Made by a program: the position numbers and the translations under genes. The notes under the pieces are model-generated. The model was given only the letters and a program-made list of their open reading frames with translations, searched no databases and had not been told where the DNA came from. Shown one piece after another: positions 1-40,750 of a DNA stretch of 40,750 bases; position 1 is the stretch's first letter, and the number at the start of each line of letters is the position of its first letter. The DNA is from an uncultured Candidatus Poseidoniales archaeon (GTDB lineage: Archaea; Thermoplasmatota; Poseidoniia; Poseidoniales; Poseidoniaceae), in assembly GCA_902625885.1 (NCBI GenBank), contig CACODE010000004.1:1-40750 (forward strand), given 5' to 3'.

Positions 1-122
1 TAGAGTCGGTCAAAACGAACTTCAACGAAGTCAGCACCGGCGAGGTTGGCTCGTGCGGCCTCGTCTGCCATTTCCTTGACGGTCGTTCCCTCTAGCGAGA
101 CGCAAACTTTTGGGTCAGCCAT
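1..122 (-). CDS. aroD: 3-dehydroquinate dehydratase, type I (N-terminal fragment)
   Basis: The first 40 residues of a protein running off the left edge. They read MADPKVCVSLEGTT and then, after a helix, GADFVEVRFDRL. This is the first beta strand, helix and second strand of the type I dehydroquinase TIM barrel, in which the E-x-R-x-D element helps bind 3-dehydroquinate. The enzyme would dehydrate 3-dehydroquinate to 3-dehydroshikimate in the shikimate pathway, using a Schiff-base lysine that lies outside the window. It is divergent from gyrB. aroA, a later step of the same pathway, is 29 kb away. The ATG at 122-120 is the natural start because the conserved strand begins five residues later. 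Confidence 0.8.
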   Translation of the reverse strand, partial: MADPKVCVSLEGTTVKEMADEAARANLAGADFVEVRFDRL

Positions 123-296
123 GGAATGCCCAACTGCGCCCTGTTCTTAACGCTCACGCATCCTCAAACTTCCTTCCAAAACACGGAAATGAAGGCTTGG
201 TAAAGGCCGATTTTCTGGCGATGTTTAAAGACGGGTGAAAACGGTTGTTTGGTGAGGTGAAAATGCCTCGCAATGCTTCGTTCAGCGGTCGTTCAG

Positions 297-316
297 AGGG
301 GTATCTTTATACCCCT
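297..316. promoter_or_regulatory. Perfect 8-bp inverted repeat around a TATA-like core upstream of gyrB
   Basis: AGGGGTAT and ATACCCCT flank the four bases CTTT, giving a 20-base perfect dyad. The centre reads TCTTTATA, a good archaeal TATA-box match. It lies in the 288-bp space between aroD and gyrB, ending 94 bases before the gyrB ATG. No T-tract follows it directly, so a terminator is less likely than a promoter/operator. A TATA box here would start transcription near 335 and leave a leader of about 75 bases. The core matches the element at 17663-17679 upstream of rpa. Confidence 0.5.
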
Positions 317-5055
<4,739 letters not shown>

Positions 5056-5123
5056 GCGACGCATTGAAACGCTAGAGCGCCTTCTCAGGCTTGCTGGCGG
5101 TTTTCGGTTCAGCGGTGAGATTG

Positions 5124-6380
5124 ATGGACGAGCGTTCTTTGATTTACGATTGGAACAGGGTGGATTATGAATTCAAGCGCGATGCTTCAAACCACCCGCA
5201 CGAAATTTGGTTCGATGATGAAACACTGCGTGACGGATTGCAAAGCCCAAGCGCCAGAAACCCATCCATCGAGCAAAAAATCGAACTCCTGGGCTACATG
5301 GAAAAACTGGGGATTCAGAAGGTAGATCTGGGTTTACCGGGAGCGGGTCCGATGCACAGGACGCACATCGATGCCATGCTGACCCACATCAAAGAGCACG
5401 ATTTCTCCATTCGCCCGGGTGCCGCCGTGAGGACCTTGATGGGTGACATTGAACCGCTTGTCGAAATGCAGGCCAAGCACGACATGGAGATCCAAGCATC
5501 GGCCTTTCTAGGAACCAGCCCCATTCGCCAATACACCGAGGGTTGGACGATGGAGAAACTCATCTCAACGATGGAAAAAGCCGTCTCGTACGCCGTTGAA
5601 AACGATGTACCGGTGATGTTTGTCACCGAAGACACCACCCGTTCCAAACCCGAGGATGTCAAAGCTATCTATCAGCGAGCGATGGAGTTGGGTGTCAGGC
5701 GGTTGTGCGTTTGCGACACATGCGGCCACGTCACGCCAAACGGTGTGCGCAAACTCCTTGCTTTCGTTGACGAGGAGGTCATCAAGGACGGAGGGTACCA
5801 GCGACGGGATTTCGAAGTCAATTGGCATGGCCACCAAGACCGAGGTCTCGGCGTTGCCAACAACATAGCCGCTCTTGAAGCCGGAGCCGATGTCATCCAC
5901 GGTACGGCTCTCGGGGTTGGCGAGCGTGCTGGCAACGCTCCACTGGACCAGACGCTTGTGAATTTCAAACTCATGGGCATCATTGACAACGACCTTACGC
6001 TTCTGGACACCTACACCCGCAAAGCCAACGAATACATCGAGGTCCCTCTGCCAGGCAACTACCCAATCTTCGGCGAGGATGCCTTCGAGACGGGCACCGG
6101 TGTTCACGCGTCCGCCGTCATCAAAGCGATGAAGAAAGGCGACAACTGGCTTGCAGACCGGGTTTATTCCGGTGTGCCAGCCGGTGATTTTGGTCTGAAG
6201 CAAGTCATCCGTATCGGGCACATGTCGGGAAGATCAAACATCATTTGGTGGTTGGAAGAGCGCGGTATTGAGGCCGAAGAAGACCTTGTGGCCCACCTGT
6301 TTGAAGTGGCTAAACAGCAGAAAAGAAACATGCGAGACGAAGAAATTCACGCTGCGGTTGCGGCGTTTAGTGCGTCTTGA
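5124..6380 (+). CDS. Isopropylmalate/citramalate/homocitrate synthase-family acyltransferase
   Basis: A TIM-barrel enzyme of the HMGL-like (DRE-TIM) family, which condenses an acyl-CoA with a 2-oxoacid or cleaves HMG-CoA. The metal/substrate loop reads DETLRDGLQSPS at 32-43. The metal ligands H235 and H237 lie in NWHGHQDRG, and the family signature GVGERAGN follows near residue 270. With 418 residues it has the catalytic barrel and a linker region but not the LeuA allosteric dimer domain, so feedback inhibition by leucine is not expected. RDGLQ resembles HMG-CoA lyase more than the RDGEQ of most isopropylmalate synthases, so the substrate is uncertain. A TTG at 5091 would add 11 residues; the ATG at 5124 is chosen because GGTGAG lies just upstream. 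Confidence 0.85.
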   Translation: MDERSLIYDWNRVDYEFKRDASNHPHEIWFDDETLRDGLQSPSARNPSIEQKIELLGYMEKLGIQKVDLGLPGAGPMHRTHIDAMLTHIKEHDFSIRPGAAVRTLMGDIEPLVEMQAKHDMEIQASAFLGTSPIRQYTEGWTMEKLISTMEKAVSYAVENDVPVMFVTEDTTRSKPEDVKAIYQRAMELGVRRLCVCDTCGHVTPNGVRKLLAFVDEEVIKDGGYQRRDFEVNWHGHQDRGLGVANNIAALEAGADVIHGTALGVGERAGNAPLDQTLVNFKLMGIIDNDLTLLDTYTRKANEYIEVPLPGNYPIFGEDAFETGTGVHASAVIKAMKKGDNWLADRVYSGVPAGDFGLKQVIRIGHMSGRSNIIWWLEERGIEAEEDLVAHLFEVAKQQKRNMRDEEIHAAVAAFSAS

Positions 6381-7694
6381 TCATTCAGACTCTTCCTCGA
6401 AGTCTTTGTCGTCGCTTTGCGGTTTTGAGCCAATCCATTCGGAATCGACTTCGCCACCGCTCCATTCGCCATCCAGAGAGATTTCGCTGATTTCGTGTTC
6501 TTCTCGCCAAACACGTTCTTCTTGACTGCCGTTCACGATGAACTGGCCGTTTGCGTCAATTTGTTCTTCGAGCAGAGCGAAGTGTTTGGAAATGGGGAGA
6601 AAATGACCCACCGGCATGCCGGCTGCCGTGAACGGATTGGTGGCTGCGCCGATGATCAAGCCGTCCTCGGGTGCAACGATATCAACCGTCATCCCGGGTG
6701 TAGCGGGGTCAGAAATGGTGGCCACGACCTCGCCTTCCCGCATTACGCTTCCAGCCTTCACAAACATGTCAAGAAGACCACCTTCTCCTGCACGCAACCA
6801 CGTCGATCCGCTCGCCATAATGCGGAATTTCGGTCGTTGTGGGTTGCCGGGAACCATCCTCATCGAGCGAAGAGCGTTCATCACGCCGTGAACGGCGACC
6901 TTGACGGACTGGTCGCCGAGCGTGTCGGCCCCTCCACCTTCGTAGGTTACGACCGGGATGTCTGCGGCGTTGGCCGCCCGTCGAAGCGTTCCTTTAGCGG
7001 GTATGGAATCCAGAATGATTTCAATACCAAACGATTTTGCTAGTAAGTATGAACTTGTATGCGTCATATCGCAGCGCACCTGTGGCATGTTGTCGCGGCC
7101 TTTTGCCGCACTGTGCAGATCGATAATGGCGTCGCTGTCCTCGACAAGCACCTTCCAAATTTGGTGGGCCACTCGACGCGTGGTGGACCCACCGGCGTCA
7201 CCGGGGAACTGACGATTTAGATCTCTTCCATCCGGGAAGTACCTTGATTTCATTCGATAGCCGGGCAGGTTGACAACCGGTACAATGCGAAGCGTGCCTG
7301 CGAGGCTTTTGGGGTCGAGCGGCTTTCCCTCTTCGGTGAAGGCGTTACTGAGAAGGTGCGTGCACGCAGATGGACCGGTTAATTCGTCGCCGTGAATACC
7401 TCCGATGACGGTGATGCAGGGACCCGGTCGAGAACCGTGTATGATCGTGACCGGGACCGGCCACGGGTCGCCCAAACTCACGTTCAGGAGAGGCAAGTGG
7501 ACCGTTCTTAGGGTGCCTGGCTTGATCCGTTTTCTGTTGAAACGGACATCACCCCAATCCGACGAGCGGTCCCAATCTGGCCTGTCCTCGGTCTGGTGCG
7601 CCTTCATCGCTTCTTCAATCGCCACGCGACGTCGTTTTGGCAACTCGTGGGCCACACGGATTTTTCGAACGGTTTTTTTCTTCCGTTTGGCCAT
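6381..7694 (-). CDS. AstE/AspA-family zinc deacylase with a basic N-terminus
   Basis: M14-type metallohydrolase related to succinylglutamate desuccinylase and aspartoacylase; members remove an acyl or amino-acid group from a small amide. Zinc ligands H101 and E104 are in GGIHGDELTG and H194 is in IDLHSAAKG. The substrate-arginine segment RDLNRQFPG is at 157-165. The C-terminal beta barrel (about 330-405) with its AGEGG start is the usual cap domain. Unusual are the first 23 residues, MAKRKKKTVRK and on to PKRRR, which are strongly basic and outside the family fold. The ATG at 7694 is preferred to a TTG at 7748 that lacks homologous sequence. The 3' end abuts the preceding gene's stop codon. 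The substrate is unknown. Confidence 0.85.
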   Translation of the reverse strand: MAKRKKKTVRKIRVAHELPKRRRVAIEEAMKAHQTEDRPDWDRSSDWGDVRFNRKRIKPGTLRTVHLPLLNVSLGDPWPVPVTIIHGSRPGPCITVIGGIHGDELTGPSACTHLLSNAFTEEGKPLDPKSLAGTLRIVPVVNLPGYRMKSRYFPDGRDLNRQFPGDAGGSTTRRVAHQIWKVLVEDSDAIIDLHSAAKGRDNMPQVRCDMTHTSSYLLAKSFGIEIILDSIPAKGTLRRAANAADIPVVTYEGGGADTLGDQSVKVAVHGVMNALRSMRMVPGNPQRPKFRIMASGSTWLRAGEGGLLDMFVKAGSVMREGEVVATISDPATPGMTVDIVAPEDGLIIGAATNPFTAAGMPVGHFLPISKHFALLEEQIDANGQFIVNGSQEERVWREEHEISEISLDGEWSGGEVDSEWIGSKPQSDDKDFEEESE

Positions 7695-7780
7695 GGTTTC
7701 GCCAAGAGCGCGTCCGTCATCAACACTCCGATGGCCAAGGAAAGGCAAGAACCATCAAGCGCGTGCGGTTTGGAGTCATC

Positions 7781-8248
7781 ATGAGCCAGTCGAGCGTTCA
7801 AGAAATGTACGCACCGACGTCCATCTGTTTTGGATGCGGTCCAACCAACAACGAAGGGCTGAGAATAGCCTCTCACCGCATTGAAGGCGGTCTCCAGATG
7901 GAATTCACGCCCGAAGAGCATCACCAAGCGTTTCCCGGCATGGTGAACGGAGGCATTATCGGCACCCTGCTGGACTGTCATGGGAATTGGACTGCAGCTA
8001 TCGCGTTGATGGACGCACAAGGGGCAGATGAACCGCCTTGCACCGTCACCGCTCGGTACGAGGTGAATCTACGACGCCCAACCCCGCTCGGTGAGAAACT
8101 CACCGTTGTAGGGCTGGCAAAAGAGGTTTCAAGCGACCGGGTCTTGGTCGAGTTGACGATGACCGCCGCAGGAAAAATTTGCGCAACCGGCAACGGTTTG
8201 TTCGTCGCTGTGAAGGAAGGGCACCCTGCCTACCATCGGTGGTCCTGA
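7781..8248 (+). CDS. PaaI-like hotdog-fold thioesterase
   Basis: A 155-residue single hotdog domain. The N-terminal CFGCGPTNNEGL motif and the helix segment HHQAFPGMVNGGIIGTLLDCHGNW, with its H-x-G-G-I-I-G-T-L-L-D pattern, are typical of the PaaI/4HBT thioesterases that hydrolyse acyl-CoA esters. The C-terminal strands VTARYEVNLRRPTP and VLVELTMTAAGKICATGNGLF complete the fold. The ATG at 7781 places this motif about 17 residues in, as in homologues; upstream codons read through the divergent gene's N-terminus and are rejected. Only 86 bases separate it from the start of the divergent deacylase. The sprT-like gene starts 9 bases after its stop, suggesting co-transcription. The acyl substrate cannot be told from sequence. 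Confidence 0.8.
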   Translation: MSQSSVQEMYAPTSICFGCGPTNNEGLRIASHRIEGGLQMEFTPEEHHQAFPGMVNGGIIGTLLDCHGNWTAAIALMDAQGADEPPCTVTARYEVNLRRPTPLGEKLTVVGLAKEVSSDRVLVELTMTAAGKICATGNGLFVAVKEGHPAYHRWS

Positions 8249-8257
8249 GGCGTCTGC

Positions 8258-8788
8258 ATGGTCAAGCCAAACGCCGAGCAGATGCGGACACTTGCGGGGT
8301 TTCGAGACATTGTGTTGCAGAACATGCATGCGCTTGGAATTGTTGGTATCGAACAGCGGCAAGCGCTTCTTGAGGTGCCGTTGGGGGTTCTGCGCTCTAA
8401 CGCCACCCAGCGACACGGTGCGACGCGCTGGCGGCGCCTGCCGTCCGGAGATTTGGAACTCGAAGTGGTTGACTTGCATCCAAATCTGCTGGTAAACGAA
8501 TGGGCTGATTACGCTCATTTTGTGTTGTTCCACGAGTACCTTCATGCCCTCGGATATCGCCAACACAACAGCGCCTTTCGCTCGCTTGAAGCCCTTTGGC
8601 CAGACGGCAAGGGCGCTCGTCGTGGGAGGGAATTTACACGTTCTCGCCGGTTGGCCAGAGCGAGATGGATGTGGCTTTGCCGCAAGTGCGGTGAACGCTA
8701 TCCACGCCAGAAAAAAGGCGCTGGCCGGTACTTCTGCAAAACGTGCAACACCGCTCTTGTGGATGAAGCAGTGCAGGACATCCAATGA
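8258..8788 (+). CDS. SprT-like zinc metalloprotease
   Basis: A 176-residue SprT/Spartan-type protein. The zincin motif HEYLH is at 92-96, followed by H103 as the likely third zinc ligand (HALGYRQHNSAF). A C-terminal zinc ribbon has C141/C144 and C160/C163, separated by a basic loop. Eukaryotic Spartan proteases degrade proteins crosslinked to DNA, and the same role is a reasonable inference here given the ribbon and the many arginines at 120-137. The prokaryotic SprT branch is less well characterised. The gene lies between a thioesterase and a secreted protein whose ATG overlaps its stop (ATGA at 8785-8788), so the three probably form one transcript. Confidence 0.8.
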   Translation: MVKPNAEQMRTLAGFRDIVLQNMHALGIVGIEQRQALLEVPLGVLRSNATQRHGATRWRRLPSGDLELEVVDLHPNLLVNEWADYAHFVLFHEYLHALGYRQHNSAFRSLEALWPDGKGARRGREFTRSRRLARARWMWLCRKCGERYPRQKKGAGRYFCKTCNTALVDEAVQDIQ

Positions 8789-10860
8789 AATACTCGCCCC
8801 GTGCAGAGGCTCCTATGAAACCGGTTAGCGAGCCCCGTATCCAAAGCGTCCTCTGGGTGCTTTGTTTTCTGGCGATGCTCGTCCACCCGTCGGTCATGAG
8901 CGCCTCGGCCGGCATAACCCAAGACAACGGCGATCTGTACCTCTCTTGCCGAGCCGACAACGACTGCGTGTTGTCGTCAACACCCATCGGCGAAGAGCAA
9001 GTTTCCGACCAAACCTTCGCTACCTTGGTCCAACCAGAGGTCATCACCTTTGAGTTCTTGATGGACCCTGCTCAGGACCACATCGCCCTCGTTCCAGAGG
9101 TTTTGGAAGAACTGGAAATTGACTTCAAACACCAAACCGAGGCAGGCAGTCTCTTTCGTCCCGCCATGGAACTTCGCCTCGTGGTCGGTAGCAGTGTGAA
9201 CGACTGGTCTTTTGAGGCAAGCACGCTCCCTGAATTTACCGCTCAGACCTACCGCTTGGAGAACGAACCGCTCGACCTGTCGGACGGTCGAGTGTTGTGG
9301 GACGACGAACCGGTACGTTTGGTGTTCACGGTGACGATTGACCGGCCCGGGACCTGGTCATTGAACATGCGTGGGCCCTCTTTTTTGCGACTGGATGTCC
9401 CTTGGTCCATCGATCCTGAAGCGATTGACGTCGATGAACCTTCATCGTCCACTCAGCCGGTCCTTACCGATTTTGAAGACATTCACCAAGGCGCCCTTAT
9501 TGGGGCGGACACCGATTGCTGGGCATTTGAAGTGGAGACGCATGAGGTTCTCAGGTTGCTCGTAGAATGGGTTCTCGTGCCGGTGGAGATTGAACAACCT
9601 CACTCCATACCCGATTTAATCACGGCTGCTGGTCGACTTTCGCCGACACCAGATGTTGTGGTCGACGATGACGGTGAAGCCTTGCGGATGACGTATCGGT
9701 GGCGAGCCTTGCCGACGGGGGACTACACCCTCTGCTTCTACGGTTCCCAAGATAAGATTCAGCCGTACTCATGGATCGGGACGTTCGGCTATGAGAGCAT
9801 GGGTCCGACCGACCCGACCGGCTTCAATTCAAGCAGTTTCTATCCACAAGGGGCCGCCTTGGTGGGGGAACTCGATGAACCGCTGGCGCTGACAAACCAA
9901 GGCTATGGAATGCTGTTGTTTTCTCTGCTCGCTTTTGTCGCCTTCATCGCTTTCGCATGGCAACCCACAACGGCCCTCGTCGTTCGCTATGGCTTGTTTG
10001 TCCCCGGCGTTCTGATGTTGTTTGTTGGCGGTATCGTCCACCCGATATGGGCCATTTCTGATGAAGTTCAGCATCCCGACGAAATCACCATTGAGGATTT
10101 GCTCGACATGCGGCTGCAGCAACTGTGGGACGTGTCTGCAGAGGGTGTTCCCGAACGAACGGTCTACACGCACACGGGTGCGACCTGGGGGATGTTGGAT
10201 GGTGAACGATTGAAGCTGAAACTTGACATCGAAAAAGCCATTCCGATGAACGACGGCAGGTGGCAACTCGTCGTCACGGATTTGGCCACTTTGCGGCTCG
10301 ACCAGGCTATCTTTGGCCAAGTTTCTGAGGGGGCAGAACAACAACCACAGACGGGCATGTTGGAGAATCAGGCGGTTCGCTTCATCCTTCTTGCAGGTCG
10401 GTCGTTACTGTTGGATTTGCTGATGCTCGAAGCGATGTTGGTCGTTGACGAACCGCCGATGTCCTCTGTCTTCCACATCGATGTTGAGATGGTTTCAGCG
10501 CCAGCCAGTGGCTCTGTTGGTGCACCGGCTTGGGCAACACGCCCGGCCACGGTTGATGCGAACGATTGGGTTCGGCTGCAGGCTGCCTTGTTTCCTGACC
10601 GCATTTCGGTGTCCCTTTGCGACTGCGATCTTGACCTCTTGGACGTGACCTTCCAACCCTCTTCGGGCTTTGACAGTGCGGACATACCACCGTCTTGGGG
10701 TGTTGATGGCGCCACAGGTCTGACGCCTTACGGCGGCGCCGTGATGTTTGGTGGTATCATGTTGGGGGTGGCGGCAACGGCAACCGAGGTTCGTCGAAAA
10801 GCAAAGGCGGCGGAGCTTGCTCAACAATACGCGGTCCCGAGCGCGCAGTTGTGGGATTGA
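8785..10860 (+). CDS. Large secreted/membrane protein of unknown function
   Basis: A 691-residue protein. A hydrophobic stretch at about 20-43 (SVLWVLCFLAMLV) is a signal peptide or anchor. Then comes a beta-rich, acidic extracytoplasmic region of about 320 residues with isolated cysteines (C55/C61, and C in DTDCWAF). A helical pair follows at about 371-392 and 395-423. A second beta-rich region leads to a last hydrophobic helix near 652-668 and a short basic tail. The segment LPTGDYTLCFYGSQDK has the look of a PPC-like beta sandwich. I do not recognise the family. It starts within the stop of the SprT-like gene and ends directly against the convergent TerB-like gene. Confidence 0.65.
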   Translation: MKYSPRAEAPMKPVSEPRIQSVLWVLCFLAMLVHPSVMSASAGITQDNGDLYLSCRADNDCVLSSTPIGEEQVSDQTFATLVQPEVITFEFLMDPAQDHIALVPEVLEELEIDFKHQTEAGSLFRPAMELRLVVGSSVNDWSFEASTLPEFTAQTYRLENEPLDLSDGRVLWDDEPVRLVFTVTIDRPGTWSLNMRGPSFLRLDVPWSIDPEAIDVDEPSSSTQPVLTDFEDIHQGALIGADTDCWAFEVETHEVLRLLVEWVLVPVEIEQPHSIPDLITAAGRLSPTPDVVVDDDGEALRMTYRWRALPTGDYTLCFYGSQDKIQPYSWIGTFGYESMGPTDPTGFNSSSFYPQGAALVGELDEPLALTNQGYGMLLFSLLAFVAFIAFAWQPTTALVVRYGLFVPGVLMLFVGGIVHPIWAISDEVQHPDEITIEDLLDMRLQQLWDVSAEGVPERTVYTHTGATWGMLDGERLKLKLDIEKAIPMNDGRWQLVVTDLATLRLDQAIFGQVSEGAEQQPQTGMLENQAVRFILLAGRSLLLDLLMLEAMLVVDEPPMSSVFHIDVEMVSAPASGSVGAPAWATRPATVDANDWVRLQAALFPDRISVSLCDCDLDLLDVTFQPSSGFDSADIPPSWGVDGATGLTPYGGAVMFGGIMLGVAATATEVRRKAKAAELAQQYAVPSAQLWD

Positions 10861-11478
10861 TCAGTCCTTCTTTTTCTTCTTGAGTTCCTTGTTGACGGCT
10901 TTCGCAGCATCGGCGTCGGACATCTTCGCTGCTTTGGCAGCGGTTTCGATTGATTTCGCTTCATCAGGCGTGATTTCCCCATCTGCGGCCGCTGATTTGA
11001 TGGCCGCTTTGACGTTGAGGTCGGCCGCCTCTTCATCGCTGATGCCCAGCGCTTCTTGGAAGGATTTGAGCTCTTGGAGTTCTTCTTTGGTGATGACCCC
11101 GTCTTCCCACGCTGATTCGTAGGCTTGCACGAGAAATTCCTTGTAGGCATCTTGATTGAGAAGCACGTCCCGAATCAGTCCGGTGTCCACACCTGTGTCG
11201 TTGTTGACCATGTCGAGAAGGGCGATGGACCTGCGGACTTCCTTCACGCCCATGTCCTTGAGACCGTGGCCAGCCCAAACGGCACCAGCAGCGACGACGG
11301 CTGCGGCGAACCAGCGCATGATGTCTGGGTCAACAAGTGTCCCGGGTTCAACGAGATGGAAAACGCCGAGGACGACCATCGCAGCACCGCACATCACTTC
11401 GACCCAATCGTTTAGGTCCGGTTCGTCGTCAAACACCGAAAGACGTTCCTCAACCATAGCGTCTCTATCGTCGCTCAT
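10861..11478 (-). CDS. Two-helix membrane protein with a TerB-like helical tail
   Basis: 205 residues. Two predicted membrane helices (about 26-45 and 56-74) form a hairpin. A cytoplasmic helical region follows in which two units resemble each other: WEDGVITKEELQELKSF and AADGEITPDEAKSIETA, each with the DG-x-I-T/S-x-x-E pattern of TerB-like and EF-hand-like modules. The tail is poly-lysine (KKKKKD). TerB-type domains are linked to metal or stress sensing at membranes, but here that is inference only. It may be an anchor or sensor subunit of an unknown complex. It is divergent from hel308, with a 90-bp shared upstream region. Confidence 0.6.
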   Translation of the reverse strand: MSDDRDAMVEERLSVFDDEPDLNDWVEVMCGAAMVVLGVFHLVEPGTLVDPDIMRWFAAAVVAAGAVWAGHGLKDMGVKEVRRSIALLDMVNNDTGVDTGLIRDVLLNQDAYKEFLVQAYESAWEDGVITKEELQELKSFQEALGISDEEAADLNVKAAIKSAAADGEITPDEAKSIETAAKAAKMSDADAAKAVNKELKKKKKD

Positions 11479-11568
11479 GGAGGGGGTATGATGGGGAGGG
11501 ACTTGTATAGATGTCGGCAGGGTACTGCGGGCGTTGTCCTTTTGAACCGCTGCCGAATATACTGAGGT

Positions 11569-14163
11569 ATGGAGGAGGACAATCGGGCCATTGATTCGCT
11601 TGATTTACCTCAAAAATTCAAGACGTTTCTCGCCAATTCGTGGAACATTCATCGGCTTCATCCTCCCCAAGCCGAGGCTGTCCCTTCGATTTTAGCAGGC
11701 GACAACAGTTTGGTCGCTATACCGACTGCATCTGGTAAGTCACTTCTTGCCTACATGGGCATTATCAAGCGCTTATCGGAGGGCCACAACCGCTCAAAGG
11801 CCATCTACATTGTACCTTTGAAAGCCCTGGCCATGGAAAAATACGAGGAATTGAGAGAAATCGCTACGGCCCTCGGCTATACGGTTGGGCTGGGTATTGG
11901 CGACGCCACGGCGGAAGCCAAGAACATTGATGAGTGCAACATTTTGGTATGCACTTCTGAAAAATTAGATTCCTTGTTGCGCCATCGCTCAGAACTCGTC
12001 GCGGATGTCTGCTGCGTGGTCGCTGATGAATTTCATTTGTTGAACGACGGCTCGCGAGGGCCAACGCTTGAGATCAATCTGACACGGTTGCGCCACATCA
12101 AACCCGATGCACAACTGATTGCCTTGTCCGCCACCGTGGGAAACTCACCGGATTTGGCCAAGTGGCTTGACGCGACATTGATTCAGTCAGAATGGAGGCC
12201 TGTTGCCCTTGAATACGCTACGTTCCATGATTTTCATGTTGAACCGAGGAAACTGCAATCTCCTGATGAGGGCAAAGGTGGCGGCGCGTTGATGCCGCCT
12301 CGCGATTTGGAAGGCATCAAGAGCCACCCTGTTTGGAGCGTCGTTGACGATGGCATGAACGAAAATGCGCAGGTGCTGATGTTTGTTGGCACCCGACGGG
12401 GGGCCCAGTCTGAAGCGAAGAACCTCGCAAAGAGGGTAAGAAAGCGCCTTGTAAAAGAAGACCCCGAACGCTTGGAAGCGTTGGCGGCGTTGTCGAAAAC
12501 CTTGACCGGGCGGAGCCAGTCAAACCTTGCTGAACAACTCGCCTCCTGCATTTCATCGGGGGTTGGGTTTCACCATGCAGGTTTGACAAACGCTCAGCGA
12601 AAGGACGTTGAAGCGGCGTTCAAATCAGGGCTTTTGGTGGCTTTGACAGCCACACCGACCCTTGCCGCAGGCGTCAACTTACCAGCGCGTCGTGTTCTCG
12701 TTCGAGACCTCAAGCGTTGGGACGACGGGATGAGTCGCCCTCTCCCGGTCATGGAAGTGCGTCAAATGCTGGGTCGCGCAGGTCGCCCGAAGTACGACAC
12801 GAAAGGCGAGGCTTGGGTGTATTGCAAAGGCACCGATGGATGGGAGGTGGCCGATGCCGTATCGGACAGGTACTTCTTTGGCCCAATCGAAGACATTTCC
12901 TCGAAATTGGCATCAGAGCCGGCCTTGCGAATGCACGTTCTCGCAAGCATTGCGACGGGAGGGCTGGTGCACAAAGGCGCCATTGAGCATTTCTTTTCTT
13001 CCACTTTTTTGGGTTCATCAATGCCACCTTCTCAACTAAGGGAGCGATTGACTTCCATGTTGGATTGGTTGGTAGAGGAACGTTTTGTCCGTAAATGCGG
13101 CCTTGATGAGCATTTCACGCCACACTGGATGGACCAGGACATCGACGAGCAGGAAGCTTGGGACGATACGGTTCCCACCTGGGCCAACACGGCCCATCAA
13201 ACCGATGGCGTATCATGGGAGCCAAAGATCAGGCCCTCTCCCTTGCCTCGCCATACCAGCGCCCATGCTGAGCCCGCTGTTGGTTTTTCCAAAGCCACAT
13301 CACTCAGGCAAACCGGCGGTTGGGCTGAACCCGTGGCCCAAGACGCTGCCAGCATGCGGTACGAGGCCACGACGATGGGTGAGCGCGTCACGCAACTCTA
13401 CCTCGATCCGTTGTCGGCCTCCATTCTTCGACGCGGCCTCAGAAGGGCTGTGCGTCGTGCTGTACGCCTCGATGCGCCGGTCTCTGATTTTGGTTTTCTT
13501 CACCTTGCTGTTGCGACACCTGATTTTGTTTCGCTGTGGGCGAAATCAGCAGATTTTGAAACAAATTCCAAGACCTGGCTCAAGGCAAACGCCACGGAAG
13601 ACGAACTTCTCATCGAACCGGGTTATGCAGAGGCCATGTTGAGCGACATCAAATCGGCATGGATGGTTGAGGAGTGGACGGAAGAGACGACACTACGCCA
13701 ACTGGAGAAGGAATTGGATGTGCTGCCCGGCGATGTCCATCACCGTGTTGACTTGATGGGTTGGCTCCTGTCCGGTGCGCAACACGTCCTTCTCACGGAC
13801 GACGTGTTTGCGGAGGAACACCTTCCCGTCGTTGCTGATTTGGTTCAGCGCCTCAGTGTCCTTCAGCAACGGGTCCGCCACGGGTGCAAGCCCGACCTGC
13901 TCCAACTTGTGAACATCCGCCATGTCGGACGTCAGCGAGCAAGAGAACTGGCAAGTCTGGGCATGAGGGAGCCCGGAGACGTCCTGAACATGTCTGCGAA
14001 AAACCGAACCGAAATCTTGGCTAAGCGGGGCTGGGGGCCTCTGTTGCTTGACAAGATCTTCGCAGAAATCGAGCGCGTTCTAAAACGACGCTCCAACTCA
14101 TCACCGCACAAAGAGAGAGACGATGACACCCCTCTGGAGGGCGAGAAAACCTCGCATGATTGA
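11569..14163 (+). CDS. hel308: Hel308-type Ski2-like DNA helicase
   Basis: Superfamily 2 3'-5' DNA helicase that acts at stalled replication forks in archaea. Motif I, IPTASGKS, is at 51-58; motif II is DEFH at 153-156 (DEIH is more usual); motif III is SAT at 187-189; the GFHHAGL segment follows; motif VI, QMLGRAGRP, is at 399-407. The winged helix and ratchet follow, and a C-terminal helix-hairpin-helix-like domain lies around 775-835. At 864 residues it is longer than typical because of an insert of about 80 residues (516-597) rich in Trp, Pro and His between the winged helix and the ratchet. Eighteen bases separate it from cgi121. Confidence 0.93.
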   Translation: MEEDNRAIDSLDLPQKFKTFLANSWNIHRLHPPQAEAVPSILAGDNSLVAIPTASGKSLLAYMGIIKRLSEGHNRSKAIYIVPLKALAMEKYEELREIATALGYTVGLGIGDATAEAKNIDECNILVCTSEKLDSLLRHRSELVADVCCVVADEFHLLNDGSRGPTLEINLTRLRHIKPDAQLIALSATVGNSPDLAKWLDATLIQSEWRPVALEYATFHDFHVEPRKLQSPDEGKGGGALMPPRDLEGIKSHPVWSVVDDGMNENAQVLMFVGTRRGAQSEAKNLAKRVRKRLVKEDPERLEALAALSKTLTGRSQSNLAEQLASCISSGVGFHHAGLTNAQRKDVEAAFKSGLLVALTATPTLAAGVNLPARRVLVRDLKRWDDGMSRPLPVMEVRQMLGRAGRPKYDTKGEAWVYCKGTDGWEVADAVSDRYFFGPIEDISSKLASEPALRMHVLASIATGGLVHKGAIEHFFSSTFLGSSMPPSQLRERLTSMLDWLVEERFVRKCGLDEHFTPHWMDQDIDEQEAWDDTVPTWANTAHQTDGVSWEPKIRPSPLPRHTSAHAEPAVGFSKATSLRQTGGWAEPVAQDAASMRYEATTMGERVTQLYLDPLSASILRRGLRRAVRRAVRLDAPVSDFGFLHLAVATPDFVSLWAKSADFETNSKTWLKANATEDELLIEPGYAEAMLSDIKSAWMVEEWTEETTLRQLEKELDVLPGDVHHRVDLMGWLLSGAQHVLLTDDVFAEEHLPVVADLVQRLSVLQQRVRHGCKPDLLQLVNIRHVGRQRARELASLGMREPGDVLNMSAKNRTEILAKRGWGPLLLDKIFAEIERVLKRRSNSSPHKERDDDTPLEGEKTSHD

Positions 14164-14181
14164 AATGAAAAGGACGCATGG

Positions 14182-14757
14182 GTGAAGACGGTGGGCACCA
14201 TGTTGTTTCCAGTGGTTAACGCTGACATCAAAGCCGACGAGGCTGCAGAGGCCATCGAAAAGTTCCTCAAGAAAAGGCCGGACGGAAGATGGGTTCTCCT
14301 CGGCAATCATGCAGTGCAAAGCACGGAACAGCTCTGGGCTGCATGGACCAAAGCGGCCAGAAATGAATTGAGAGGCACCATGGTCGCTCGCAGTATCGAT
14401 GCAGAGTTCATTCGCTATCTTGCTGGAACGCATCACATATCCGAGGCTTTTGCTCGTGCCGGGCTACAGAACGGTCAAACCTCTGCGTGGATCGTATGCT
14501 TGCCCGAAGCAGGAGATATACAGGCCGAATCGGGCCATGCGCAACCACAGCCTGTGTTTCCGGCGAACTTTGAGAACCGTGCCGAAGCGTTTCTCAGCAG
14601 CCTTGGATGGGGCCTTTCCGAAAGCGCAATGTGTTATTCTATAGAGGGTGCGAAGCAACTTGGAATTGATGTTGAAAGTTGGGTATCCGACCGGAGGTTC
14701 GAATCGCTTGTGGCTCATGTTTTGATGGCGGACGACCAGAGTTCATCGCACCGTTGA
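14182..14757 (+). CDS. cgi121: KEOPS complex subunit Cgi121
   Basis: The central part reads NHAVQSTEQLWAAW, then ARSIDAEFIRYLAGTHHISEAF and GLQNGQTSAWIVCLPE. This is the diagnostic arrangement of the Cgi121/TPRKB family: a conserved asparagine and AVQS, then the LA/SGTRQI-like helix. Cgi121 binds Bud32 in the KEOPS complex, which makes t6A37 in ANN-decoding tRNAs, and it helps recruit the tRNA CCA end. At 191 residues it is slightly long for the family. The GTG start at 14182 has AAAAGGA eight bases upstream; an ATG at 14200 is an alternative. The other KEOPS genes are not in this window. Confidence 0.85.
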   Translation: MKTVGTMLFPVVNADIKADEAAEAIEKFLKKRPDGRWVLLGNHAVQSTEQLWAAWTKAARNELRGTMVARSIDAEFIRYLAGTHHISEAFARAGLQNGQTSAWIVCLPEAGDIQAESGHAQPQPVFPANFENRAEAFLSSLGWGLSESAMCYSIEGAKQLGIDVESWVSDRRFESLVAHVLMADDQSSSHR

Positions 14758-14795
14758 AGGGGAGCATTCAAAGCCCTCTTCGTTCTGCAATACCC

Positions 14796-16238
14796 ATGGT
14801 CATGGCTGCGAAGCAAAACGACAACTTTCACTCGGCAGAGGGTCGCTACCTCGATCAGGAAAAAGTCAGAAAGGCGCTTGACGAGGCGACATCTTTCGGC
14901 GCATCGTATGCGGAGGTGCGCCTTGTGGCGCTAACCGAATCCACCGTAGCCATGCGCGACGGCGCCTTGGAAAGAGCCATCCCAGGTCAGGAACTCGGCA
15001 TGACATTGCGCGTGCTGGCGGATGGTGCATGGGGTGTGCACTCAACCACCGATATCGCTTCACTTAGTGAACAAATCGAATCCACAACACGACTGGCTAA
15101 AGCCGTCGCAAAAAGACGAACGTCGGGGGAATCGCCCAAAGGGCTGGCCGAAGTCCCCGTCATTCAAGACGAGGTTCACTGGCGCCCTCAGTTTGATGTT
15201 CGTCATACCGAGCTCGATGAGAAAATTTCCTTCATGAACGAGTTGTACAGCGGTGCAACCGGTCATGCCGATGTCGTTTCGGTGAGGACAGGATGGCGAG
15301 ACGAACACATCCACACCGAACTCCTGACCACCGAAGGCATGGACCGGGTTTGGTCTTTCCAGCGGTCCCTTGTTCACGGGATGGTGACCGCTCGTCGCAA
15401 CGGTGACGTTGTCTCCTACCGAACAAGGCACGGCGGTCAGGGCGGTCTTGAGGTCATCAAGGGTTGCGATTTGGTCGAACTCGGTGAATCTGCCCAGGTC
15501 GCTGCGTTGAGGTTGCTCACTGCGGAACGGGCTCCGTCTGGAAAGTTGCCACTCATCGCCGACAAGGACCTGACCGGTGTCTACATTCACGAGGCGCTTG
15601 GGCACCCGTGCGAAGCCGATCTTGTCGCAGCGGGAGATTCGTGTCTTGATGGAAAACTGGGGCAAAAGATAGGCAGTGATATCGTCACGGTGGTTGATGA
15701 CCCGACCATCATGGAGGGTTACGGCTCCTATCCAGTGGATGATGAGGGCGTGAACACGCGGGAGAAGGTGTTGATTCGCAACGGTGTCTTGACCGAATAC
15801 CTGAATCACCGAGAAACGGCTCATCATTTTGGAATCGAGCCAAACGGTGGTGCTCGGGCACAAGACGGGCTCCATCACCCCCTTGTTCGAATGAGCAACA
15901 CGATTATCCAAGGCGGTACTCACAGGGACATGGATGAACTCATGGAAGATATTCAGTACGGTGTTTATGCTTGCGGCACAAGAGGCGGGCAGGTCGATAC
16001 CGGCCGCGGCTCGTTCCAGTTCGCCGCTCAGGAAGCCTGGTTGATAGAAAATGGCGAACTCACTCGACCGCTGCGCGATGTCAGCGTTAGCGGTCTTACG
16101 CTCGAGATTCTCAACAACGTGAACGGTTTGACCCGTGATGCCTCCCTGGCTTCACCGGGCTTCTGCGGAAAAGGCCAGACGGTCCCCGTCGGCGATGGCG
16201 GTCCCGTGATGCGAATCAGCGAAGCGTTGGTGGGATGA
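14796..16238 (+). CDS. tldD: TldD metalloprotease subunit
   Basis: The larger partner of the TldD/TldE heterodimer, which unfolds and degrades peptides through a narrow channel (microcin maturation and CcdA degradation in E. coli). The zinc motif HEALGH lies at 265-270, with PCEADL following. The C-terminal Gly-rich segment ACGTRGGQVDTGRGSFQFAAQEAW is typical. The reading frame continues 5' to 14679 with unrelated sequence overlapping cgi121; the ATG at 14796 (or 14802) is chosen as the first methionine before the conserved start. The protein has 480 residues, and tldE begins one base after its stop. Archaeal TldD/E pairs are common but their substrates are mostly unknown. Confidence 0.93.
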   Translation: MVMAAKQNDNFHSAEGRYLDQEKVRKALDEATSFGASYAEVRLVALTESTVAMRDGALERAIPGQELGMTLRVLADGAWGVHSTTDIASLSEQIESTTRLAKAVAKRRTSGESPKGLAEVPVIQDEVHWRPQFDVRHTELDEKISFMNELYSGATGHADVVSVRTGWRDEHIHTELLTTEGMDRVWSFQRSLVHGMVTARRNGDVVSYRTRHGGQGGLEVIKGCDLVELGESAQVAALRLLTAERAPSGKLPLIADKDLTGVYIHEALGHPCEADLVAAGDSCLDGKLGQKIGSDIVTVVDDPTIMEGYGSYPVDDEGVNTREKVLIRNGVLTEYLNHRETAHHFGIEPNGGARAQDGLHHPLVRMSNTIIQGGTHRDMDELMEDIQYGVYACGTRGGQVDTGRGSFQFAAQEAWLIENGELTRPLRDVSVSGLTLEILNNVNGLTRDASLASPGFCGKGQTVPVGDGGPVMRISEALVG

Positions 16239-16239
16239 T

Positions 16240-17643
16240 ATGCTGCCAGATGGAGCCGTTGACCGTCTTTTGGACAGTGCCCAAACCATCGCCAAGGTTT
16301 GCCGCAGCAGCGGTGTGCAGCAATGGGACCTCATCGGTTTCCAATCTTACGGACATCAACTGGATATCGAAGCCGGAAAAATTTCCATGGCCGCCGGCGG
16401 TGGTGAAGGGGGGTTTGGCGTTCGTGTGGTCGACGATGGGCGTTTTGGTTTCGCCCATCTCGTTGACGCGTCAGCAGCTGAAAAAGCGGTTCAACAAGCG
16501 GTGGCAATAGCCAAGAAATCGCCATCGGTCTCAGGATTTGTGCTGCCGTCTGAGCAGCCGGCTGAGGAAGTGTCCGGCAGGATGGACAAGCACATCCTTG
16601 ACATTGGACCGGAGGACTTGCTTGAGCAGGCTGATACTGTTCTTTCCCACGTGCGGTCAACCGATGAAAGGGCGGTCGTCACCGGAGGCGGTGTTGGGGT
16701 TTCTGCCACAGCGAGCTGTTTGATGAACAGCGAAGGCATCCTTTCCTCTGGCATCACCACCTCTCACGGTATTGGCGTCCAAGTATCGATCGACGTCGAC
16801 GGTCAACTCACCAGTTCTTGGCAAGGTCAAAGCGGCCGTTCTCTTCTCCCTGCCGTTCCGGAATGTGTTTCAAGAGCCGTTCATTGGGCGCAAGTAACTC
16901 AAAACCCACTCAATGTTGAGAGCTCGGCCGTTGAAACCCCAGTGTTGTTGACAAGCGAAGGTTTCTCACCTCTTTTCTCCATGGTGGTGCCCCCGGCGAT
17001 GACCGGTGAAAAAATGGTTCGAAAAGAGTCGTTTTGGTCGGAGAGCATGGGCAAAGAAGTTCTCAACCCCTCATTGTCGCTTCATGATGACGGCCTCCTG
17101 AACGGTGGCATGTCATCAGGGTCGAGGGATGCCGAGGGCGTCCCCAGGCGGCGCCAAACGCTGGTGGAAAACGGGACGCTGAGCAACATGCTCTGGTCCA
17201 CAAGAGATGCAGCACAACAAGTTGCGGAGGGCCGCATAGAAGAGGCCTTCTCAACCGGTTCCGCCTCGTCAGGCGGCCACCAATCGCCACCCTCAACGGG
17301 TTGCACTGAACTGTTCCTCACCTCATCACAACCTTCCATGACCATGGAACAATTGCTCGAAACGATGGGAGACGGTTATATCGTCAACAGCGTGATGGGC
17401 GCCCACACCGCCAATCCCAGCAGCGGTGATTTTTCGGTGACCACCAGCGCCATCTTGAAGGTTGAGAACGGCGAAATCATCGGCGCCCTCAAGCAAGCCG
17501 GCCTCTCAGGCAACCTCGCAAAATCGCTCAAAGGAAAGGTCATCTTAGGCGATGACGTTCGCCGGCAAGGGTCGTATTCTTCCGGTAGCATGCACCTGCC
17601 CGATGTCTTGTTGATGGACGGTTTGCGGGTCAATCCGGCATGA
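16240..17643 (+). CDS. tldE: TldE/PmbA subunit
   Basis: A 467-residue paralogue of TldD without the HExxxH motif, as expected for TldE (PmbA), the structural subunit that closes the active-site channel. Visible family features are AAGGGEGGFGVRVVDDGRFGF near residue 50, the conserved NPSLSLHDDGLLNGG segment, RRRQTLVENGTL, and the C-terminal GDFSVTTSAILKVENGEIIGA. Its ATG follows the tldD stop by one base, so the two should be made in equal amounts. The protein ends at 17643 before a 161-bp space holding the rpa promoter region. Confidence 0.92.
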   Translation: MLPDGAVDRLLDSAQTIAKVCRSSGVQQWDLIGFQSYGHQLDIEAGKISMAAGGGEGGFGVRVVDDGRFGFAHLVDASAAEKAVQQAVAIAKKSPSVSGFVLPSEQPAEEVSGRMDKHILDIGPEDLLEQADTVLSHVRSTDERAVVTGGGVGVSATASCLMNSEGILSSGITTSHGIGVQVSIDVDGQLTSSWQGQSGRSLLPAVPECVSRAVHWAQVTQNPLNVESSAVETPVLLTSEGFSPLFSMVVPPAMTGEKMVRKESFWSESMGKEVLNPSLSLHDDGLLNGGMSSGSRDAEGVPRRRQTLVENGTLSNMLWSTRDAAQQVAEGRIEEAFSTGSASSGGHQSPPSTGCTELFLTSSQPSMTMEQLLETMGDGYIVNSVMGAHTANPSSGDFSVTTSAILKVENGEIIGALKQAGLSGNLAKSLKGKVILGDDVRRQGSYSSGSMHLPDVLLMDGLRVNPA

Positions 17644-17658
17644 TGATGCCATCAAGAC

Positions 17659-17683
17659 CGACGGGATTCTTTATCACCCGTCG
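17659..17683. promoter_or_regulatory. Inverted repeat around a TATA-like core upstream of rpa
   Basis: CGACGGG and CCCGTCG form a perfect 7-bp inverted repeat around ATTCTTTATCA. The central 17 bases at 17663-17679 match the gyrB upstream element in 13 fixed positions: GGG, two bases, TCTTTAT, two bases, CCC. A TATA box here would give a start near 17700 and a leader of about 105 bases before rpa. It might instead act as the tldDE terminator, but no T-tract follows. Confidence 0.45.
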
Positions 17684-17804
17684 TCGTCAGTGGTATGTCC
17701 CATGGAGGTCAAGGGAGTGTCCAATCTAAACCAACCCGCACGAAAGCCCGCCGCCTGTTCTCCGTACAGGCTCAACAGAACAACGCCTGACGGAGGATTG
17801 CGAT

Positions 17805-19487
17805 ATGTCAACTGAAAAGTACGCTGATTATGTTCAGGCCGTTCTCAAAGAGTGCCCGGATGCGGATGAAGGCGAGGTTGCTGAGGCCTTTGCGAAGTAC
17901 GAAAACGAATTCTACATTCCACCTCAGGACGCCATGCGCTCCGTGTTGAGGCGTTTTCAAAGCGGCACCTCTCCAGCCACGACGGGCGGTTCCACCGCGA
18001 CGCGGCAGGTCAAGAAAGTTGCAGGTTTGGGCGAGCTGTCGGCGACCGACCGGGATGTGGAAATTGAGGTCGCTATCGTCACTCACAATGTTCGAGATCA
18101 ACTCATCCGGGGAGAGGAAAAACAGATTGCCTTTGGCATGCTCGAGGACAACCCGTGGGAGGAAAACGGTCAGCGCACCCGCTGGGACTACAAAGACTGG
18201 GGCCCTCATGCGAACCTCGCTGCGGGCAGCATCGTGAGAATAGAGGGTGCGAGTGTCAACGAATACAACGGCAAAATGTCGCTGAACATCAACCAGTCCG
18301 CTCGAGTGGTTGTCCTCAAGGAGGGCGTCGCCACCCCAGTGGCTTCAAACGATCCCATCGACATCAGCGCCATACCCAAGGAAGGTTACATTTGCGTTGT
18401 TGGACGTGTCCTTGCTAGCCGGCCCGATGTAATTCATCGCAAGGACGGTTCCGGCTCCATTGACGTCGTTCGCGGCAGGCTTGCAGACGACACGGGCACC
18501 ATTGGTTTCCTCTCGTGGGAACCTTTTGAGCATCAGGTTGGAACGTTGGTGAAAATTGATGGAGCACAGGTGAAGAGTTTCCGAGACACGCCCGAACTCA
18601 ACTTCGGTCGAACCACGCGAATCGAGGTTTACCACGATGCTAATTTTGCAGACCTTGACACCCTCAACGAGAAGAGTCTGACCAGTGTGAGCGCCCTTCG
18701 GGACGGTTCAAGAGATGTCGATGCGGTGGTGCAAATTACGGAAATCACCAAACGCACTTTCAATAGAGATGGCGAAGAGAAATTCTTGTGGTCTGGACAG
18801 ATCGCTGACCCTACAGGAAGGTGTCGCATCAGTCTCTGGGATGACCTTCCATTCAAGGAAACGGACTTGCCCGTAACCGTCCAAATCAAAGGCGCTCGAG
18901 TCCGGGCTTGGCAGGGTATACCCGACATCACCGTGGACAATGCTGAGCAAATGACCGTTCTTGAGGCTCCGCCTTGGGATGCTGGTATGGACCTCACCAA
19001 TCATGCCGTCGAGGTTGACCTGGTCGAGGTGGTGGCTGGCCCCAGTCGGGTTGGCCTGAAAACAAGCGGCATGTTGGTGAGCGTAAGAGAGGATTCAGGC
19101 TTTATCATGCGTTGCACCGAATGCCGCCGAGTTCTTCGAGACGGCATCTGCTCCGATTGCGGTCCCAACGCTGGTGCTGAGGACATTCGTATGCGCCTTG
19201 TCGTGGACCTTGACGGTGCAACGGCTGCTGTTTTGGTGAACAAAGATGCCACGCTCGCCGCCCTTGACCTCGATGTTGATGCCATGCGGTCAAAGATCGA
19301 CGAAATTGGCGAACAAGGTTTCGTCCAGCACGTTCGCGAACAGATGCTGGGACGGCACCTTACCGTCACAGGACGCTCCATTGTTGATGAGCAGGGAGCG
19401 ATGATCCTCGCAGACGGTTGCTCCATGGAGGTCCATGACCCTCAGATGCGGGCGAGTGAACTCAGAGCTCAGTGGGGGTGGGGTTGA
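17805..19487 (+). CDS. rpa: Replication protein A (multi-OB-fold ssDNA-binding protein)
   Basis: Archaeal RPA large subunit that coats single-stranded DNA in replication and repair. A short helical domain at 1-52 (YADYVQAVLKECPDADEGEVAEAF, broken here as family-typical) precedes three OB folds near 70-175, 194-285 and 290-395. A fourth OB-like region at 402-545 is interrupted by a zinc finger with C437, C440, C449 and C452. It has 560 residues. A clear GGAGG at 17792-17796 precedes the ATG by eight bases. The stop TGA shares its last base with the ATG of the next gene, the usual RPA partner, so the two are translationally coupled. Confidence 0.93.
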   Translation: MSTEKYADYVQAVLKECPDADEGEVAEAFAKYENEFYIPPQDAMRSVLRRFQSGTSPATTGGSTATRQVKKVAGLGELSATDRDVEIEVAIVTHNVRDQLIRGEEKQIAFGMLEDNPWEENGQRTRWDYKDWGPHANLAAGSIVRIEGASVNEYNGKMSLNINQSARVVVLKEGVATPVASNDPIDISAIPKEGYICVVGRVLASRPDVIHRKDGSGSIDVVRGRLADDTGTIGFLSWEPFEHQVGTLVKIDGAQVKSFRDTPELNFGRTTRIEVYHDANFADLDTLNEKSLTSVSALRDGSRDVDAVVQITEITKRTFNRDGEEKFLWSGQIADPTGRCRISLWDDLPFKETDLPVTVQIKGARVRAWQGIPDITVDNAEQMTVLEAPPWDAGMDLTNHAVEVDLVEVVAGPSRVGLKTSGMLVSVREDSGFIMRCTECRRVLRDGICSDCGPNAGAEDIRMRLVVDLDGATAAVLVNKDATLAALDLDVDAMRSKIDEIGEQGFVQHVREQMLGRHLTVTGRSIVDEQGAMILADGCSMEVHDPQMRASELRAQWGWG

Positions 19488-20404
19488 TGGAGCGGGCCCG
19501 TATCTCTCGCCAACCGGCTCATCTTCTCTTGGCCTCAGAGTTTGGTAGCGCAACCCTCAACGAGAAAGGTTCAGGCGAGTACGACCCGTCCTTTGTCATC
19601 ACGAAACTGGGCGCAAAAGTCAACCGTATCGTCGCTGCCGGCCTTTTGGAGCGGTTGGAACAGCGAGAAACCTCCGGAGGTTCTTCGCTCTACCAGGGCC
19701 AACTCAGGGACCCGACGGGCCTGCATTACTTTTCAATCGGAGAGTACAATTCCGAGATGATGCAGGAGCTTGCGCATCAATGGTCTGAACGCTTGGACGA
19801 TGGTGAGCCACTTTTGGTGATGATGACCTCGAAAACACGATGGTATCAAACCGATGAGGGTGCGGTTTACACCTCACTCCGTCCCGAGGAAGCCTGCGTG
19901 GTCAATCGCGAGATCTACGCAAATTGGTTGCTTGACGCTTGCGAGGCGACCATGGAGCGAATGAACCGTTTCGCTTCCTCCATGGAAGTTGAGCCGACCT
20001 TGGACGCCTACGCTCGTGCCGGTCTACCGGCGAGCTTGCTTGCGGCGAAGAACCACTACGGAGAGGTCGACCTTGAGCCGTTCAAGTTGAACTTGATGCA
20101 GGCTTTGGACATCGCCGAGGGGCGGATTGAGGCAGCGACAACCCCGCCGCCGGTCATGCGTCTCAGCGATGGAGGTGGCGTGGAAGGAGGCGATGGTGGG
20201 CAAGACCTGGAGGCGTTTCTACTCAAGGCGGTCGGGCAACTCGATCAGGGCGACGGTGTGACGCTCGACGCCCTGCTGAAAGTTGCGGTCTCAAACGGAG
20301 GTTTCGTTCGAGAGGTCGCTGAAGCAAAATTGGACGATATGCTGGATGCAGGAACGCTCGATGAGCCGAGATTTGGCTGGTTCAGAGTCGGTGCGACGAA
20401 TTGA
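19487..20404 (+). CDS. RPA-associated protein (RPAP family)
   Basis: A 305-residue partner protein directly downstream of rpa, with TGATG stop/start overlap. The N-terminal half, beginning RISRQPAHLLLASEF, has an OB-like strand pattern: KVNRIVAAGLLERLEQ, YQGQLRDPTGLHYFSIGEY, EPLLVMMTSKTRWY. This matches the COG3390-type proteins encoded beside archaeal RPA. The C-terminal part (about 225-300) is a small helical, winged-helix-like domain after a Gly-rich linker (GGGVEGGDGGQD). These proteins probably form a complex with RPA on ssDNA; that is known for haloarchaeal relatives and inferred here. A GTG at 19472 is possible but less likely than the coupled ATG. Confidence 0.85.
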   Translation: MERARISRQPAHLLLASEFGSATLNEKGSGEYDPSFVITKLGAKVNRIVAAGLLERLEQRETSGGSSLYQGQLRDPTGLHYFSIGEYNSEMMQELAHQWSERLDDGEPLLVMMTSKTRWYQTDEGAVYTSLRPEEACVVNREIYANWLLDACEATMERMNRFASSMEVEPTLDAYARAGLPASLLAAKNHYGEVDLEPFKLNLMQALDIAEGRIEAATTPPPVMRLSDGGGVEGGDGGQDLEAFLLKAVGQLDQGDGVTLDALLKVAVSNGGFVREVAEAKLDDMLDAGTLDEPRFGWFRVGATN

Positions 20405-20460
20405 TTCGCCTCCAACACATTCAAGTTCCGCTCCCGATGTGAGGCAAACAGGCGTCATAT

Positions 20461-20814
20461 ATGGCAGGAATCGATTTCTTTATTCGCCCCGCAACGGGAA
20501 CATCAAGCGCAGATTGGGTCCGAATTGCAAACGCAGACATCAAGGTCAGAATGACGCGACGCCTTACCAGAACCGTCGTGCGCGGTCAGGAAGGCGACGA
20601 CCTCCATGACGAAGGGTCAGAATCAACGTTGTACACGGTCCGAGGGGACCTCACACTTGACGAATACAAGCGGATTGTGGCCATGTTCAGAACCGGCCAA
20701 CCTTACATCCACGATCCGTTCGAAGAACGGGATGTCAAGGTTATTTTTTCCGTCATGGAATACGACAGCGCTAGCGAAGGGTTCCATTTTGAATTGCTTG
20801 AAGACGTCATTTGA
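20461..20814 (+). CDS. Small beta-rich protein upstream of the pilus motor
   Basis: 117 residues, no membrane segment or signal peptide. It begins MAGIDFFIRPATGTSSADWVRI and contains a strand pattern STLYTVRGDLTLDEYKRIV followed by GQPYIHDPFEERDVKVIF and a final FHFELLEDVI. A strand, a helix that spaces a glycine-proline loop, then two strands resembles small tail or baseplate proteins of contractile systems (gpU/Dit-like pattern), but I cannot confirm homology by eye. It ends 13 bases before the first pilus platform gene, whose Shine-Dalgarno directly follows the stop, so co-expression is likely. The name hypothetical protein is the safe one. Confidence 0.6.
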   Translation: MAGIDFFIRPATGTSSADWVRIANADIKVRMTRRLTRTVVRGQEGDDLHDEGSESTLYTVRGDLTLDEYKRIVAMFRTGQPYIHDPFEERDVKVIFSVMEYDSASEGFHFELLEDVI

Positions 20815-20827
20815 TGGAGGGTTTCAA

Positions 20828-21409
20828 ATGCGAAAACTGGAGGAAAAGCGAGAACTCCTCTATGTTATTCGCACGCTGGATGTGTTGATGTCCTCTGGAG
20901 TCGGTCTTGAGGCAGCGCTCCATACGATTGGTAAAGGCGGATACGGCATCATATCAGAGGATTTTTCATCGCTGATGAAACGGTTGCGTAAAGGAAACAG
21001 CGGCGGGCTCGATAAAGAATTGAAGTCTTTGACAAAAAAGGCGGAATCAGCAGGCTACAAACGCTTGTTGAACACGCTTTACACCAACGTCACGCAGAAC
21101 ACCGACCTTGTTGAAACCCTCAAGAAGCAGGGCACTCGGATGGAAGAAGAACGTTCAGAAGAGGTTGAAAAATACATACAAGAGTTAGGAGGCGTCCCCG
21201 AAACATTGCTTTCTATAGGCATGATTGGGCCCATCATTCTCTCCATCGTCGGGCTCGTGCCTCAATTGATGTCGGGAGACCTTGGCTCCTTTATGTCGCT
21301 ACCAGACCCGGCGGTCATCAGCACCGTGGTCAACATTGGGTTGATTCTGACGCTGGTAGGGATGGCGCTGGTTGGGCTCAAAGCCCACACAAAAGATCCC
21401 GGTTTGTGA
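20828..21409 (+). CDS. Type II/IV secretion platform protein, first half (TadB/C-like)
   Basis: 193 residues with the T2SF (GspF/TadC) layout: an amphipathic cytoplasmic helical bundle (about 8-115, with MSSGVGLEAALHTI and the ETLKKQGTRMEEER helix) and two membrane helices at about 126-148 and 163-185. Archaellum FlaJ carries two T2SF domains in one long chain; here the domains are separate genes, as in Tad and archaeal Epd pili. The ATG at 20828 has GGAGGG six bases upstream. The frame extends 5' to 20606 with unrelated sequence overlapping the previous gene, which is rejected. It acts with the next two genes as the inner-membrane pilus assembly platform. Confidence 0.8.
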   Translation: MRKLEEKRELLYVIRTLDVLMSSGVGLEAALHTIGKGGYGIISEDFSSLMKRLRKGNSGGLDKELKSLTKKAESAGYKRLLNTLYTNVTQNTDLVETLKKQGTRMEEERSEEVEKYIQELGGVPETLLSIGMIGPIILSIVGLVPQLMSGDLGSFMSLPDPAVISTVVNIGLILTLVGMALVGLKAHTKDPGL

Positions 21410-21418
21410 GGTGATGAA

Positions 21419-22150
21419 ATGATATTCGGTCTTCTCGAGTCGTTCAACGAATCGCCTCTTCTGCTTTATCTCGGGGTGATTGCTGTCGCCTGTGTGGGCG
21501 GTGGAATACCGCCCATGCTGGAACGTCGCCGTCGCCGAGCGATTGAAAACCAACTCCCCACCTTCTTGGAGGCTCTGTCGGATTCCGTGGGTGCCGGTCG
21601 CGGGCTACAAGAAGCGATGATGGAACAGTCCGAATCAAACGATGGCCTCTTGGCCTCTTTGCTCTCGGCGACCTTGAAAGAAGCCCACGCATCATCTTTT
21701 GAGGCAAGCCTGTCCGCCTTTGCCGCAAAAACGCGTTCCAGCCAGGTTCAGCGTGTGATGATGCTGATCGAGACAGCGATTCAACAGGACTCGTCGCTCC
21801 GTGACATTCTATCTGACTTGAGCAGAGATTACGAGCGCCTAAACGATTTGATGAACCAACGAGAAACGGAGCTATCGGGTCGCGGCATCCTCATAAACCT
21901 CTTTGTAAGCGTTGGCTTACCTGTGTTGATCGCCTTTATCGTCGGTCTGTTCGCCCCCGCTAGCAAAGGTTTCCAAATCACTGGATTTAATCAGACGTTC
22001 AGTCTGTTTTTCGCCGCAGCATCAGCCGTTGCCGTGGGCGTGTCTGGCCGCATGATGGGCCGTCTGAAAGACACGCTATGGTGGCTACCGTTGTGGATGG
22101 CAGTGTCCATGGGCCTCTATTTAGGGGCCGTCAAAGCAGTAGGAGGTTAA
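21419..22150 (+). CDS. Type II/IV secretion platform protein, second half (TadB/C-like)
   Basis: 243 residues. An N-terminal membrane helix (14-31) is followed by a basic stop-transfer ERRRRRAIENQLP. The T2SF cytoplasmic domain has the signature LPTFLEALSDSVGAGRGLQEAM and the later AIQQDSSLRDILSDLSRDY. Three further hydrophobic helices lie at about 157-176, 188-206 and 220-240. It is the partner of the upstream 193-residue platform protein. GAGGTGAT at 21408-21414 precedes the ATG and overlaps the preceding stop, so translation is coupled. It would bind the ATPase encoded next and turn its strokes into pilin insertion. Confidence 0.85.
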   Translation: MIFGLLESFNESPLLLYLGVIAVACVGGGIPPMLERRRRRAIENQLPTFLEALSDSVGAGRGLQEAMMEQSESNDGLLASLLSATLKEAHASSFEASLSAFAAKTRSSQVQRVMMLIETAIQQDSSLRDILSDLSRDYERLNDLMNQRETELSGRGILINLFVSVGLPVLIAFIVGLFAPASKGFQITGFNQTFSLFFAAASAVAVGVSGRMMGRLKDTLWWLPLWMAVSMGLYLGAVKAVGG

Positions 22151-22153
22151 GCA

Positions 22154-23395
22154 ATGTCAGAACAAATACTAGAGCAATACGGGCGAGTCACGATTTACAC
22201 CGAACCAAACCACCCTTCGCCAATTTACCACGTGGACGGCGACATCCAACCGAACCCGTACGGTGACTTGGCGGCTCTGTTCGAGGACGACGCTTTGGAA
22301 GAAGTGATGTACAACGGTGGGACGCAGTGCGTCAAAGTGGCCCACCGCAACCACGGTATGTGCCGGACAAACATATGGATTGACGACGAATCCGGGCTTC
22401 AAATTGCAAAGAACATCGCTTCCTACACCAACGTTCCTCTTGGCGATGGACCCGGTCTGGTACCGATTTTTGATGGACGTCTCCCGGACGGCTCCAGAGT
22501 AAACGGCACCATTCCTCCTGTCTCTCCGGATGGGCCAACGTTGACCATCCGTAAATTCAAGGAAGACCCGCTGACGATGATCGATTTGGTCAATTTCGGC
22601 ACGGTCAATTCGCGTCTAGCGGCGATGATGTGGGTGTGGATTGAGGGTCTGGACAGCCGACCGGCGAACTTCGTCATCGCGGGAGGCACAGGTTCTGGAA
22701 AGACAACCACGCTGAACTGCCTTGGCATGTACATCCCTTGGTCGCGGCGGCTCCTGACCGTAGAGGACACCGCTGAATTGCAAGTGTATCACGACCATTG
22801 GCTGCGCATGGAAACCCGCAGAGAGCGCCCTGATGGGACGCCAGAGGTTGACATGAACGATTGCCTGAAATCAAGCCTTCGAATGCGACCGGATCGCATC
22901 ATTGTCGGAGAGGTTCGCGGCCCTGAGTGCGCCACCCTCTTGACGGCCATGAACACGGGCCACGACGGTTCGTTCGGCTCGCTTCACGCCAACACCGCGC
23001 AAGAAACCGTCACTCGGATGATCAATCCGCCCATGAGCGTCCCACCTATCATGCTCAGCGGTCTTGATCTCATCATCATTCAAGCGCGCCTCCACGTCAA
23101 CGGCAAGACCGCCAGAAAAATCACCGAAGTGGCTGAGGTCGCCGGTATGGAAGGCGATAAGCCTCGCCTCAACGCCATTTGGAAGTACAACGCCGCAACC
23201 GATCAAATCGAAGAAACCGGCATACCCTCCAAGCTCCGGGAGACCATCTGCAATGCCGCCGGTGTCACGCCGGACGTGTTTGAAAAGCACGTGGCACAAC
23301 GACAAGCCATCATTGAGGACCTTTGCCAACGCGGTATTTCCGACATACAAACGGTGACGTCCGTTGTGCAGAATTTTTACGCACAGCAGCACTGA
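22154..23395 (+). CDS. Type IV pilus assembly ATPase (TadA/CpaF/FlaI-like)
   Basis: A 413-residue hexameric secretion ATPase. Walker A GGTGSGKT is at 177-184, the Asp box VED at 203-205, Walker B RIIVGEVRG with E253, and the His box HDGSFGSLHA at 270-279. The N-terminal sequence TIRKFKEDPLTMIDLVNFGT is characteristic of the TadA/CpaF branch and of archaeal relatives. AGGAGG at 22141-22146 precedes the ATG. With the two platform genes this is a minimal pilus or secretion motor. No pilin or prepilin peptidase adjoins it; the nearest pilin-like gene is 4.1 kb downstream. Its stop codon abuts the convergent SAP gene. Confidence 0.93.
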   Translation: MSEQILEQYGRVTIYTEPNHPSPIYHVDGDIQPNPYGDLAALFEDDALEEVMYNGGTQCVKVAHRNHGMCRTNIWIDDESGLQIAKNIASYTNVPLGDGPGLVPIFDGRLPDGSRVNGTIPPVSPDGPTLTIRKFKEDPLTMIDLVNFGTVNSRLAAMMWVWIEGLDSRPANFVIAGGTGSGKTTTLNCLGMYIPWSRRLLTVEDTAELQVYHDHWLRMETRRERPDGTPEVDMNDCLKSSLRMRPDRIIVGEVRGPECATLLTAMNTGHDGSFGSLHANTAQETVTRMINPPMSVPPIMLSGLDLIIIQARLHVNGKTARKITEVAEVAGMEGDKPRLNAIWKYNAATDQIEETGIPSKLRETICNAAGVTPDVFEKHVAQRQAIIEDLCQRGISDIQTVTSVVQNFYAQQH

Positions 23396-25129
23396 TCAAC
23401 CGTTCAGTCGGTTCAGCAACTCGTCGACTCGGTCAATTTTTTTCCTGACCCTGGACACGCTGTCGGACGCTTCCGCCACGGATTCTGCGACTTCAGCATC
23501 GGCATCGGGTTCGGTTGCCGGTTCCGGTTTGAAACTGGCGGCGAGCGATTTCAGTTCACTCACGATGGCGTCCACTTCGGTTTCTGTGACGAGGACGCCG
23601 GGGGCAATTCGCGGGATTTCACTCGGGGAGAGGTAGCCCATTTCAGCACCGATGATGCCGGCGCAGGCGAGAATTCTTGGTCGGAGCGTGCTTGTGTTGA
23701 CTTCGTAGCCTTTTGATTCGAGGAAACGAATCACAAGCGCTTGTTGTGCCTCATCAAAACCGTTCTCTCCCGCTTCAAGGATGGTTTGCACCAGCTCTTC
23801 AAAAGAGGCGATGTTTCGCTCCAAGCGGTCGATCGTCATCCGTTCGTTTTCTTGCATGTGGACAGCGCCCCGGTGAAGGATGCGCATCATGCGTTGCCTC
23901 CGCTGAACTACGGGGTCGTGAAGGGCCTGAGATTCTGTTATTTCAATGTGCAAATCAAACAGGGCATGAAGCCTGCCTGAGACGCTTGGAACGCGAAGGT
24001 CGAGGTTGAGGTTCCGCCCCTCTTCTTCAAAAGCCATTCTGGCTTTGACAACATCGGAGGCGTGCAGCGCCAGAATGTTTTCCAAACGGTCGCGAAGCGT
24101 GCTTCTGACCTCCTCAAATCTACGCAAGGCCTCCCGCTCGCTCCATGATTGTGGGAGGGCTGTTGCTGCGCTTGTTTCGTTACGAACTTGGTAGTCAAGT
24201 TCCATGATCATCGTCGCTATCGCTTGATGCACCGGTGGCAAATCGGTCGCAAAGCCTTGCTGGCGCAACGATTGAATGAACGCATTCATGTCTTCTTGAT
24301 TGGTGGTGGAACTGACCATCAGATAATCTCGAGCAAAGGCTTTGATTTCGGCGGCGCGTTCCCGCAGCTCCATCAAGGCGGTTTCGGTCTCTAGGCTGTA
24401 GGTTTCGGTTCCAACTGCGTGCTGAATCATGGGCGGCACAGGAGAGGAGCGTTCGTCATCGCCACGAAGACCGCCTTCAACCACGGCATCCACAACCGAT
24501 GATGAAATGTCATGGCCAACGTCGGCCAGTGTCTCACGCAGAGCGGTCTCCTCTTCATAGGTCCAGCCGCCTTCGTGTTCATCGACAAAGGTGGAGACCG
24601 TGTCCTCAACACTCACCTCGCTTTCGATGGATGGTGGGCCGGAAACAGCGGGAATGTTCACGGGGCCTTTGGGGCGACGCAGGCTTTTCTTGACTTTGCC
24701 CCAAGCGTTCTCTTGAGAGGCAAGCACACCAGCAACCCGAGCCAGAAGGGTCTGTTTGTTTCCTGACAGAGGCAATTCCAAATCTTTGCACATGCCGTGG
24801 AGTTCGTCTCGAGTCATGTCGTCCAATTTCTCTACGGCGAGGGACTTTGGGTCGTGATTCAGATGGAGAAAGAGCCGCCGTCTACGCGCTTTGATGGAGC
24901 CGGATTTCTTGATGCCAAACGCACCCAATATGTCCCCAAGGTCGCTGTTGGCGATGCTGCGCAAGCCGGCCGGGGAAAAGTCCCAGTCGGGGAAGATAAG
25001 ATGACGGATGAGCCTTGCTCGAAGGGTTTCCACCGGTCCGGTTTTGGGCAGGTTGTGCTCTTGAGCAAGCGATTTGAGGTCGTCGAAGCGGGCTTGGTAG
25101 AGTTTACCGAGCGTTGCTGTCGTGTCCAT
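23396..25129 (-). CDS. Protein with three SAP-like motifs, function unknown
   Basis: 577 residues. Three helix-loop-helix segments look like SAP DNA-binding motifs: 14-44 (FDDLKSLAQEHNLPKTG then RARL), 63-90 (LGDILGAFGIKKSGS then RRRRLFLHL) and 105-136 (MTRDELHGMCKDLELPLSGNK then LLARV). After a basic linker and an acidic Ser-rich stretch comes a long helical region (about 240-520) with no domain I recognise, then a Glu/Ala-rich tail ending in a coiled-coil-like helix (KKIDRVDELLNRL). It may tether a helical scaffold to DNA or chromatin, but this is inference. GAGGTGAG precedes the ATG and a TATA box lies about 40 bases upstream. It may be particular to this lineage. Confidence 0.7.
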   Translation of the reverse strand: MDTTATLGKLYQARFDDLKSLAQEHNLPKTGPVETLRARLIRHLIFPDWDFSPAGLRSIANSDLGDILGAFGIKKSGSIKARRRRLFLHLNHDPKSLAVEKLDDMTRDELHGMCKDLELPLSGNKQTLLARVAGVLASQENAWGKVKKSLRRPKGPVNIPAVSGPPSIESEVSVEDTVSTFVDEHEGGWTYEEETALRETLADVGHDISSSVVDAVVEGGLRGDDERSSPVPPMIQHAVGTETYSLETETALMELRERAAEIKAFARDYLMVSSTTNQEDMNAFIQSLRQQGFATDLPPVHQAIATMIMELDYQVRNETSAATALPQSWSEREALRRFEEVRSTLRDRLENILALHASDVVKARMAFEEEGRNLNLDLRVPSVSGRLHALFDLHIEITESQALHDPVVQRRQRMMRILHRGAVHMQENERMTIDRLERNIASFEELVQTILEAGENGFDEAQQALVIRFLESKGYEVNTSTLRPRILACAGIIGAEMGYLSPSEIPRIAPGVLVTETEVDAIVSELKSLAASFKPEPATEPDADAEVAESVAEASDSVSRVRKKIDRVDELLNRLNG

Positions 25130-25166
25130 GGATGGCTCACCTCTAGGCGTTTTGCGGCATTCAAGG

Positions 25167-25174
25167 CATATATG
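25167..25174 (-). promoter_or_regulatory. Likely TATA box of the SAP-domain gene
   Basis: CATATATG, self-complementary, lies 38-45 bases before the minus-strand ATG at 25129. Transcription starting about 25 bases downstream would give a leader near 18 bases that includes the GAGGTGAG ribosome site. It is the clearest TATA box in the window. Confidence 0.5.
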
Positions 25175-25239
25175 TCTTCGCCGTCAAAATGGACCGAGGA
25201 GGGCTGTTCTCGTGGGTGTTTGCTTCAACGGGGGCGCCT

Positions 25240-26349
25240 TTACTCATCAAGATTCATCAATCTTGGGCTTGGCTCATTAAAACTTGGTGGCAGCCCAAGG
25301 ATTCTTCTGTTCGATCCCTCATGATCGGTGGTCATTACAGCGAGCAAATCCATGAATTCTTTGAGAAGGTTCACCATGCCAATGTGGCTGTTTTCTGGTT
25401 GAACAATCCTCTCGCAGGCGGCCGTAACCGTTCCTTCCGGATTCAATGTTTCAATGATCATTTCAATTCTCGGCCCCCCCTTTCCCTTGTAGAGGCCTCT
25501 TTCCTTGTTTGGGTCAACCAGCGTGTTCAACAACGCTTCGTCGCCGTCTTCGGAGGCTTTCTTGAGAATGGTGGCTATTTTCCGCTGCTCAACAAACGCC
25601 CCCACGATGGGCCTTAGAGATGGTTCGAGGCTTTCCAAAATGGCTGCTTCCAGACGGTAGGCCAGTTCAGCACTCTGGTCGACCATGTCCTGGATGCTGG
25701 CCTTGGGGAATCCATTTCTTCCCACCAGCATTGTGAACCCGTGCAGTGGCGGTGGGATAAATCGCTCGCGATTGCTCTCGCTGTTGTCCCTTTGAAGCCC
25801 CAAGGTATGCCGACGACTTTTCATTCGATGGCTTGCATGAATGGCTCTTGGAACAATGAAACCGTCGATGTTGCCGTTTTTGAGCAGACCCTCAACCCAT
25901 GGCCAAATGTCTTCGTCGTCCAGTTCCGAGATGGTTGCGGCAGCGTTCAATCGCTTTCCCATTTCCTCCATGGTTTCGAGCGTGAGATCGCCCCTCAATC
26001 TCATCATTTGTCGCCGGAGTAGCTCATGGTCGCACAGGATGTACGCTCCTTGCTTGAGGTATTCCGGTTTGTCGTTAGCGACCAAGACCCACGTTGGTTC
26101 TTTTCTTGTCAATAGACCAGCGATGATCAACCCCTCGACATCTTGTTGTTGCCAATCAAAAGCACTCATGGCGACGAGATCACCCGCACCATCGCGGAGG
26201 GATTGCAAGGCCGTTTCCATGTGTGGGAGTTGTTTCAAAGAAAGGTCACGGTGTTTGCCGTGCGTTTCAACGGCTCGTTCAATGTGGAGGCGGACGCCGT
26301 CGTTTCTGGAGGGTGTTGTGAAAATCACAAGCCGCTCACCGTTTTCCAT
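25240..26349 (-). CDS. Divergent hydroxymethylbilane-synthase-like protein
   Basis: 369 residues with the outline of HemC. The order is TTPSRNDGVRLHIERAV (compare TRxSxLAxxQ), GDLVAMSAFD at 56-65 (compare DIAVHSLKD), ILCDHELLRRQMMRLRGDL at 104-122 (compare GTSSLRRQAQL-RPDL), IDGFIVPRAIHAS at 161-173 (compare YDAIILAAAGLHR), and a C-terminal domain from about 245. The catalytic Asp is kept (D65) but the adjacent Lys is Phe and the two Ser before LRRQ are changed. No cysteine occupies the dipyrromethane attachment site. It is therefore probably a non-catalytic or repurposed relative, possibly just a PBP-like binder. The ATG at 26349 has GAGGTGA upstream; a GTG at 26379 is less likely. Confidence 0.55.
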   Translation of the reverse strand: MENGERLVIFTTPSRNDGVRLHIERAVETHGKHRDLSLKQLPHMETALQSLRDGAGDLVAMSAFDWQQQDVEGLIIAGLLTRKEPTWVLVANDKPEYLKQGAYILCDHELLRRQMMRLRGDLTLETMEEMGKRLNAAATISELDDEDIWPWVEGLLKNGNIDGFIVPRAIHASHRMKSRRHTLGLQRDNSESNRERFIPPPLHGFTMLVGRNGFPKASIQDMVDQSAELAYRLEAAILESLEPSLRPIVGAFVEQRKIATILKKASEDGDEALLNTLVDPNKERGLYKGKGGPRIEMIIETLNPEGTVTAACERIVQPENSHIGMVNLLKEFMDLLAVMTTDHEGSNRRILGLPPSFNEPSPRLMNLDE

Positions 26350-26430
26350 CGTTTCACCTCGGCGAGGGTCGCCCCTCACACATCAAGGGCGTTGACGACC
26401 GGTTAAGAAGCCCTCCCTCATAGCGCAACC

Positions 26431-27414
26431 GTGCGCAGCGATGTGGAAGCCCTGAATGCCGCGCTGGAAGTCATGCGTGATGAGGTGAACCAAGCCCTTC
26501 TTGACCTGATTCAGGCAGAACTCGAGCACGGTGCTGGCGAGGTGGCTGTGGAGGCTGGCCGTGTGCTCAACGCCGGAGGAAAACGTCTTCGTCCTCTCTT
26601 GTTTCTCCTCGCCTACCGTGTCGCTGGTGGAACAAATACAGACGATGTGATGCCCCTAGCCTTGGCGTTCGAGTTGATTCACACCGCCACGCTCGTCCAC
26701 GACGACATCAACGACGAGGCTCGGCACCGTCGCGGCATCCCAACCATTCACGCCCAGGCCGGTCAAGCAAAGGCGGTCATCGCCGGTGACTGGCTGTTCG
26801 TTCAAGGCTTTGGCCTCGGCGGACGTTACTCCGAACAAATCGTCAGCATCATCGCCCGCTGTTGCGCCAACATAGCGGTTTCTGAATTCCATCAACTCGA
26901 CCACGTGCTCAACCTGGCCACCACGCCAGAGGATTACCTCTCCATCGTGAAAGGGAAAACCGCCGGGCCTTTTGCTTCTGGATGCTACGCTGCTGGGCTG
27001 GTTGCTGGGTTGGATGATGAGAAAGCGAAGGGTCTAGAACGCTTTGGAATGGAACTCGGCATTGCGTTTCAACTCGTTGATGACCTGTTGGATTTGCGGG
27101 GCGATGAACGCATGGGCAAACCGCGGGGGGCCGATGTATACGAGGGAAAAATGACCCTTCCACTCATCCATGCTTTGACGCTTTCACACGGTAGAAATCG
27201 TGAGCGGCTTTCCGAGGTCATCGAGCAGTTCACGGACGACGATTTTGATGAACTCATGGCGCTGCTGAAACGGTCGAGCAGCGTTGAATACGCTGAAATT
27301 CTGGTTCAGACGCATTTAGAACGAGCGCAGTCGGAACTCGAGAAATTCCCCGACAGTGAAGCGAAAGAATTGATGCTGATGATCACCAACATCGTCAAAG
27401 ATCGCCACACGTGA
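26431..27414 (+). CDS. Trans-polyprenyl diphosphate synthase
   Basis: Condenses isopentenyl diphosphate with an allylic primer to make polyprenyl diphosphate. GGKRLRP is at 49-55, the first Asp-rich motif HDDIND with D91, D92 and D95, GKTAG at 175-179, and the second motif DDLLD at 217-221. It has 327 residues and starts at GTG. Archaea need GGPP for lipids, but the residues before the first motif, LIHTATLVHDD, put Ala at position -5. That pattern resembles the bacterial long-chain (IspB/HepT) synthases rather than archaeal GGPP synthase, which has an aromatic there. The product may therefore be longer than C20, for example a quinone side chain. The assignment to chain length is inference. 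Confidence 0.9.
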   Translation: MRSDVEALNAALEVMRDEVNQALLDLIQAELEHGAGEVAVEAGRVLNAGGKRLRPLLFLLAYRVAGGTNTDDVMPLALAFELIHTATLVHDDINDEARHRRGIPTIHAQAGQAKAVIAGDWLFVQGFGLGGRYSEQIVSIIARCCANIAVSEFHQLDHVLNLATTPEDYLSIVKGKTAGPFASGCYAAGLVAGLDDEKAKGLERFGMELGIAFQLVDDLLDLRGDERMGKPRGADVYEGKMTLPLIHALTLSHGRNRERLSEVIEQFTDDDFDELMALLKRSSSVEYAEILVQTHLERAQSELEKFPDSEAKELMLMITNIVKDRHT

Positions 27415-27492
27415 ATCCTCACGTCAGCAGAACACGCCTTCGGTATGGCCCTTTAGCGGTGCGTTCAAGTGATTTGACCGCTTGGTAGGTCC

Positions 27493-27984
27493 ATGCGAGG
27501 GTCAATTCGTCGTGATGATGAAGCGGTGAGTCCGGTCATCGCCACCGTCTTGTTGCTCGCCATCACCGTTATGCTCTCAAGCATGGTGTTCGTCATGATG
27601 CAGGGCGCCCTCACAACCGTTGAGAAAACCGCCCCGCAAGCAACCGTGAGCGTTCGTGCCCTTGACAACGGCTTTCACGTCGTGCGAATCACAAGCTTGG
27701 ACCAATCCATCGATCCCGCGAGGCTTCAGTATACGCTCCAGCCTGCCGATACGAACCAGTCGCTGTTGATTCGTGGTGATGTCGCCGATACCGATGTGTA
27801 CGGTGTCATTGGCACCAACATCTCCTTCCACGACCGTGATGCGGGTTATTCGGTAACGCAAGGCGACTACTTTGTTATCGACTCGGCAACCATCGGTGCA
27901 GACGACGGTACGTGGCGATTCAAGCTCGTTGAGCAGGCATCGAGTTCCCTTATTGTGGACGTGTCGTTGCCGGCCATGTCTTGA
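27493..27984 (+). CDS. Archaeal type IV pilin-like protein
   Basis: 163 residues. A short charged leader (MRGSIRRDDE) precedes the hydrophobic segment AVSPVIATVLLLAITVMLSSMVF. The SPVIATVLLLAITV pattern is the archaeal pilin N-terminal domain (DUF1628 type). A prepilin peptidase would cut before or near the Ala of EAVSP. The rest (about 45-163) is a beta-rich pilin head with no cysteines, containing DNGFHVVRITSLDQSIDPARLQYTL. It is a likely substrate of the pilus motor at 20828-23395, 4 kb away. Its stop lies two bases from the convergent moaA stop. Confidence 0.82.
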   Translation: MRGSIRRDDEAVSPVIATVLLLAITVMLSSMVFVMMQGALTTVEKTAPQATVSVRALDNGFHVVRITSLDQSIDPARLQYTLQPADTNQSLLIRGDVADTDVYGVIGTNISFHDRDAGYSVTQGDYFVIDSATIGADDGTWRFKLVEQASSSLIVDVSLPAMS

Positions 27985-27986
27985 CG

Positions 27987-28994
27987 TTATCCGCCAATAA
28001 AGGACATCTCTACCTTTTTCCTGCTCGTGTTGTCGGTGGACCTTTCCACAGAATAACGGTCGCCTCGATGTTGCCAAATGGAGCGGACGGCCTCACCGAT
28101 GTCCTCTTCTTCCCCTCCCATTCGCAGGATAGACCGGAGATCATGACCTGTCGAGGAAAAGAGGCACGTGTAGAGTGAACCGTTGGCGGACAACCTCGCC
28201 CTCGTGCAATCGCCGCAAAACGGGTTTGAAACGGACTCGACGAAGCCGAAGATTTGGCCTTCATCGGTGCGGTACCTGCGAGCGACCTCTCCACGGTGTT
28301 TGGGAGGTTCCGCGGTGAGGGTACCGATTCTATTCTCCAAAATCGCTCGTATCCTTTTGCCGGTGACCACTTCATCGTAGTTCCATGCGTTCGTGTTGCC
28401 GACATCCATGTATTCGATAAATCGCAAGGGAACAACACGGTCCATGCAGGCTTTTGAAAGTTTGAGAATTTGGTCCTCGTTGATGCTCTTACGGATGACG
28501 GCGTTCACTTTCACGCCCAAACCTGCCGACATGGCGCTGTCGATGCCTTCCAGCACATGGGTTGGCGTATGGCGCGGTGTGTCCGCCATGCTTTGAAAGA
28601 CGTCCTCGTCAATAGCATCGAGGCTTACAGTGACCCGGTTCAATCCCGCTTCGAAAAGCGCCTCTGCGTTTCTTTTGAGGAGCACGCCATTGGTGGTCAT
28701 GGCAATATCGAGGTCCGGCCCTTCGCTCCGCAACATGCGAATCAGTTTCGTGACGTCCTTTCTCAGCAGCGGTTCGCCACCGGTCAGCCGCACTTTCCGC
28801 AGTCCGACGCAGAGAAGGGAACGGACCACCAACGTGATTTCCTCGTAGCTCAACAGCGCTTCCCGATTGAGAAAGGCATGATCGCTGCCAAAATGTTCTC
28901 TCGGCATGCAATAAGTGCATCGGAAATTGCAACGATCGGTGATGGATATGCGCAAGTCATGGAGGGGGCGCTTGTGCGCATCCACGAGCCGCAT
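27987..28994 (-). CDS. moaA: GTP 3',8-cyclase (molybdenum cofactor biosynthesis)
   Basis: Radical SAM enzyme that starts molybdopterin synthesis from GTP. The SAM cluster motif CNFRCTYC has C22, C26 and C29. GGEP at 72-75 binds SAM. The C-terminal substrate cluster has C260, C263 and C277 (C-x2-C-x13-C). The protein ends in the Gly-Gly tail (SFIGG) needed for MoaA activity. With 335 residues it is full length. No other molybdenum cofactor gene is near. It diverges from aroA and shares a short upstream region holding two palindromes. Confidence 0.95.
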   Translation of the reverse strand: MRLVDAHKRPLHDLRISITDRCNFRCTYCMPREHFGSDHAFLNREALLSYEEITLVVRSLLCVGLRKVRLTGGEPLLRKDVTKLIRMLRSEGPDLDIAMTTNGVLLKRNAEALFEAGLNRVTVSLDAIDEDVFQSMADTPRHTPTHVLEGIDSAMSAGLGVKVNAVIRKSINEDQILKLSKACMDRVVPLRFIEYMDVGNTNAWNYDEVVTGKRIRAILENRIGTLTAEPPKHRGEVARRYRTDEGQIFGFVESVSNPFCGDCTRARLSANGSLYTCLFSSTGHDLRSILRMGGEEEDIGEAVRSIWQHRGDRYSVERSTDNTSRKKVEMSFIGG

Positions 28995-29049
28995 GGTCTT
29001 CTGAAGACAGAGCGGTTCTTGAACCTGTATTACAAGGGTTCATGTCATC
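28995..29049. promoter_or_regulatory. Divergent moaA/aroA control region with two palindromes
   Basis: GTCTTC-T-GAAGAC at 28996-29008 is a perfect odd palindrome lying one base before the moaA ATG. TGTATTACA at 29026-29034 is another, flanked by GAACC (29021-29025) and GGTTC (29037-29041). The second could supply TATA-like elements on both strands (TGTATTAC and TGTAATAC). A start about 25 bases away would fall near 29004 for moaA and near 29056 for aroA, which favours aroA starting at 29068. No regulator is identified. Confidence 0.4.
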
Positions 29050-29067
29050 ATGTGCTTACGGGGGTTC

Positions 29068-30483
29068 ATGACCAATGCGTGGAACAAACGCTGGTCCATC
29101 GACGCGAGGCACGAGGTCGAAGCCGCTCCGCCAAGCCTCATCGTGCAGCCGTTGGATTCTATAGAACAAATCAATTGGTCGCTACCACCCTCAAAGAGCC
29201 ACGCCATCCGATGGTTGGCGCTCGCTGCTCAGTCCGAACAAGACATCGTCTTTGATGGCATGAAATACGCAGGACAAGACATCATCTCCATGCGGCGTTG
29301 CCTTCGGCAGATGGGTGTTCCCATCATCGATTTGGATGAAGGAGGAAATCCCGTGGGCGAACACCCCGCTACCGGTGACCAACCCTCCCCTCACACGTCA
29401 AAATGGTTGGTGCGCGGTGTAGGAAAGAACGGCCTCGAGGCCCCAAAAGAGGTTATTGACGCTGGAAATTCTGGTACAGCCCTGCGCATATTGATGGCCA
29501 TCTGCGCCCGTTTTACGACCGCTGTTGTGGTTGATGGCGACGCTACACTGCGGGCCCGAGATCACGGAGAGATGATCGAAGGTCTCCATCAACTCGGTGT
29601 CTTGACCGTCGCGCTGTCTGAAGGCCAGCACCTGCCGTTGTCCATCAAAGGCCCATGGGTGCTCCCAGAAGAGCTCCATGTTGATGTTTCCAAGTCCAGT
29701 CAACCGACGACCGCTTGGTGTTTGGCGGCACCGGCGCTCAACGGCCGACTGTTGCTTCGTAGCGAAGGTGCGGGTGTATCTTTGCGTCACAGTGAACTCA
29801 CCAAATCGTTGTGCGTCAATACCGGGGCGCCCGACGGTTTCTTTCTGGGGCAACTCGAGGCTTGGACGCCGACCGTGCCGAACGCCGAGGTTGTGCTTCC
29901 ACCCGATGCCTCCATGTTGGCTTTCGCTTGCTTGGCAGCCGGCGTTTGCAGGGCAACGGTGCGCATTGGCAAAATTCCTGAAAAAGAGGAATCAATCGGC
30001 CATGAGGTCCTTACTGAAGCAGTGCAAAAACTTGGCCTTGTCTTGGACGGCACAACCGTTTCGACCACACCCTCCTCGACGATTGCTGAGGTTGACCTGC
30101 GTCATGCAAACGACTTGATCACGCCCCTTGCCGCCATGATGGCCCTCGCCAAAGGGGGCACCATAAGTGGCGTTGCCCATGCGGCGTTCAAAGAAACCGA
30201 CCGAACCACCGGCACGGTGAACCTTTTGCGACAATTTGGCCTGAGGACTTCCTTCCAAAGCGGGTATCTGGTGGTTGAAGGCGAACAAAAAATACAGCAA
30301 CCAGACGGTCTTGTGGAAACGTATGGCGATCATCGGATGCAGATGACGGCCCTTGTTCTCGCGATGGGGTGTTCCGAGCCGGTGCGTATTGAAGGCGGTC
30401 ATCTTCACGAGGTTGCCGACCCTCAGGCACTGGAACGGTGGGAAGCGCTTGGTGTTGCCATCGAGCGTGTTGTGAACCCATAG
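29068..30483 (+). CDS. aroA: 3-phosphoshikimate 1-carboxyvinyltransferase (EPSP synthase)
   Basis: Sixth step of the shikimate pathway, joining PEP to shikimate 3-phosphate. The N-terminal PSKSHAIRW carries the substrate-binding Lys, Ser and Arg. GNSGTALR corresponds to the E. coli GNAGTAMR loop (M99 becomes Leu; P101 becomes Ile). SSQPTTAW matches the S168-S169-Q170 contact. NDLITPL carries the active-site Asp equivalent, and FKETDR and YGDHRMQM complete the PEP site. It has 471 residues from the ATG at 29068; an in-frame ATG at 29050 adds six. A stretch after the first beta domain (about 80-110) is longer than in E. coli. No other aro gene adjoins it. Confidence 0.93.
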   Translation: MTNAWNKRWSIDARHEVEAAPPSLIVQPLDSIEQINWSLPPSKSHAIRWLALAAQSEQDIVFDGMKYAGQDIISMRRCLRQMGVPIIDLDEGGNPVGEHPATGDQPSPHTSKWLVRGVGKNGLEAPKEVIDAGNSGTALRILMAICARFTTAVVVDGDATLRARDHGEMIEGLHQLGVLTVALSEGQHLPLSIKGPWVLPEELHVDVSKSSQPTTAWCLAAPALNGRLLLRSEGAGVSLRHSELTKSLCVNTGAPDGFFLGQLEAWTPTVPNAEVVLPPDASMLAFACLAAGVCRATVRIGKIPEKEESIGHEVLTEAVQKLGLVLDGTTVSTTPSSTIAEVDLRHANDLITPLAAMMALAKGGTISGVAHAAFKETDRTTGTVNLLRQFGLRTSFQSGYLVVEGEQKIQQPDGLVETYGDHRMQMTALVLAMGCSEPVRIEGGHLHEVADPQALERWEALGVAIERVVNP

Positions 30484-30486
30484 CCG

Positions 30487-32502
30487 CTAACCGTGCCGAC
30501 CAAAGTGGTGGTCAAGACTATCAATGGAAATCCTGAGTGATGTCGGCCGTCCGTGAACGCAAGCCCACGGATTTGGAATGCGCCGCATGTCGTCCAAGAG
30601 TCGCCTCATTTCCGGCAACGTCAAACGGTCGTTGGCCTTAACCGCACCTCTGCACGCATTCATGAACGCGATGTGGTCTTTCTTCGCCTCAACCGTCTCC
30701 AACGGTCCGCCATCGTCCGCCAGGTCTTGAAGGAGGTCAATAAAAAACGAACGCAATTCATCGCCTTCAATGAGTTGGGGCGAGGCCGTAATGGACCATG
30801 CACCGTCATCTTCGTTGGTGAGGTGGAAGCCAAGTTCATGCAGCCTTGTCTCGTGAGCGTCCACGAGGGCCGCCTGCCTCGCATCGAGGTTGAGTCGGAG
30901 CGGCGATAGCCTTTCCTGAGGCGCCCACGCTTGCCCGCTGTACCTCAGTCGCTCGTACCGCACACGCTCATGCAAGGCGTGCTGATCGATCAGCAGCAAT
31001 TCGTCCTCGGCTTGAACCAAGATGTAGGAATTGGCAAACTGAGCCAAGGGCTCCATGTGCGGCAGTTCGTTCAACTCTCCCTCAAGCGGTGCTTCTGCCA
31101 CGGGCCGCCTTGTTTTGCCACAGCCTGCATGCCTGTGAAGCGTCCGTTCTGCAGAAGAAAGCGGCGCTGATAGCGGCTGTTCGGGCAGGTCCGGGAGGAC
31201 GGTTTGCCCGTGAGGCGAGGAGGAAAGTGGACGAGGTTTTGGGACGGTCTTTGCTTCGTCGGCCTGTTCACCAATGAGGTTGAGCTGTTTGCCTGCAGCG
31301 ATGGCCCATGCAGGGGGTTGCGCAGCGGGTTGAGTCTCTGCGGAAGTTGATGTGGCAAGCCCGGCGGCTGAGACGAGGGAAGTGCTGGCATCATTGGGCG
31401 AGATAGGTGCTAAGTAGGTCTCTACCGACTTGACTTTCTTATCGTCTGTCAGGCCCTGAAGTCCCGGAATCCCGCCGGTTGCATCGGGTTCTGTAGGCGT
31501 GGACTCCAGCGTATGGGCAATGGCCCGTTCCAGCCGTTCTAGCACGCGCCAGGAGTGCCTGAGACGCACTTCTCTTTTTGTGGGGTGGACGTTAACATCA
31601 ACCTCCTCAGGGGGGCATTCCAGGTTGATGACGGCTAAGGGGTGTCGGCCTTGCATCAATCTGGTCTTGTAACCTCGCCGTATGGCTTGGAGGAAAGGTC
31701 CGGCGGCGACGGGTCGCTGGTTGATCAGGACGTGGATGTCGTCGCCTTTGCCGCGAGTGATGTCAGGCGTGCTAATGTAGCCACTCCAGCGTTCGTTGCC
31801 GGGAGCGTCCTCATCGTCTGGTGGCCGTACCAAAGCCACCAGTTCGGTTGCTTGCGCGCCCATGATGTCGTAAAGTCGGTCGAGCATGTTGTCCGTAGCG
31901 GGAACGTTGAGCAGCGTTCTTCGCTCGGTCTTCAGATGAAATCCACAACCGGGGTTTGCCAGGGCGTGGTCAACCACAACATCGACAACACGCGCTGTTT
32001 CGGTCTCGGGCCGACGTTGAAAGGCGAGGCGTGCAGGCGTGTTTTGAAACAGGTGTTCCACGGAAATCGCTGTACCGTTTGCCATGCCAAAAGGTTGCAC
32101 ATCGGACTTCACGCCGTCTTCCATCACGACGCTTGCGCCCTCTTCTCCTTGGGGTTTGCTCGCTATTTGCAGTCTGGAGACCATGCCGATGCTTGCCAGT
32201 GCTTCACCTCTGAACCCCAGCGAGGCAATGGACGACAAATCCTCCTTTCGGCTGAGTTTTGAGGTGGCGTGCCTGTCAAGTGCAAGCGAGAGGTCAGAAC
32301 GGTCGATTCCGCTTCCATTGTCCTCAACCAGAATACGGTCAAAACCGCCTCTCTCCACGGTGATCACAACGGTTGTGGCGTTCGCATCTAGGCTGTTTTC
32401 GATCAACTCCTTGACGACTTGAGCCGGTCGCTCGACGACTTCTCCGGCCGCAATGAAGCCGATGGTAGCGTCGTCCAATTGCTTGATTTTCCGAGGTTTC
32501 AT
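30487..32502 (-). CDS. mutL: DNA mismatch repair protein MutL (endonuclease type)
   Basis: GHKL ATPase that links MutS to strand removal. The N-terminus has ELIENSLDANA (catalytic E36), DNGSGI and GFRGEALASI. A low-complexity linker (about 330-470) leads to the dimerisation domain, with the endonuclease motif DQHALHERVRYE at 506-517, which fits DQHA-x2-E-x4-E. Later motifs ACRGAVKA and CVHGRP match the zinc-site elements. This MutL should therefore nick DNA itself, consistent with no MutH being present. It has 671 residues. Its start overlaps the mutS stop by four bases (ATGA). Mut proteins in archaea are thought to come from bacteria. Confidence 0.96.
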   Translation of the reverse strand: MKPRKIKQLDDATIGFIAAGEVVERPAQVVKELIENSLDANATTVVITVERGGFDRILVEDNGSGIDRSDLSLALDRHATSKLSRKEDLSSIASLGFRGEALASIGMVSRLQIASKPQGEEGASVVMEDGVKSDVQPFGMANGTAISVEHLFQNTPARLAFQRRPETETARVVDVVVDHALANPGCGFHLKTERRTLLNVPATDNMLDRLYDIMGAQATELVALVRPPDDEDAPGNERWSGYISTPDITRGKGDDIHVLINQRPVAAGPFLQAIRRGYKTRLMQGRHPLAVINLECPPEEVDVNVHPTKREVRLRHSWRVLERLERAIAHTLESTPTEPDATGGIPGLQGLTDDKKVKSVETYLAPISPNDASTSLVSAAGLATSTSAETQPAAQPPAWAIAAGKQLNLIGEQADEAKTVPKPRPLSSSPHGQTVLPDLPEQPLSAPLSSAERTLHRHAGCGKTRRPVAEAPLEGELNELPHMEPLAQFANSYILVQAEDELLLIDQHALHERVRYERLRYSGQAWAPQERLSPLRLNLDARQAALVDAHETRLHELGFHLTNEDDGAWSITASPQLIEGDELRSFFIDLLQDLADDGGPLETVEAKKDHIAFMNACRGAVKANDRLTLPEMRRLLDDMRRIPNPWACVHGRPTSLRISIDSLDHHFGRHG

Positions 32503-35138
32503 GACGGTTCCTCCAAATCTGTTTTCAACGCATACAGAACGTCCAGCGCCTGCCTTGGACTAAGTTCGTCAACATTGGTTTCGTCCAGTCTTTTGAGGAG
32601 GTTTTCGACACCTGGCGATAACTTCGCTTCGGCTTTCGCCGAAGTCCCCATCGCTGCAGCGGCAAAATACCCCATCAGACTCGCCTGACCGGCGTCTCTT
32701 GACTGCGGTGTTCCCTGTTCGCCGGCCTTGGCCCCTCCGGCTTGACGTTCGAGAAAAGCGAGCAGGTCGGTCGCTCTTTCGACGACGTTCCTTGGCAGGC
32801 CAGCCAAGGCGGCGACCTGTACGCCATAGGAATCATCGCACGGACCGTCGGCAACCGTGTGAAGAAATCGCAATTGGCCATCCGCTCGAGCGACCTGAAC
32901 ATGAACATTGCACAAGCCGCGAATTTCCTGTTCCAACCCAATCAATTGATGGTAATGCGTTGCAAACAGGGTTCGAGCACCGATTCGCATGCAGATGTCT
33001 TCCGTCACCGACCATGCGATGGATAAACCGTCAAAGGTGGACGTACCTCGCCCGATTTCATCGAGCAAAACAAGTGATTTTTCGGTCGCACGCTTGAGGA
33101 TGTGCGCCACCTCAATCATTTCCATCATGAACGTCGAGCGCCCACGTTTGAGGTCGTCACTCGCCCCCACCCTGGTAAAAATCCGATCAACGAGGCCCAA
33201 TTTTGCCTGACTGGCAGGAACAAAACATCCCGCTTGAGCGAGGACGGAAACCAAAGCCACCGTGCGCAGGTACGTCGACTTTCCACCCATGTTTGGTCCG
33301 GTTATCAGCAAGAAATTGCGTTTCGGGTTCATGTGCACGTCGTTGGGGACAAAGCCAGGCTGGTTTTCAAGAACAGGATGCCGGGCGCCTTCGAGTTTGA
33401 TGCCGAGTTGCTCTGTCATTTCGGGTTTCGTCCAGTTTCGCTCGCGGCTGACCGCCGCATAGCACTGCAAGACATCGATAGAAGCCACTCGCCTCGCGAT
33501 ATCGGCGAGCGTTGAAGAAAAGGTGGCGCAGTACGTTCGCAATTCTTGGAAGCGCCTGTATTCCAGCTCCTTCAGCTTCGAATCCGCTGTGAGCAAGAGG
33601 TCGTCGCGCCGGACAAGTTCTTCGGTGGTGTACCGAGAACCGTTCGTCAGTTGCTGCTTTCGCCGCCAATCCTCCGGCACCTTGTCTAGGTGTGTTTGGG
33701 TGACTTCGATGTACCAACCCACCTGGCGGTTGTTCTTCACCTTCAGCGATGGAATTTCCAACGTTTCCCGCAGGTTTCTTTCAAGCTCGGTGAACCATGC
33801 TTTCCCTTCGCCGGTGACGTTGCGAAGTTCATCGACTTCTTCATCAACGCCTGATTGAAGCAAACCTCCATCGCGAAGGCCGATCGGCGGTTCGGGTTTG
33901 AGCGTGTTCTGGATGGTTTTCATCATCTCCTGCAGTCCGTCGAGACCTTCCGACAAGTGGGCCAACAAGGGGTCTTGGCTGTCTCGGCACCAATTCATCA
34001 GGGCCGGCATGCGCTCCAAAGCATGCGATGTGGCGACAAGGTCGCGTGCGTTGCTGCGGTTGTAGGCCAGTTGCGTGGCAAGCCGCTCCATATCCCGTAT
34101 GCCTTTGAGGGATTCTCGCATACCGTCCAACCTTCTTGCTGAGCGGGCGAGGGACGAGACGGCTTGATGCCGTGTTTGTATGGCTTCTTTGTCCGAGAGC
34201 GGGTTCAAGAGCCATGTTTTGAGCAGGCGACGGCCCATGGCGGTCCGGCAACGGTTGAGTGTTGACAACAAGCTTCCGTCAAACTCACCAGCCAGCGTTG
34301 TGGTCAGTTCGAGGTTCCGCAACGTTGTCTGGTCGATCAATAGATGGCTTTGCTCTTCAAGGATCTCAACATCTTGAAGCGGAATTTCCGTTCGCAGGTG
34401 CACGGTCGCTAGGTAGTCAGCGGCAAGTCCGGCCGCCGACAAGGCTAGCGGAGCATGGTCCAAGTCCAAGTGGCCCAAATCCGCCACATTGAGCATGCTT
34501 TGAAGACGCTCCTGTCCCTTTTTTTGCGCGAGCTTGTGTTGACTGACCATCACGCCTTCGAGGCGCGGGAAAAAGGTGACAAGGTCGTCGTTCCCTGCAT
34601 CTTTTGGTGAAAGGACAAGTTCGCTCGGTTGCCACCTCAACAGGTCGTCTTGGAATCGAGCGTATCGGTCATGGCCTTGGTGAGTTGACGCCCATGCCTT
34701 TCCCGTGGAGGCGTCAATAACCGCTAAGCCCAAGGCATCCTTTTCCAACACCACGGCGCCGAGCAGCGACTGCTCGTTTCCCTCAAGCAACCCTTCCTCA
34801 AAGAGGCTGCCCGGCGTGTAGACACGCGTGACCACGCGCTCAAGGAGTTTGGCTCCAGGCCTCAATTCCTCCTCTTGTTCGGCAACGGTCACCTTGTAGC
34901 CGGCCCGAAGCATGGTGCGGAGGTGGTCTTGAAGGCCGTGCCATGGAAAACCGGCCATTGGAATGGGCTCCTCTGCGTTCTTGTCTCGGGAGGTGAGCGA
35001 GAGCCCGAGAACATCTGCAGCAACTTCTGCATCGTCGTGGAACAGTTCGTAAAAATCGCCCATACGGAAAAAGAGAATCGTATCTGGATGCTGTTCTTTG
35101 ATGTCAAAGAACTGGTCCATCATTCCTCTTTTTGTCAC
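32499..35138 (-). CDS. mutS: DNA mismatch repair protein MutS
   Basis: Mismatch-recognition ATPase of the MutS1 family. FFRMGDFYELF near residue 25 contains the mismatch-wedging Phe-x-Glu. The connector, lever and clamp domains follow (EYRRFQELRTYCATF). The ATPase has GPNMGGKSTYLR near 613-624, then DEIGRGTSTFDGLS and ATHYHQL. A C-terminal helix-turn-helix dimerisation segment closes it (about 835-880). It has about 879 residues. The start is uncertain: GTG at 35138 has GGAG upstream, TTG at 35153 lacks one, and ATG at 35123 corresponds to the conserved MMxQ start. It is the first gene of a mutS-mutL operon. Confidence 0.97.
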   Translation of the reverse strand: MTKRGMMDQFFDIKEQHPDTILFFRMGDFYELFHDDAEVAADVLGLSLTSRDKNAEEPIPMAGFPWHGLQDHLRTMLRAGYKVTVAEQEEELRPGAKLLERVVTRVYTPGSLFEEGLLEGNEQSLLGAVVLEKDALGLAVIDASTGKAWASTHQGHDRYARFQDDLLRWQPSELVLSPKDAGNDDLVTFFPRLEGVMVSQHKLAQKKGQERLQSMLNVADLGHLDLDHAPLALSAAGLAADYLATVHLRTEIPLQDVEILEEQSHLLIDQTTLRNLELTTTLAGEFDGSLLSTLNRCRTAMGRRLLKTWLLNPLSDKEAIQTRHQAVSSLARSARRLDGMRESLKGIRDMERLATQLAYNRSNARDLVATSHALERMPALMNWCRDSQDPLLAHLSEGLDGLQEMMKTIQNTLKPEPPIGLRDGGLLQSGVDEEVDELRNVTGEGKAWFTELERNLRETLEIPSLKVKNNRQVGWYIEVTQTHLDKVPEDWRRKQQLTNGSRYTTEELVRRDDLLLTADSKLKELEYRRFQELRTYCATFSSTLADIARRVASIDVLQCYAAVSRERNWTKPEMTEQLGIKLEGARHPVLENQPGFVPNDVHMNPKRNFLLITGPNMGGKSTYLRTVALVSVLAQAGCFVPASQAKLGLVDRIFTRVGASDDLKRGRSTFMMEMIEVAHILKRATEKSLVLLDEIGRGTSTFDGLSIAWSVTEDICMRIGARTLFATHYHQLIGLEQEIRGLCNVHVQVARADGQLRFLHTVADGPCDDSYGVQVAALAGLPRNVVERATDLLAFLERQAGGAKAGEQGTPQSRDAGQASLMGYFAAAAMGTSAKAEAKLSPGVENLLKRLDETNVDELSPRQALDVLYALKTDLEEPS

Positions 35139-35246
35139 GGGTGCACGCTCCAAGGCTTACGCTGGGGTTTGGCAAAGCCGACGAGGGCACATGAAGGTTC
35201 TCAATGAAATGGATTGAGCGTGCCTTTTTCTTGGCAGAATGTCGGA

Positions 35247-36452
35247 TTAATTTGAGCCTCTCAGTTGCTCGGCGGCGTGCCACAACATCATGGCGATCAG
35301 TATGCTGCCGACCAGGAGGAAAAGAAGGTTCAAGAAACCTCGACCGCTCTCTATAGAACCGTCCATTGTTATGTCAATTGACCACTGAATCGGTTGGCCA
35401 TTGGCGTCCGTACCGTGCACGTGCACGTGCGAATCAACAGCACCAGCATCGACCACATCGACGGGTATCGGGCGACTCAGCTGATGGACGGTGGTCTGGC
35501 CGTTGTTGTAGGTGGCAAGGTTCTCGGCGCCGATCGGTCCGATGAACCACGCTGTGCCTTCTTCGTCTGCGACGACGAGGGCAGATGGCACGTCAAGTCG
35601 TTCAATCTCCTGATTTGGAGACACGACGAGGCTTTCAACCGTTCCACCAACTATTAGGTTGTCCCCGGACCGAGCGAAACTGTGGAAGACACCGGCATCA
35701 AAGGAGTGGACGGCCATGAGTTCGGGCGTGTCTTGACCGCCGGGCCAAGCGATCCAACCCAGCACCGGATTGGACTGGGGAGTTGCTGGGCTGGAGCCGT
35801 CTTCGCCAACAGCGCTGGCTTCCAAGCCAATCGCCACCCATAATCCGTCCGAAAACCAAGCAAGATTTGTCCAGTGCGTGCCCGACGATGTGGACATGGG
35901 GTGGGTTGGTAAGAAGCCGTCGTGGACGCCACGGAACGATGTGTTGGTGTTTTCACTCGTTAACATCAATCCCGCAAAACCTGTGCTCCCGCCGGGGGTT
36001 GCGACATCGAGAACAGTGAAATTTCCGTTCGTGTTTGGGAAGTCAATGTACGTCATTCCTCCATGGATATCGATGGATAACAATTGGTTTTGCAGGGTTG
36101 AAAAGTAGACTTCGCCGTTTTCAGTTGTTTTAAGGAAATTCAACTTTTTCGCGTCCTCTTGCGATAGAACCAATGCAGTGTCGTCGTTTTTGCCGCTTTT
36201 TTGAAGCATCTGGTGGCCGTCGGTGGGCGAGTAAACGAGCGACGTGTAATATCCGGTTTTTGAACCGTATTCGATCTCGGTCACGAAGGCGTCCTTGAGC
36301 ATGCCGTCGGGTTCCGTAATTCTGTCACCCACAAAGTGCTCCGTTGCGTTGATGGCAAGGGCACCGATGACGACGAAGACGATGAAAAAAGAAAGCGTGA
36401 GCCATTGGTGCTCGGATTCCTCTTCGAGGAGACGTCGCCAGCCGCCGGCCAT
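35247..36452 (-). CDS. Membrane-anchored protein with a beta-rich outer domain, unknown
   Basis: 401 residues. An N-terminal helix (about 16-36, LTLSFFIVFVVIGALAI) and a C-terminal helix (about 370-390, FLNLLFLLVGSILIAMML) bracket a region of about 330 residues with repeated short strand-turn units (GLWVAIGLE, GWIAWPGG, NLIVGGTV, GTAWFIGP). This suggests a beta-propeller outside the cell. The short N- and C-terminal tails are cytoplasmic. I do not recognise a family. The start at 36452 is preceded, about 12-20 bases away, by the palindrome GGGGACCCC and then by a TATA-like TATGATA. It lies upstream of mutS on the same strand with 94-108 bases between, so it could be a separate unit. Confidence 0.65.
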   Translation of the reverse strand: MAGGWRRLLEEESEHQWLTLSFFIVFVVIGALAINATEHFVGDRITEPDGMLKDAFVTEIEYGSKTGYYTSLVYSPTDGHQMLQKSGKNDDTALVLSQEDAKKLNFLKTTENGEVYFSTLQNQLLSIDIHGGMTYIDFPNTNGNFTVLDVATPGGSTGFAGLMLTSENTNTSFRGVHDGFLPTHPMSTSSGTHWTNLAWFSDGLWVAIGLEASAVGEDGSSPATPQSNPVLGWIAWPGGQDTPELMAVHSFDAGVFHSFARSGDNLIVGGTVESLVVSPNQEIERLDVPSALVVADEEGTAWFIGPIGAENLATYNNGQTTVHQLSRPIPVDVVDAGAVDSHVHVHGTDANGQPIQWSIDITMDGSIESGRGFLNLLFLLVGSILIAMMLWHAAEQLRGSN

Positions 36453-36560
36453 GATGGTTGCATGGGGTCCCCTCTATCATACCTCTGCTGGCCCAAGAAA
36501 TGAGGACGCCTTCAAAACACAAAACGACGCGCCTTCATCGGGTTTCCTCGCATGCGGAGA

Positions 36561-36606
36561 CATCATAAAGGAAGCATCGGTCGCAGACACGCTTGGAGGC
36601 ATATCT
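36561..36606 (+). promoter_or_regulatory. Probable promoter and ribosome site of the L10e gene
   Basis: CATCATAAAG at 36561-36570 is a TATA-like element about 40 bases before the ATG. GGAGG at 36594-36598 is followed eight bases later by the start codon. A start near 36592 would place this Shine-Dalgarno at the very 5' end of a short leader. Confidence 0.4.
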
Positions 36607-37146
36607 ATGGCACGTAAACCCGCAGTCATGTACCGCCGATTAAAAGGCCCAGCCTACACCCGCCGCAAGTACATCGGTGGTGTTCCTAACAACCGTATCA
36701 TGCAGTTCCATGTCGGAAACCGCCGGGCTGCTGAGACAGGGCAATTTCAAGTCGTTCTTGAGTTGCGAGCGGACAACGATGTGCAAATCCGACACACGGC
36801 GCTTGAAGCCGCTCGTGTGGTCTCAAATTCCACCATTCGTAAGGAAGCAGGAGCGCAAGGCTACGCCCTTCGTGTCCACACCTTCCCGCACCACGTGCTT
36901 CGTGAAAACAAGCAAGCAACTGGAGCGGGCGCTGACCGTGTTTCTCAAGGCATGCGTTGCGCATTTGGCAAGAACGTCGGCACCGCTGCTCGTGTGAAGC
37001 GAGGCCAGCGCGTCATCTCTATTCATGTCAATGCGGAACACTACTTGACCGCTCGAGATGCCCTGCGCAAGGCCAGCATGAAATTCCCAACCCCGTGCAC
37101 CACCCGCCTCGTTCGCGGGCACGAGCACCTCAAGGGACTCATTTGA
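36607..37146 (+). CDS. rpl10e: Ribosomal protein L10e (universal uL16)
   Basis: A 179-residue large-subunit protein. It begins MARKPAVMYRRLKGPAYTRRKYIGG, a typical L10e N-terminus, and contains HHVLRENKQATGAGADRVSQGMR (the loop near the peptidyl-transferase centre), CAFGKNVGTAARV and RDALRKASMKFP. It binds 23S rRNA near the A site and the P-stalk base. Its frame continues upstream to 36295 without homology; the ATG at 36607 with GGAGG is the true start. It is followed by abce1, another translation factor, in the same direction. Confidence 0.95.
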   Translation: MARKPAVMYRRLKGPAYTRRKYIGGVPNNRIMQFHVGNRRAAETGQFQVVLELRADNDVQIRHTALEAARVVSNSTIRKEAGAQGYALRVHTFPHHVLRENKQATGAGADRVSQGMRCAFGKNVGTAARVKRGQRVISIHVNAEHYLTARDALRKASMKFPTPCTTRLVRGHEHLKGLI

Positions 37147-37161
37147 GCCGAGAAGAATTAT

Positions 37162-37194
37162 TTGCCCTGCTCCGCTGTTTTGCGGAAAGGGCAA
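37162..37194 (+). promoter_or_regulatory. Long hairpin between L10e and abce1
   Basis: TTGCCCT (37162-37168) pairs with AGGGCAA (37188-37194), and TCCGC (37171-37175) pairs with GCGGA (37182-37186). This gives 12 base pairs around a six-base loop with a small internal bulge. It lies just upstream of the abce1 ribosome site AGAGGGA (37205-37211). It could be an attenuator, a protein-binding site or a processing site separating the two messages. No T-tract follows. Confidence 0.4.
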
Positions 37195-37215
37195 CGGAAT
37201 GCAAGAGGGAAAACC

Positions 37216-38985
37216 ATGAGAGTCGCCGTCGTCGTACAGGAGCGTTGCAAACCCAAAAGCAACGCGTATCTGTACCTCCAAAAATGGTCCCAAATGTGCG
37301 ATAAAGAGTGCATTATCGTTGAAGGAAAAACGGTGAAAATATCCGAATTTGCCTGCCCACCCTGCGTCGTTCGGGCGAGATTGTGCCCCGATGATGCCGT
37401 GATCATCATCAATCTACCCTCCGAGCTCGATACCGACATGATACACCGGTTTTCCCTCAACGGTTTCCGCTTGTTTCGCCTACCGACACCCAGCCAGGAA
37501 AGGGTGGTTGGTATCCTAGGACCAAACGGCATGGGTAAATCAACGGCGATGAGCGTCCTTTCCGGTCGCCTGGTACCAAATCTTGGTGATTGGGAAAACA
37601 AAGAACCTGCCTGGGGTGAAGTCATTGAAACCCTTCCGAGAGGAGAACTGAGGGACTTCCTGAGCGCCGTTGAGGAACGCTCGGTGAAGGTAGCGCTTAA
37701 GCCCCAAAACGTCGACAGAATCCCGAAACGGGTCTCTGGAACCGTTTCTTCCCTTTTGGAAAAGGTCGACGAACGGCATCAGTTGGACCGGTTGATCGTG
37801 GATCTCGGCATCGATCATCTCATGAGCAGAACACTGGACGAACTCTCCGGCGGTGAGCTCCAAAGGGTCGCGATATGCGCCACACTCCTACGAGATGCCG
37901 ACGTGTATTTTTTTGACGAACCCTCCTCGTACCTTGATATCCACGAACGAATGAGGATTGTGAAAATCATCCAACAACTGGCTGAGGAAAAGCGCGTCAT
38001 CGTTATTGAACACGACCTTGCTGTGCTTGACGTGCTGGCGGATTTGATTCACATCGTTTACGGCGTAAAAGGAGCGTACGGCATTTTTACACCGGCCCGG
38101 AACACGCGCAAAGCCATCAACGCTTATCTCGACGGTTTTCTTCAGGAGCAGAACGTGCGCATTCGTGAAAAACCCATCAGTTTTCTCCGCCATAGGGACA
38201 GAAAGGCAGGTTCAGAGAGCCCCGTAATTCAGTGGGGAGGCTTGAAGAAGGCTCTAGGTGAGTTTACGCTTACATCTGGCGAAGGAGCCGTGCATCGGTC
38301 CGAAGTGGTCGGTGTTGTTGGCTCGAACGGCACCGGAAAATCAACGATGATCAAAATCCTGGCGGGTGAGCAAGAATACGACGAGGGTTGGGTCACAGCT
38401 GACGCCACCATTTCCTACAAACCGCAGCACATCGACGTTGACATTGACGGTACGGTTCAACTTTGGCTGGACAGCGAACTCGGCCCGAGTTGGAGGAGCG
38501 GCGAATTTAACGTCAACGTGATCAAAGCCTTGGGCGTTGACCAGCTCCTCACGAAGCGGGTCAAGAAACTGTCTGGGGGTGAGCGACAAGCCGTCTCCAT
38601 CGCTGTATGTCTGGGCAGGGATGCCGATCTCTACCTTCTTGACGAACCCTCGGCACATCTGGACGCTAACGCTCGAATGGAGGCCGCAAAGGCGATACGC
38701 AGAACGATGGAAGCAAACGAAAAATCAGCTTTTGTCATCGACCATGACGTGTATTTCATCGACATTGTATCGGATTCCTTGCTCGTCTTTGAGGGGGAGG
38801 GCGGCGTTCACGGAACGGCCAACGGTCCTTTCAACCTCCGGGACGGCATGAACCGATTCCTATCTGGCGTGGACGTGACCTTCCGAAGGGACCACGATTC
38901 GAAGCGCCCACGAATCAACAAAAACGAGAGCAGAAAGGACAGGGAACAACGAAGCAGTGGTGACTACTATTCTTACGATTCATAG
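37216..38985 (+). CDS. abce1: ABCE1 (RLI) ribosome-recycling ATPase with an altered Fe-S domain
   Basis: Twin-ATPase that splits ribosomes after termination with aRF1/Pelota. NBD1 has Walker A GPNGMGKST (102-110), signature LSGGELQR (210-217) and DEP with D234/E235; NBD2 has GSNGTGKST (369-377) and LSGGERQA (452-459). Both Walker B motifs end DEPS-x-x-LD. With 589 residues it has the usual length. The N-terminal domain is odd: canonical C-x4-C-x3-C-x3-CP is reduced to C11, and the second motif reads C47-x2-C50-x2-R53-x3-C57-P, with Arg for the third Cys. Two extra cysteines (C28, C32) occur between them. The ATG at 37216 is chosen because a ribosome site precedes it and the VVVQERC start matches the family. 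Confidence 0.95.
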   Translation: MRVAVVVQERCKPKSNAYLYLQKWSQMCDKECIIVEGKTVKISEFACPPCVVRARLCPDDAVIIINLPSELDTDMIHRFSLNGFRLFRLPTPSQERVVGILGPNGMGKSTAMSVLSGRLVPNLGDWENKEPAWGEVIETLPRGELRDFLSAVEERSVKVALKPQNVDRIPKRVSGTVSSLLEKVDERHQLDRLIVDLGIDHLMSRTLDELSGGELQRVAICATLLRDADVYFFDEPSSYLDIHERMRIVKIIQQLAEEKRVIVIEHDLAVLDVLADLIHIVYGVKGAYGIFTPARNTRKAINAYLDGFLQEQNVRIREKPISFLRHRDRKAGSESPVIQWGGLKKALGEFTLTSGEGAVHRSEVVGVVGSNGTGKSTMIKILAGEQEYDEGWVTADATISYKPQHIDVDIDGTVQLWLDSELGPSWRSGEFNVNVIKALGVDQLLTKRVKKLSGGERQAVSIAVCLGRDADLYLLDEPSAHLDANARMEAAKAIRRTMEANEKSAFVIDHDVYFIDIVSDSLLVFEGEGGVHGTANGPFNLRDGMNRFLSGVDVTFRRDHDSKRPRINKNESRKDREQRSSGDYYSYDS

Positions 38986-39024
38986 ACCGATGATGTGGCC
39001 ACGGCTCAGCGAGGTGGTGAGTGA

Positions 39025-40750
39025 ATGCCGGTAGGGCATCCGCCCAGAGGTGGGCCACTCGGCAGAACCCGGGGTCGGTTATCGGCGAGCGCGCTCACAG
39101 CCTACCTTCGATGCCCGAAGCAGTGGTTCCTGAGTTATCAGCTGGGCATGCGCGGCCCTGTTCGTCCCTCTCAAATCCTTGGTATTGTCTTGGAAGACGC
39201 TGTTTGTGATTTGATGATGATGCACCCCCCGAAGGTTGAATCGTTTGAGATTTTGGAACAATGGGCTCGTCAGCAAATACCTGCGTTGGCGGATACCGCC
39301 ATGGAGCGAGGCTCGGGCATGTGGACCGAAGTGCTGTGGAAATCCTCTGAGGATGCTTGGGACGATGTGAGCCTTTCCTCACTCCAAGAACGGATCAATG
39401 GAGGGCTGTCGCTCTTCCTCGAAGAGGTGCGGTCGTGCCACGAGGCCGGTGGGGGCCCGTATCTGGAACAGAGAAGGGCGGGCGAACAACCGTTTACGGT
39501 CCCTGAACCTTGCTTGGGCCTGGCGCCAACGTTCCCTCTCCCTGACAAGGTCAGGGACGGGCAATTTCGGTCGTGGGAAGCGCCATCTTCTCCCCAATGG
39601 TCGGCAAACGGCAACGACGTAACATGGCACGAGGCGTGGGAATGTGCGAGGCCTTGGTTCAAAGACCCCCGAGTCCATCAGCCTCAACGTCTCTATCATC
39701 CCGAGGGTTGGGCTTCGGGCGAACTCGATTTGGTTCTTCGCTGGGATGGGAAGACACGCATCGTTGACATCAAATCCGGCAACACGGCTTCGGCCTTTTC
39801 TTCGTCGCTTGAGCATCAACTCCGATTTTACGCCTGGTTGTGGCACGAAACCCACGGCGGCGAACTTGTTCACGGTATGGAGGGTTGGTATCTTGAGTCC
39901 TCGGAAAGGGTGTCATTTGCAGTTCCAACCCAAGAAGAGATAGGGCAACTCACCGCAGCCTACCAAGGTTATCACAGCGCTATGCAAGACCACAGCGGTG
40001 GCGTTATCGCCTTCCCGGCCTCCAACGAAGAGGCTTGCAAACTCGACGCGGCCGGTTGCAGTTGGTGTTTGGTGGGTCGTTCAGACGGCGTTTGGACGCT
40101 ACCGGAGCCGTTTGAATGGGTGGGTGCGTTGCCCAAAATAGAGACGAAACAGCCGTACGCTCCGCTTCGTCAAGTGCAGGGCAAGGTCTCGGTCAGAGGT
40201 CGCCTAACCGGTGCATGGGGACCAATGCCAAACCATTTTTCAGAACATGTTCTAGGCGCCGTTTTGGTGGTGGGCGACCAGCACATCACGGTTGAGGAAA
40301 GCGAACCTGGGGCGTGCCCAAACCTCCACGAACTTTTGGAGCAAGAGGTGGTCTTGATCGATGCCTTGCCGGGTGTGTGGCGTGATCAAGCCAGATTGTA
40401 CGTGGACGCTCGCACACAAATGGTCTCGCTGTCTGAAGTGGCGGACAAAGACATGCCCGAGTTGACGAGGCTGGGGCTGCTTCGAACAAGGGCGAACGTG
40501 AGGGGACACGTTCTGTCCATCAACCGGCGCTCTGGGAAACGGGTTGACGGAAAACCTTGGACGATGATGTCGTTGATGTTGTGGGACGGCGACCACGTGG
40601 CTGAAGTGGTGGCGTTTGGAGCGAGCATCAATCAACGCCTCCTCTCGCTGCGGCCCGGAGACGGTTTGGCCATGACGGGTGCGGAACTTGGGTGGCGTTC
40701 AGGCATTCTTCAACTGCGTATTGACAACAGAAAAACCCGGGTTGAAACAT
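39025..40750 (+). CDS. RecB/Cas4-type Fe-S nuclease with OB-like C-terminal domains (3' end outside window)
   Basis: At least 575 residues, cut by the window edge. The N-terminal SASALTAYLRCPKQWFL, with C30, is the first helix of PD-(D/E)XK Dna2/Cas4/AddB nucleases. The active site is GELDLVL (D235), then VDIKSG (D248, K250) and EHQLRFYAW (Q265 and Y269, the Q-x3-Y motif). C338-x6-C345-x2-C348 plus C30 would hold a [4Fe-4S] iron staple. Beyond about 370 come two OB-like segments, including RANVRGHVLSI then SLMLWDGDHVAEVVAF and LRPGDGLAMTGAEL, which resemble RPA-like ssDNA-binding strands. The first ATG after an in-frame TGA at 39022 is 39025, with GAGGTGGTGAG upstream. It probably cuts or resects ssDNA; exact role unknown. 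Confidence 0.8.
   Translation, partial: MPVGHPPRGGPLGRTRGRLSASALTAYLRCPKQWFLSYQLGMRGPVRPSQILGIVLEDAVCDLMMMHPPKVESFEILEQWARQQIPALADTAMERGSGMWTEVLWKSSEDAWDDVSLSSLQERINGGLSLFLEEVRSCHEAGGGPYLEQRRAGEQPFTVPEPCLGLAPTFPLPDKVRDGQFRSWEAPSSPQWSANGNDVTWHEAWECARPWFKDPRVHQPQRLYHPEGWASGELDLVLRWDGKTRIVDIKSGNTASAFSSSLEHQLRFYAWLWHETHGGELVHGMEGWYLESSERVSFAVPTQEEIGQLTAAYQGYHSAMQDHSGGVIAFPASNEEACKLDAAGCSWCLVGRSDGVWTLPEPFEWVGALPKIETKQPYAPLRQVQGKVSVRGRLTGAWGPMPNHFSEHVLGAVLVVGDQHITVEESEPGACPNLHELLEQEVVLIDALPGVWRDQARLYVDARTQMVSLSEVADKDMPELTRLGLLRTRANVRGHVLSINRRSGKRVDGKPWTMMSLMLWDGDHVAEVVAFGASINQRLLSLRPGDGLAMTGAELGWRSGILQLRIDNRKTRVET

Follow-up and report, generated by a model that had tools for sequence, protein, structure and literature searches.

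Gene content of the locus and the N-terminal domain of its ABCE1

The window (the whole stretch of 40,750 nucleotides analysed here, from an uncultured Candidatus Poseidoniales archaeon of the family Poseidoniaceae) contains a gene for the ribosome recycling ATPase ABCE1/RLI at positions 37216-38985 of the forward strand, which starts with ATG at 37216 and encodes 589 amino acids followed by a stop codon. Upstream of it lies the uL16/L10e gene (36628-37146, start codon inferred) and downstream a PD-(D/E)XK nuclease gene that extends past the window edge (39025-40749), both on the forward strand and both the usual neighbors of ABCE1 in this family. A reverse-strand gene for a 401-aa protein between MutS and uL16 (35247-36452) yielded no match in Pfam (E<=0.01) or NCBIfam (E<=0.001). 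Elsewhere in the window of this archaeon, the genes for DNA gyrase B and A lie side by side (411-5052), two T2SSF-like proteins and a T2SSE ATPase are encoded in a row (20606-23392), perhaps as an archaeal pilus or archaellum-like cluster, and MutL adjoins MutS on the reverse strand (30490-35153), a mismatch-repair pair that is missing from many archaea.

The curated RLI equivalog NF009945 matches residues 1-587 of the ABCE1 protein with 744.4 bits (cut-off 469). The solved structures closest to it by sequence are those of archaeal ABCE1 (3j15/5lw7 and 3bk7), and the top fold match of the full-length predicted model is also ABCE1 (3bk7, 597 alignment columns). Both nucleotide-binding domains (NBDs) are complete on reading the sequence, with intact Walker A motifs (GPNGMGKST in NBD1, residues 102-110, 37519-37545; GSNGTGKST in NBD2, residues 369-377, 38320-38346; forward strand), signatures, Walker B motifs, and H-loops, in agreement with a first-pass annotation that had described both ATPase sites as looking intact. 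NBD2 carries LSGGERQ and DEPSAHLD at 38569-38664.

Proteins that have the six-cysteine N-terminal motif of the window gene are referred to here as type V, and those with all eight canonical cysteines as type C. The type V domain, the part that is exchanged between genomes, comprises residues 1-67 (37216-37416, forward strand, as are all features below), and its linkage to the type ends at about residues 66-72. Its cysteines are Cys11 (37246-37248), Cys28 (37297-37299), Cys32 (37309-37311), Cys47 (37354-37356), Cys50 (37363-37365), and Cys57 (37384-37386), and Arg53 (37372-37374) takes the place of canonical Cys 7. All seven residues, which the annotation had named and which we confirmed in the translated ORF, stand unchanged in every one of the 98 distinct V sequences, so that neither chance nor sequencing error accounts for them; the residue at the position of Arg53 is Cys in 119 of 119 C sequences. 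In all alignments made, Cys11, Cys47, Cys50, and Cys57 correspond to canonical Cys 1, 5, 6, and 8, and Cys32 is aligned with a ninth, non-canonical cysteine present in 110 of the 119 C sequences. The alignments disagree on Cys28, which was placed at canonical Cys 3 by MAFFT and at canonical Cys 4 when the V profile was aligned against the C profile, and had no cysteine opposite to it when the V profile was aligned against the outgroup, as if it were new. As read from these alignments, V retains at most five of the eight canonical cysteines: instead of the pattern C-x4-C-x3-C-x3-CP ... C-x2-C-x2-C-x3-CP, it keeps Cys 1, 5, 6, and 8, has Arg at position 7, and has no more than one of Cys 2, 3, and 4. 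The Pro that follows in the canonical motif is kept along with Cys 5, 6, and 8. A seventh, non-invariant cysteine is found in 70 of the 98 V sequences (at position 40 in all 40 of those listed), and the window gene is without it. In the region of the first cluster motif, a helix is predicted at residues 16-25 (37261-37290), with A17, Y20, and L21 invariant.

HHalign shows the V domain to be homologous to the C domain (probability 99%), and the two behave differently in family searches. A control C domain passes both Fer4_RLI (41.9 bits) and Fer4 (34.9 bits) of Pfam, whereas all matches of the V domain are below threshold (Stannin linker, 18.9 bits; the zinc ribbon Zn_ribbon_FGT1_1, 15.7 bits against a cut-off of 27; Fer4_RLI, 13.2 bits against a cut-off of 23), with zero match to Fer4; by this measure V belongs neither to the Fer4_RLI nor to the zinc-ribbon family. 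Its predicted elements follow the order beta-alpha-beta-beta-alpha-beta, which is ferredoxin-like (pLDDT mostly about 80-87), and a Foldseek search with the isolated domain model gave no match at E<=0.001, the ferredoxin 1h98 standing at rank 13 with an E value of 0.24. For the V domain, 17 V pairs gave a median dN/dS ratio of 0.017, calculated with our own script; this is as low as the value for the ATPase domains and shows that the domain is in use. The V domain is under strong purifying selection and conserved, so the term degenerate, which the first-pass annotation had applied to it, does not fit. Residue 481, in NBD2, is His in most sequences of the class, V (90 of 98) as well as C (108 of 119), and Tyr in 15 of 15 outgroup genes.

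Distribution of the two types among marine group II archaea

Searching 318 genomes from the order Poseidoniales (marine group II) with a profile of V domains gave matches in 290, which fall into two bands (V at E values of 8e-20 or better, C at 1.7e-11 or worse). These 290 genomes with a readable N-terminal domain comprise 143 V and 147 C, and V is present in 15 of the 22 genera, 11 of which hold both types. ABCE1 was found in 153 of 170 genomes of Poseidoniaceae, where full-length scores again form two bands (about 785-835 and 732-761 bits) with one gene containing undetermined bases (G037) below both; the 145 genes read in this family comprise 44 V, 99 C, and two whose domains are canonical apart from undetermined bases. 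V is found in six of its 11 genera, with C relatives alongside every time. In Thalassarchaeaceae, the second family of the order, four genera are all V, two are all C, and five are mixed. A third family, which is probably MGIII, has V in seven of 18 genes, five of which are one residue off the first motif and were included via a spacing of 14-15; within this family, Cys28-Cys32 is one residue longer in two V sequences and Cys32-Cys47 is one residue longer in the other five.

A sample of 389 genomes from the phylum, 330 of which gave a match, showed no V-level score outside these families, the top score among the other families being 51.3 bits, and the 15 outgroup ABCE1 genes read are all canonical. 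A pattern scan across GTDB provided 146 confirmed relatives; among the 80 that were retained, those named to order or lower are Poseidoniales, and the rest are labelled 'Euryarchaeota archaeon', 'Marine Group II euryarchaeote' or similar. Viral contigs contained no confirmed relative, and carriage by viruses was rejected.

Nearly all of these genomes have a single ABCE1. At E<=1e-100, a single match was present in 152 of the 153 Poseidoniaceae genomes with a match (the exception, G164, having two ABCE1 matches), and the same holds for 136 of the 137 Thalassarchaeaceae genomes with a match; a second match to the N-terminal domain was also seen in G063. The exception in Thalassarchaeaceae, G296, has a V gene together with a canonical gene typical of Poseidoniaceae on another contig (L276, G296:C45), which is probably misbinned. 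Both types also occupy one locus in Poseidoniaceae, where this was tested, with the same neighbors: over 145 loci, some misses being contig ends or short flanks, uL16 is the upstream neighbor at 42 of the 44 V loci and 87 of the 101 C loci, and the PD-(D/E)XK nuclease follows downstream, on the same strand, at all 44 V loci and 93 of the 101 C loci.

These counts bear on how the first-pass annotation had proposed to judge the unusual domain. It had looked to related genomes for the same substitutions as a sign of a lineage-wide change, and the substitutions are indeed common to about half of the genomes of the order, but the change is not simply lineage-wide given the genera that hold both types. 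Sister genomes with all eight cysteines, which it had regarded as a mark of an isolated variant or an assembly error, do exist (22 of the 27 typed genomes in the window genus are C), but the conclusion attached to them is false. As for the second canonical copy that it had also envisaged, we found none hidden in the genome itself (1.66 Mb, 70% complete), which has one ABCE1.

Putative metal site of the V domain and its role in ribosome recycling

In two-cluster ferredoxins, cysteines 1, 2, 3, and 8 usually bind cluster I and cysteines 5, 6, 7, and 4 bind cluster II. Because at most five canonical cysteines are left, V would be unable to hold both canonical clusters, and by this ligand rule neither of its sites would retain four ligands. 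With Cys28 taken as Cys 4, two ligands would remain at site I and three, in addition to Cys32, at site II; with Cys28 taken as Cys 3, three (1, 3, and 8) would remain at site I and two, again in addition to Cys32, at site II. A single Cys4 metal site appears most likely, in which Cys28-x3-Cys32 would act together with Cys47-x2-Cys50, a guess from their spacing that would leave Cys11 and Cys57 outside the site. The unsettled placement of Cys28 between Cys 3 and Cys 4 and the possibility of other sites weaken this single-site reading. Our first choice for the metal of the putative site is zinc, to which we would give slightly less than an even chance.

Another possibility is that V keeps one [4Fe-4S] cluster, held for example by Cys28, Cys47, Cys50, and Cys32, with Cys32 standing in for the lost Cys 7. 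It has the single site in common with our best explanation and differs from it in the metal, and we consider it a serious candidate, if clearly less than evenly probable. The retention of Cys 5, 6, and 8 with their Pro, the invariance of Cys32, and the arrangement CPxC...RxxxCP, which is still ferredoxin-motif-like, are what one may expect of a remaining cluster, whereas the Arg at the third cysteine of the second ferredoxin motif, the lack of any Fer4 family above its cut-off, and the one-residue variation in the Cys28-Cys32 and Cys32-Cys47 spacings of the third family are not. It is also conceivable, and in our opinion improbable, that V is metal-free and that its cysteines form disulfides (such as Cys11-Cys57) or serve as redox sensors, in which case ribosome recycling would be redox-gated. 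Cys11 and Cys57 could be suited to such a role, being canonical Cys 1 and Cys 8, which by the ferredoxin rule bind the same cluster, now short of ligands. However, six cysteines invariant in all V sequences are more than one structural disulfide requires, and stable cytosolic disulfides are unusual in mesophiles. A rearranged cluster, a zinc, and the lack of metal are also the options that the first-pass annotation had listed, and each of them keeps some probability here.

The explanation that we favor, with about an even chance of being right as a whole, is that V is part of a working recycling ATPase in which a remodelled N-terminal domain with a single Cys4 metal site keeps the lever role, a likely benefit being fewer or no Fe-S clusters. 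The two-cluster [4Fe-4S] domain of ABCE1 would have been replaced by the remodelled V domain in a gene whose remaining part is native to its genus. The intact body and the unchanged partners suggest that V would still serve as the lever, swinging when ATP binds and docking on the small subunit. Ribosomes are presumably still split by the V protein, because nearly all of these genomes show no other ABCE1.

According to two structural papers (PMC7196836; PMC5105147), the pocket that receives the Fe-S domain of ABCE1 in the post-splitting complex of archaea lies between h44, the h5-h15 junction, and uS12; the former paper also names the ABCE1 contacts K15, N17, E19, P25, and R28. When matched by residue number, without an alignment to the Sulfolobus protein, these contacts are present in one C protein of the order and absent in V, so docking may differ. 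For yeast Rli1, a review states that the cluster-coordinating cysteines are important for viability (PMC8153317). Co-evolving partners were considered and rejected: no V-specific residue was detected in uS12 (18 V and 15 C genomes), aRF1 (12 V and 13 C genomes), or Pelota (15 V and 11 C genomes). Compensating residues in the body of ABCE1 were also sought, and none is diagnostic. Pelota itself is strongly diverged in Poseidoniaceae (L417-L443), in which 26 of 30 genomes have a match at E<=1e-40 but only one reaches the curated threshold (177.65 bits).

Exchange of the N-terminal domain between lineages

Sequence identity of the N-terminal domain in Poseidoniaceae, compared for 139 of the 145 genes after removal of partial or overlong ones, is about 43% between V and C even inside a genus, 64% for V between genera, and 88% for C between genera. 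Comparisons across the class were based on 232 rows, from which partial, X-rich, and duplicate rows had been removed, together with, by hand, L276 (misbinned) and L278/L279 (the same genes as L292/L295); tests on the N-terminal domain and body trees used a random subset of 80 of these rows. In the N-terminal domain tree, V forms one clade (100/99), with a warning from the tool about few columns and long branches, and because the types themselves are defined by cysteines, the tree was also built without the ten cysteine-bearing columns, where V is still one clade (100/100). The tree of the body, by contrast, follows genus, and V as a single clade is rejected (delta lnL 956, p-AU 2.5e-64). On the body trees (residues beyond 75), the V label requires nine changes in Poseidoniaceae, at least seven of which are forced by well-supported branches, and 13 changes in the class, at least ten of them forced. 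No column of the body separates V from C (lowest V/C overlap 0.258 over the 232 rows). A domain that forms one clade on bodies that reject such a clade points to exchange of the N-terminal domain between lineages.

Mosaic profiles agree with the trees. Toward their 3' ends, V genes reach up to 94-97% DNA identity to the best-matching C gene within their genus; for example, V genes in G052 (residues 401-550, about 94%) and G103 (residues 551-589, 96.6%) closely resemble a C gene of their genus, and the N-terminal domain of each is nearest to V in the best-match identity profiles. In G013, of genus g3, the body is mostly nearest to g3 and the N-terminal domain is nearest to g7 and to g1, the window genus, with which it also groups in a tree of V domains alone (100/99). 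In the V domain tree, the Poseidoniaceae genus g6 groups with a Thalassarchaeaceae sequence (98/96). Together, the trees and mosaic profiles show that V represents a single old variant of the domain within the class Poseidoniia, one that has been swapped repeatedly with the canonical form, with at least ten changes of type. Homologous recombination at the locus is the likely route. The bodies of the V genes of the third family (L292-L298) group with those of marine group II and not with the canonical ones of their own family, and these genes may reflect whole-gene transfer between orders.

Repeated domain swapping has to be weighed against other histories. Two whole ABCE1 paralogues or xenologues that were sorted differently, with no domain swap, could explain why V is old enough to be found in three families of the class and why the bimodal scores resemble two gene lineages. 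We regard this as very unlikely, since it conflicts with the rejection of a V clade by the body, with the high identity of the 3' DNA of V genes to C genes of the same genus, and with the occurrence of two ABCE1 matches in just two of the 290 genomes with a match (153 and 137 in the two families). Many convergent losses of cysteines on native genes would account for V on bodies native to many genera, but have even less to recommend them, as V remains a single clade when the cysteine columns are removed and crosses genus lines (G013, and g6 with Thalassarchaeaceae), few columns and long branches being caveats to this tree. Finally, most of the named records are metagenome-assembled, but an assembly or binning artefact or a decaying gene is practically negligible and was ruled out by the spread of V over about half of the genomes of the order, by strong purifying selection, by the lack of internal stops in the matches listed, and by the presence of V in records with AG-/AH- isolate names, presumably single-cell genomes (L188, L190, L193, L194, L198, L205, and L209).

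Possible association of the V domain with niche-related genes

In Poseidoniales, a single rhodopsin gene is replaced in place by transferred blue- or green-tuned copies (PMC6461757). We separated rhodopsin types by score, and among 18 genes read, 13 had Gln (blue) and four Met (green) as expected, the motif not being found in one. Gln rhodopsin is present in 54 of 143 V and eight of 147 C genomes, and the association with V holds among rhodopsin carriers when stratified by genus (CMH, OR 7.0, p 1.6e-4); it is not significant in independent pairs of branches (only 5-6 pairs, starred branches). A second trait, NiSOD, alternates with Fe/MnSOD in marine group II (PMC10783094). NiSOD is rarer with V (63 of 143, versus 113 of 147 C genomes; overall p 1.2e-8), with no significant difference inside genera (p 0.1). 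As NiSOD is a possible sign of iron sparing, its rarity with V was counted against that reading. These patterns are suggestive of a tie between V and ocean niche. We hypothesize that iron sparing or oxidant hardening is the reason for V, and the benefit, toward which the present data point faintly, might be ribosome recycling that depends on fewer Fe-S clusters, or on none, under iron scarcity or high oxidant levels. Tentatively, and as something somewhat less than evenly probable, we propose that V works without iron, as a zinc-bound or metal-free lever, in about half of marine group II species, that Fe-S clusters would then be dispensable for splitting, and that iron-dependent and iron-free domain cassettes may be swapped in a manner that tracks ocean niche.

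Comparison with known systems and implications

V resembles ABCE1/Rli1 (NF009945; 3bk7, 3j15, 6tmf) in its two full NBDs, its alignment through to the C-terminus, its normal occurrence as one gene, and its fold match to 3bk7, but differs in its N-terminal domain, where no more than five of the eight cluster cysteines are left, Arg replaces Cys 7, the first cluster motif contains a predicted helix, and neither Fer4 nor Fer4_RLI matches above its cut-off. It is ABCE1 by descent, but not by the two-cluster domain that defines ABCE1. The closest parallel in the same archaea is the proteorhodopsin 'overwrite' (PMC6461757), in which a single-copy gene is also replaced in place by a transferred, niche-linked alternative; there a whole accessory gene is exchanged, whereas V concerns one domain of an essential translation factor and leaves most of the gene native. 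Mycobacteria likewise have metal-binding and metal-independent forms of translation components, but their zinc-free versions of zinc ribosomal proteins are paralogues used on zinc limitation (PMC8866557), whereas V and C replace one another from genome to genome, and the residues concerned are Fe-S cysteines. Among the matches listed from open-licence literature (without preprints), none dealt with ABCE1 of these archaea or with a natural ABCE1 lacking cluster cysteines, and no paper joined 'ABCE1' and 'Poseidoniales' in the literature searched.

V offers a direct test of why a mechanical lever should require two iron clusters that are sensitive to oxygen, as a natural, abundant form under purifying selection that is short of two-cluster ligands and has an otherwise normal body, and it can be compared with C on closely similar ATPase cores. 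That a domain has been exchanged among genera and families, and probably among orders, within a translation gene that is essential and normally present in one copy bears on the use of such genes as phylogenetic markers and on the iron ecology of the ocean. Ribosome recycling may run on less or no iron in an abundant archaeal order of the surface ocean.
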